Shown here one piece after another: positions 1 through 64,000 of a stretch of DNA of 64,000 bases. The position numbers and the translations under genes are program-made. This DNA comes from Aptenodytes patagonicus (lineage: Eukaryota; Chordata; Aves; Sphenisciformes; Spheniscidae). The DNA is taken from NCBI RefSeq assembly GCF_965638725.1, contig NC_134951.1, positions 70,579,568 through 70,643,567 on the forward strand. Direction: 5' to 3'. The notes beneath the pieces were generated by a model that did no database searches, was not told the origin of the DNA, and saw nothing but the letters and a program-made list of their open reading frames with translations. The stretch's first letter is position 1. Each line of letters begins with the position of its first letter.

Positions 1-796
1 TTAGTAGGTGTTTGGTCTGTCACTGCCTAATAGCTTGTCTAAGTCTCAGATACTATAAAATCTAGTCAAGAGCAAGGTCATAATTACATTTTTTAAGCAA
101 AATAGTTGGCAGCAAAAAAGAAACCAGCTTATTAATCTGTCTTTTCTCTGCCATGAGAACCAGCATCTTTCATAACAACCCAAGAGAGTTTAGTCTAGAT
201 GCCAGTGGTCTAGAGACTTTCCTTTAAATTCCTGCTGGTATCTCTGTGCCAGCATTACGCTCCTGTGCTGCTTCTTCCCTTGCTCTACCCTTCCTTTACG
301 TAAAGATTTTCCCAAGGCAGAGAGCACTCTGCTGCTGATGTCCGTGTTCATCAGCAATGGGCATGAACATTTTGGACTCAACAGCAGTAAAACTGTATTT
401 GCAATAAATAGAGTTAGGCTTTGCACTCCTGTCTGCTCTGCAACTCACTCCTCTCACCCCCAACTTTATGAGCTGTTTTTCTCTTCTTAGTAGCTTTTAT
501 GTACTATTGGTCCCATCCCACAAGAAATAAAAAAGAATTAGGATTTTTCTTTATACAGGCTTTGCAGCACATCATTCCAGACTGTTAGCATCTTTTTTCC
601 TAACATACATACACACAGATACGTATACACATACACATACTTTATATATGTTTTATGTATGCATGTTTTTCAGAAAAGAGAAGTTAGTTCGAGTAACAGA
701 ACTTTTGTTTTCATACTTGCTTATACAGTCTGTCTCCCATGTGTGTTCTGTGCTGCTTGCATTAATGTGACACTATGTCTGCTTCTGAATTAACAG
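1..796 (+). other. PHACTR2 intron (3' part)
   Basis: AT-rich intron sequence upstream of the first exon in the window. It contains a short CA/TA-rich tract near 605-655. I see no coding or RNA gene. Confidence 0.7.
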
Positions 797-996
797 CTTG
801 GCTACCCAAGAAGACCAAGAAGCGGAGGCAACTGACCAGGCACACTCTGAACCGGTGGAGGAGGCTTCTGATGCTGCTGCCCCTCCTGAGAGTGAAAGTA
901 GCAGAGAGAGCCACAGCAGTGACTCAGACTCTGACGGACCGATACTGTACACAGATGATGATGATGATGACGATGATGATAATGCAAGTGCTGAAA
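797..996 (+). CDS. PHACTR2: PHACTR2 exon: acidic, Ser-rich linker
   Basis: The acceptor is AACAG before 797 and the donor is GTAAG at 997. The reading frame starts at 798 (Leu-Ala-Thr-Gln-Glu). The exon encodes a Glu/Ser-rich stretch, the segment [13 protein letters not shown], and nine consecutive Asp codons (954-980). It is predicted to be disordered and leads into the RPEL cluster. It ends one base into a Ser codon. Confidence 0.9.
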
Positions 997-3900
997 GTAA
1001 GCCCCTGACAAGAAGGGTGTACTGGGAAGGGGTGGCCACCTTCAGCTATATCTAATATACATGTTTGGTCTGGGCTGGCTCAGAGAGCCTACTAAGCTGC
1101 TGTGATTGCATCCACATTGCTAACTGGAACTTACTGGTTGAGTGTAGTCCAAAGACATCTACACCCAGCGAGATTTTGTGCAGCTGCCTCCATTAAATTG
1201 TGGCCTTCAGGAGAGCAAAGACTTTGGGATGGAGCTGCTAGCAAGCACATCAATCCATGGGTGATTCTGTTTCAGGACCTGGTTCTCTGGCAGGGCATCC
1301 TGCTGAGAGGTTGCAGGCTGCCTTTTGTGCATTGCGTTATGTGAGCATGCCTGACCCATGCTAGTGCAAAGTAAAGAGAGGGTATGGCTGCATGGGGTGG
1401 TTTTAGATGATTTAATATTTTACCACTACTGAGAAATGAGTGTCCCACTTCTCCCAGACGATTGTGATCAGAAACCTGCTGGGGTCCATGCAATGGTGGG
1501 AGCAGATCAAGCGTTGTGTGGGTGGGAGTGGAGGTGGGAGGAGCAGGTTCAGGAGAACATGAGGATGGAACAAGGCCTCCATGTTAGGGCATCAACGAGC
1601 CATTGATTTGACTTGCCCATGTCATGAACGTCTACTGTTAAAGCACCAGTGTAGCTTTCAACTGAATTGCACTAGAAATCCCAGAGTTTCTTGTGGGAGT
1701 AACAGGCAGGGGTGGACAACAGAGGAGGCCCATCAGTCAGCAGCTTCACTGTCTGAAAGTCATTTGTCCCTCTTTGACCAGGGTGTTTTTAAGCATTGGA
1801 GCACCTTAGCAGACAGAGCAGATCACAGTGGATTACTTCTAAGTTTACAGCTCTGAAATTTCATCTGGGGTCGTGGCTGTATCATCACCATATATCATTT
1901 GGCAGAAGTCCTTGCTGCTGCTGAAGGGGGTTGTGCTGCCCACCCTCTGCCTCATCCCTGCTCCCAGCTGTTCCTTTTTCCCTTAGGCCAGCGCTCATGT
2001 TTGTTTTTGCAGTGGTGGCTGATTTTCAGTAGAATCGGTTCCCTGATCCAGCTCACCACATGGTTTCACCTTTGCTGGAGCAAAGGAGGTGGCAGCAACA
2101 ACCTGTCAGGAGTAGAGAGGAGGGCAGCCCTACCCCTACCACCAGCAGGGTGGCCTTATGTCAGAATAAAATGACCATCAAACCATCGCTTGAGAGCCTT
2201 GCCTGCAGCTGTTCAGGAGGAGGTGCTTCACGGTGCTTAGTGAAGAAGGCCTGAACACAAAAGTGCTGTGTACAGAAAGGGGGGGGAAGGGAGAATGAAC
2301 ATTTTTTTTTTTCCTTGGACACTGGTGTGGCAGAAGGTGAAGTGCCAGCTAGCTCAAGAGGCTGAAGTCTTCTGCAGTTCTGCGTTTGGTTTGAATATGA
2401 TCCAAAGTGGTAGCAACCAAAAATTCATGTATTCAGACAGCAGCACGGTGTCTTATGAGAAGTGAGCTGGGAGCCTGTGGTCTTACCAAACTGTCTAATG
2501 TCATAAAAACCTGCCAGTCTAGGACATATGTAGCCCCTTGGTCAGAATATCAAGAGGCAAGGGAAAGACTAAAGGCCATGAAAAATACTCGTCCTTCCAC
2601 AGCTGGCTGAACCTAACGCTGGCAAAATTGCACAGCCCTTGTCCCTACTGTATCTGTTTTATGGATAAACAGATTGCTTCCGTGCCTGGGCGTTCCTGCC
2701 TAGGTTACTTTACAAGCACTCAGAGCACTTTTCTAAACTGTATATTTTGCTTTAATTTACAAATTAGTTAAAGATGAAAAGCACTATACAAGAACTAAGT
2801 GGTATTAGATTGAAAAAACAAATTGAAAGAATGAGGGAAAAGATGAGAGAACAGGACTAAACCATTTAAAGCAGAAGTAAAAGAGCAGCAGGTTGCTAAA
2901 TATACTAAGTAGATAAATAAACCAACCTGTAATGTATCAGACTTCAAAGACACTTACGCGTAGATTTGTCATTTTTATCCTGTCACTTCACAGGTGACAA
3001 GTGATGTTTATAAAACTCCTCTATCAATTTGGCTGGTAGCTTTTTCATCCAAGCCTTTGAGCTTTTTATTGTTGTGAACTGAGCTAAAACTATTTTTCTT
3101 TTGATGTTAATTAAAATTCCTCTCCTGCATGTGGGAACAAGGCTGCTTTGGGGAGGTATTAAAGTTCTTACTCAGAGTTTGTATCTGTAACCTAAGCATG
3201 AATGAACTAAATCTACCCTCCTCCTTTCCTCAGGCTCTTTGGCAAGTAAAATTCGTCGCAGGGATACTCTTGCTATCAAACTTGGCAACAGACCTTCTAA
3301 GAAAGAATTAGAAGACAAAAATATCTTGCAGCGTACATCTGAAGAGGAGAGGCAGGAAATCAGACATCAGATTGGAACGAAGCTAGTGAGGTATCAGTGG
3401 CAGGGTAAATGTGATTTCGCTGGGCGGAGGTGGAGGAAGAGAATCAAGAACACTGGGTTCACGTTTTAAATGCAGCCCAGTGTGCGGTGCAGGATCTTTG
3501 TGGTACAACTGCCTGGAAAACAGTAGTTTTACTTCTCAAAAAACTTTAAAATGTCAATAATGCATTTTTGGTTCTGCAGGAAACAAATCTGAGAGCGTCT
3601 GGGTTTTGGGGTTGTTTGGGGTTTTTTTAAGAAGATGAAGAGAATAAGAGCGACTCCAGAATAATCAGTGCCATGGTTCAAGGTTTTTCTCACATTGGTT
3701 AGCAGGTACTTGCACTAGTATATCCCCATCTCGGATGGAGTAGTAGTTCCTGACACACACAGCATGCCTGTGCATGTTCGTCCCTCCTGGCCCTCCCCAT
3801 CCTCCTCCTGCTCTCTAACTCCTTCATTATTCATGTGCTGGCTCCAGCAAAAGAAATGGAGGGAGGCTGACTTTGTAGGTCAGTGTTTAGTGTTTTACTG

Positions 3901-6900
3901 TGCTCACCTCTGAGGCATGTCTTTCTCATGCTGTTTAACTGCTATGGGATATATGTTACTTTCTCTTCCCAGACTTGAGAACATTGCGTAAAAAAGACTA
4001 ATTTTCACTTGCATTTTTACAAGCTTTTAAAAAAAAGTCCTCATAAATGTTAATGTTGGCCTTCCTGGTCTCTCAGAATAGACTACAACATGTCTGGATT
4101 TTCCCAGACCTGTCCTTGTTTCTCTTGTGCTCAGAAATGTTGTCCAGGCAGATTTGAAGGATGTCCTGTGTTTGTTGGAGATTTCCAGATATTGGGTAGT
4201 CCAGACGGTACTGCTCCAGTACAGAGTACAGCAGTCCTGCATCAGCACCTGGAAGATGAGCTGAGTTGCTCTGTGAATCGGGTGGCTGGCTAAGTCATTT
4301 ATTTCATCCCTTAAACGTAAGAGTGATACATCTGTTGTGTGGAGCCCAAGGGTCATTTTTCTTCTGCTAATAAAGTGGTGTGGTTGCTATCACCGCTTTC
4401 CTGACCGAATCCCAGCTCCGGTGATCACATCCTGCTTGTTGGTGCTCCCTCGGGGGCTCGAACTGCAGAAACCGCTCCGGTCCCCGTCCTGAGCTCCTTG
4501 CACAGGTACCTTGTTGGTTCTGCTGGGAAGCCGGCACGCTCCCCGCGCAACTCTGCTTTGGTGGCAGGAGACAACATCTGTGCATGTCAGGGCTGTGCTC
4601 ATGCCTGAAATCACAACCAAGTTTGACGCCAGTTCCTTAAAAATTCCTGGCGTGGTGGTCAGCACCCGGCAGCATCGAGGTCTGATGGGAAACCTGTTCC
4701 CATAGTTTGGTCAGGGTTGGGTCAGGTCCCAGCCTGGGACTTCCTACAGCGGGGGCTGGTCACTTGGGGTAAACCTGCCGGTCCTCCCCGCCAAATGTGA
4801 AAGTCCAAGCATGGTTTGAATGAGATGAGGCCGAAGATAATCTGTAGTGAACCGTGTGAGGTTTGCTGGACAGAGAGGCATCTATCTTTAGCACATCTGC
4901 AAAATTAATTTTACTGCTGACATTTTTCTTGCTCCTTTTCTCAAGTGAACAAGTGAACCTGTTTAGTAAACACAGAGACAATATCAACCATGTTCTCCAC
5001 CATACAAACCAGAAAATTAATATCTCAGGGTTTTTTCTTTTTTAATGGCAGTTGTTATATATAGGTAACTAAATAAAATTAACTTTCAGTTAAAACTCCC
5101 GATTGTATTGTATGTACAAATCAGTGGGGAATGCGCAGCTTACGTTGTGTTTTTTTAAAAAAATAATCAATAGGATTTGCATTCAAAATATCTGAAAATA
5201 ATCTTACGATGGCACAACTTATCATAATTATGGTGCTTGGGGACAAAAAAGGTTTATGGACTCTTTCATAAAATTCTACCTGTAAATGAGGAATTTAAAT
5301 TTGCTGGTACAATTTCTGTAGTATTATGCAAGTATCAATTATTTATGTGTTCGAGAGGCAATAGTACATCTTTTAAAACAAATGGCCACTCAATACTGTG
5401 GTTACATGCACAGTTGTTATAACTGTGTCTGGCAATTACCTCTATTGTTAAATACCTCTGCTGGCAAAGGATAGCATGGCCATGTGAGAAACACCTTTTA
5501 AGCTGTATTACAAATCATAATGTGTTATTTGGATCTGGTTTTAAATCAGTCACTTACTTTGTTCTCACAGGAGACTTAGCCAGAGGCCTACAACTGAAGA
5601 GCTGGAGCAGAGAAATATCCTAAAGCGTAAGTATTTTATTCAGGTTTCAGCTAGTATTTACTTAGAAAGTGAGCATAAATTGGATTCATATGGAAGCCTA
5701 TCATTGTTGCTCTAGTGTTAGAGCCATAACTGGAGAGAAATTGTGTTCTAGAAAACAACGTATCAACAGTAGATCTATATACTAACCTGTAACGGTAGCT
5801 GTGAAAATTGCGTGTATTCAAGATGCTGAATTTTGCTTGTCTCAATCCCACTTCTTGAAGCTGGTCCCAAAGATGAGGAATTACTTAGATACCCCTTAGA
5901 AATAGTTCTAGACTGGTTAAACTTCCACCTAATTTTCATGAGGAAGAGGAGGAGGAGGGAATATCAGTAGGAGGCAGAGATGGGATATAAGGGCAGAGGT
6001 TGGAAGGTGGAGTAGAAAGAGGAAAGGTGAAGCATTCAGGGGAAAGTGAATAGGTATACGCTGACTACTTCAGCATGCTGGCCTTCATATCCACTTCTGA
6101 CAACTTCTGTACTGAAACTTGCATGAGACATTCTTACTGAATATCTTCCCATTGATTAAATCCTTCCTCAGTATCCCTCTTGAAAAATTTAAGTCTATAA
6201 TTCAAATAGTCAGAGGCAGAGGAATGAAGTACATTGGATGTTTACCCTCTATACCTATTCTCCCATTTACTTATGTTGGTTTTGTTCTTAGGCTGGCAAA
6301 CGCTTCAGAACAGGCATTTTTTGTCTTCCTTTATGAATCGTTCCATAATATGGATGTTACCTAAACACACGCTGTAAGAGTTGTCATGCCCAGCTCCTCT
6401 AGCTGCAAGGGTAGCTAGCACTTGATGCTTAAGTAGAAGAAATAAATGAAGAAAATGCACATGGAAGCATTTCACACGTAGCAACAAATCCAAGAACTCA
6501 TCTGTTCTTGAGGTATAAGAACTTTCCACACTTGATGTAACTGAAAGAGCAGGTATAATGCCGTTATTTCCAACAATCATTCAGAAAAGTTCATCTGTGC
6601 AACCCTGGTGCACAGCATGCTAATGGAAGAAAAGAAAATGGGCTGTTTACCTGACAAAGTCCATGGACTGATGGCTCTGTCACCTGCTCAGGCCAGCAAA
6701 TCAAGGAGACATAGCAATTGTTGGCTTTCAGGCGACCATCCATGCTAATGAAATCCTACTGCTGCTGTCTAAGCGCTCAAAAGTCAAATAGTGCCATGTC
6801 TTATTGAAAAGGGAAGCTGCAGTTCATGCATTATGGAGCACAGGACAGGGTTCAAGGGACTCCTGTCCAACACATAATGTGAACAGACTTTCCAAGACTA

Positions 6901-9900
6901 TAATTTCTGAACCTGTAGATCGCATAGATAAAAAAGATGAAATTTGAAATACGAACGTTTTTTTATATGACAAACCGCTCACACTGGACTATGTGAGAAC
7001 AGTAATTCCGAAACATCTTTGGTGGGCCAGGATACGGCCACTGAGCTGCGAGCACCAGCTGGGCTTTCTTACTGCCCTCTCTGTCTGGCTAATCTCTAGA
7101 TAACTAATCTAGCAACAAACCTGCGATGCATTTAATATCCTTTTGCCATTGTTTATTCCATTCACTGATTTTGCAGTAAGTAGCTCGAGACTGGAAAGCA
7201 GTTAATAGATTTCTTCTCCTGTTTCAGCTTGTTTACTTTAAGCTTTTGGCAGCGTATCAGGCTTTGCACTCAATACCTCCAGCCGTCTTCCCCTGCTGCT
7301 GCCGGGGGGCTGTCTTAAAGAGGCAAGGGAGAGCAAGAAATGAAGGCTGGGAAGCAGCATTGTAAATCACAAAAAATCGCGGAGTCATTGACGAGCACGT
7401 GGAGAATCCCAAACTGCTTTTTGCTTATTGCCGAGATACAAAATTTTTCAAGTTGACAGTGATCTGTAAAAAACAAAGCAAAGAAAGCAAAGCAAAGCAA
7501 AGCAAAGGAAGCCAGGGTTTGTGGTGACAGCCTGACTCAGAGCCCTTTCAGGGTGCAAGTTCTCTCTCAGCTCTAAGGCAGTCATATTATTTATCAAAAT
7601 TATTACATTCCCTTCCTGTGGATCATTCGAAAATGTTTACATCTCTTAAATGCCTTTGTTGTTGTAGGCAGCTTTTGTGAATAAGTTGGGGTTTCTTTCA
7701 TAAAGCTTCCTTCCTCCTATTTTTAAGCAGTGGATGGGGAGAAGGGGTTATATTATTGCATGTACGTAAACTGCAGCTAAGGGGAAGTATTGTTTTGAGT
7801 AATATTTATCAGACTTTGAGGTTACATTAAGTGGTAAAGGTCTAAATGTTTATTTCAGAATTAAGTTCAGCCCGAATCTTTTAAGAGGTTCAGAAAAAGT
7901 CTGTATTTTTTCTTTTTTTGTATTTCCAGTTAGTGAGGAAATCTGTCTTGCAAGAAGTTTTGTTTTGATAATATTTCCAGATAAACCAGTTCCTGAAAAT
8001 CCTGTAACCGAGTACGATCGCAAGACATTGCAGGCGGATTTCTATAAAAACAATTTGGATAAAACTATCCAGACTTCTGAGTCTTCCAACACTAAAACAA
8101 AGTTATGATAACTCAAGAGTCCACTTGAAGGAATAGATAAAGCCCTGTGTTTTTAATAAATACAGGTTTCTTGTGTACTGGCTTTAAGCCAGTAGTATTT
8201 ACAGTATTGCATTATGGCAAAGAAACTTTTTATTCTTCCAGGAATTTCGGATTAAGATAACTGTATTTTTTCCTGTATTTGTAAGGGACAGTGAACTTCT
8301 TGTACTGTGCACCTGCATGCCTGCCAGTACTGACTTTGGGAAAACAGGGTTCAGCTCTCGATGCTAGTTAAGGAATATTAATGGTGATCTTTGCTTGTAA
8401 AACCAGGAAAGAGAAACCGCTTTGTGCGTTCCAGAGCACTGCAAGAGGCAAGCGCTTTATTTGTCTTGTCTTTCTCTTTCCCTAGCAAGCCCACGGAGAA
8501 GTCTAAACATAGCTAATCCCATAGGGACACAATGGAAAGTTCGGTTTTACGCTCCGGGAGTACTTTCTGGTCAAGAACGGAGCAGTCCTCAGGCAGAACA
8601 ATTTCTCTCGTCTCTTTTCCCCTTCTGCTATGAAACAAATGTCCCACAGAACAGAAGGTGACCAGATTTAATATGGCAAAAGTTGCAGGAGCGATAATGT
8701 ATAGATGCCAGGGAGGCTGCTTGTTCTGCTTGGATGACCGGTGGTTTTTTTAACTCAAAGGCCACGATAAGTGATGCTAAACAAAATTGTTTCAATTAGG
8801 AGTCAAATCCCAGTTGGACCTCCTAGGAGCTGCAGGCAGGGAAGGAGGGAAACCACAGTTTTGCCGGGATCTAACTGGAGGCTCCTGCAAGCAAAGGGCG
8901 CTCGCTGGGCTGGTCCTTTGCCAGTACGGCAGCAGCGGGACATCTGAGGAGGGGACTTGCAGCTGGGAACGCTGTGTTTATATTTTCTTTCTCCACATCA
9001 CCCAGATTAGATCTGGTTTTAAGGTGGAAAGCAATCAGAAGTGTGTTCTTATGCATCAGTGTGTTCCTGTTTGGGCAAGCGAGTCAGTTCATACCTGCAG
9101 CCAAAACGTGGCCCTCTGGCTGGAATTTTCCACAACACCTGAAGGAAGCAGGAGTATGAGACCCATTATTTTTAGTTCCACACAGCTTCTTAACTCACTA
9201 TAGCAACTTTCAAAACTTTCACCTTAAAAGACCAAAAATACGCTGTAGGTGTTGCTGTTGGTAGGAATTTGTATCAGGGCAGTGTTTCTGTAGCACCGGG
9301 CTTAAAGCAACACTCTGCCCCGCAGGCTGGAGGTGGGAAATAGGTGCTTTAGGTATGAGTGAGTGCCACAGATGGAGGGCCGTTTGCCGAACAGTGGATT
9401 CAATATATTAGCAGCAGCCACCAGATTTCAGTCCCTTTCCTTTATCTCTTGAGTTTTATTCCTAGAAGTAAAACCACTTGAATACATAAACCACGTCCTG
9501 CCCCCTGACCTCTCATGTAGAAGACTGTCTGTTCCCTACGGGTTCGATCCCCACCTGCTTCTCCCGGGAGTGAAGGAAGCTCCTGGTGCCTCCTGTTAGA
9601 GCTGTCCTCTGAAAGGTGGGCTTCCAGCCCTCCTCACCAGCCTCCTCCAGAACCTGCCTGGACCCTCTGCCCAGCAGCTAAGATGATGGCCTTGCTCATC
9701 TCCCACTTCTAGGTGGTTTCCCATGTCCAGCCATCGTGCAGTCATCTGCTCTCTGGGTCCGCAGCCCACAGGGAGGTAACTTCACAGCTTGGGATAGGCA
9801 GCTAACCATCAACCTTCCTAAATGTCCAGATCAACTTTTCTGAGTTATTTTATCCTCCCCCAAAATATAGAAAAACAATATTTCAGGTGGCCATGCTGTT

Positions 9901-12900
9901 GGTAGTTGTTTCTTAAGGTATGCATTAAGCAGTGTGAGCCCCTATTTCTTACATCAAGCATCTTACTGCTGCTTCTTAGGAGGCACAGTGGTTTAGATAG
10001 CAAAGAATGTCAAGATATGAATAATGCAGAAAGTATTTTACAAACTAAATTAAGGAAAAGGCAGTACAGCAATGTATATATCCAGCTGCATTTTTTTCTG
10101 CTGTGTCTGCTTCTGGAGAATTTCTGAGGTAGGACTTAAGTGACTCAGTTCATGAAGGGACAAAATTTTTTATGTCAAATGATTCCCAGGTGAATGGAAC
10201 CCCAAATTAATAGTTTGTGTTTAATTACCTCAGTTACTACGTCTATTGATTGCAAAGACAGTATGTTTAAACAAAAGCCTACAGATGATTTACCCGTCCT
10301 AAAACAGCTAGAGAGCTTTTGATTTTGTTAGGTGAAGATGTTATAAAAAGAGTTCTCGTTTGAAGTCATAAGTCCTTAAATACACCCAACTTGTTTACTG
10401 ATAGATACATTAATAAAAAGTCAACAGATGTAGATCAATCTTTAACTCTCCATTCCTCAGTTTTAGTCAGTTTACAGTTCCTCTATGGAAACAGGCCATC
10501 CATTTCTTCACCATTTAAGAGAAAAACTATTAATAAACCATAAATTACATTCACATTTCAGTATCTCAGTAAAATCACCATCAACACTAGATCCAACCTA
10601 ATCCTGGCAGCAAGGCTGTGCGATTGCATCTTGCCGATGGAAATCTGGGGTTGGTGTTGGACTCTTCTCACAGAGCACGTCTTGGGCTGGCATCGCCTTT
10701 TTCCTACTGTAACTTTCTTCTTTTTGTTTTTTATCATTTGTTCCTCTTCCCCTTTCCCTCGTATTCTTCTTACGTTGAGAGCCTTTGAGTCAGCAAAGGA
10801 AATCTGCAAGTACCATGAGATGACCTGTCGTAGCGTTGTCTCCAGTGTATCAGTCATGATACAGAAGGTCCTCTGCAGTCAGGTTGCCTATACTAACACA
10901 GCAGGCTGGCCATAGCAGGCAGGGCAAACCAGACTATACCAGGATTTAAAACTGCCTTTTCATCTATACAGGTTGGCTGCATCCACAATAGACAAATTAA
11001 TTCCTTTAAATTTATAGGTAGCCTTGAACTGCAATGTGGAATCCATAACCCCCAACCATGAATAAAACAGGGTCAGAATTTTATGGATAACTCTAGGTGG
11101 GATATTTCAGCCACAACAAAGTTAACTTTGCATATAACCATCAGAGGTGGACTGAAAGGGCAAATAATATTCTTCAAAATGTACATCTATTAAAAGAACT
11201 GCTGAGTCTATATGAACGAAAAGTGTGCTTTTCACTGTCACTCAAGACATCAAGTTTGGTTAGCACAGAAATTTGTTAAAAGCAAATTTCAGTCTCATGC
11301 CCAAATACATTCAAAAAATGCACGTCATTTTCTGCTGTACTCGTTCATTTGTACTAGCTAGTGGCCCTTAACTAAGAGGGCTTGAGTGCTGAATCATATG
11401 CCCGCATTAGAATATCAGAAAAAAAATACTAAAGTAACAAAACCAATTTGCACTAACAAATGACAGTGAAAGGAATTGTCATTTATTCATTGCATCCTGT
11501 AGCAGTAGAGGACACTTGGCTGATTCAGATACTCAGAGCAAACTTTTTTCTTGACCCTTATGAATAATTAGACTCTTACTGTAAAGTCAGTAGGTGGCAT
11601 GTTGGAAGTAAAAGCAACAGTGATTTTAATGTTAGGACAAGTAAATGAAACATTAGGCAGCTCCTTCGGGGTTCTTCTTGTTTGCTGTTACATGGAAAGG
11701 AAATGACAGGTGCCTCCCCTTTGCTGTGTTCCTGACCCACAGTGGTGACTTGAAACGTCTACAGAATCAGGGGAAATGAGGACGGGGAAAAGAAATGAGA
11801 GCACACAAAATCCAAAAAGCAGACAATACATGCAGGATCACCCAGAAATATGAGGAAACATGAGCCAGGACTTGAAGTCCTGAAGCTTTCAACCAAGAGA
11901 AATACAGTATGTGCAGTTATAATACTTAAATACTCACTCCTTTTTATCTCTTCTGAAAACAGAGAAGAATGAAGAAGAGGAACAGGAAGCCAAAAGAGAA
12001 ATAAAACGTAGACTCAGTAGAAAGGTGATGATGTGGTTTTTGTATTGTGTATTTGTGTACATGGGGTTATTTTTTATAAGATTCTAAAAATCAGTGCGTA
12101 TACATTACTGCAAATGTCCGTCAGTCATGCCCCCAGATTAGAAATCTGATTAAAAAGCAGTACAAGCCAAGTCCATCTTGGGGGAAAGTCCATCCTGTCC
12201 AGTTTTGCATACCTGGAAAAGTATACGGACTCTGGCCACGCTCAGTATTTGTCCCTGTAAGCAGGGGAGAGGAATGACACTTGCTTCCTCTGTGAGCACG
12301 ACCACTGCTGTCATGTATGTTCGAGGGCAGCCGCACCTGTAGATCCGCTCTTCCCTAGAGCAGCGGAGAGGGCAGCAAAGCAGTCTGGGCCCTAAGAAAT
12401 CCCTTCACCGTTCTTCTGACCACATCAGTGGTCTTGGCCACCGCAGGTGGGATTGCGCTCATTGTCCCTGGAAACCAAGCAGCTATGGATCTGCTGCCCT
12501 GACTTTGGGAGCTCGTTCTGGGAGAGGATGGGGGCAGTTTTCATACGTATCCCTAGTCTGCCCTTCTCTGCAAAAATACAGTTCCCTTAATATGATCGTC
12601 CTTAGTTAAAGTGAATATTGTTTGAGGTGACTGAAACAGTTTGGCATCGTAATGACCCCCAGATGTTCAAAAACAATTTTTATAGTTAAGCAGGCACCTC
12701 CAAATCCTGCTTATTTTCAGTGTTATAGTTGAATACTACACAGCAGACTGTGTAGTCGTTAATGCAAATGGACTTACTGCCTAGTGGGGTAAATGGTGTG
12801 ACAGTTGCAAAGTCACAATAATATTCCGGGGATAACTGTCATGATTCTCTGTGACCTGCCCGACAAAGACTATTTTTATAATTGAAGAAATTAGGTTGTG

Positions 12901-15900
12901 CTGCTTCCCCATTCCCGTGCAGCGCTCCCAGGATGGTGCCTTTTTTTAGACACCTGAAAGTGACCCTATTTAGAAATACCATTAAAGTTCTCTTGAGATT
13001 ACATCATACCCTCGGCTTTTATTTTCTTTTCTTTCATCTTATTAAACGTACTAATTTCTGCCTCCCGCTTACAGCTCAGCCTGAGGCCTACAGTGGCTGA
13101 ACTTCAAGCAAGAAGAATCCTTCGATTTAATGAGTACGTGGAGGTCACGGATTCTCCGGATTACGACCGTCGTGCCGACAAGCCTTGGGCCAGGTTAACT
13201 CCCGCAGACAAGGCAAGGGACAAATGTAGATTATAAGAAAATGCTTGCATCTGTCACTTTTGGGGGGCTTTCCTCTGGTTTACATTCTCTTGACGCCAGC
13301 ATCACGAATGACATCTGCTGGAGGCAGCGAGATTGTCATGGTACTACCGTGCATCTACTGCTTGCAGCTAAGAAAACCCACTCAGGTGCCTATTAAGAGC
13401 ATATCTGCCACCTCCATTACAGCAGTTCAGGCCAGAATTTCTTGCATTTTTAAAGCCTTGCTAAGCCAGGCACACACTGTTAGCAAAGATGGCCACGACC
13501 CGTGGAATCCAGGCAAGGTTTCTGCAGGCAGAAGCCTGCGTCACTGCCACCGAGAGTTACTTCTGCAACTCATGCAAGTGAAAAAAGGTAGAAGCTGCTC
13601 CATCCTCCTAAGGGTTCTTGGCCACAACTGTCAGTGCAGGAGCTGACCGTATGCGTGCAGCACACCTTCTTGGGAAACTTGCCCCCAACATGCTGCAGTT
13701 AATAGTTCCTCTGCCTAACTACAAAGGATGAGACAAATGATTCTGTGATTCTCTTTTAAAGACCAGATCAGTCAAAGATTACCATAAAATACTCTTCCAT
13801 TTCCCTCCTATACCACTTCATAAAAGGAAAGCTGTAGAATTTATGTATCAAAAAGTACTGGCCCTTTTAGCACAGGATCTGAACCAACTTTTATGGAAAT
13901 CCTATGAGATGTGCTTGGCATGAAAAGTGATATGTGCAAGAACCCACTGTCTTTTAGCTAAGGACTGTGAAGCACTGATTTTACTTCAGCTTGTATTTTA
14001 ATACGAATGCCAGCTTATCTGATAATCAAAGGAGAATCTCGTATCAAGTCAAGGTGGAAACATAAAAACGTACCCAGAAGTGTTTGTAGATGTTGCTTCT
14101 GGGAGATGCTGAGCACTCTCTAGTCCCCACATAGTCTGTGGAAGGTTAGAGCACCCAGCACCTCCACCTAGGTCCAACCAGGGTAAACTGCACTAGAAAA
14201 AACACTGGAGTTTCCTACCTACTTTAGGGTAGCAGGTTTTAATCTCAATTCATTTTGTAACGAACAGGTGCCCGAGGCTGGTTCTGTGATCCCCATGTTT
14301 GTTGGCCTCAGCAGAAAGGCAGACCCCGGGTTGCCTGGAAACTCCCTTGCCCTTTTTTCCCAAGGAAGCAATTTTTCTAATTCCAGTGGGAACAGAAAAT
14401 TGTACTGTAACTATATTACGGAGCTGGAGCTCTGGTGTCTTTGCTGCTGATTTGGTGCTCAGAAATAACCATCTCTTTCCTAGCTATTACAGCAGCCTCC
14501 TGTAAGCATGCTGTTGTGGCTAAACGGAACCATCCCCCGCTTAAAATGAAGTTTCTCATTTATGAGACCGCAGTCTGGTGATGCTATAATTTTATCATGC
14601 TGCTTGTCTGTTCTGCATTGAAAGGCATGCACACCAGATGAGATTTCTTTAGGGATTGATGAAATGATACTGCTTTTGTTTAAAGTGGTGAAAGAAAAGA
14701 GTAAGTAAGAATAAACTGTAATTTCATTTCACAGTGAAGGTAGGAAAGCGTATGGCATGGAAACAAAAGCCCTTGTAGTACGCATTAGAATGTTTCAGAA
14801 ACTGTATGTAGTACCTGATGAAGTAAATTGCTTATCACTCTTTCAACATAAGCAACAAGGCATTTACAAAGCGCACTGAATTTCTGCTGTTCTTTAGTAT
14901 CTGCCACCTGAAGACACAAGCTTGAAATGTCCAAATATTTCATGTAATTTTACATAAAACTAATCAAACCAAGTGACTAATTCCACTTAAAAAAATGCTA
15001 TTCATCTTGCATTCCTGAATTCGTGTCTTCAGTGGGGAGATACAAGACCCCTGCTGCGTGTACAGTGCCTGTGCAGGCAGCGTGACTCACCAGCTCCTCA
15101 GGGGCTGCGCCTGGAGATACAATCCCCTCGGGGTTGCATACTCAGCAGGTGACTGTCAAGGTGACCCAGTCCCTTGCCCATTTTTGTCTGTAGCAAGTGC
15201 CGTATTTCAGTGGGGGGTTGGTTCACCCATTGCAGTAGATTTGATGTTTCTTTGTTTATTGTTGGTGTTTGATGCTTTGGGTTTCTTTGTAGTGTATTAC
15301 TGCTTCAAATAGCTGTAATTGAAAAAAGTCATTCATGTTGATGATGAGAAATGTGTAAGAGCTGTAGATTACGGTAAGGGAGACTGGAAAATGGGAACTG
15401 TAAGGGAACCTGCAAGAGTAGGGCCAGGTTCCTCTCAGACCCTACTCTCTTCAAGATTCATATTTCTTATGGTTGCATATATCATTATTGTTTATTAGGC
15501 AGCAATACGGAAAGAACTGAATGAATTTAAAAGCACAGAAATGGAAGTACATGAGGAAAGTCGGCAATTTACCAGGTGGGTGAATCCCTCTTCTTGCATA
15601 AGTCAGAGAGATGAGTGTGACAGCAACCCTCTGCCTTTCTGCAAGTCCTCTGCAGTTGTGTCATGACTTGCGTAGAGTCCTACCGTGAGTCCCCTTGAAT
15701 CCCACCTGAATCCCACCGCTGATTCTGTTGGGATTTCCTGTGTTGCTGGTGCCATCCCTGAAGTTGGGTAGTTGATACAGCAGTGAAGGTGGCTGCAGTG
15801 GATCAGTTGCTACATGGAAAAAGATTGTTTGGGAAATCTAAAAAATAATCCTTTGAAAGGACTCAGCATTTCTCGCAGATGAAGTTAACAGTCCTCAAGC

Positions 15901-18900
15901 CAAAAAAAAGGGATGTCCTTCTCTGGCAGTACTCCCTTGCTCATGAAAGTATACGTTTTTGTAGATGCATTTGGTAAGTGAAAACTAGATGTGTTGAACT
16001 TCAGAAAAGCTCACCAGTGTTTTGGGGAGCTTCCTAAGGGTCACCTAGGCTCCTGGCAGCAGTTTCTGGGGAACAAGACAGGTTCTAATATTCCCTGTTT
16101 GCTACTTCTAATGTGTTTTGTTCTCTGCTTTGGATAACACCAAGATGTTGTCTGAAGCATTATTATTTAAAGAGCTCTGAAGTGTCCACAGTTTTTAGCA
16201 GGACTTCAAATTCGGCAGAGTTATTCCTAGGGGGAGGGAGGCTGCCATCCCCATGGCATCTGTTAGTATTTTTTTGAAGTTACAAAGGCTGAAAATTGCC
16301 ACCAGCAAGCAAAACTTGCTGTTAGGATCAGCTGACATTGCACACATAGTATTATTGTCTTCACTTCCACGCAGAGTTAAGTCAGATAAAAACAATTGCC
16401 CAAGACTGGGTCGCTTCCTTTTCCTGCTACTGTTTCAGTCAAACTCAGGGTCCGAGCAAGTGAGTGTGAATCCTCTAATTAAAGAGAGTGTCACAAGGAA
16501 AATTCACAATGGGAGATGGGTGTTTGGTGATTTCTGGCATCTCCTAGTTCAATGCTTGATTTCACAACTTCAGTGTTTTTTTTCTCAACAAAACATGGAT
16601 TTTTTTTAATAATACTGTAAACTCACTTCAGTGTAGATATAAAATGAATAAACTAATTTTCAAAACATCAAACCAGTTTCACAGACAGCAAACCTAAGCC
16701 AGGAGATGAACCAGGAGGCAGGGTTTTACTCTAGTGTGCATTCTGACCATTAGAAAATGTCCTTTTCAAACATGGATTTGTATATTTTCATTTGGCTTCT
16801 GATGTCGTTTTCTCTTCAGGTAGTGGGTAGTGTATCTTCTTCAGAATATATAAAACACTACTTTAAAAAAATGGGCATCCCAAGGGAGAGAAGGAGATAG
16901 AGACCTGGCTGTGTGCTGAGAGAGATGGAGTGCAACACCCTGCTTACGTTGTTAAGTTTTTTGAGTCGCATTGCAATATAGAACCATAAGTAGAGATAGG
17001 CATGAGTCATACGAAAAGAATTGGATATTTTTTCACGAGAATTGAAAACAGTTGAGACTGATTACGACTGGATTCTTGAAAGCTGAAACAAAAATCTCAG
17101 GGATCCAGTGGAGTGACAAACCAGTTAAAAAGTGAATTATTTTTTTTGAGGAGGGCCTTGGCAAATGGCGTAAAAAATAGGCACAGCCAAATTGTGATAA
17201 ATGCAGGCAATGATTCTATAGCGTCCTGGAAGAATTTCAACCTGAGGGAAATCAGGCTCGCTCTGTTTCCTCTCCACCCTCTTTTTTTCCACTGGTCATG
17301 TTGTGGAGCCGTTGCACAGAAGTCAGCAGAGTAACACTAGAAAAAGTTAATTTAAGAGCAGGATTAGATGCAGATGTTTTAAGTCAATTGCAATTTTGAA
17401 AGTAAAAAAAGATTCTGTTTCCTCCGGGACCTCTCATTAAAAATTATGTAGTTCACCACTACATTTGGATCGATACAACAGAAGTGATTTGTTTTAAGAA
17501 AACTGTAGACAAAAGTTCTCTCTCTAGCCAGAGAATGAATTACTCATCTTTTAATGTTTTTTCAAGGAGATCGCTGAGATAATACAAACCAAAAGGCATT
17601 TGCATTGGTAGCTGGTTAACAAAGGCTTATTCGTGAAGTTATGTGATAGAATGAGACAACAAGGAAGCTGCTTATTAAACAAAAATAGCTTATAGCATAT
17701 AGTTTCTTCTATTATTACATATTCAATATAAGATGCTTTAATATTATAATCAGTATTTACAACATCTTTGAATTGTTAAAATTTTATATTAAACTTGCGA
17801 GAGAAAAAACACTGGTTTCCATTGTTCATCATTTACTGTAATGACTGTCAGTTGAACTGTTTTTCTACTCCTAGTAATTTAGACTGATTTCTTCTGTTAT
17901 TTCATAACAGAATCCAAGAAACTGAGTTTCTAAAACCAGAGAAATAAATAAAAGTTTGGGAAGAGGATTTTAGTAGATGTTTATAAAGTGCTTCTAATGG
18001 AAATGCTATTTATAGTCCAATATATTGTTGTTCTACACAAATACAAAAACCTTGTGTCTTTTTTGCAATGCACTGTACCCTCACTTAGCAAATGAGCTGC
18101 ATACTTGTGAACGTCAGCTTTTGTGCACACCTCCTGTATTTGAGAAATGCATCCGTGTATTGTACTGTACCACATTACAGGGGTAACGTGTGGCTTGTTT
18201 TCTTTTCTCTTCTCTGGAACTGTTAAGAGAAAATGTGCCAAACAAAAACTTGTGTAAATCTGCTGTGTTAGGTGCATCATTAACTATGCTGTTGTAAAGT
18301 TCCTGCATCTTCTACTACTTCATGGACAGACGTATTTTTAAAGCCATTTAAATGGAGATTTAGAAGTCTGGTGACAGATACGTTGAGCACCTGATATTGG
18401 TGCCCTTCTTACCCTTTTGCTTTGACTCATTACATTTAAGCTGAGTTAGAATTCCAATTGCTGTAGGCTCCTAACTTATTCTGGAAAAGGTTGGCGACAC
18501 CCTTTGGAGCAACCCACCTTTCTGTCCATCATACAGGCAATCTGGAGTGATGTACATGCCCTACCTAAAAGTCTAAAAAACAGTGAGGTGTATTTGGGCC
18601 TTCATGTGCCACAGTCGGCTGCTGTTAATAGGAAGAAAGCATCTGCAGTGCTATAAAATCTGTTGCTTGCTTAAAAAAATCCAGAATTTTTGTTAGCTTC
18701 ATTTTTCAGAAGGATTAAAAACCAGAAATTCAAGTTTTATGGCTTAGCAAAGCTTTTCTGATTTACTGGCAGTGTCTCCAAACAGTGGATGCAATTGTGG
18801 CTCAATCTGTATTGGTAAACAAAACAGACTGGAGACTGTTCTCCGGCCCCGAGGCCAGCAGGCTTGGCACAGCTTGAATTCATACAGTTAGCTTCTTCCC

Positions 18901-19297
18901 CCCACCCCAAAACAGGGTGACGTCCCCCCATACCCAGTCTGCCCATTGGCCTGTGGTAATCCCAGCCGTGCCCAGGCAGTATCTGGAAGAGTGCTGGTTG
19001 ACCCGAGCAAAACTGTGCCAGGGACCACAGTAACAGGTTGACGGTATGAGCAGGCGTACACCAGTGCCTGAGCCACACCATAGCCCCACTTGTTTTTCTA
19101 GTAGAGAGAGACGGACCGCGGGGGATAATAGGGCTGACTCTAATCCCACAGAGACCAGGACAATCGGGAATAATTCTGTTCAGGCAACAAAAGTAAACAG
19201 CTGTGAGAGCAGGATGAGGATCAGTGTCATTGCCAGTTGAAATAACATAATTCTAAGTTTTTTAATGATCTATCATTTCAGGTTTCATCGTCCATAA
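797..19297 (+). CDS. PHACTR2: Phosphatase and actin regulator 2, C-terminal 234 residues (7 exons)
   Basis: The coding parts are 797-996, 3234-3390, 5571-5626, 11963-12024, 13075-13212, 15499-15575 and 19282-19297. They join in frame to 234 residues plus a stop; the 5' exons lie outside the window. PHACTR proteins bind G-actin through RPEL repeats and recruit protein phosphatase 1 through the C-terminus, coupling actin state to dephosphorylation. Counting from the Leu at 798, three RPEL cores are visible: RPSKKEL (86-92), RPTTEEL (124-130) and RPTVAEL (162-168). The PP1-binding tail follows and ends in FHRP. An acidic Ser/Asp/Glu region precedes the repeats. PHACTR2 is preferred over its paralogues because LTV1, ZC2HC1B and PLAGL1 follow in the order I recall for human 6q24, and because the sequence matches my recollection of human PHACTR2. 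Six of the seven splice joins inspected are canonical; the donor at 13213 is GC. Confidence 0.95.
954..980 (+). repeat. PHACTR2: Coding GAT trinucleotide repeat (poly-Asp)
   Basis: Five GAT codons, one GAC and three GAT codons encode nine consecutive aspartates. The near-pure repeat could vary in length between individuals or species. Confidence 0.85.
997..3233 (+). other. PHACTR2 intron
   Basis: Ordinary intron sequence between two well-supported exons. Short open frames here carry no recognisable domain and no splice-compatible phase. Confidence 0.75.
3234..3390 (+). CDS. PHACTR2: PHACTR2 exon: first RPEL repeat of the C-terminal cluster
   Basis: The acceptor is CCTCAG and the donor is GAG|GTATC. 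The exon encodes [19 protein letters not shown] followed by the rest of the RPEL helix pair and a basic/acidic helix ending KLVR. It is two bases into a codon at its 3' end, matching the next exon. Confidence 0.95.
3391..5570 (+). other. PHACTR2 intron
   Basis: Intron sequence, more GC-rich around 4380-4800. Nothing else recognisable is seen. Confidence 0.75.
5571..5626 (+). CDS. PHACTR2: PHACTR2 exon: second RPEL repeat
   Basis: The acceptor is TCTCACAG and the donor is AAGC|GTAAGT. It encodes [19 protein letters not shown], a textbook RPEL motif. It ends one base into the next codon, and both the exon at 11963 and the candidate alternative exon at 7981 would continue that phase. Confidence 0.95.
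7472..7506 (+). repeat. GCAAA-type pentanucleotide repeat
   Basis: Five or more imperfect copies of the AAAGC pentamer lie inside a PHACTR2 intron. Confidence 0.75.
7981..8108 (+). CDS. Candidate alternative terminal exon of PHACTR2
   Basis: An AG acceptor (ATATTTCCAG) precedes 7981. When joined to the exon ending at 5626, the frame stays open for 42 codons (beginning [20 protein letters not shown]) and stops at TGA 8106-8108. An AATAAA lies at 8155-8160. The product would keep the first two C-terminal RPEL repeats and lose the third repeat and the PP1-binding tail. I do not recognise the peptide. It could also be an exonised or retroposed fragment; there is no poly(A) tract after it. No direct expression evidence is visible. 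Confidence 0.4.
11963..12024 (+). CDS. PHACTR2: PHACTR2 exon: charged helix before the third RPEL repeat
   Basis: The acceptor is GAAAACAG and the donor is AAAG|GTGATG. Joined to the previous exon it encodes [20 protein letters not shown] and a final Lys. This is the highly charged helix entering the third RPEL repeat. It ends on a codon boundary. Confidence 0.93.
12025..13074 (+). other. PHACTR2 intron
   Basis: A 1.05-kb intron with no additional feature that I can support. Confidence 0.75.
13075..13212 (+). CDS. PHACTR2: PHACTR2 exon: third RPEL repeat and PP1-binding segment
   Basis: The acceptor is GCTTACAG. The exon encodes 46 codons: the RPEL core RPTVAEL, then [17 protein letters not shown] and [15 protein letters not shown]. 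In PHACTR1 the equivalent segment wraps around PP1. The donor is AAG|GCAAGG, a GC instead of GT; no GT donor near it restores the frame to the next exon. Confidence 0.95.
13213..15498 (+). other. PHACTR2 intron with GC-AG borders
   Basis: The intron begins GCAAGG and ends TTATTAG. The flanking exons join AAG to GCA GCA ATA CGG, giving the conserved TPADK-AAIRKEL join, so the GC donor is required. A 133-residue open frame at 13245-13646 lies inside it and has no recognisable content. Confidence 0.85.
15499..15575 (+). CDS. PHACTR2: PHACTR2 exon: C-terminal PP1-binding helix
   Basis: The acceptor is TTTATTAG and the donor is CCAG|GTGGG. It encodes [20 protein letters not shown] and SRQFT. The segment is almost invariant in the PHACTR family. 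Confidence 0.95.
15576..19281 (+). other. PHACTR2 last intron
   Basis: A 3.7-kb intron of AT-rich sequence. No domain-bearing open frame or repeat family was recognised. Confidence 0.75.
19282..19297 (+). CDS. PHACTR2: PHACTR2 last coding exon
   Basis: After the acceptor ATTTCAG the exon contributes one base of Arg, then Phe-His-Arg-Pro and TAA. The FHRP end is the conserved terminus of PHACTR proteins. The rest of the exon is 3'UTR. Confidence 0.93.
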
Positions 19298-21533
19298 CTT
19301 TGAGCACATCCCATATTTCATGTAACAATTTTCTTTGGGGAAATCGTTGCGTCCTGAAGACCTGAGATTGCACTGGAACTTGACTGAGTGTGAGTGTGTG
19401 CTACAGCCTGCCCTGAGGTTAATGAAGGATGTGGCCCTCGTCTTTATCAATGGACAGATGATTTGTCTAGGAGGAGAACCCACATGAAGTGTTTGTCAGC
19501 GTTAAGACAAACCACGGTTCTGTGGCTAGCCCACACAGATGAATCGGTGGACTTCTTCTTCGGAGCTCCACAAGTCAGGAAGTGCTGAAGACAATCGCTC
19601 GAGAGCCTGCTAGCAGGAACTCATCAGACTTCATAGGGTTGTGACTGAGGGTAACTGAGAGGGGGGAGCGTGGAAAGGACTGAGAGCGTGGGGGAAGAGA
19701 GACTTTGCTTGTCGGTCCACAGAGAAAAGTGAACGGATGGGACTGCTTAACGATGCACTTGGCCAGTGGGAGGAATTATTTAAAAAAAAAAAAAAGAGAG
19801 TGAGCAACTGTGCATGTATTTTTTTTAGTGGCCACAGCCTGTCTTAGAAAGACAGCAAGCCACAAGTCCTCATGCCATCAGTACTTTAGTGAAGAACTGT
19901 AATTTTCTCTGGTGCCAGTAAATACAGTTGCCAGAAATTAGTCTTAGCATAACTCAGCTGTCTTTTTTAAAATCCCGATGAGCATGCTTCAAGAAAATAC
20001 ACTGAACATTCATACAGAACAAGTCATATTTTTTGGTTTTTAATGTTGACGTACTCTGGATCCTCAGAAATACATAAACAGGATTCGAAGGACAAATAAC
20101 TTGACACTATGAATGCAATGAAACGCTTCATGTTTAGAAACACTCCGTGCTGTCTGTCAATTGCCACTCAAACCACAGGGATCATTATCTTTCTCGCCCA
20201 TGGCAGGCAGTGGTGACAATTTTGACATCGTGCTAGCGTGAATCCAAAATCAGAATTGAATTGGGCACAAAAGTCTTTACTAGTAGGCTTGAGCGGTGAT
20301 TACTAATGTGACTTCTCACCTTTAAGGACTCTTGCATTGCTTTGAGGAAGAACTCCCAGATGAATTGGTATGTCTTCAGCCAGTGGTCTCGTAAAAGTGA
20401 ACAGAAAATCCTTCGAGTGTCTGCGGCCTGTTTTTGTTGAGTGTGAAGAATGCTTCTTAGATTCATAATTTTTTATACTATCTTGAAATTGTATCTGTGA
20501 ATACAGTACTATTAAAATTAAGTGGTATGGAGTGTGAAAGGCAATACATGGTTTTTCTAAGTTGGCCCAAAGGCCTATTAAAAAGCCTGTGGCGTTGTTT
20601 ACACTAAGAAATTCTCTGTCTTATATTAGCACTTACTTATCCTTTGAATTAATGTACACAACATTTTGGGGGGGTCTGGAATTCACATATGCATACATTT
20701 AATGCAGTACTATGATATATTTGCTATTTATCCTTTCTAATGTGTGTACATACTACAATTTATTTTTGTCTTTTATGTGCCCTGTTTAGTTTTTAATTAT
20801 GAAGTGTAAGTATTTCTTTTTCAGGCAATAAAAGGTCTGCGTAGATGTGATTTTTACCTCAGAACCTGCAATAGATTCTTGTGGAATGTTTTTAGTTTAT
20901 AAAATTGAAGGTTATTGGTTTAGATATCGGCCTAAAGGCAGGAAGGCAATTTGGTGGCTAAAATTAGATCTCCCTCTTTACTGATATTTACAACAAGACC
21001 AGGTTTGCATAAATGGAGTGGATTATTTTAGTAAAGAGCAATTCTAGTAACAGAAGAGTGCTTTCCAACAGCTGGCACTCCATTATTTTTAAAGAGGTTG
21101 ACAAACCTTTTTTTAAAAAGATAGATGTATATGACTGTTAGGATCACTTACATTTTAGTAAAAACCCAATGACGTACGGACCCCAAAATATCAATAACCA
21201 AATAAAATAACCATCTACATGCTTGTAGCAAAGAAAAGGAAGCAGCACCTTCCTTTTTTAATGGAATCAATAAGAGGCATTAGGATTCCATTTGCAGAAA
21301 ACAGTTTAGCTTCTGTGAGGCCCATCATTTTATAAATATAGAAACACCACTTTGCCATCAAGGAAGCAGTGAAAATGTATTCTTTGGCACGAAATCATGC
21401 AGGAATGATCAGGCCGTTAGAGTTAAGGTTCGTCAGCAATTCTGGTAGAATCCTAATTTTTATTTCTAGAATTTTAGAGTAAACTTAAAAACTTACACTA
21501 GCACTTAATAAATAGTTCTCCTGCTTAAAATTT

Positions 21534-21551
21534 CTGTTGTTGTTGTTGTTG
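21534..21551 (+). repeat. Short (TGT)n repeat
   Basis: About six copies of TGT lie within the presumed PHACTR2 3'UTR. Confidence 0.7.
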
Positions 21552-24500
21552 CCAAATTTAGAAATGTGTGTCCAAAATCCTATAAAGGCCTACTATGTTG
21601 ACTTTGAAGTATAAAACACAGTATTCCACTTCAAAGGAAACAAGTGGAGCAATTAAATAGACCTCGGTGTTGCCTTAATCACTTTCAAACATTCGAAAGC
21701 AGCCGAGATACTAAAGGCAGAAAGATAGCTGTTGCACAGGCAGAATAACTTGGACAAAGGTAAAGTCAGACTGTATAAACTTTATCCAAGACAGTAGTTC
21801 CACTGACATGCCAGGATACATACGGGTTACAGAAGCGAACTAAAACTGTTAAACTCTTGGGGCTAAGTGAAGGAATTGGCTTTGCAAGAAGACGTTCCTC
21901 TGTACTAGGCCTGGAGCATGGATGGCAAGACCTGTGGCACCTTCTCGTTTAAGAATTAAAAGACAAAGATGAGGATACAACTTCTGGCTCAGACTTCTTC
22001 AAGCTGCGTTTTGACATAAGGCATGAGGATACGTAGGTGAGGTACCACTTAGGCTTTCCCTGTCCTCCTTCTGGGTTTGGGTTTGGGGTTTTTTTAAAGT
22101 ATTCACTACAAGCCATTGCTAGAGGCAGAATACTAGCCTGGGTAGAGATGCTGAGCTAATCTTTAATTTCTTACATAATGTCTTACTATTTTGATGATAA
22201 ATAATCAGATGCATTCTTTGGCCTACAATTCAGCAAACTACTTAAGCAAATTTACGTAACTGGACAAAAAGAGTTGCCTTTATTGGGACTTATGTAAAAA
22301 TGTAGTATACTTGCAGAATTAGAACTATAAACTACCCATTGTGTATTGTACCCACACACAGACTTAGAATTGTATATACTATTTTTACATTCTAAATATC
22401 AACTGGCAGAAAACCGACAGCTGTAAAGTGTTACCCATGCAATAAAAAATAACAAGATTTTGGTATGTCACTGTGTGCAGTGAAGCAAGTTTGCTTTACT
22501 TTGCTTTTTATTGAGCTGCCTGAAGTCAGTTTCTGCTGTATCTCCTAGTCCTCTGTATTGATGATTTCTAATGTCTTCAAGCTGCTACAACAGTCTGTTG
22601 GAAATAATACGTCATGTACCTAACTCGCTGTGGTGCTGCATGCCTGGTAGAAGGGAAAAATCAGGGTAAGTCCTGAGAAATTCCTGAGTGAGTAATCCTT
22701 GAGGAAAAAAATAAAAAGATGTAAAAAAGACAAAGAAACAAATAACACTTTCCATGCAACACAGTCCAGCTGGCTAAAAGGGATCAATGTGTTAATTTTT
22801 ATCAAGTTGGACAAATCATTTAAATGTCAACCAAAACATAAGACAAACCTTACACACGTACCTGTGTTCCACAGAGTCAGGTGTGAACTCAGATGTCTAC
22901 ATCCACACAAAGAGAAAATGAGTCGCTTGAAGTAGTGGTTTCTGAAATGACCTCATATATCACATTTATCAGTAGGATCACGCATCACAGCGTGTTGCTG
23001 TGGGTGCAGAAGAATGGATGCTGTATCAAATCCTAATTTCTTCTTCACATAAATTGAAATAGTTCTAGAATGTCTCTCGTCTCTCTCTTCTTTCAGGTAA
23101 TATATATTAGTCCTTATAACGGAAATTCATTGTTTCAAATGAAAAATAGTCTGCCTGAATTTCCTCTAATTGTGATGTATGTGTTGACTCAACAAGAACC
23201 AAAAAAACTATTTAAGCTAAATGCTAACGATCATTTAAGCTAAATACCATTTTGACCGGTGATTTGAAACAAGGTAGGAACAGGAGCAGTCTCTCTTCAA
23301 AATCACTGAAAGCATTCACAGCCATTTGTAGGTCTACAAGACTGTATTTATTTGTTGGGTTTAGCATTTACCTACAGTTGTGCATGTCCCTTGCTGTGGT
23401 GGACTTCACCGACCTCTGATGTGGTGTGGGCAGGGCAGCCCAACCTTCTGCTTTGGCCACACTGAGCAGCTCTTGGAGAAGCACCACAACCTCAGTGTTG
23501 ACATGTAAAAACCGTATCAATGACCTTTTTTTTTTTTTTACTTTGTTTTTTCCTTGGAAACCAAATGAGAGCTGTGAAAATAAAGGGAGGAAAATGTCCC
23601 TGGTATTACAGAAATTAGACCCCTCCTTCCAGGTGAGATTAGTGCTTTGTTTCCAGTGGAGATGCTTCAAACCCAGATCTTGTGACTAGTAATACTACAG
23701 CTATCTCGGAGAACTTGTTTCAAAATAGCTGTCACTTAACCTGATGATAAACATGGTCTGAGCCACAATTTCGTATCATCATAAAACGGAAGGAAGATCG
23801 AGCTAGCACAGATTAAAAAGGTGAATCTAGTCTGGCAGCCTGGGAATTGACCCAACCCCCCCATCTGCTGCAGCTGGCAGCGGGTCGGAGCCAGGGTAGG
23901 GAGAGCCACACTGTCACCTGGGTACCTGGCAGACTGCACCAGCAGGACAGGTCTGGCTGAGCACTGCTGGCATCCTAAGTAGAGAACAGAATATGAGCCC
24001 ATGTCTTAATGTCTGTTAACGCTTTAATGATAAAGTAAACCACGCTAAAAGCCTACGTTTGCATTAAATTGTCAGGTATACCAGAACTGCGTCTTTTAGC
24101 GCTTTCATGTCATCTGTTTTCATATCTCAAGGAGTTAAGACCTGCGCCGCTGCTGTAAACTAAAATAAAGACATACTCAGGGTGAAAAACAGAATATATT
24201 TGCCTCCTGCCTTTAAGAGCTCCCACATTTAGCTCCATTATTGTTGCTATCTTTTTTCTTATTGTACAAAGCTCAGTGCAATGCTCACTGCTGGGACCTA
24301 GCTTTTGATGAACAAAAAAAAAAAAGCAATTCTGAAAGTTTGTATTAGGTTGATATTAAAATATTTTGAGGATCAAATAAAAAGCAAAGTAAATTCCCCA
24401 GAATAAAGCTTCTATTTAATAGACATCTGAAAAAAAACCTTATGGAAGTGTAGCTATATAGAGAAAGGGAGAGATGGAGTAAAAATAACATATTTCACTG

Positions 24501-24878
24501 TAATGTTTTGACAGGTTTCTATTTATTAACTTTAATGATTAATAAGATCTTGTTTCACTTTGTCAGTGTTCCCATCTTGTTTCAGGATTTTAATGGAAAT
24601 AGAGATGACATGAACTAGATACAGCATTTCACCAATATTTCATTATTTTCTAGAAGCTAAATATTGCATCAGATAGGAACAAAGAAAGTAATGGTATTCT
24701 CTGTATCTCCTTGTTCCATCACTAATTCTTTATATAAAAAAGTCTTGCAATACTATGTCAAATTTAACCACTTTTGAACATTGTTATAATATAGTAAGAT
24801 GTTGCTGAACATATCTCTTCTTCCTTTCACTACTTTGTGTGGTGGTATATTGATTTGTAAACTTGTATAAATTTTGGA

Positions 24879-24884
24879 ATTAAA
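24879..24884 (+). terminator. PHACTR2: Candidate distal poly(A) signal of PHACTR2
   Basis: An ATTAAA hexamer is followed within 20 bases by a GT-rich element. After it I see no further clustered poly(A) signals that clearly belong to this gene. Confidence 0.35.
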
Positions 24885-24905
24885 GAAATCCTGTGTTTTG
24901 GACAA

Positions 24906-27900
24906 TTATTTTACCTGGTGTGATTTGAAACAAAAAAATATCAATGGCTTGTTTGAATGGGCATCTAACTGTATGAGCAGGGGTCGGAAGAATGTGGAGA
25001 TGGAACATGCTAATTGTCTGCAACCGTTTAAATAGCTCTTAAGATTTTTTTTTCCGCCCTAAAAGAGAAACAGAATTCCATCTACAACCAAACTGCAAAC
25101 CTAGGAGAGGTGCAAGAACACTGCAGACCACATTGCTGTACACTCAGGAGCTAATAAGTTTGTGTCCCTTCCCAGCTTTTCACGGAGCAATTGCTCAAAC
25201 AGTAAATCGTGGCTATACTAGTATGTCATGCTTTGTAGACCCAACTCTACCTTAAAACACTGGGCATTCAGGAATGCCTATTTCTGTGGCAGAGCTGCAG
25301 TACGCTGCGGCAGGGTACTACTCAGTGCTAAGAATCCTTCTGCACATGACTCTTCCACTCACGTCTGCAAGGACACGTCTTGGAGATGACTCCAGTAAGG
25401 AGGGCCCGATAACCCATCCACACTGGTGCAGGTGGTTATGCTCCAGTAGGGTCTTATTCGGATCCAGTAAAGCCAGGAGGTTCTTACATGCTGAATATAC
25501 TATGAGCAGGACACAATCACCTGAAATGCAATTTTCATGTGAATTCATTGGAATTAAAATTTTGCAGCACATAATGGAGAGTGTCACCTATTAATAGGCA
25601 CTGGGCCAGTTCTTAGATTCTATTGTTTTTATTAATTTGATTAAAAATAGAAAGAAATTATGCCTAAAGTAACTCGCTTGAATTTCACTAAATGTTCCTA
25701 TTTACAAGTAAAACAAGGCAAACAAAATTCAAGACTTGGTTCCCCACTGTCCTTCATGCTGGACAGTTATTGATAACTATAAAAAATGTATCTGAAACAT
25801 TATCAGCTTAGAATTGCTGGCATTTTAAAATGTACTTTCCACATGTTTAATGACTTTGAAAAGATGTGAGGCTGTAGAGAATCAATACCGATAACTTTTC
25901 AGCTTATGCAGTGTGTATTTTACATAACAATTATCAAATGAATGCGTTTATTTGTATTTTAGCAGCTTGACTTAGAATGACCGAATATGGTAACTTTAAG
26001 AAGTAGCTGGTCTGATACTGCATTTTACACAGGTGTATTGATATCTGTGAATGTAAATAACTGGAATTGTTACAAATTAATGATAGCTGCTGCTTGGGGT
26101 TTTATCTGTACTGTAGTATATACCTATATATTCGGATACGGACACACACACACACACACACACACAAATATATTCCAACATTGTCATCTGAAAAATAGAA
26201 TGTGTACTATCTTTTTAATACAGTACATATATTATGCTTGTTTTATGGTGTTTTTATTTAACAAGCAAAAAAAATGTGTGCTGTCTAGTTGTACAATACT
26301 GTAGGATACTCTGCTGTGCACAGTTCCAAGTGCCTTAGACAAATGTTTAGCTCTTTGAATAATAGATATATATGAATGAATATATATAAATACAAAATGA
26401 AGAAAATTACCTCAATAAAATTGTTCAGAAAATCTTTACAGAAAATACATTGTTCTTGAATCTCTAGCACGTACATGTGCATGTATAATGGAGTTAACTT
26501 CAGAGAGCAGTTACTTGTTGGAAAGTAGCCTCCAGAGACTGAATTAGAAGTTCCTCTGCATGGAAATGAAAAGAAGGAAAGTTCCTGAAACCTTCCTTTG
26601 AATTTTGGGAGTACGTCAAACACACCTGGTAGCTCTCTTGTGGGTGGTGTATTCATGCAGAGGTGTGTTCAAAGTGGTTTATGCTCCCAGTTTCCTGATT
26701 TTTTTTTTTATCAGCAAGAAGTGGTTTTCACCAGTTTCGGTGGAACAACTTCATCGACAGCAGATTTGCACCAGAACTACACCTACTGCACATGGACAGA
26801 ACTGATCGGCACAGCTGAGGGTTCAACCTAGTCTGCAGTATGTCTGCCAGACTTTTAACATTACAAAGTGACTGACGATAACTTTTGCTTTTTAATTACT
26901 TTGTAATTAACTTCTGCTTTGCAAGAACTAAGAGAAAAATTATTAGCATAAATTTCCTCACATGGAAGGCAAGTTGTTAATTATGTTAAGGAAATGCGTG
27001 CTTCCAGCATATTATTTTTCAAGTGGCTGCCTCAACAGCGAGACCATTCCAATACTGGCCATTCTTCTTCCATAAGCATAAAAGAAGTGGGTAGTGACCT
27101 GAGCACTTTTCCCCTCAGTCTCTGTAGATGCTCTTTGCTGAGTTTAAACTGCAAAGTGTCTCAGCAGAGAACACAATGAGAGAGTACAGTGGGATGGATG
27201 GCCTTGTAAGGCTTAGATGAAATCAGAAGCTTAAGTGGAGTCTCCATCTGAGAGACTCTCATACACATTTCACGTACATGTGATACTAAATTTTGAATTT
27301 TGATACATCGTAAATCAGTTGGAAGGAGATGACTCACCCTTAGGTATCAACAAAGGAGGCAATATGATGCTTATTATTGCTAATCCCTCAATCTTAAAAC
27401 TAATCTCCAGGTGTATTATGTTGGCATACATTATCAATCTTCTGTGATAAGGGAGCCTGTTGTTTTAATCACAGCGTGAACAGATAATATAGGTCCTTCC
27501 TCCTAAACGCTCAGAATCTAAACAGGAAATACAGGGTGGGGATGTGAGTTAAAGCAAGACAGAAACCCCTGAGACTTAAAACACTGAACAGGTAAATTTA
27601 ACTTATGCATATGAAACAGATGATTAGCAACAGAGCTGAGAGCAAAAGCTAATTTTTCCCACTTCCAGACTGACATGATACTCCTAGACCAGATTTGGGG
27701 TATATGGAATGACAGTGCTGCCACTATTAGATAGGGGGTCACCAGGCGTAGGGGATTGTCAGGTGTAATCCTGTTACCAACTCTACGTACAAGTACTTTG
27801 CACTTCATGGATGCCAGAGCTACCTCAGGGACCTGGAAGCATTAAGGAGTAATCTAATCTACTTCGTTACCCCACAGATAAATGCTAAGCACTGTATTTT

Positions 27901-28980
27901 TAACAGTTGGGTGATTCTGCTCTTAGTTACCTTGTGAAAAGCTAGCTTTGCTATTCCACCTGTCACTAGGCTTGCAGTATAGACATACTAGAGGAAGGGA
28001 GTTGCTCCTGTTAGGTGCAGTCCTGAGAAAACCATTCACAACATGCAGTCAAAGGGTTGCTAACCTTCCTGTACCACGAGGTGTGTACAACAACCTTCAG
28101 ATGGCCGACAGCAACAAGATACTCACCATGGACTTTTAGGAAGCAAGAGGAAAGGAAGCTCTAGCCTTTGCATGGATATAGGCAGGGATAATTTGAATCC
28201 TCCGAGTACAGGAGTCATTTCAGCTGATGGAGCAGATCAAATTAGTTTGTGCACTTCCATGATAGTGATGTGATGAAACATGATGGTAAAGATGCAAGAC
28301 TTCAGAAAACAATAGCCAAAAGAGTGAAAATCTGGGCTCTTTTGGACCTTTACTGACACCTACTGAAAAACAATGAAATCTACTCAAATATGATTAAAGC
28401 TAGTATTTTAAGGTATACATTTACTTATATATTTAGCTGCATACATATACACACATAATATGTGGATAATTCTTTCTTAATTTTGTTGTTGTTATTGTTT
28501 TAATTGTCTATATGCACATGGAAGAAACCGCTCCCTTCTGTGTTATACACTTTCTTTTTGGAATGTAACAAAATGGTTTTACATCATATTCTTAAAATAC
28601 CAAGCATACTTTTTCTTAGCAAGGAGCGTGTATGCATTTGTCTATGTGTTTGTGCACAGGCATGCTACATGGCATAGGTATAATTTATGCAGCTAGAGTG
28701 TCATATCACAAGAAATAAGAACTCATATATGGCAATACACTGTTAATATCAATACATATTATTTACACCTGAGCCTTCAAATTCAGCCTGGATATGAGCT
28801 TGTGCAGAGCCAGAATGCAAAGGTCCCTGTCAAAGACCCCTGCGGCACAGCTAGTTGAAGAGGCCCTTTCTGCCGGGCCAGAAGGCGAGTACTGCTGTGC
28901 CTCCTGTCTCACACAGGTTCTTTATAAAAGTTTATTGTATTTTATTGTAGCGCCTGAGCACTTAGTGCAGTAAGTGAAAT
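24906..28980. other. AT-rich intergenic region
   Basis: The region lies between the presumed end of PHACTR2 and the LTV1 CpG island. It includes a CA dinucleotide repeat at 26142-26166. Open frames of up to 123 residues show no recognisable domain. It could partly be a longer PHACTR2 3'UTR. Confidence 0.5.
26142..26166 (+). repeat. (AC)n microsatellite
   Basis: About 12 perfect AC dinucleotides lie in intergenic sequence. Confidence 0.9.
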
Positions 28981-29701
28981 GACTAACGTCTGTCACGTAA
29001 CCTTCTCCCATCTCCTTCGCTTGGACCGGCGAGACGTGCAGCTGTAAGCCCTGCCGTCGTCGGGCGCGCTGGGGATTTTCTGTTTGTGTGGAGCCTGGGG
29101 AAGGGTTTCCTGTTGCCGCCAGGAACGACGGCCCCAGGGAGCTGCGCTGCGCGGCCGGCGCGCAAGGCGGCTCCGCCAAGGGCCGGCCCGCAAGAGGAAC
29201 CGCGACGACGGCGGGCACGGGCGGTAACAGGTTGGGGGGCGCGGGAGACAACCGACAGGTGGCTGCGAACTCTCAGAGATGCTCTTCTCTTCCCAGCATC
29301 TCGCACCGCCACCGCCACCGCGCCGCTCCCCGGGGCCGGGCTCCGTCCCGCCTCCCCAGTACCCACCCGGCACCCGCGCCGCCGCCACTGCCTCACGGCG
29401 GCTGAAGGGGCTTCCTCCCTCCCCTCACCCCGCACGCCCTGCGCGCAACGCGTGGCGCCCGGAGCCTGCCCGGGGGACCGGGGCGCACCGCCGCCCGGCC
29501 ACCGCTCTCCCGCCGTTGAGGGGACGGCCGAGCACTCCCCACGGCCCCGCCGAGCCCCCTCAGGCGCCGCCCCGCCCCTAACGGACGCGGCTGGCAGCGG
29601 GAGCAGGGGGCGGAGCCCCGAGCGCCAAGCCACGCCTCTCTGCCGGCGAGCTCCGGCCCGCCCGACAGCTCTCCCCTTTCTGCGAGCGACAGCGCGGCCA
29701 C

Positions 29702-29713
29702 TGCGCACGCGCA
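29702..29713. promoter_or_regulatory. NRF1-type palindromic site
   Basis: TGCGCACGCGCA fits the NRF1 consensus YGCGCAYGCGCR. It lies about 400 bases upstream of the LTV1 ATG. NRF1 sites are common in CpG-island promoters, often bidirectional ones. Confidence 0.6.
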
Positions 29714-29977
29714 TTGCCCTTTGGCCCGCTCCAAAGTGTTCTGCCATTGCGGCCCGCTGGAGAGTGGAACCATTCTCTGCTAATTTGGGGGGAGAAGGAG
29801 AAAAATATGTCTGTGAAGGGTGGGGCGAAAGTACCCTGCTTGCGTTCACGGAGGCTCTCTTTTATTGAACCGCTATTTAAGTCTGAGGACACTCTCGTTG
29901 TTGTTGTTACTGGGGAAAAAAGCAAACTGTCCAGAGTGGCAGCCTATCGTCTTCCCCCCGTTGGTCGCTGGTTTATC

Positions 29978-29990
29978 CCAAGATGGAGGC
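29978..29990 (+). promoter_or_regulatory. LTV1: YY1-type site upstream of the LTV1 start
   Basis: CCAAGATGGAGGC resembles the long YY1 motif AAGATGGCGGC. In ribosomal and housekeeping promoters this motif often lies just downstream of the transcription start, so it may mark the LTV1 5'UTR. Confidence 0.5.
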
Positions 29991-30113
29991 CGCAGCTCGG
30001 CGGTGCTGACGGCCGCCCCGCGTGAGAGCGAGCAGAACCGGGGGTGCCGTGAGCGGCCGTAGCGGCTCCCCTCGCCGGCGGGCGGCGCGCGCTGCCAGGC
30101 CTGCCCTTGCGCC

Positions 30114-30116
30114 ATG
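30114..30116 (+). CDS. LTV1: LTV1 first coding exon: initiator Met only
   Basis: GCGCCATG|GTGAGG: the start codon has a good Kozak context and is followed at once by a consensus donor. The next exon begins CCT CAC AAG, giving Met-Pro-His-Lys-Lys, the known LTV1 N-terminus. Confidence 0.9.
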
Positions 30117-33100
30117 GTGAGGAGGGGCGGAGGGGACAGGGCGGCCGCGAGCGGCTCGCTAACTGTCGTCTGTGTCCGTTGTCCCCCAGCGTTTGGGTTG
30201 AAATCGGGCCGTTTCGGTAGCGCGGCTGAGAGGGGAGAAACGGCACACGGACCGCTTTGCTTGCTGGACTGTCCGGGAGCTTTCCCCGGCTCGGCCCGGC
30301 TCGTGGGGTCTGCCCCGGCAGCGCCGGACCCGCGACGGGGGGCGGGAGGTGGCGGCGGCGAGGGGGAGGCGGGCCGGGGAGGAGGCAGGCAGCGGCGGCG
30401 TGGGAGAAGCCGCGCTGAGGGGCGGCCTGCCTCCCCAGCGGCCTGGGCCGCCCGGGCGGGAGCGGCTGAGGCGCGTCCCAGCCTACCGCGGCGTCCCGAG
30501 GTGTGTGCCGGTAAGCCGGCGGGGGTGGGCGGCTCTCCTGCCCGGCCTCGTGCGGCACCGCCGTGTTACAAGCACCTCGCTCGTACCATCAGTCACCGGC
30601 GAGTTTATTTGTAGGGGTAGCACGTTGCCTGCTTCCAAAAACTTACTGTATTTCTTTCTATGGTTGCTCCAAGCGTAAGATTTTAAAGCGCAGTTTGGGG
30701 CTTTTAACTCAAAACATACGGTGGCAGTTGATATGCTCTGAACTTTGGTATGACGTAGCGTGTAATGTTGTGTGCTTAAAGTTACCGGGTAAAGAAGGTA
30801 GGTTAGATCCGTAGTTTCCAACTTGCATATATCTGCTATTAACACGTTTTGATAGGTAAGTAAAGCTGGGAATTTTGATAAAAGTATTTCCCCAAGTCAG
30901 ATGTGCTAAATCGTAGAAAAGGCTTTCACGCAGTTGAGAATACTTCAGATTTTTCTTGATCCAGAATTTAGCTATATTTTTGATGTTAGAGCTATGTCTG
31001 TGTAATGGTGAGTCGATAGTTTTCATGGTTAATACTGAATTACGGGTGTAGGAACAGCTGTCTAAACAATTTTCAAGAAGCTAGGTGTGTCTAGATGAAT
31101 TTCCTTATGTCAGTTTCCTGTGTTTCTTGGATGAAGTTTGTTTCAGATTTGACCCAGTGTTTAGAAAGTAGTTACTTAAAAATTCCTTTCTAGGATTATA
31201 TGTTAATGTGTATATGCTATAATCAAATGTTTATTGTACTGATGTATTGCCGTTTTGCAGCTGAATACAGCTGCATATGGTATTAGAACATATGAAATGG
31301 CTGTTGTGCATGTGGTGAGAAGAGTTAACAGCTACCACTAGTCTCTTTTTGCTTTGTCTCTAAGTATATGTTGCTAAGACTGACTTAAAAGGAATGCAGT
31401 AGCACACTCCAGGCAAAAGATTCTTTTTAGGTGCATTTAATATTTCTTTTTTTATTAATGATTAACCAAATGTCCTTTTGCAGCCTCACAAGAAAAAGAA
31501 ACCCTTCATAGAGAAGAAGAAAGCGGTAACGTTTCACTTAGTGCACAGAAGTCAGAGGGATCCACTTGCTGCTGATGATACTGCACCCCAGAGAGTTCTG
31601 CTGCCTACCCAGAAAGTAAATACTTGCTTTTAGTATTGAGGTTCATTCAGATAAGAAATGCTGCAGGAGAAGAAAGTGGATATGCAATCGTACAATTCAA
31701 AAACATAGCCTAAGAGAAGGTAGTTTTTAGTCCAGCTTATTGAAAAGAAGGGGATGTTGTAGGGAATTCAATAGTTGTGAGTTACTACCTGATGGGTTGA
31801 AGGAAGACTAACTGGCATTAGGGATATAAACGTATTAAAACAACAACACCTAAGATTGTTGTTGAAAAGACAGGCTTTGTTAGTTATGCTGCTTATGGAA
31901 AAGGTTGTTTAAGGTCCTGCTCGGACAGCACCCGAACACTGAACCAGATGGTTACAACGTTCTAATTGGAGGACTACAAGGACTTTAGAATTTAGGCATT
32001 CTCAATAGGTGTGTTACTTTTCTTTTTGTTAATAAGTTTTAAATGGACTTAAGTAACTAAACGTACTTCTTTTTACAATTCCAAGGGGCATGAGGAGCAA
32101 AGGAGGGAAGAGCAGCGGAAATATGGAGTCTTCTTTGATGATGATTACGACTATTTGCAGCATCTAAAAGAAGCCTCTGGTCCCTCTGAGCTTGTCCCTT
32201 CTGTGTGTGGACAGCAAAGCAGAATTGTTGTCACAAGTGAGGGGCACATAGAAGATGAAATTCAGCGAGTTCCAGTAAGTAGTATTTTCACTAATAATAA
32301 TCTTACACTGTTCTTTGGAGTTTAGCATCCTGTAGACACATTAACCATATTCAACAAGTGTTATTGTGACTGCGAGATAGAGAGATATGTATCTCCTCTC
32401 TCTCTATATATAGGATCCTTTTGACCCACAGTCAGACTTTCCTACAAGTAAAAACAAAAGTTGACAAGCTAACGTTTATTGATGAACAGTATTTTGCTAG
32501 CACAGTGTTAAAACACTTTGTGTACCCATGACAAGCTTTTCTTGACAGAGATGGCTTACAAAGGTATTTGTTTGAACAAGTCGTGTTTTTCTCGGGTTGG
32601 CATTTGTTTTTAAGATTTTTAGAACTTTTGAATGCTCTGGGAGTTAAGAGTATACCAGGTTGTATTACCAGTACACCATGTTTTTAAAGTGGAATGTAAC
32701 AAAACCCAGAGGGAATAAAAAAAACCTTTTCAGTTGCTGGCATAACTTGTGGAATTGCATGATGCCAGATCATGTTGGAATGGAAAATCAGTAAGTAATT
32801 TCAGGCAATGAACTATGCAATTGCCAATCGGTCATTTTTAATTGAGGGAGTTTGGCTTAACCAAATACTGTAATTTTAGTTGAAACCAATGTTCTTAGTC
32901 AGAAATACTGTTCAGGTACAGTTTGGTGATACTACATAAGATTTAAAGTTATTTTAGATGTGCATGTTAGTAAGCTTTTAATAAGCCTTTCAATAAAGGG
33001 GTAATTTCAAATGTGTGTTAGTGTTCTCCAAAACAAAAAAAAAATACAAATTTCATTGTGCCTGCTGTACAACCATTCTCTAAAAAGCTTCAGAGATGCA

Positions 33101-36100
33101 AAAATACTGTCTCTATACCTAGAGAACATTGACATGAGAATTAATGCTGTCAACACTTTACCTAGCTTTCATTGCGTAACTTTGAAAATTTGCCACCAAT
33201 AAAGTAGTGCTTGTCTTAATATTTAAGTAGCACTCACAGAGTTTCTTTTGGTCACATGATTATCTGCACATTTTTGTTAATGTGAGCTCAAATGAGAAAC
33301 TGAGAGCAAGTATACTGTGATGTTGGTTTTTTGTTTCTTTTTCTAAGGCTCCATCTATTAAGTTGCCTTCCTCAGTATTTGCCACAGAGTTTGAAGAGGA
33401 TGTGGGCTTATTAAATAAAGCTGCTCCTGTTTCAGGTATCATTAAATCTTTGACCTTTCTGTAACGTGAGTTGCCATCTAGGTCCTAGATGGTAATTATG
33501 GCTTCGATTACAGTGTCATATTAGTTTTGGTTTAGGACAGGCTCAATAGCAGACATAAAGAATGATCTGTAAGAGACCCGTGTTTCAATTTGAGACCTGT
33601 TTCTGTCATTCACTAATGATAGGTTTTTAGCTTTGCTTGGAGGGGGGACACGGAGTCCATGAGCTCTTACTGTTGTGTAGCAAATATAAACTAATAACAG
33701 GGGAAAACTGTAGATAATACTATTGATTTATTACTCCATCTGTTTGAATCCAAGTCTGGAACTGGATTTTCACTCTCAAAATTTCTCTTCTTTTCAAATG
33801 CTGAGTGGTGTTTACTTTCCTTCGTTAGTATTATTTCAATATTACAGGCTGTCAGTACGCTTTTGTTACGTATCCGTGCTTGCACTGAACATTCACTTTA
33901 CAGCTATCTTAATATTTTATAACAGGAAGTAGTTGTGGTAGTTCTCTCCGTCCTGACAGAAGGATGCTAAAGACACTTCTGTTAATTGCAGTAGAGAAAC
34001 ACTTTCTGACCTTTTTTAATGTAGGGAATTTCAGGGGGTGGGAGCTAGGGTTGGCAGTTGATCATACAGTACTTTAACTTGGGTATTTTTTCTTCTACAA
34101 TATTCTGAGTAAAATATATTAAAATACATTTATGGAAGCTTAAGACCTCTGGGGAATGTTCTTTTCTGGATGAGGAAAATTGACAAGAGGCTGGTGACTT
34201 GCCCTGGCTTGTATCAAATCTACAAATACTATTGAGCAATTTTGTGATTCTTAGGTTTAATCTTTCCTTAGTGCAAATTAACAGTCTAGTTGGATTGTTT
34301 TTTATCCAGTAGCTTCGTAATGTCAGAGAAACTTATATATTTATGTTTTGGGTTTTTTTTAACTTTCTAGGGCCACGGCTGGATTTTGACCCTGATATTG
34401 TTGCAGCTCTTGATGATGATTTTGACTTTGACAATCCAGAAAATATCCTGGAAGATGATTTTGTTCTACAAGCGAATGAACCACAGAAAGGGTACCTAGA
34501 GCTTTGTAGAACTGTTTTGTCATATGTAAATAGGAATGCTGCTATTTGTTATTTCATGTGGTGGTGTAGGAAGCAAGAACGGTTTCAGATTTCAAATTGA
34601 ATACTTAGGTGTGTTAAGGAAAAAAGTATTACCTTGTGTTATGTGGGTGGTAGCTTACAACATCAAGTTTTCATGTGTTATCCAAGAGATGGGTTTCATT
34701 TGTTACTTTGAGCTCATGGATTATATGTATTTGTTTACAGATGCAATGTGTGGAATAATAGGATTCTTGAACTATTTAAAACATTACCATCTGTCACATT
34801 TAAAATACATCAGTATTAACATTGATGAAGGCTAACGGGTGTTTCCAGAACCTTTACAAATGCTTCATGTGATGCCCCACTGCATATTATTTCTTTAGTT
34901 TTGGTATCATTCTCATCATTCTATGAACAACAAGAAATTTTACTAGCTTTAATATTCAAGAATGCAGCTAGTATTTTTCTTTTTCCACTTTGACATGTAT
35001 AGCTGAGTGTAAACATAACCTCACTCTCAGTGCACAGATGTGTGATCCAACAGTTATCAGAGATGTTTTCAGTTTTCAGACAGAAGTAGTATTATGCTGA
35101 CTTTGGCAACACCATTACTGCTAAACCTGTTTTTCTTTTACTAGCTTGAAAATAATCACTTTTTATATTTGCCTTTCAAGATTTAAATCTATTATTGCCA
35201 AATTGTTTCAGACAACCCTACGTTGGTCAGAGTTGTGGAAAGGTCCGTGTATTATTCTAAAACTGTTTTATACTTCTGTTCAGGGGATCTGATGCTGAGG
35301 ATGAAGATGAATGGGAAGATGTGGAGGATGATAGTGATGAAAAGGATAGTTGCAGTAATGATAAAGACTATGATTCAGAAGGTCCTTTATCAGATGATGG
35401 AGTTAATGGACAGACAAAAGAATTTCTTTTTATGCAAGAAGAAACCAGGAGTCGTTTCACAGAATATTCTATGACATCTTCAGTAATGAGAAGGAATGAG
35501 CAGTTAACCCTGTTGGATGACAGATTTGAGAAGGTGAGGCAGCTCAGGAATGTAACTGTTAAACATAAGGGTGTTAAATGCTTCTTTGTCTTTTGATTCA
35601 TCTCATAAAGTTGTGTCCTGTATGCCTGTGCAAATTCTTACTGCCTTCAGTAGTCAGGGCATCAAACAGCTGTTCTGTGCACATACTCTGCATTTAATAT
35701 TGTGTGCACTGAGTGGCTTGTATTACATAGGTTATAGTGTTGATTGCTATTAAAAGGCCTAACACTGATACAGTTAAACAAAATTATTCCAGTTGCTATA
35801 ATGAGCATTCATAGTTGGTGTTACCCTTTTGTCCGAGAGGCTCAGTTAAGCGCAGCAAATCCTGTACAAGTGCCTGGTAAAGACTCACTTCTTTCACCCT
35901 CTCTCCCCACTGTGCCAAGTGCGCGTTCATGAAATGATGTCAGAGCAGTGGAAATACGGTGTAACTGTTGTCCTGAGCAGCGACAGGCTTCTTAATGTAC
36001 AGTTTGAAATAATGCATCATAATAAGAAACATTTTCCAGAAACTGATTTATTTATTATTAAAAGATAAGTTTGTGACTCCCATGCTGAAAGAATACTGAC

Positions 36101-39100
36101 AGTAAGGAGGAAATCCTACTGCAGATGTGTCTGGCAGTTGTTCAGCAAATGAGAGGGGAGAGGAAAAAGGGGCAAATAGAAAGAAATGCGTAGATCTTTG
36201 AGCCATCGAGAAGTTGCATGACAAATGTGATCTAATTACAGATATCCACTTCCTTATTTTAGTTTTTTGAACAATTTGATGAAGATGAAATTGGAGCCTT
36301 GGATAATGCGGAGTTAGAAGGCTATATTAACACGGACAATGCTCGGTTGCAGGAAGTCCTGAATGATTACTACAAAGAGAGAGCAAAGAAGTATGTATTC
36401 CCAGAAGTACCGCTTCACATAAGTATTTTTGTGATCCTGTGTTTATATGGAAAGTTTGGGTATGTTGTTTCCAGGTCACGTACTCAAAGATGACATCCCA
36501 CAATAAAAGCAGCTACGTATGAGTATTAACCAGTTCTTTTTATGTCACCAAATGTCAATCTTAGCTTATGAGATGATAAAATTAAGTGGAGGCATTTTGT
36601 TGGTTTACGTGAGATTATGCTCCTTTTGTGTAATTGTATTGACTTTAGTGTAAGTAATATCTAGAGGCATTCTTCCTTTCCCTTTTTAGTATAACTTACC
36701 TTTCTCCTTATTTACTTTCGTTTTTAACAGACTCTGTAGCCAAGTATATTCTGTCCTGCTGGTATGCAGCTGATTCCACTGTACCTAGTGACATGATAAT
36801 AAACTCGCAGGCAACTGTTGCATGGGTACCACTGTTCGGAGCACTGCAAAAATCAGTGCTTATAAAGCAACCCTGTGTCAGCGTAAGCCTGCATTTCCAC
36901 AGTATATTCACTTTGTCTTAAAGCAGGTGATATTATCCCAAAGTTAAATGGCTAAATGTTCTCACATCAGTCTTGTGTTTCCTGATTGAAAGATACGGTA
37001 ATGTGTCCCTTGTAGTGAAAGATGACTGGTCAGTAGTAGAGTACATAATCACCTCTAGAGCTGCCTTGCTTACAGACTAAAAAGTGTACACCCTCTTCTC
37101 TTCCTGCCCTCCAATCACAAATACCATGTGCCACATAATTTTGAAATGCAGAAATACTTCTTTGTCGACTCTGTCTCTTGTCCTACTGTTTTGGTTTATT
37201 TTGGGGATGCTTACTTAAGGAAACTTCTTTTTGCTGCAAGTTTCATTAGGAATAGCTTGCTTTGGTTTGGGGTTTTACTGAGGGCAGACTGGGTGTACAT
37301 ACTTACGCATTTTCAAGAAAAGATACACCTTATCTTTTTTTCTTTGGACTTCTTCAAAGTTGTGTGAAATTGGATGCTCTTGAACCCTGTGAAGATTTAG
37401 ACTCTCCTATGAATGAAGAAAGTGAGGAAGAAAAGGAAGAAATAGTAGCTGTAGTTATTGAGGAACCAAAAGAAAAGTGGGATTGCGAATCCATTTTGAG
37501 TAAGTATTTTGGAGTTCGCTTGTTCCTAAGATTTCAAAGTAAACAATAGGTGATCTCAGAACTTTTCTAACAGTGCTTTAGGTAAAATGGTTTATGCTTC
37601 TGGAGCACAACAGCAGGAATTCTTGCTAGATAAAACTACTACTTTTGTGTGGATAACGTAATTCTTGCGATTTTATATCTTAAAAGACTAAACAGTAGTA
37701 CAATTCATAATAAATTTACCTAATTTCTATTTGCAAGCCTTTCTTCACTACTTTCCCCCCCCCTCTTTGTGACCTAGGTACGTATTCAAACTTATATAAT
37801 CATCCAACGCTTATTAAGGAGCCATCAAAGGTAAAATCATTAAACTTATTCTGAGTAATAACCTGGCTTGGGAAAATTTGAGACAAAAGTGATTGTTTTC
37901 TCAATGGATATCTGTTTTTAAAAGAAGGAGGGAGCAGAAAAGAGGGTTGGGGAGGGTGTTAGCCTCTGGTATTACTTCTTCACTGAAGAAAGGTTTGGAT
38001 ATATTTTTTTTTTTCTTTTAGAAGGAGAATTGAGTAAGTTCAAAATTTCTGTAATAGCTAGGCAGAAACAGGGAGCAAGGAACTTACTTCCTTGTTATCT
38101 GTGATAGACCTTTGTGTAATCTGTCTCACAACCACATACTAGTTTTTTTTTTTTTCTTGAAAATAGGCTTGTATTTCCCTTCTACAGTTTGAAACAGTTT
38201 ATTCTAGTTCTTTGGCCTTCCAGACATTCCCCGTCATTAGCGCAGAGCTTGATGTTCCAGATGTGTGAGATTTTGAAAGGAAACCTTTTTCTTGAAAGCT
38301 TATAAAGGAATATTAAATGCCTATTTAAGTTCTTTTTTTTTTTCCCCCCCCCCAGTAATATTTAAATAAAAGGGAGAAACTTTTTTTTTTGTTCTGGGAG
38401 GCCAGATTCTGCTCACGGAGTGTTTGATTTCTTCCTTTGGGATTAATGTGCATTTTTCTGAGGGAAGAAAATACTATGAGGAAACTTGCATGCTTATTAC
38501 CGCTAAATCTGAATCTAATGTTTTTATACTGATAAGGCAGTGCGATGTGCACTTCTTGGAGAGAAAGCTAGGGACCATTAATACATACGCCCTCTCTATT
38601 TTAGCCCAAACCAATAAAAATTTCCCAGAAGACCGGAATTCCTCTCCATATCTTGCCTCAGAAAGGTCTTACTGCTAAGCAGATTGAGCGCATGCAAATG
38701 ATTAATGGCAGTGACCTGCCAAGAGCATCAACACAGCCCCGTTCCAAAGATGAGAGCAAAGAGGATCGCAAAGCTAGAAAACAGGCAATAAAAGAGGAGC
38801 GAAAGGTATGCCTTATTTTAAATAAAACCCTGCAAAAACATGTTATATTACCTGCATTCTGTCTTACGAACTTTTCTTAAAGCTCATTTGTTCTTGTATC
38901 TGGAAATTAATGGGAAAAACTTGCCGGTCTCAAAGGACTAATTATTGCTTCTTTAAAGAAAAATCTACTGGAAAGAAAGTTAACCTCATAATTTTGTCAT
39001 CCTAATTTCCTATATGGAAATTTTGGTCTGTTATTGTGGCCATTCTTACATATATAACTTTGGAAGGAGCCCATGTATTTCCTTATTATCTAGGGAAGCA

Positions 39101-39527
39101 AAGAAAACAGTTACAATGTTTCAGATCGCACAAAGTGAAAAGTCTGAAAGAAATGTGGAAAATCTAATTGGCCACAGTGATATATTAGTCGTTTTATTTA
39201 GGAACAGAAATTGCCAGCGTATTAGAAGCATCAGCTAATTAAAGACAATAATCCTGGTGGTACACATATCAATTTGACTACTAATAATTAGTGCCATAAA
39301 TAATATTATTGTCCAGATTGCTGCTGTTTTCATGATCTAGAACTGTTAATTAGAATGGTTTCTTTTTGCATGTTATGCCTATTTTGTAAATTTGTAATTA
39401 TTTGTATGCACAGGAACGCAGAATGGAGAAGAAAGCCAACAAGCTAGCCTTCAAATTGGAGAAAACAAGGCAGGAAAAAGAGTTGCTCAATCTGAAACAA
39501 AATGTTCAAGGACTGAAGCTGTCTTGA
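30114..39527 (+). CDS. LTV1: LTV1 ribosome biogenesis factor (11 coding exons, 472 aa)
   Basis: Coding exons are 30114-30116, 31484-31615, 32086-32274, 33348-33435, 34371-34491, 35284-35533, 36263-36390, 37360-37499, 37778-37830, 38605-38805 and 39414-39527. They total 1419 nt with a continuous frame, giving 472 aa; I recall 475 for human. LTV1 is a non-ribosomal factor of late pre-40S particles. It sits near uS3 and uS10 in the beak region and is released after CK1 phosphorylation. Seen here are a basic N-terminus (PHKKKKPFIEKKK), the segment YGVFFDDDYDYLQHLKE, several Asp/Glu-rich blocks, FTEYSMTSSVMRRNEQLTLL, the block LDNAELEGYI, and a basic C-terminal coiled region ending GLKLS. Splice sites are canonical. 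Only Met is encoded by the first exon. Confidence 0.97.
30117..31483 (+). other. LTV1 first intron
   Basis: The first 430 bases are part of the CpG island and the rest is AT-rich. The open frame that runs on from the LTV1 ATG is intronic. Confidence 0.85.
31484..31615 (+). CDS. LTV1: LTV1 exon: basic N-terminal segment
   Basis: The acceptor is TTTTGCAG and the donor is AAA|GTAAAT. The 44 codons include KKKKPFIEKKKAVTFHLVHR and end VLLPTQK. This is the strongly conserved N-terminal block of LTV1. Confidence 0.95.
32086..32274 (+). CDS. LTV1: LTV1 exon: acidic YGVFFDDDYDYLQ block
   Basis: The acceptor is TTCCAAG and the donor is CCA|GTAAGT. Sixty-three codons begin GHEEQRREEQRKYGVFFDDD. The second half (PSELVPSVCGQQSRIVV) is less conserved. 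Confidence 0.95.
32275..33347 (+). other. LTV1 intron
   Basis: Intron with a short CT/TA-rich tract near 32380-32412. Nothing else supported. Confidence 0.8.
33348..33435 (+). CDS. LTV1: LTV1 exon: LPSSVFATEFEEDVGLLNKA block
   Basis: The acceptor is TTCTAAG and the donor is TCAG|GTATC. Twenty-nine codons plus one base, ending AAPVS. It is phase-compatible with the next exon, which completes a Gly codon. Confidence 0.95.
33436..34370 (+). other. LTV1 intron
   Basis: AT-rich intron. No additional feature seen. Confidence 0.8.
34371..34491 (+). CDS. LTV1: LTV1 exon: PRLDFDPDIVAALDDDFDF block
   Basis: The acceptor is CTTTCTAG and the donor is AAAGG|GTACC. This acidic block matches the LTV1 family closely and ends DFVLQANEPQKG. 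Confidence 0.95.
34492..35283 (+). other. LTV1 intron
   Basis: AT-rich intron. No additional feature seen. Confidence 0.8.
35284..35533 (+). CDS. LTV1: LTV1 exon: acidic stretch and FTEYSMTSSVMRRNEQL block
   Basis: The acceptor is CTGTTCAG and the donor is AAG|GTGAGG. The exon encodes a run of Asp, Glu and Ser (EDEDEWEDVEDDSDEKD) and then RSRFTEYSMTSSVMRRNEQL, a hallmark of LTV1. Confidence 0.96.
35534..36262 (+). other. LTV1 intron
   Basis: Intron with no additional feature that I can support. Confidence 0.8.
36263..36390 (+). CDS. LTV1: LTV1 exon: FFEQFDEDEIGALDNAELEG block
   Basis: The acceptor is TATTTTAG and the donor is AAGAA|GTATG. It encodes FFEQFDEDEIGALDNAELEG and the helix RLQEVLNDYYKERAK. 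It leaves two bases, completed to Asn by the next exon. Confidence 0.95.
36391..37359 (+). other. LTV1 intron
   Basis: Intron with no additional feature that I can support. Confidence 0.8.
37360..37499 (+). CDS. LTV1: LTV1 exon: acidic linker and KEKWDCESI block
   Basis: The acceptor is TTCAAAG and the donor is TTGA|GTAAGT. It encodes CVKLDALEPCEDLDSPM, a Glu-rich run, and EEPKEKWDCESIL. Confidence 0.94.
37778..37830 (+). CDS. LTV1: LTV1 exon: STYSNLYNHP segment
   Basis: The acceptor is GACCTAG after a C-rich pyrimidine tract and the donor is AAG|GTAAAA. Seventeen codons plus two bases encode TYSNLYNHPTLIKEPSK. Confidence 0.94.
37831..38604 (+). other. LTV1 intron with homopolymer runs
   Basis: Intron with poly-T and poly-C runs around 38130-38390. 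No coding content. Confidence 0.8.
38605..38805 (+). CDS. LTV1: LTV1 exon: KGLTAKQIERMQMINGSDLP block
   Basis: The acceptor is TATTTTAG and the donor is AAAG|GTATGC. Sixty-seven codons run from PKPIKISQKTGIPLHILPQ to ARKQAIKEERK. Confidence 0.96.
38806..39413 (+). other. LTV1 last intron
   Basis: AT-rich intron. No additional feature seen. Confidence 0.8.
39414..39527 (+). CDS. LTV1: LTV1 last coding exon
   Basis: The acceptor is TGCACAG. The exon encodes ERRMEKKANKLAFKLEKTRQ and ends GLKLS then TGA. The final Ser is one residue beyond the GLKL end I recall for the human protein. Confidence 0.95.
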   Translation, partial: ERRMEKKANKLAFKLEKTRQEKELLNLKQNVQGLKLS

Positions 39528-40170
39528 CGGAGCTGAGGAACTTATTGCGGAAACATCCTTAAGTTTTCATTTGTATTGAGAAGGGAACTGCTAACTCATA
39601 GCTTTGCCCGTCATGCTCAAAGGGGGTTATTCAGATGTTACTGTAACAAGAACCAGTAACGTGTCATTCTTTCTGAAATGAAGTTATACATAAAACGATG
39701 TATTAGTGGTGTCTGTTCTGTCATGAGTGACATGGCAACTGTTGCAAAGTTTCATTACAGTAGAAATGTATTAAAATTATAAAACAATATTTTTCACAAG
39801 CTATCACTGGACAGAGTTCAATATATATATTTGTTGAATACATTCAATGAATCAGCAGAATCCTACAGATTTGATCTGATTAGATTCTTCTATTATTTCA
39901 GTTTACAAAGCAATACATCCATTCCTGTCTCCTCTCCCTTATACTGATGGTTAAATACAGTTCCTTGATACAGCACCATTTTGTAAGTCAAGTTTTCACC
40001 TACTCCTTAGTTCTTTTCTGGGTTGGTTATTTATTGTTTGGGTACTATTATGAAAGATGTAAAATAAGATTTTGTAGACAGAGGTGTCTGAAAAGCTGTG
40101 GTGTAGCTAGACATCCCTGTTACCTGAGTTTTACATTTCTTAGCAAATAAAATCTGTCGCAGCAAGTGTT
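39528..40170 (+). other. LTV1: LTV1 3'UTR
   Basis: Noncoding sequence after the TGA. Candidate poly(A) signals are ATTAAA at 39770-39775 and AATAAA at 40146-40151. The second is followed by a GTGTTG-containing stretch and is taken as the end. Confidence 0.55.
40146..40151 (+). terminator. LTV1: Candidate LTV1 poly(A) signal
   Basis: An AATAAA hexamer lies about 620 bases after the stop codon with a modest GT-rich element downstream. Confidence 0.45.
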
Positions 40171-41744
40171 GCAGTAGTCAGTGACCCTTACTGTTGCCAC
40201 TGAAATCAGCTTTGCTAAAAGTACTCGGTCTGAGTAGTATGGCAAACAGAGCAGCAGATAACTTAGAAAAATGCTGTATGTTGCAGATAGCCATTGTCTT
40301 GATTTTCCTGAAATAGTGTTCTTCAGGTCTTGCATTCAGTTTGGTTTCATTGAAATACAAACTTATGTCCCACTGCAATTGTTGCAGACTCTGAAGATGA
40401 GCAGAGGGCCGGTATCTTTAGGCTTGGTGCGATCTTAAATTCCTGTACTGTGCATGTGAATTATTCTGATAGTGACCAGTCCATACGTGTGAATGAAATG
40501 AATAGGATTGGTAGTCAGTCCTTCTGAATCCTCCTGTATTCCTAAGAAACCCTCAGCTTTAGGTCTTTAGGACTATAGATGGAGCAATCTTCTGCCTTTG
40601 GGTGAAAAGTTAACCATTTTACTAGTAAGGAACACAGTAACCAACACGTCGGTGGAGTGGCTTGACTACTACTAAATTCAAAGCATCTTAAATATTCCTT
40701 AAATAGTCTTGCGAATACTAGATGGGAGACAAGCTAGCAGAAGGACTGATGAGGCCTTTTGATGTACAGAAACGATTCGAAGTACTTGTTTTTTATTGGA
40801 AGAAGTCTTTTATAATACATTTTAATTGATAAAGTAACATGGTTTTGGGAGAAGGGAATAAACAGGCATTTAAGTCTGTAAGTCTCTTGATCACTGCTCA
40901 GAAAACTGAAGTGTCAACACAGTATTCGCATCTAGATTAAGCCTTCATTTTCTAAAATTGTTCAAGAGTCTGTCTTAACCAAATCAGTAGAAATCATCTA
41001 AGATTAGAACAAGTTTCAGGATTTTCATTTAGCTGATATCCATACTAGTTTTTCGTATGTTTCACAGGCTTAGGCAGGGTCTGCCTGTGTCATAATTGTT
41101 AATTATGTAATTGCTGATGCATGGTAACTTGAAGTGTGTGCTTTTGAGTGGTGGAGACTGACCACTTAGTCCTCATGACTCCTGACAACAACGCAGAAGA
41201 GGAAACTTGAGAAAGCATTACACTGAGATGAGTCAGATACCAGGAGAGGAGTTAAATGGGACAAGTGAGTAACAGATGCTGTTCGGTGGTTTGGGTGGAA
41301 TGTGATTTTGTGATGTACTGAAAAGGAAAATCTTTTACTAAAGACGGTGCACGTGAGTCCTTAAGTCATCTGCTGTTGTACATGTCTAAAGTAACTAATC
41401 TGTGGCAAATTGTCCTTTTTCCTGACTTCTCATTGCTGATTCAGTGATACTGTGCTTGTACCTAAATTCCTTTTAAAAAAAAAAAAAAAGCTGCATCAGC
41501 CAAAACCTTGAGGGGATGAGAACAGAGTAAAAGAGATGGGGGAGGCAGAGGAAGATGCTTGAAAGGAAGAGTATAGTCCAGACTAAGCACAGACACACAG
41601 AAAGATGTTGCTTGGGAACAAAAGTGGGAAGACATTTAAACGGAGGCAATAGAGTAAGGGTCAAAAAGGTTAGAGAATGGCTTTGTTCCTCTACGCTTGT
41701 AATCAATGAAACACTGTAGTAACCTTAACTCTGTGCCTTGGAGT
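40171..41744. other. Intergenic region LTV1-ZC2HC1B
   Basis: No coding feature is supported. The ZC2HC1B promoter must lie here or just downstream; there is no CpG island. Confidence 0.6.
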
Positions 41745-41766
41745 ATGGTAAAATCTGGAGGAAAAG
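41745..41766 (+). CDS. ZC2HC1B: Candidate first coding exon of ZC2HC1B (22 nt)
   Basis: ATG GTA AAA TCT GGA GGA AAA G is followed by the donor GTAAGA. The ATG has A at -3 and G at +4. It ends one base into a codon, exactly the phase the exon at 42627 requires (G plus CT gives Ala), yielding MVKSGGK-AARSQDLAPC. Exons 2 to 4 contain no in-frame ATG, so an upstream start is needed. The neighbouring donor at 42457 belongs to a stretch with an in-frame stop and no ATG. There is no protein homology to confirm this short exon. Confidence 0.5.
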
Positions 41767-44700
41767 GTAAGAAACAAAAGCAGTCACACATCTGCTTCTG
41801 CTCAGCCAGACAAGGATTTCTTGGGTTTCAGCAAGAGCAGGTAAGGAGCACTTAAACGAGAGGTCTTTCCCTCTGTGGGTTACAAGTGTCATGAACAGGG
41901 CTCTCTGTTACTGTTCAAGCTTTCCTAAAAGCTGTTTTTGTTTAATATAAGTAATGTCCCTGCTCTGAAACAAGAATATGTGACTGCCATTGGAGTCAGA
42001 AAGGCTTAAAATTACTTTCCATGTAACTTAAAAACCTATTTTTAAAAAAATTACTGATCTAAAAACAAAAAAAACCCACAAATTTGACATCTACAAAGTA
42101 AGATCATCTTGGAATGCTGTTTAGCACGTCATAGAAACATTCTGTCTTAAGAATGAAGATTGTGTCACGCTTAGTGTGACACTGCTACTTTCTGGAATAG
42201 CGACGGTTTACCCTGAGCCATTACTGGGCATCACTAGCTCCTTCCTGATGACTCACAAACAAAATGGAATAAATCTGGGTGCAGATCGCCTGCTCTTCCT
42301 TTCCAGCCCCCCTCCCTGAATTTAGGCAGCGGCGACTTTGAGTCCTCTTCCATCATCTCCTCGCCCAATCATGATGTCACTGTGAAAGGACAGTCATGAG
42401 GAAAACAAAAAGCTGTCCGTCGTAGTAAAGGAGAGCTTGTGCTTCAGAGGAGCAAGGTAAGTAAGGTAGTTCTGCAAAAGGGAGCCCTGGCGCGTGACTG
42501 TTGACGTCCCTTCCTGACAACAAAATACTGTTTCAGCAAGGGCTCCATCCAAACGCCGACTCTGCTGTAGTCGAGCCGTCCTGTACTGTGTAACTGAGAC
42601 TCCTGCGTGGTTTGAATTTTACACAGCTGCCCGAAGTCAAGATCTGGCTCCTTGTACAACCTGTGGAAGACGTTTTGCACAAGATGTTCTGGTAAAATGA
42701 AACTTTTTTTTTTTTAATGGGAACATCAATGTGTTTAGCTGAAAAAGGTGATGAGCACTGGGGAAGAAGGAGGTGGCTGCTAGTAGAGAAATGGGTTGAA
42801 CACGTTTAAAAGAGCAAATGATCTAATAACTGGTTTCATTAGTGAACTTAATTAGAGAATTAATGTTCATAAAAATATTGTGACTTAATCTGCAATCTTA
42901 CACTACCTTAACTTACCTGCTTGTCTGAAAACAGACGTTTACTATATATCACGTTTAAAATAACGTATTATCTCTTGGTGGGACATAAATTACTAACCTG
43001 AAGCTTCCTTTGTGTTCCAGATTTCTAGGCAGAACTTCTTATTTCAGGCTTCCTGGGAAAAACAGACTAATAAACCATCCGATAAGTAGTCCCTTTGACA
43101 GCATAATGTAGGCACCAGGCTCTGTTCCAAAGCCTGCTGAAGTGAATGAAAAGATTCCCCCTGACCTCCCTGATCCCTGGATTACAAACTAAATGGGTGG
43201 CTGCACAGTTTGCCTGGCACAACCCAACTGCAGGGTTTTTCTGCAAGGGGGTGTTCTGCACGCGTCCCTCCCCTCCTCAGTTTGCATTACTGATCCCGTG
43301 GCTCTGTGGTAAATCAGATCAGCCCCATGATAGAACTAAAAACTGACTTAAAAAAAAAAAAAAAAAACAAAAACCAAAAAACAAAAACCCACCAAGAAAA
43401 ATACGCTGAAAGCTGAGTAACTGTGAGCACTGAGATGCAGGTAGAACTACCCCGTGTTAGTAGTTCCATGTTTGGTATCTCAGACCAGACACATGAAGAA
43501 CATGATGGTTTAATCTAGCAAAATCATTTGAAAAAAACAGTTATCTATGTTTTTGGGGAGGTGGGAATTTTCTTGTCACTACAACTAGCGTGAGATACAA
43601 GTCTTGTAATGCCTGTCCATGCCCTGATGATGCAGGACTGGTGCGCTCCTCCGTGAGCAAGGCACAGGTATCTGCTGCCCTCTTGGTCCTGCAGAAGAAT
43701 CCTCCTCTCAAGTTTGCTGTCAAAAATGTCTAGAAACAGAAGACAAGGACCTGAAGCACATGAGTAGAAATGTTCAAAGGGAAATGAGAATGTAGAAATC
43801 TGTGTTGCGGCAGAATGAGGTGCTTCTTGGCCCAGCTGAGCTGTAACCAAAATGCCTGAGACGCTTCTGAATCTTAAAACCTCCTTTGTTGTAAGGTGTG
43901 GCTCTTCCACAAATTCAGCACTGGATATCTACCTACCTAAAATTTCCCCATGCTTTCAGCTGCAGGTGTTATCCCTAGTTTTCCTTCTGAGTTGTCAGGT
44001 TACGTGTGCTGGTAAGCAGCTGCTCCCTTTCAGCCCAGGGCCGTCGCTGTTTCAGTGGTGCTGATGGGATGGACAGTGCTGCTGTTTGTCAGGGGAGACC
44101 CCAGCCCGGAATACTTATCTAAACTCAAAGAACTGATAATGTAAATAGCAGCCCCTTGAACAGGATCAGTCTGTTCTCCCTCTTAACCAAGAAAGAAAGA
44201 AAACCAAGTGGGAGGGGGGCGGGGGGTGAGTCCAATGGGACTGTTCCTGTTCGCAGACCCACTCTTACTCTCTGCAAGTCGTTATTTGTGCTGGCCTCCA
44301 GCATGTCCCTGAGCAGAACAAACTGGAAATGGCTTCTATTTCTTATTTGTCTCAAACTGCAGCTGTACTTGGACAGCTTTTTAAAGTTATGCTGAAGTCC
44401 TTCAGGAGTTAAACTGAACCCGAAATAAACACTGCTTCAGCTCCCTGCTCCTGAATAGAAGTAATTTTAAAGCCCAAGTAAGGAAGCATCATTAACAAAG
44501 CATGACTTCAACCCATAAACGACTGTTTTTCTTTGCATCCCAGCTGAGACATGATCCAATATGCAAGAAAGTCTTCAACAAGAAGCGCAAGCCCTTCAGC
44601 TCTTTGAAACAGAGGCTGCAGGGAACAGAAATCACCGCTGTGAAGAAGCAGCCCCCGCAAAAGGTATAGTTAAAACTGAAGCGTGTGTGTTATCTCCATA

Positions 44701-47700
44701 TGAAGTCTTCAATTCAGTAACGCTATTGCTTCCTCCGGGGACAAAGCCTGGATGTTGTGGATGAGTCTCACATATGGACTTGACTCGGTGCCAAATTCTT
44801 TCCTCCCCTTCCCTGTGCTGCTAGTGTTTGAGAATATTTCTCCATTCAGAAGCCAAACCAGTAGGTGTCATGACTACTCTGGGCACATAAGTGTCTCTGC
44901 TCTTGTAGGAAATGTTCGTGTATGTGTTTTAAAGGCTTTGCGAGCCTCTGACAGCTTCCTCTTCACTTAAATCTGAAAGAGAGCGTGATCCAAGATGGTT
45001 GGTGCGTGAATGCCCCAGGTTGAACCTGAGAGCTGTCAGTAGCCCCAAATCTTCCACGGATGAAGCTACAGAGATTCACTGCTATTGAACTCAAGGGTTT
45101 AAAAATGTATTTAAATTGAACTTATTTACAGAGCTGGAGGGGAAGAGGCTTAAGCTCTTACTGGAACAAGGTTTTTTTCATGCATTGTTGGGGAGGCGGG
45201 GAATACACATGGACATGCATGTGTATAATTTTACCCAGAGATGCCAAATCACTGCTGATTTGGTATCCATGCAGACTGCTGTTGTAAAATGTTCTTTAAA
45301 ATCAGTTGTGGAAAGAAACAGAAGTGCACAAAGGTTTAAAGAAAAAGAAGAATCTGACAAGTGAAGGAGAAGGGAAGGCGTTGGTGTCTTTTCTATTCCC
45401 TCTTAAGCGGCCTTTGGTCTGCCACGACCAGAGTGTTTTGTTGAAGGGCATTGTTCTTTTATCCATCTTCTGGTGCTGTCAATAGACGTCAAAGGGCTAA
45501 ATCAGCTTTCCTATGCCTTTCAAAAAAAGCAGATTTCTTTTGTTTGTAACGTTCTTCCTTTCCCTCAGAAAAGAAGAACCCTTACTCTAAGATTTTTCTC
45601 TGTCCCTTGCAAGGGGGAAATGTAGTTTGTGTCTTTCTTTAATGCCATTGCAGAAACAGCCGGGGAAGAAATCTAACTGGAGGCAGCACCATGAGGATTT
45701 TATTAATACTGTTCAATCAGCCAAGCAAGTCACAAAAGCTCTGAAGGAGGGCCGCCCTCTTCCGCCTCCTCCCCCACCAAGCATCAATCCAGGTTTGTGG
45801 TCTACTTTATCTTAGTACTGATCTTGTCCTGATCTTTGGTAAAGCAGTGACCTCTTATTATCCACAGCTGGGCTTCAGTTTTGCACCCCCCGGCACAACA
45901 CAATGTGAACATTAATTCCCTCTGTGCTCTCTAATTTTCAGCTGTATTTCTTGGCTTAAATCAAGTAGGAGTGCAATGCAGAGGTGGTGGGGAGGAAGAG
46001 AAAACTAACTGCACCTTTTAAGTTTAAAGGCAGCAAGTTTGGGGTCTGATATTAGACAGTGCTTTGGGAGGAGAGTTGGGGTGCCTGTGTTCTAGCATAG
46101 GCTGTACCACGGTATAACAGAGGGTGAAATACATCCCCTCACCATTCAAAACAACTGTAGTGCACAGGGACTTCCCACTCCCATGCGATGGCTTTTCCAC
46201 TGTCCCCTTCTCCTGTGTAGTTAGGGGAAGTCACTCAGAAAAAGGCAGGTCTGGTTTACTACTAATTCGAGGTGTGGTCTCTGCACAGAGCTCATTGTGT
46301 TAGAAGTTACGGGTCCAAAGAGATGCACATACAGCTGGTATTTCTCATGGTGTGTGATTTATGAAATGTGGGAGCAATCTTGGAAAGGGTCTCAGTGGAG
46401 TCCCACCTGCGTTAGGAAGGTGGAGGGAGGGAGGGGAAAGGGGGGGCTCTCTGGGCTCACTTCCAGAGCAGGAATTCATGACTGATAACAAAACCAGCTG
46501 CCATGATTCCAGCCTTTCTCCTCTTCTAGATGACAGCGATGCAGTATAAGCAGCAGAACACATCTTCCTTCCTTGACTGGGGTCAAGCTCCTCTCTGAAT
46601 TTCCACTGCTGAATTCTTTAATGACTCTTACTTCTTGTCTGACTTACCGACTCTAAGAGCAGACCCCTCCCTTTCCTTCTCCCTCTTGGAGGAAACAGTC
46701 ATGCAAAAGCTGCTGTAGTTGTGGAGAAAGGAATTGGAGAACGGCTTTTTAGGAAAGACACATTGCTGAGGGTGTATATCCTATACTACAGGACTGGAGA
46801 GAAAGCACATAGACTGTGGGGAGGAGAGAGGGATATTCCCCTTCCCTCTCCCTCCTCCAAATAGAGCCCAAAACTCCCCGTTCTCCCCTGAAGTGCCAGG
46901 TCCCCCTGCAAGTGCCCCCGAAGCCAGGCATCTGCCCTGCCTCGTCCTCCCCTCCTGTCTTCGGAACCATTTTGCTCACGCTGCTGGTCTGGGGCTGGCT
47001 TTTGGTGGCTGCTTGGGTCACCTTATCTGGGCTGTTACTGGGAGAAATTATTTGTAAAGATACTATATCTGTAATATTAGGATAAGGACACTTGGGCTGC
47101 TTTTGTAAAAGCCACGGGGAGGGGAGGAAGGATCTGAGGACAGCAAGGGCAGTGTGAGGGCTGAATGTGACTGCCTGGACTCTGAACACCAACCGTTCAT
47201 TGAAACGAGTGGGACTGCACCAGTGATAAATGTAGCTGAACAGCTTTTAGCAGAACCAGGACTATAACCCTGTCAAAAACGACTCTAGGAAGGACTGCTA
47301 TGTGTTCTTCACAATGCTGCTTCACACCCAGAAACCTGGCTCTTGGATGTGCCTCAGCTGGCGGGGCAGAGCTTCTTAAGCAGTATTTTGTCAATGTCCA
47401 AAGGAAATGGATTTTGCGAAAACAACTAACAATCTTAATGACCAATCTTCAAAAGTAGTCTTAAAATCATTGGTTTAGACTACTCGAGGAATTTCTAAAT
47501 ATCGCTTTTTCTGCAGATATGTTAATTGTGAGGTTGGGGGTGGGAATAGGACAAAAATAATAAAATCTGCTTTTATTAATCCCCAGGGATTTATTTCTGA
47601 AAGCAATTACTGTTTGCTGGGTTAATACCGTAAGCATGCATTTCGGGATCCCAAGTGCTTTTCTAGAGGAGGTTTTTGTAGTTCTCCTACGTTTGTACTT

Positions 47701-50700
47701 TGGGAGCTCATGGGAACCCACCGTGGTCATCCTGCTGACAGCGCCAGGTTTTGAACTACATCCTGAGTGCTCCAGTAAAGCAGGGCAATTCTTCTCCTGT
47801 CGTGTATAAACTGTGACACGAGTTGTTCGTTTCTCATGATCAGACTATATTCAGTGTCCGCACTGCTCACGAAGGTTTAATGAGGCTGCAGCAGAGAGGC
47901 ACATGAAATTTTGTGAAGAACAAGCTGCCCGCCATGCCTTTGCTGCAAAGACCACCAGACAGGCTTTGGTAAGCAAACACAGTCACACTTGTCTTGTCCT
48001 GGAGGCAGATTTGCCAAACTGTAGTTTATGGTGAGTAAAGACCTATATTAATACAAAACTTAGGACTCCAGGGAAGTTGGTAAATTCTTAAGACAAGATA
48101 CATGCTGAACATCAGCTAGGAGTTCCCTGAAACTGGAGCCCTTTGTCTGAAATAAAAAGTGACAGAATATGATGGTACGAAAAAGTTGGACAACAATTTC
48201 TTTAGACTCTTCTGCGATTGGGTTCCAGGGTAACAGCTGTAGGGAAGCAGAAACCTGGCAGCTTTTGCAATACATAGAGAAAGCTCTTCCTGTTCAGTAG
48301 GGCTCCCTGCTGTTTGCAGGTTTGCTGTTCCCTGCAAATGTATAGCTGATTTACTCCCTGGTCGCTAGACACAAGGCCAAAGGGCTGGGACCCTCTGGGG
48401 AATCAGAAAAGTGGAGCTAATTGGCAGTGTCTTGAAGTGAGCTCCTATTTTATTATAGGGAAAAAAAACGTAAACAGTTCCTTTAGGAGAGTACTGATTT
48501 TTTTTTTTTTTTTTAAAGATGTTTGAAAATCTCATTACTCTTTTACCTATTTTGGGCAGGAAAAATGGCTTCAAAGTAGGAGGGGGTGCACCTTTTTCCT
48601 GTTCCTTCCTAGCACTGCTTCAACAGTGATTTGGAGAGTTGTCACCGGGATCTGTAAGCTCCTTGCTAGTGTTGTGTGGATTGTGCATCTTCTTTTACTA
48701 GGGCAAGCAACCAGTGACTCAGAAAAAACCCCCAACCTTAACAGCTGCTGTATTATCGCTTCAGAAGAGAGTACAAGAAGGTGCCAATACAGGCAAACCT
48801 AGGCCAGGTAAGGAGTTCATTTAGCCATATTTATGTTTTTCTTGTAACAAACTGTGATGTATTTGAGGTGGGGGGTGGCATTTTTAAAGCAGATCCTAGG
48901 CTTTGGAATCCAGTTTTCTGATAAAGTGTGAATTTTTTTTTTTTTTCCCAAGTCCAGGCCTTGACATGAAATCCTAAACTCATTTCCATACAACACTTGT
49001 TAGAAATGAGAAGGGTCAAAAATTTCCAAGTGGATGTTGTTGATATTGAATGGCTTTCCAAGTCATTATCCTGATCCGTTGTGCCGAATGTATACACAGA
49101 GTTTTTCATGTGGGTTCTCAGGAGGGGCTTCTTAGCCTTTTCAATTAGAGGTCCTCAAACAGACGTCTCTAAAACGTGCAGTCTGGGTGTGAGGTTCTGT
49201 CTGTCCCATAAAGGACTCCATGACCTTTAATCTTCGATGTTAAGATTTATTCCATCTTCTTTAAATTTTGTTAAGTCCATTTAGATGAAGCATCAAGCTT
49301 TGAATGTTGTTTGTTCCATCTGACTTTTCCCCTGTTGATTCAGCCTTAAAATTAACACCATCACATCCCTAAAACAGTTCCCTCTAGGCAGGATACCATA
49401 TATGTTTGCTAGCACCCATTGCTACTGGTAATCATGACCCATACTCAGTCTATATTTAGAAGATGTTTTATAAAGTTATTTTAGTGGTTATATGTAGTAT
49501 AACCTGTGAATGATAATACATACTGCTCTTTGTATCAATATCTTTGATCCCTGAATTTCTGGGTTTTATATTGAATTTATGTAGGATATAATTTTTTATG
49601 GCCAATAGTTTTTTTTAAATAATGATCTGCAGAGACCTCTCCAGGAATACTGCAGAAAACCAGAAAATCTTTGGGTGTATCTACTGGAAAAAAATCTTCA
49701 GGAGAGTTTGGGTAAGAAATATTTTTTTATTTCAACATTATAACATAAAAGGACCTCGTTTGCTTTTGTGTATACACAATATCCTGTTGCAACGTTTGCA
49801 GTATGAACTTCTTTGTATTAATTGAAGCAATCAATTGCACCGAAAACTTTTGCAGAGCTCCTCGTGTCCCCGGTATAGGCTGCTGAGAATATTCATTTTG
49901 GTGTTAAATGTTCTTTAGTTTGGAGCAGCTCCATCTCAAGTAGGCAGTGACTGTGTTCTGCCGTAACAGGCATCTTGAGAGGATTTGCTGTTGATAATGC
50001 AAACCTCTCTAGCAGGTCTTGTGCTCTCACGATGTGCTTCCATTGTCCGAGTGAGGAAGATGCCAGCATCCGTTTCAGTAATCACTGTGTCAGGATGACG
50101 GTGTGGAGGTTCTTCCTTCTCCTCAATGTTTACTTTCCCAGACCATGATGTCTGGTGCTTCTGCTCTTCAGTCCATGCAGTCAGTGTTGTTCCCATCTTG
50201 GGCCATGCAGAGCCATGTCAAAGCAGCAAGGCAGCCTTCCAGCCCCTGCTTAAGGTGGTTGTGGTGCTGTTGTGCAAGGGGGTGTCTCAGATGATCAGCA
50301 TCTTGCACCCCTGTGAGATACATACGACTGCAGAGTACGAGATCCTGGCAGGGAATGTGGCCAAAATGGATTTCCTGTAGCTGGCAAGGTATTTTGAGCT
50401 TGCGAGATGAGCTTGTAAAAGTGCTTGGAGCGTGGGACGAACAGTAATGTGCACAAAACAGTCTGTTGCAGAGACTCACATTCAAAGTCTTTGTAGAGTC
50501 CTTCTATGTGGAGTTCTGCTGTCCTTGATAGCCACTGACCAGCAGCAAAGAACCTTCAACTGCGGGGAAGTCTGCAACGGGCATGGGAGTGTTCAGTCCA
50601 GAGTGCCATCATCAACTCTACCTACCCCCTTGACTTTGCCAGCTACAGGAAAACCTGTTGACAGTACCCAGTGGTCTCATATGGTGTTCTCCGCTCCCCG

Positions 50701-51644
50701 AATTACCTGTGACTATGTTAACAGTGTAGTAACTCTTACAGTTATCATGCAGGGTCTTGCAGACCACCAACAGGGATTTATTGATACCGTCACCATTCTC
50801 AAGGTTTAGCTACTGAACTCTGAAACTCAGGGCTTGACAGGCTTGGGGAGGAGACACCTCTTTCCCTAGGGACACTGGTGAGCCCGGCTGTTGCCAGGGT
50901 TGTAGTTGCAGCCGGTTTACAGAGGCTTGGGACAGCCGGTACCTCCAGCAGGTCCCCAGGACAGACATCCATACTAGTGTCCAAAATGTAGGAGAGAGTC
51001 CTCTGTGTTCCTGGGAACTGTGGAAGCAACTGGCCTGGGTGAGCTTGTAGATGCCGGGCTGTTGGCAACTGCTGCTGCATTTTCTGTAAAACTTGAGCTT
51101 TGCCAGGTGCTTTACAAAGCACTTTGGGCTAGTGAGAGATCAGTTTCAGTGCGACGCAAGAGTGCTTTTTAACGGAGAAAACAGACATGAGAAACCAGCT
51201 TTGAGTGGTGCAAATAAATGTTCTCATCCTTAAAGTGTCTGGAAATGGTTTCCAGGATGAGCTGCTCCATCACCTTCCCAGGGATTGAGGTTTAATCTCC
51301 TTAGGTAAAATGGAGTAAAATATAACTTTTATATTTATATAAAATTTAATTATAAATTTATTTATATAACTGTTTCTACGCAAATAACAAGTATATGGCT
51401 TGTTGCTGCTTTCAGACCACAAATACACAATAGAAGATAGAGTGGCTGGTCAGCAAGGATGTGTTAAGGTTTTCTTCTGCAGCATTATGGAAGACCTTAA
51501 GCAACACAATTTTCCAGCACCTCTTCCACTCCAAGTGCTACAGCTACCACATACAATAAAATAAGCAAACTGAAATTCATTGTCTTTTGTTTTACTTTTT
51601 TTTTCCCCCCTAGGCTACGAAGTTTATTATGCTGTCCTTTTTAA
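41745..51644 (+). CDS. ZC2HC1B: Zinc finger C2HC-type containing 1B (8 coding exons, 228 aa model)
   Basis: Coding exons are 41745-41766 (candidate), 42627-42691, 44544-44663, 45654-45792, 47844-47968, 48702-48807, 49633-49711 and 51614-51644. They sum to 687 nt in one frame, 228 aa; I recall 222 for human. The family has C2HC zinc-binding modules; its molecular function is poorly known. Two modules with identical spacing are visible: C17, C20, H32, C36 and C120, C123, H135, C139. Between them lie KRKPFSSLKQRLQGTEI, a SNWRQHHEDFINTVQSAK helix and a Pro run (PPPPPPS) before INPDYIQCPHC. The C-terminus is basic and low-complexity. The family's diagnostic segments are in exons 2-5. The first exon is inferred from phase only. 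Confidence 0.9.
42290..42456 (+). other. Possible alternative 5' noncoding exon of ZC2HC1B
   Basis: The stretch ends at a near-perfect donor AGCAAG|GTAAGTAAG 170 bases before the next coding exon. Read in the phase of that exon it has a TAA and no ATG, so it cannot supply the start. It may be a 5'UTR exon of an alternative transcript. The upstream boundary is arbitrary. Confidence 0.3.
42627..42691 (+). CDS. ZC2HC1B: ZC2HC1B exon: first half of the first C2HC module
   Basis: The acceptor is TTTACACAG and the donor is CTG|GTAAAA. It encodes ARSQDLAPCTTCGRRFAQDV and L, carrying the two Cys ligands of the first module. An alternative upstream acceptor (GTTTCAG at 42536) would keep the same phase and lengthen the exon. 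Confidence 0.9.
42692..44543 (+). other. ZC2HC1B intron
   Basis: Intron containing a long A-rich tract at 43350-43388. No coding content recognised. Confidence 0.8.
43350..43388 (+). repeat. A-rich low-complexity tract
   Basis: Eighteen consecutive A followed by CAAAA-type units. It may be the tail of a decayed retroposon, but no body is recognisable upstream. Confidence 0.7.
44544..44663 (+). CDS. ZC2HC1B: ZC2HC1B exon: second half of the first C2HC module
   Basis: The acceptor is CATCCCAG and the donor is AAG|GTATAG. Forty codons begin LRHDPICKKVFNKKRKPFSS and supply the His and Cys ligands, then LKQRLQGTEITAVKKQPPQK. Confidence 0.94.
44664..45653 (+). other. ZC2HC1B intron
   Basis: No additional feature seen. 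Confidence 0.8.
45654..45792 (+). CDS. ZC2HC1B: ZC2HC1B exon: SNWRQHHEDF helix and Pro run
   Basis: The acceptor is CATTGCAG and the donor is CCAG|GTTTGT. It encodes KQPGKKSNWRQHHEDFINTV, a helix, then GRPLPPPPPPSINP. Confidence 0.95.
45793..47843 (+). other. ZC2HC1B intron
   Basis: Intron of 2 kb. Open frames up to 147 residues (minus strand near 46749) have no recognisable domain. Confidence 0.8.
47844..47968 (+). CDS. ZC2HC1B: ZC2HC1B exon: second C2HC module
   Basis: The acceptor is ATGATCAG and the donor is TTG|GTAAGC. It encodes DYIQCPHCSRRFNEAAAERH then MKFCEEQAARHAF. All four zinc ligands lie in this one exon, unlike the first module. Confidence 0.95.
47969..48701 (+). other. ZC2HC1B intron
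   Basis: No additional feature seen. Confidence 0.8.
48702..48807 (+). CDS. ZC2HC1B: ZC2HC1B exon: basic C-terminal segment
   Basis: The acceptor is TTTACTAG and the donor is CCAG|GTAAGG. It encodes GKQPVTQKKPPTLTAAVLSL then QKRVQEGANTGKPRP. Conservation is lower here than in the zinc modules; the phase agrees on both sides. Confidence 0.88.
48808..49632 (+). other. ZC2HC1B intron
   Basis: No additional feature seen. Confidence 0.8.
49633..49711 (+). CDS. ZC2HC1B: ZC2HC1B exon: Ser/Lys-rich tail
   Basis: The acceptor is ATCTGCAG and the donor is TTTGG|GTAAGA. It encodes ETSPGILQKTRKSLGVSTGK then KSSGEFG. It is supported by splice signals and continuous frame more than by homology. Confidence 0.8.
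50400..50900 (+). pseudogene. Degenerate Harbinger/PIF (HARBI1-like) transposase relic
   Basis: The relic lies in the last intron of ZC2HC1B. In the frame from 50432 the translation has VGRTVMCTKQSV, then FNCGEVCNGHGSV, then VDSTQWSHMVFSAPRITCDYV, then VIMQGLADHQQGFIDTV. These resemble, in the correct order, the Harbinger transposase pattern of a helix-turn-helix 'FGVGRTTV', 'FPNCGGAIDGTH', 'APR..DYVNRKG', and 'LQGLVDH.G.F.DI'. After a frameshift, NSETQGLTGLGRRHLFP resembles the next conserved block (FRNS...G.LFP). Several catalytic positions and the frame are lost, so it is dead. I saw no terminal inverted repeats or target duplication; decayed homologous sequence may extend to about 49.95 and 51.15 kb. 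Confidence 0.5.
51614..51644 (+). CDS. ZC2HC1B: ZC2HC1B last coding exon
   Basis: After a long T/C tract and TAG acceptor the exon completes a Gly codon, then encodes LRSLLCCPF and TAA. Poly(A) signal AATAAA follows at 51840-51845. The hydrophobic end is not one I recognise, so the choice of last exon is the weakest part of the 3' model. Confidence 0.65.
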
Positions 51645-51870
51645 AGTTGTGAGATTATTTGTATATCAGTTGCCAAAATGTAATTAACTGATTGCCTAAA
51701 AGGAGATGGATGTTACCAGTGGTTCATTCAATGGTTTCAAGAAAATCTAAGACCCAATATAACGATTTTTTTTTTTCCCCTAATGCTTTGCTTTATTGAA
51801 CAAGACAAATGAACATTTTGGAATTTTGTGTATATATTTAATAAAATCTTCCAGTAAACAATAAATGATA
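51645..51870 (+). other. ZC2HC1B: ZC2HC1B 3'UTR
   Basis: AT-rich sequence from the stop codon to just after AATAAA at 51840-51845. Confidence 0.5.
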
Positions 51871-54800
51871 AATGGTAGTGATTGACAAGCGATCAACGGC
51901 CGTGTAAGCTGTGCATTAGCTTCGAAGCACTTCAAGTTCAGACTAACTAAAACCAAATCTCATTCTTCCATTAAAAACTTCAATTGCTTTTAGAAGTTGA
52001 TCGGCAAGACAGAGAGATGTCGTGGAGGCATATCCCCTTCTTATTTTTTGGCCACCTGATTTACTACCGACCTTGGATCACCTTGCATAAACTTTCAATG
52101 TTGCAATACATTGGGCTGTTGGGTTTTTTTAGCCCAACAGTTCCCAATAAGATTTTTCAATTAAAATCCATAAGGAATGTTCTTGCCCGTTAAATGTTTA
52201 TAGAGTAAATGAAGATGAAAAGTAGTTGGACACAGCAATAATAAATACCAGACTTCACAGCGTTTAATTAAACTCTACTTGGCTGTAGCTAATAGTGTCT
52301 AGATAATATAGAAAGGGTGACACTGAAACAAGGGTAACTCCTACAGCTAGCCTGTCTTAGAAACAACAGGAATGAAATCAGCCCAAATATACTACAGCAG
52401 TGCTTCTTAGCCTTTTTTTCAACCCAGGAAGATGGGGGGGGGAAGGCCCATACCAGACTATGCTGTGCAACGTTATCACAATTGCTTTCTTTTACAAGCG
52501 AATAAATGAACCCTTAAAAGTTTGAGCAAGTTTTACCGTGTTTGTTTTCCCCTGCACCATTATTTTTTATCTGTGCGTAGAGCTGTTTGTTTGGTATTGA
52601 TTTCACAGATCATTTTCCCGTGTCTTACAGAAAACATAATTATAGGGAGGACAGGAACAGTGTATTGAAGAAGAGTACTTTAAAATTCTGCTAGCAGAAA
52701 AATTAATCAATCATTAATATATGGAACTTACCATCCTATTTCAGACTGGCTAGGAAAAACACTCAGGAATTAACAGCAACTCACTGGTTAAGAAAATGGA
52801 GAGTCCCAACAGAAATGGTTGGTAAATAAAACCAAAGGAATTAGAAATTAACATAGTTTCTCACAGGGGATGGGAAATGAGCACTAGAAATAGTTGTATT
52901 TACATAGAGGATGCAGAGTCTTTTGTTCCATGTAGTATAATTTTAGCTCCTTAACATTATTTCAGCAGGTTTACGTGGCTTCCATTTTTTTTATAAAATG
53001 AGTACATTTTTTCTATGAGACCAAATGTTTACAAAGTTTCTCTATTTTACGGTATCACTTGATTATAATAATTTTGTTATTTAGTTGGCATGTATCACTC
53101 TGCTTCTACAGCTTTCCAAGCAGCATTCAGAAAAAAAGAGTATTTTTATTTTTACTGTGATGCGAGGTAAAATATCCTAAGATCTCCAGGAGGGTCAGTG
53201 CTTGAACTGGGTCAGATCTTTCCGTTCCATCTCTCAGCTGCTATGCCACGGTCTATCCTACCTTCCCCATGCCAGCTCTCTGCCCTTGCATCCTCCTCTC
53301 CCATTTGGCAGAGGAACAGGCTGTGCCGGAGAGGAGGGAGGACCGGCCACTGGTGGGGCTGCCTTCTTTCTCCACCGTACCCCTAGTGTGTGCGGGGCTG
53401 CCTCTCCCCACACTGGTGCTGTCACAGCCCTGCACAAGGCAGTGCCACCGGACAGATGTCCTGCAGCTCTTGCTGCCTTCTCCACCATCACCGCCTGAGG
53501 TCACACCTGCCCGCCCGCTGCAGCCCCATCCTCTCGGACACCACAGGTAAGCCCAAGGGAGAGCTGGCGAGGACTTGCTGCTGTCTCCACACCTCTCCTT
53601 TCCTTTAGCACTGCCTTGCCTGTGATCTGAACCCCACCAAAACCAAACTATTGCTCTTTCAGAAATGTGGTATTCAGGCCCACAACAGGCAGGTCTACTG
53701 AGCTCAGAGAATTTGTTTGCCCAGAAACAAAGCATTCATGAGCCCCAGCTACTGATGGCCTCTCAAAAATGCTCACAGAAGTCCCCCTAATAAAAGCTAT
53801 GAGAAAGTCCAGCCCTACTTTAAGTATTAGATGACTCGGGGGCTATCTCCTGAGTTGTGAGAGGTTTAAAACAAAACAATTTTTCTGCAAACATAACCTT
53901 TTGAAATAACTTGCCTTACTTTGTGATGGGACATCATCAGCTTCCTCTACATTTATGATGTCAAGAATCTGGAAAAAGAAATTGGAATGGACTGAAGGGT
54001 TAAAGCTGCAGTATTACACATTTAAGATTTGCTTCTGTCTTCTACTTGTAGACACCATCATGGTATGCTTTTTAAGCGTTTTAATATCAAAAGTGGTTAT
54101 TTTCTTTTTACTTGAATGAGACTTAGTCTTTAACCCGTAGTTACATACGATAAGCATCTCTCGCCAAAGCATCTTTCCACGTTTCAGAAGAGGCTGAGGT
54201 CAGGCAGCAGCACCTCTCTTGGCAGCTCAGGCACCCTGCTACAGTTGAGCAGCTCAAAGAACATGGGCACCAGTCTAGCTCAGTGTTTCCATAAAGTTTT
54301 CTTCTTAACATCACGTTTTAATTCAAAAGACAATTATTTCAGTAATTACTTACACCTCTTATAGAAGCATAAACCAAAATGACAAAATGTCTATTAACAG
54401 TATATGATCAGGCAGTGCTACAAAATTTGTGTGTGTGGGGTTTTTTGTTTTTTTTTCTTTTTTTTTTACAAGTACATAAGCTTGTATGAAGCCAAGTGAA
54501 TACAATTTGCATGAACAAGGAAAACAATGCAGTAAGTGAATATACACACACCTTTCCAAGCCCAGACGAAAATACAAGCCTAGCTGTAGAAGAATGTTTT
54601 TGCAACCTTTTCCCTATTCTGGAACTCGTAACTTAAATATCTGCTAACTGGGCACGACTGTGCAGCACCTGCTCTTCCTCCTGCTTTGTCATTACAAGAG
54701 TGATCTTAAAATTCCTTCTGGTTTGCCTTATGCCAAAAATTTTCATAACAAAAAAATACCCCTGAACAGTGTATCTGAAGAATGTATTCTTGCATGAACT

Positions 54801-55792
54801 GCAATAATACAACCTTTCCTTAATCCAAGTACTGATAAACTTGTAAGAATATTTGGATCATTGTAGTTGTACAATGTCATTGTAGTTCATTAACAGCAAA
54901 GCCAGCAATCATTTTAAAAATATTTTTTATTTGAAGCTGTCTGGAAATATTCCTCTGATTAGTGGGGGAGAAGAGAACATGCTTGCTTCATGCTATATTT
55001 GCAATGATCATTAGGTACTATTAACTGTCTTTGGAATTAATGGAAGAGTAGCTCTCGGGGTTTGAGAATTTACTCAGATTCAGAAATTCTGTGTCTGTTT
55101 TAGCTGCAACAGACTCCATTAGTAACTGCATCATCCACTAAAACCAGGGTTGTTTTTTTTTTTTTTTATAACTATGGGTTAGGCTTTTTTTTTTTAATAA
55201 CGTCACCTACTGAGAGGTGTGATTTTTGCAATTTCTGCTAGTTCGTGCATCAGGTGATAGGACTGCCACACCAACACACCGTCAACTGGAAATGTACATG
55301 GACAATTTACCCCAGGAAACTAACAAGAGTCCCCATGGTTCTGGTTTAGAAGAAACAAAGGCTGGCAGTCCATCTGCAGCTGTCCCAATGCTACTGAGCA
55401 AAACCTCTGTGATTAAAATGGCCTTGACCATTATCACACCCACTAATTTCAGGTGACACCTGTGAGGCAGGTTCATAACCTGGTTTTGAACAGGGCCCAG
55501 TGTCAGCTCACCACCGCAACCCTTCTGTGCACGGACCTGCCCCTGGCCCCACAGAGGTCCCGCTTGGTCGCAGGCTCCCCTGGGCCAGGATTGGCTTTCC
55601 GTGAAGGAATCCACATTTTAGATGGCTAAGATTAATAATCTTTTCCCAGACTAAACAAGGCCATTTTTATCAACAAAAAGTGAATAAAGGCCCCTTAGGT
55701 AGGAAACATTATTTTTTAGAGTGTTAAATCAAGCAAGCTGTTGACCCAATGGGATAACATATGCTTAAATTTAAGCAAATGCTTAAGTGCTT

Positions 55793-55823
<31 letters not shown>

Positions 55824-56643
55824 CCAGTGTCTGATACCTTGCCAGATCCAGCTCTAAGTGAAAATTAATGTTTTGCTCTAATCTTTGAGACAATTCACTT
55901 CCCATTCTGAAAACTGCACATATACAAGACATCGGTTCTTATGCAGTCATGCAGAAGTGGTAGTTATTTCCAGCCCTAGGAAAAAATGCAGGAGATGCAC
56001 ACAGCTGAAGTGCGCTTCAGAAAACAAAATCTAGTTAAACGTAATCACAATAGTGATCTTCATTTTAAAAAAGTGAAACAAGGAGGTAAGATTTACTCTT
56101 GGAATGATTCTGATTTAAATTAAAGATTCATAAAGTTCAGTAATTAAGTGCTTAACAGAAATCTATGTGATGTTGATAAATCGTTTGTTACATTTGCCAT
56201 GTGTATAAATTTGCTGTGATTTATGGCTCATTTAAAATTATTTTTCTGTGATTTCACCCTTCTTCCCATTCACCCTAACCCTATTTCTCCTACCGCAGCA
56301 GCCATAGTTTTATCATGCCTGTTAAGATGCTTTGCTATCACTGAAGATATTTATTCAGTTGTTTGTGTGAAAGATAAGAAACAAAAATATAGAGGGTGTT
56401 GAGGGAAATACGTTAGTCCTACTATTGTCATATGCTAAAAAACTAATAGTAGTAGTATGAAAAATAGAGCTGCTTGTTTATTAACATCCTGAATTTAACT
56501 ACCATGTTCATAACATGCTTTGAAAACATTTGGGGCAGTTTTTCTTAAAAACCAAACCAAACCAAAACCACCCCATCCTAACATTTAAGAAAGAAGCACA
56601 GTCTTAAAAAAAGAAGGAACCGCCCCCCCCCCCCCAGTGATAG
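51871..56643. other. Convergent intergenic region and PLAGL1 3'UTR
   Basis: The region lies between the ends of ZC2HC1B (+) and PLAGL1 (-). The PLAGL1 3'UTR must occupy its right part. Minus-strand AATAAA candidates are at 56477-56482, 56350-56355 and 54926-54931; I cannot choose among them. A GC-richer patch at about 53200-53640 has overlapping open frames without recognisable domains. Confidence 0.5.
55796..55823 (+). repeat. (GA)n microsatellite
   Basis: Fourteen perfect GA dinucleotides lie in the region downstream of the PLAGL1 stop codon. Confidence 0.9.
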
Positions 56644-57919
56644 TTATTTGAAGGCATGGTGAAAATGAGGCAACGTTACAGAATTTGTAGTGGATGGAAA
56701 GGAGCGAGGAAGATGATGCAGCTGGTTTATGGCCATCCCACCAGTTGCTAGCTGAAGACCTTGCTGTTGGCTGAGGCCATTCAGCCTGTGTGATGGTTCC
56801 TCTGGACCAAATGCCATTGTGATGTCCCCAGTAGTGTTCTGGTTGTCACCTGATGGGAGCTGCCAGAAACTCATCACATGAGTGAGATCCATGAAAGGCA
56901 GGCTTGTAGTTTCAGCTGCTGCCTCTGTCTCCTTGTGCACTGGGTACTTGTTAGTATCCCCTACAGGCCCTGAGGAAGCTTCTTCCAGACTGATTTTGTG
57001 GAGAGATTGAGGTTCTGGTAACGGCAGGTCCTCAAGAAGATGCACGTTGTAACCTTTAACATCCACTTTTATCGGTAGATTCTTGAGGGATCCTGCTGCA
57101 AATGAGGTAGAACTAAGGTCATATTTATTAGGCTGATGAAGGTTCAGGTTGGCAGGAACGGCTGTTGAGCATGGTGTGGGATGGACAGCTGGCAGGCTGT
57201 CTGCGCAGCCCATCCTTTGCAAATGAGGAGAAGGTTCAAGAGGAAGAGCAGTTTGTAAGCTTGTCTGGGAATGAAGATGTGAACAGTTGTATTCCCCTGA
57301 TTCTGAACTATTCAAAATCCCATTCTGCACAGAGACCCTTTCAGGAAAAGGGGACAGTATGCTGGCATCTTCCTTCAGCCTGAATGGAAAAAGCTGGTCA
57401 AGGAGACCCACTGAGTCACCGTTCTGCAACCTGCTCTTCAGCAGTTCTTGTGGATGAGTCTTCCTAGTGTGGCGAGTCAAGTGGTCCTTCCGCCCAAACC
57501 TCTGGGCACAAAACTGGCATAGAAAGTCTTTGCAGCCTGTGTGAACTACCATGTGACGCCGCACGTCTTTACGGGTATAGAAGTGACGCTCACAGTGGTC
57601 ACACTTATGTTTCTTTTCCTTGGTATTGCCAGTTGGTTTCCCTGCATGGCTTTTGAGGTGTTCCAACAAAACTTCAGTACCGCCAAACTCCTGGGCACAT
57701 ACCCTACAGGTAAGGTCCCCACTGGTGGCTGCATGAAGAGCCAAGTGTCTCTTATAGCCTAGCTTGGTGTTGTACTTCTTGCCACACTCTTCACACTTGA
57801 AGGCCATCTTGTTAGGGTCATGAGTCTGAAGGTGATTCTTTAGATGGTCTTTCCTGTGAAAGGTCTTTTCACAGTAGCCACACTGGTGAGATTTCTGTGG
57901 AGAATGAGTGGCTGAGTGC
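56644..57919 (-). CDS. PLAGL1: PLAGL1 last coding exon: fingers 3-7 and activation region
   Basis: The acceptor on the minus strand is TTTTTTGTCTTAG. The exon completes an Arg codon, then encodes [20 protein letters not shown] and the remaining fingers without interruption. The last 270 residues are Ser/Pro/Leu-rich with [15 protein letters not shown] and end HAFK then TAA. The conserved linker [20 protein letters not shown] matches PLAGL1. Confidence 0.97.
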
Positions 57920-60492
57920 CTAAGACAAAAAAAAAAAAAAGTTACTTGCCTTTACATTCACTCTAGTACACAGTACAGCTTCAAGACTTGAAAACACTGG
58001 CACTCTTGAAGGAAGGCATTTCACAAGTTCTCAGATTATTAGTAAAAGCCTAACTTTTTTTGGGGGAAAGGTGTTAATCATAAAGCACAGAGTAGGTTAA
58101 AATTGCTCAACGTAATCTTTTTGAGCAGCCACCGCAATTGAGGGAGATTAGTTTTCTGCAATTCTACCAAAACAGGAATAATAAAAATTGGAACTCGGGG
58201 ATTAACTGTCACTAGGACACTCAAGAGGAAAAAGATGTCCTTGGTTTTTTCCCCACACACCCACCAGAAAAGGATTGCCTTCAGAGTTGTACCTGAGCAG
58301 TTTATATTTGGAAATGAAGGCTTTTGTGCATCCGTGCTGTGAACACTTGTAGGGGCGCTCCCCTTTGTGCGCGTAAGTGTGGACTGTGAGCTTGTCAATG
58401 GAATCAAATATTTTCCCACAGAGTCGGCAAGGGTAGCCGTCCGGCTGCTTCACTTCTCTTCCCTTCAGCAGTGAAGACCGGCCATTTCTCCATTTAGGTA
58501 TAAACCTCACAAGAGCATCACAATTGCTTCCTGAGCTGGCACAGCTAAGCTTTGCAGCAGAGGAACAGGAGATGGTCCCGTAGCACTGAGCAATGCTTTT
58601 GCCTAATGCCGCTCCTCTCAGTTTCCCTTTGAGTTTGCTTTTTGCTTTTACGGGTCCCAATTTATTTGGTGGTCTGAACCTGGTGGTAAGGACCCGGTCT
58701 TTATGGATGCACTGGTGAGATTCTAGCAGAGCAAAAGTTGCAAAAGTGCTTCTACAGCTGGAGCATATCCAAGGGTCTACAGACTCTTTCTGCAATGAGA
58801 ACAGAAACAGGTCTTTCTTATTAGCCGTTCTAAGGAAAGGTCATATTCTTCTCATTGACCCTACATCTTCTCCTGGGCTTTCCCAAGACCTGTCATTGTC
58901 CTTAGCGATATTTACTTCAATGTACTACCACACAGCTGTTGAATTGGAAATGGATTCTCTCTAGGAGTCTACAAACCAGAAGGAAAAAAAAAATGGTTGG
59001 CTAAATACCGATTTCCATGTTTTTGTTTAGCATTTACTGTAACAGTCCTGAGTCCTTCACCTTTGTTTATCTGTGCTTACTGAATTTCAAAGTCTCTACA
59101 TTTGTTCCTTTTATGGAATTACTCATAAAAGCAGTTGCAAATTGTACTTCATCCTTAGACTGACATAATTTATCTGCTATTGCAACCATACAAAAATTGG
59201 GTGCGTTTCTGCACGCAACTGTAGTTTAGCCATACAGGATTTCCTTACGTTTTGGGCTGACTCCATGCTTTACTGGACGGTAATGGCCAACGCCTCCAGG
59301 AGAGACTTCCTCACTTAGCTTGACATTTGGCATTAGACTTTCTTAAAATTGATAAGAAACACCTTAGGTTTGGGGATCTCAAGCCCATCCTGACTTAGAG
59401 GCATTAAAACATAACAGGTTTTTGGCAAGCAATGTATTATTTGGAAGTATTATTTCTGTGGAAATAAAAGCTCTACTGGATTCAGTTGAATCCACTTTAA
59501 ATATTGACATTTTAAAAATTCCAATGAAAAACAATTACAAAAAACCCTCAGTCACTGATGAAATGTACTTCCAATTAATACACAACCATGTACTTCCTTA
59601 GCTGTCTCTATATTTTACTTAAGCTTCTCATAAACCATCCTTACTTCCCCTTGCTCTTGGGCTAGCTTGCTCTGGAGAACATGGTGAGGCTATGTCCACT
59701 CTGTCTTTACTTACAGACAGAGCCCTCCTCCACCTTATCTGCGTCTGATGCTGTGGCCCTCCCAGCCCTTCTTTCTGGCGTATACTCTAAAGCTCTCATA
59801 TGCAAATGCAACAACGGGGTTACTTCCCCTCCTGCAGCACCTCTGAATTCCTGGTTCTATCATATTCCCTGTTTAACATTTCCTCCTAGCGTAGATATCA
59901 ATCTTCAGGGTCATATTTTCAACACTTACAAACTTTTCCTATCAGTTTAAGGATTCTTACTGTCATACAGAGGGGAAGGTATTGGGGTTAGAAGAGAAGG
60001 GTTATTGCACAGGAAAAACTGAAATAATCAGCGCATTATCTGACCAACCGGTCAGAGCATAACAGGGGGGAACTGGTGAAAGAAGTCTGAGGCTGGACAG
60101 CTTGGTTGTCTACAAATTAAGTCTTTTCAACACATCCCACTGGTGCCACTTACTTCTGGCTATATCTAGTGGCTCCACTGGATTACAAACACAGGAGAGG
60201 AAGAGCAGCCTTTCTCTGCATAGCTGTTTGGTTAAAATTGCTCTCGGCTTTGTGTTAGCCTACTACTCTATGGTCTACTCTAGCATTACCAGAATTACAT
60301 AAACAGAGAAAGCATGTGAATTGTAATTTACTATGTCTGGTGATGGCTTGAATGCAGATTAGGGGTACTTACTGCTACTGGAGGCAAAGGACAGATGTCA
60401 GATTCTTCTTTAATGAAGACTGCAGAAGCTTCCATAAATTTGGCATAATCGGCAGCATACCATACTTTCAATTCTGTGTGGGGTTCAATCGG
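56644..60492 (-). CDS. PLAGL1: PLAGL1-type seven-finger transcription factor with N-terminal PR/SET end (C-terminal 630 aa)
   Basis: Minus-strand coding exons, 5' to 3', are 60492-60373, 58789-58293 and 57919-56644. They total 1893 nt in one frame (630 aa plus TAA). PLAGL1 (ZAC1) is a nuclear C2H2 transcription factor, imprinted and growth-suppressive in mammals. Numbering from the first residue here: residues 1-40 hold the end of a PR/SET domain; C49, C52, H65, H69 form an extra C2H2 finger; a basic linker follows. The seven PLAG fingers begin at C161 and C189 and end near 360, with [13 protein letters not shown] in the last. A Ser/Pro-rich activation region follows and ends LPHFHHAFK, matching the PLAG family end. 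PLAGL1 is chosen over PLAG1 and PLAGL2 by synteny and by finger sequences. The N-terminal part is unlike mammalian PLAGL1. Further 5' exons lie outside the window. Confidence 0.9.
57920..58292 (-). other. PLAGL1 intron
   Basis: Short intron inside finger 2. No other feature seen. Confidence 0.9.
58293..58789 (-). CDS. PLAGL1: PLAGL1 exon: extra C2H2 finger, basic linker, PLAG fingers 1-2
   Basis: The acceptor is TCATTGCAG and the donor is CTCAG|GTACA (minus strand). The exon begins [21 protein letters not shown]-x2-C-x12-H-x3-H is intact. About 90 residues rich in Lys, Ser and Gly follow, then [18 protein letters not shown] (finger 1) and [19 protein letters not shown] (finger 2, C-x4-C). 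Finger 2 is completed by His codons in the next exon. No methionine starts the exon. Confidence 0.92.
58790..60372 (-). other. PLAGL1 intron
   Basis: AT-rich intron between the PR/SET-end exon and the extra-finger exon. Nothing else supported. Confidence 0.8.
60373..60492 (-). CDS. PLAGL1: Exon encoding the C-terminal end of a PR/SET domain
   Basis: The acceptor is CATTCACAG and the donor is GCA|GTAAGT (minus strand). The exon is 120 nt, phase 0 on both sides, with 40 open codons. [20 protein letters not shown] carries the E-L-x-V-W-Y and Y-A-K signature that closes the PR/SET domain in PRDM proteins, followed by an acidic tail. It joins the next exon in perfect frame. The earlier part of the SET domain is not found in the remaining 3.5 kb. 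Confidence 0.82.
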
Positions 60493-63400
60493 CTGTGAAT
60501 GGAAGAAAATAGTGTATGTTTATTTGTGCCAGTTTTCCTATAGTGAAGATTGGTGGGGGGTGTGTGTGTGTGCAATTTGTGTCCTTACCCAAGTTGCATT
60601 CTTTGAATCTGTTTAAATTATTGGTAACTTAGTTTCAAAATTCAAGCACTTTTTGAGCATTACTATCCACTAGCATTTGACACCTTCACAGTTTCTAAAA
60701 GCAGAAATGCATACGTAAAGAGATTTTGGGAGGACAACAGCAGGAGGGGTGCCTCAGCCCTCATGACCTTTGCTCAGCGAGATCTATTTGTCTGTGATGT
60801 CCAGACATCCAGCAGTCTTTCCAAGCAATATCCCATGCCTACTCCTCGATGTTTCGAAGCCCACTGGACACAATGCTGAACTATAGGGTACAGGCAAAGG
60901 AGAAACGCATCGTGAACGCACAACTGCTTGGATGCCTCCTGGATGTGTCGCACTCACAGAGCGTGCATGCAGAGTTGATCAATATGTGGACTGCAAGTCA
61001 AACTTGCATGTTTCCACACGCTGGCTCTCATGTGTCAGGCTCGCTCTGCATGTGCTTTATTGTACCTCTGCCCTCCTTTCACTGAAGCCTTCCCGCACAG
61101 GTCTAAGGGAGCCCATAATCTGCAGTTTCCCATCCAGTCATGCCTGCCCAAATCTTTTCTTGGACTGGACTATGACCTCCTCTGACAAATATGTTCAGTC
61201 AATAATACAGCAAATAGAAAAAAGGAGGTGTGATTACACTCACTGGCTAAAGATCCATTGGTTATTTAAAAGCAAAGGAGAAAACTAGCTTTGGGGTCAA
61301 GATTTACATGACTCCCTGGCTCTGTACACAATTTTCTTCATCTATAATAAAAAATACCATTGCTGCAACAGGGGTGGAGCCAATCTGCACTGTACTTGTA
61401 GTTTTATTTAAACTAAACTAAACTTGTGCCACTAAAAAAGAACAAACTAGCCTGGAAGGAGAGCAGCTGAGACTTATTCCACAAAATGTGAAATCTTAAA
61501 ACACACATTTTTTAACATCGGTGTTGGATAAGCATGGTAGGTGAAAGACAACTTAGATTGTGAATGCTGACAGGTGACAGGTAATTGTGTGTATGATGTC
61601 AAAAACTGAACTTTTGAACTTCCAAGAACAAGGCTGCTTGCTAACTACAACCAGTATGGGTTGGTTGTACGTTTGGATAACACATGACCTAAACAGAAAT
61701 AGTATGTGCTGAATTCTCCACTCAATAAAGGACATGAGGCAGAGCCACCAACTAGGAGGCCGATTATGCACTGTGCTCCTGCATAGAGTCTATTTAGATG
61801 CAGAAAACCAAGCCTGGGGGAGCTCCACAGAGACAAATGCCTGGGGATGCCCCGGGACTTTGGCCAGTGACACCTGAGACTGGTACCCACAAACAGCTGC
61901 ACAGCATGATACTGTCATGACTTTCTGCCCAACATTCCCGGACCAGCGGCGATAGAATATAATAGAATCATAGACTCATTAAGGTTGGAAAAGACCTCTA
62001 AGATCATCGAGTCCAACCGTCAACCCAACACCACCGTGCCCACTAAACCATGTCCCTAAGCACCTCATCTACTTGTCTTTTAAATACTTCCAGGGATGGT
62101 GACTCAACCACTTCCCTGGGCAGCCTGTTCCAATGTTTAACCACTCTTTCAGTAAAGACATTTTTCCTCACGTCCAATCTAAACCTCCCCTGCCGCAACT
62201 TGAGGCCGTTTCCTCTTGTCCTATCGCTTGTTACTTGGGAGAAGAGACTGACACCCACCTCGCTACAACCTCCTTTCAGGTAGTTGTAGAGAGCGATGAG
62301 GTCTCCCCTTGAGCCTCCTTTTCTCCAGGCTAAACAACCCCAGTTCCCTCAGCCGCTCCTCAGAAGACTTGTTCTCCAGACCCCTCACCAGCCTCGTTGC
62401 CCTTCTCTGGACATGCTCCAGCACCTTGACGTCCTTCTTGTAGTGAGGGGCCCAAAACTGAACACAGTATTCGAGGTGCGGCCTCACCAGTGCCGAGTAC
62501 AGGGGCACGATCACTTCCCTACTCCTGCTGGCCACACTATTTCTGATACAGGCCAGGATGCCATTGGCCTTCTTGGCCACCTGGGCACACTGCCGGCTCA
62601 TGTTCAGCCAGCTGTCAACGAGCACCCCCAGGTCCTTTTCCGCCAGGCAGCTTTCCAGCCACTCTTCCCCAAGCCTGTAGCGTTGCATGGGGTTGTTGTG
62701 GCTGAAGTGCAGGACCCGGCACTTGGCCTTGTTGAATCTCATACAGTTGGCCTCGGCCCATCGATCCAGCCTGTCCAGGTCCCTCTGCAGAGCCTCCTCT
62801 GTGGGAAGCTGAGACCTAGTCAATGTGACTTTGGAGGGAGAGCAAGTGTGTGAAATAGTCAAGTAAGGTAAAAGTTTCATTCTCAGTAAAACTGAGATTA
62901 AACACCAGTATCCAAATCCACTACAAGTTGTCATTTATTCTGTCTCACCTGTGACAATAACAGAAAGCTATGGTAGCACCCACATGAAACTCTCCTGTGA
63001 TCAGACAGATAGCAACCATGGATGATTTTTACTTCCTCATAATTCTATACTTTTAAAAAATACTTATTTCTAGGGACTGCAGTCATTAGGTCAGCAAGTA
63101 CGCTAACGGTGCTGTTAGCATGCCATTTACATGTATGCTTTTGTAGCTGCAGCTTCATGTCACTGAAACCCCATCTCTTTGTAAAAACAGTTGGGAGAGG
63201 ATTCAATCCTTCTACTCCCAACTTAAGAGACTTTATTCAAAGTATCTTGAGAAACTATCTTCATAACCAGCCCTAAGGCAGCCTCATGACATGACCAGCA
63301 GGGTGTGCCTAAGTGTAGCAAAAGCCTATCACTTTCACTGACTGGGGGACAATCTGCAGGATGCCACAGTACTGTGAATGATACTGGGACTTAGGAGCAA

Positions 63401-64000
63401 GAAAACCAAAGTAATTCCCAATGATACACAGCACAGTTCCAAGACACATTCCTCATCCTAAGATACTCTTCATGTCAGTATATAGGATGCAACTCTCCAT
63501 TAATGCCAGTGAGCAAAGTTCTGCTGAAGTCAGCAGAGAGCTGGTTCAATAATATTTAAATTACACTGGAAATTGTAAATTACCAGTTTGTAACTACAAC
63601 TGCTTTGAAGAGCGTGTGTTCATGCTTCCCAAATATAGTATTATTAATCCTGTCAGTTCTACACGTATAGTATGCATTGAAAAAAATCAAACTGAAATCT
63701 CAAATGGTATGGACTGCATCAGAACTTCAAACACAGCCTGAACACTGTCTCAGATTAGCATATACTGTTTTACATTGATTTTCTTCTTTTTTTTAAATTA
63801 TTTTATTATTCATCCAAAAGCAACTATATGTAACACTGTTATAAAAGACTTTATAAAAGTGTTTTCAGCATTAACTTATTCTCACACCATCACTGTGCGG
63901 TAAATATTTTTCTCACTTTGCAGATGGAGAAAGAAAAATGGAGGAACAAAAGTTAACACTACTATCCCACAGAAATGTGTGCCAATTTTGGAAATAAAAC
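60493..64000 (-). other. PLAGL1 upstream intron (partial)
   Basis: I searched the minus strand for an exon with the rest of the PR/SET domain and found none with both splice sites and recognisable sequence. It contains the CR1 copy at 61951-62816 and a short (GT)n tract near 60558. Confidence 0.6.
61951..62816 (-). mobile_element. 5'-truncated CR1 LINE (ORF2 C-terminus and 3' end)
   Basis: The minus strand encodes the end of the CR1 reverse transcriptase polyprotein: [20 protein letters not shown], then [20 protein letters not shown], and, after a frameshift, [20 protein letters not shown]. It ends with the CR1 3' terminus, where ATAGAATCATAG-type octamer repeats lie at 61951-61975. CR1 is the dominant LINE of birds and other sauropsids. 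About 860 bases remain, so it is 5'-truncated. The coding frames are largely intact, suggesting a fairly young copy. The 5' border is approximate. Confidence 0.93.

Follow-up and report, generated by a model that had tools for sequence, protein, structure and literature searches.

A PLAGL1 locus of Aptenodytes patagonicus very probably encodes a PRDM-type protein

Studied extensively as an imprinted regulator of growth and a candidate tumour suppressor, PLAGL1 is in mammals a plain zinc-finger factor whose protein starts at PLAG finger 1 and carries neither a zinc knuckle, a PR domain nor an additional finger before it. In a 64,000-nucleotide stretch of the Aptenodytes patagonicus genome (hereafter the window), a sequence-only reading had claimed that a short minus-strand exon encoding the closing segment of a PR/SET domain is spliced in phase to the exons for the PLAG fingers, and had inferred that PLAGL1 in this lineage is a PRDM-type protein. 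Does this locus encode such a protein and, if so, how does it relate to the known PRDM families and to the mammalian gene? Among the listed titles and abstract openings of literature on PLAGL1 with a PR domain or PRDM, we found no description of a PR domain in PLAGL1.

The PLAGL1 locus and its exons

The gene carries seven PLAG fingers, counted by eye, and is closest to PLAG paralogues. When PLAG fingers 3–7 were searched against the genome, with 150 of 466 candidates scored, three loci reached E ≤ 1e-20: this one and two paralogues, which we take to be PLAG1 and PLAGL2, with 80% (over query positions 22–163) and 74% identity, the next match lying at E 1.9e-14. In mammals, PLAGL1 has LTV1 and PHACTR2 as neighbours, and the window contains exons of LTV1 together with an RPEL-repeat exon, below the Pfam cut-off, that presumably belongs to PHACTR2 (Table 1). 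No match to SF3B5 as a neighbour was obtained with short motifs. On its sequence and neighbours, we identify the locus as PLAGL1. A fourth PLAG paralogue was considered in its place and rejected, as only three loci reached E ≤ 1e-20 among the candidates scored and it is this one that LTV1 adjoins.

Table 1. Positions of the exons and encoded features at the PLAGL1 locus; plain numbers are window positions, and C3 marks contig positions beyond the window
Feature	Position	Strand	Content
RPEL-repeat exon	12997..13233	plus	Pfam RPEL, E 0.00097, 19.2 bits, below cut-off 23
LTV1 exons	32053..38877	plus	three of four pieces assigned to LTV1 match Pfam LTV
Exon E, 1276 nt including stop	56644..57919	minus	rest of PLAG finger 2, PLAG fingers 3–7 (to ~57454), PLAGL1 C-terminal tail
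Exon D, 497 nt	58293..58789	minus	extra C2H2 finger directly 3' of the PR domain, basic linker, PLAG finger 1, start of PLAG finger 2
PLAG finger 1, CRLC...HTYAH	58367..58429	minus	translation read, codons counted
Extra C2H2 finger, CSSC-x12-H-x3-H	58703..58765	minus	follows the PR domain and precedes PLAG finger 1, both fingers in exon D; translation read, codons counted
Exon C, 120 nt	60373..60492	minus	last PR domain segment (60492-60427) and linker; phase 0 at both ends
3' part of exon B–exon C intron	60493..64000	minus	exon B beyond the window
Exon B	C3:70644566-70644417	minus	outside the window, in phase
Exon A	C3:70646960-70646848	minus	outside the window, in phase
Exon Z, zinc knuckle exon	C3:70648203-70648048	minus	outside the window, in phase

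The claimed splicing within the window held up: exons C, D and E form 1893 nt open in one frame, with many stops in the other two, through a phase 0 join from C to D and a phase 2 join from D to E, and exon C is preceded by TTCACAG and followed by GTAAGT. Exon D has no stops in its coding frame compared with 8 and 9 in the others, and its open frame holds no methionine, so PLAG fingers 1 and 2 need a start upstream of this exon and the protein cannot begin at PLAG finger 1 as the mammalian one does. As the finger that follows the PR domain and PLAG finger 1 share exon D with no intron between them, the link between the PR and PLAG parts rests on more than splicing.

Extending the search upstream, as had been proposed, uncovered three further exons beyond the window (Z, A and B), on the same strand, in the correct order and in phase with exon C, which encode a zinc knuckle and the remainder of the PR domain; the outcome that would have spoken against the idea, upstream sequence free of any SET domain, did not materialize. 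Together, the six exons span 2312 nt in a single frame, with 769 codons open to the stop, and encode first the knuckle and the PR domain, then a single additional C2H2 finger and the seven PLAG fingers, and last the tail of PLAGL1. All six 3' sites have AG and all five 5' sites GT, with matching phase at every join; on a crude matrix the 5' sites score 3.0 (Z), 3.5 (A), 1.9 (B), 2.3 (C) and 0.4 (D), well under the best possible value of about 8.7. The four PR-side exons (539 nt) have no stops in the coding frame compared with 9 and 12 in the others, and none of 20,000 mononucleotide shuffles stayed open.

Methionines occur in the assembled frame at residues 110, 111 and 159, the last in exon C, and next only at 383. 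A strict search for an exon with the start codon returned no candidates, and a looser one returned ten, none convincing. The nearest of these (70055-70034 in extended coordinates) has seven codons and is not relied on here. We also considered a PR exon within the intron sequence at 60493–64000 and rejected it, as its three minus-strand frames hold no Pfam family and no match to the PR model.

The PR domain and its relatives

By themselves, the 40 residues of exon C match positions 101–122 of the 123 in the Pfam PRDM2_PR profile (E 3.2e-4, 20.8 bits, below the cut-off of 27), with PRDM10 as the best match in the PDB (E 0.0022). The profile search thus places them within the PR family and at the end of the domain only, in line with the sequence-only reading, but such a match is only suggestive because a 64-kb window contains thousands of comparable pieces. 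Once the upstream exons are added, the complete domain reaches 131.7 bits against the same profile (PF21549; E 1.5e-38), which rules out a chance match of the short piece and puts the predicted PR identity beyond chance; an incomplete PRDM10 segment scored alongside reached 102.7 bits. The complete domain also exceeds the threshold of the Pfam SET profile (34 bits, cut-off 22.4), and its matches in the PDB are PRDM4 (E 2e-24) and PRDM10 (E 2.2e-24). With fingers that Pfam recognizes following it in one open frame, the gene has the architecture of the PRDM family.

When the 1.35-Gb genome was scanned with the PR model in six frames, 35 matches came up at E ≤ 10. Three are collinear on one strand and lie upstream of the PLAG fingers, within 7 kb of them. 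Of these three, only exon B exceeds the cut-off alone (64 bits), the other two scoring 24.5 and 24.3 bits. In these two weaker matches, the matched stretches overrun the exon edges across stop codons. No relatives were found in viral contigs.

In a tree of PR domains covering 14 of the 16 PR loci counted in the genome, several of them as partial rows, the domain lies among PRDM proteins. It clusters with this genome's PRDM10 and PRDM15 (95/93) and branches outside the pair with weak values (81/58). The tree leaves out C4:79.7 Mb, presumably PRDM2, and C3:48.46 Mb; the names PRDM1, 4, 10 and 11 were checked by eye against PDB alignments, and the others are our assignments. The PR domain is 52.5% identical to that of PRDM15 (63/120) and 44.3% to that of PRDM10 (47/106), and its codons match those of PRDM15 at 62, 71 and 42% of first, second and third positions (69 codons), a pattern indicating selection on the protein.

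The search with PLAG fingers 3–7, scored exon by exon for 150 of 466 candidates, gave 125 matches. None falls at PRDM10 or PRDM15, and one lies 5 kb from the PR exons of PRDM4 (E 3.5e-6). Descent of the PLAG fingers from PRDM10/15 fingers finds no support in this search. The exon for the finger following the PR domain of PRDM15 and PRDM10 was not found in the stretches examined. It is close to an even prospect that PLAGL1 alone gained its PR domain, by fusing with a portion of a PRDM10/15-like gene, instead of keeping a domain of the PLAG ancestor that its paralogues lost. Such an origin, which is compatible with a PRDM-type PLAGL1 in this genome, would account for PR matches near only one of the three PLAG loci (none lies near PLAG1 or PLAGL2, of which one locus is readable only in part) and for the exon of fingers 1 and 2 of PLAGL2 having its own ATG, unlike exon D; that the PLAG fingers do not find their best matches in PRDM10/15 fingers also favours it. 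Against it, the PR branch of PLAGL1 (0.62) is similar in length to those of PRDM4 (0.66) and PRDM15 (0.55), and this length, together with its weakly placed position outside PRDM10 and PRDM15, implies that any fusion would be old.

Alternative readings of the upstream exons

The preferred reading is that PLAGL1 here encodes a PRDM-type protein with a knuckle, a PR/SET domain of the PRDM4/10/15 class, a finger, seven PLAG fingers and the tail, that the PR domain serves mainly as a recruiting module and that mammals shortened the protein. We consider it very probable, and the six in-phase exons, the complete PR domain and its grouping with PRDM10 and PRDM15 bear out the inference first drawn from the window. 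Weighing against it are the low scores of the 5' sites, the start-codon searches that gave no convincing exon, and PLAG fingers that do not point to PRDM10 or PRDM15.

It is very unlikely that the PR exons are instead a decaying relic, with a working bird PLAGL1 that lacks them and begins, for example, at Met159 or in a different first exon that splices to exon D. Mammalian PLAGL1 functions without a PR domain, and PRDM1, 2, 3 and 16 produce PR-minus forms according to passages of PMC4009873; the failure of both searches for a start exon of the long form and the weak 5' sites on the crude matrix also fit such decay. A relic would, however, hardly be expected to keep an intact frame and GT/AG sites over 539 nt, a PR match stronger than that of the incomplete PRDM10 segment and the codon-position pattern of protein selection.

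PRDM11 is an example of a PR-only gene. That the exons form a separate, short PRDM gene of this kind directly upstream, with PLAGL1 starting independently from another first exon, is the least probable alternative: finger-less products of PRDM6 and PRDM9 exist (passages of PMC4009873) and the knuckle exon has CpG islands some 35 and 50 kb upstream of it, but the join from exon C to exon D is in phase, with a GTAAGT site and a frame free of stops to the end of exon E, and exon D carries the post-PR finger in frame with the PLAG fingers and without a methionine.

Proposed function and comparison with known proteins

For a PRDM-type PLAGL1, the six exons would be spliced into a single mRNA, and the PLAG fingers would take the protein to PLAG-type GC-rich sites. 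The WY of the PR end segment, which we take to include the catalytic tyrosine, is retained, and given this, methyltransferase activity is possible. The main role of the PR domain would probably be to bind other proteins and so to recruit chromatin or transcription partners, and not that of an efficient methyltransferase. In an excerpt of PMC4009873, the last column of a table, which we take to give methyltransferase activity (its heading lies outside the excerpt), reads 'no' for PRDM4, 10 and 15.

More broadly, PLAGL1 may be an unrecognized, ancient PRDM member, a fourth branch beside PRDM4, 10 and 15 that is complete in non-mammalian vertebrates; imprinted PLAGL1/ZAC1 may then be a truncated PRDM protein. 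Its knuckle, its PR domain and its first finger would have disappeared, perhaps when mammals took up new promoters here. We regard this proposal as evenly balanced between true and false. Were the ancestral PLAGL1 a PRDM protein, the mammalian one would be a natural form of it without the PR domain, much like the PR-minus products of other PRDM genes (passages of PMC4009873). Extracts of PMC3507640 give PLAGL1 as imprinted in both human and mouse but biallelic in opossum (two informative animals), so it can be tested directly whether the PR exons were lost on the same branch on which imprinting or new promoters arose. Mouse Zac1 was expressed in chicken cells in a chicken retina study (PMC4991769, seen as an extract), an experiment that would not reproduce a PR-bearing bird protein. 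A census that takes the known PRDM members as its starting point may overlook PLAGL1; a 2007 survey, in the portion available, counts 16 in birds, the same as in rodents (PMC2082429).

Compared by eye with its closest relatives, the knuckle exon of PLAGL1 starts at the same place and in the same phase as that of PRDM10 in this genome, and PRDM10, PRDM15 and PLAGL1 share the intron before V, whereas the PR domain of PLAGL1 contains additional introns. PRDM10 and PRDM15 likewise have a finger directly after the PR domain, but continue into long finger arrays where PLAGL1 has seven PLAG fingers and its own tail. Mammalian PLAGL1 (ZAC1/LOT1) also has seven PLAG fingers and a C-terminal tail ending LPHFHHAF, yet begins at PLAG finger 1, for which the equivalent exon here offers no methionine. 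Judging by the mammalian protein, the PR domain was most likely lost in mammals, which would have retained only a shortened product beginning at PLAG finger 1.

Exon structure and the predicted protein

The sequence-only reading had taken exon C for the end of a PR/SET domain joined to the PLAGL1 fingers, a PRDM-like architecture, and both parts of that claim are supported by the genomic sequence. The three window exons C, D and E join in phase, first in phase 0 and then in phase 2, with 1893 nt open including the stop codon, and the 40 residues of exon C alone match the Pfam PR-domain model at its last positions exclusively (101-122 of 123; E = 3.2e-4, under the curated cut-off) and PRDM10 in the PDB (E = 0.0022). 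Taken by itself, as a single piece out of a 64-kb window, the exon C match would be a lead rather than proof.

The 120 kb upstream of PLAGL1 contain three further exons on the same strand, B, A and Z, which lie 0.85 to 4.6 kb past the window edge. In a six-frame PR-model search of the whole 1.35-Gb assembly, exon B alone scored 64 bits, over the cut-off, and exons A and C were also matched, in the correct order with B (profile positions 13-59, 49-104 and 64-122). Individually, A and C fell short of the cut-off, at 24.3 and 24.5 bits, and the matched stretches at both overrun the exon edges, crossing stop codons.

Coordinates of exons and surrounding features; numbers past 64,000 continue the window numbering beyond its end, and C3 is the contig NC_134951.1, on which the window spans C3:70579568-70643567
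Feature	Window or extended coordinates	Contig coordinates	Strand
Exon Z (zinc knuckle)	68636-68481	C3:70648203-70648048	minus
Exon A	67393-67281	C3:70646960-70646848	minus
Exon B	64999-64850	C3:70644566-70644417	minus
Exon C	60492-60373		minus
Exon D	58789-58293		minus
Exon E	57919-56644		minus
Fragment in the B-C intron	62043-62934		minus
Overlapping open frames	28900-30600		both
CpG island	103500-105000	C3:70683067-70684567	
CpG island	118750-119750	C3:70698317-70699317	
CpG island	183-184 kb		

Joined as Z-A-B-C-D-E, the exons give 2312 nt with 769 codons open to the stop, encoding in order a zinc knuckle (CEDCGKSLIGECKLHG), a complete PR domain, a C2H2 finger directly after it (CSSC-x12-H-x3-H), a basic linker, seven PLAG fingers and the PLAGL1 tail, which ends LPHFHHAFK. 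The coding frame of the four PR-side exons has 0 stops in 179 codons (9 and 12 in the other frames), and was kept open in 0 of 20000 mononucleotide shuffles. From knuckle to finger, the protein exceeds the cut-offs of both PF21549 (131.7 bits, E = 1.5e-38) and SET (34 bits); among solved structures it comes closest to PRDM4 (E = 2e-24), PRDM10 (2.2e-24) and PRDM11 (7.5e-22), and PRDM proteins make up 15 of the 16 PDB matches listed.

The intron fragment has the look of a CR1 LINE reverse transcriptase, specifically of its 3' end, and matched no Pfam family at E<=0.01. Upstream of the knuckle exon, the CpG islands at distances of about 35 and 50 kb are candidate PLAGL1 promoters.

Identity of the gene

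Among the best 150 of 466 candidates scored in a genome search with fingers 3-7, three matches reached E<=1e-20, namely the PLAGL1 locus itself and loci at 74% and 80% identity, which we take to be PLAGL2, named by its N-terminus, and PLAG1; the fourth-best match had E = 1.9e-14. No PR-domain match lay near the other two PLAG loci in the genome-wide six-frame search. The window's plus strand carries LTV1 (3 of the 4 pieces assigned to it match Pfam LTV) and an RPEL-repeat exon (E = 0.00097, under the Pfam cut-off), presumably PHACTR2. In mammals, LTV1 and PHACTR2 are the neighbours of PLAGL1.

The finger 1-2 exon of PLAGL2 (stretch L003, contig C14) has its own ATG, and its first finger an unusual C2H2 spacing, both unlike PLAGL1. 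The many long overlapping open frames at one place in the window likely mark, judging from these frames alone, a GC-rich CpG-island promoter of LTV1.

A PRDM survey gives 16 genes in birds, equal to rodents (PMC2082429). Among the titles and abstract openings listed from the open-licence literature, none mentions a PR domain in PLAGL1; public automatic gene models may already contain its PR-side exons.

Proposed function

PLAG fingers bind PLAG-type GC-rich sites. They would most likely direct the PR-bearing PLAGL1 to such sites, with the knuckle, PR domain and next finger most likely forming a surface that contacts chromatin or transcription partners. In the last column of a published table, taken as methyltransferase activity, PRDM4, PRDM10 and PRDM15 are marked 'no' (PMC4009873). 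In PRDM9, tyrosine 357 is required for efficient catalysis (PMC4919437). PLAGL1 retains the WY of the PR end segment. We take its tyrosine to be the counterpart of PRDM9 tyrosine 357, so PLAGL1 might have methyltransferase activity.

For several PRDM genes, PR-minus products occur beside PR-plus ones (PMC4009873). A putative PR-minus PLAGL1 might use residue 159 within exon C as its start, or a different first exon, and mammalian PLAGL1 would match a permanent PR-minus form.

Relation to PRDM proteins

A PR-domain tree was built from 14 domains or parts out of 16 loci counted in the genome, leaving out C4:79.7 Mb and C3:48.46 Mb; the names PRDM1, 4, 10 and 11 come from PDB alignments compared by eye, and the remaining ones are tentative assignments. 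In these 14 rows, several of them partial, the PLAGL1 PR domain falls with PRDM10 and PRDM15 (95/93), and PRDM4 is the next branch outside (88/91). Its identity is 63/120 to PRDM15, 47/106 to PRDM10, 46/107 to PRDM4 and 25.8-36.7% to the other ten rows; over 69 codons, PLAGL1 and PRDM15 agree at 62, 71 and 42% of codon positions 1, 2 and 3. The domain may represent an ancient lineage of its own or may have branched early from PRDM15, the pairing of PRDM10 with PRDM15 within the group (81/58) being too weak to separate the two.

The PLAG fingers do not help to place the PR domain: none of 125 matches (best 150 of 466 candidates scored) fell at PRDM10 or PRDM15 loci, and one (E = 3.5e-6) is separated by 5 kb from the PR exons of PRDM4.

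Compared by eye, the knuckle exons of PRDM10 and PLAGL1 have identical starts, down to the base within the codon (TTGTAG|GGTGTGA in both), and PRDM10 and PRDM15 have the intron before |V in common with PLAGL1 (stretches L024 and L050 on contig C23, L022 and L054 on contig C1). The PLAGL1 PR domain differs in having internal introns absent from PRDM10 and PRDM15, and the split at the domain end, again by eye, reads TVK| in PLAGL1 but ELK| in PRDM10.
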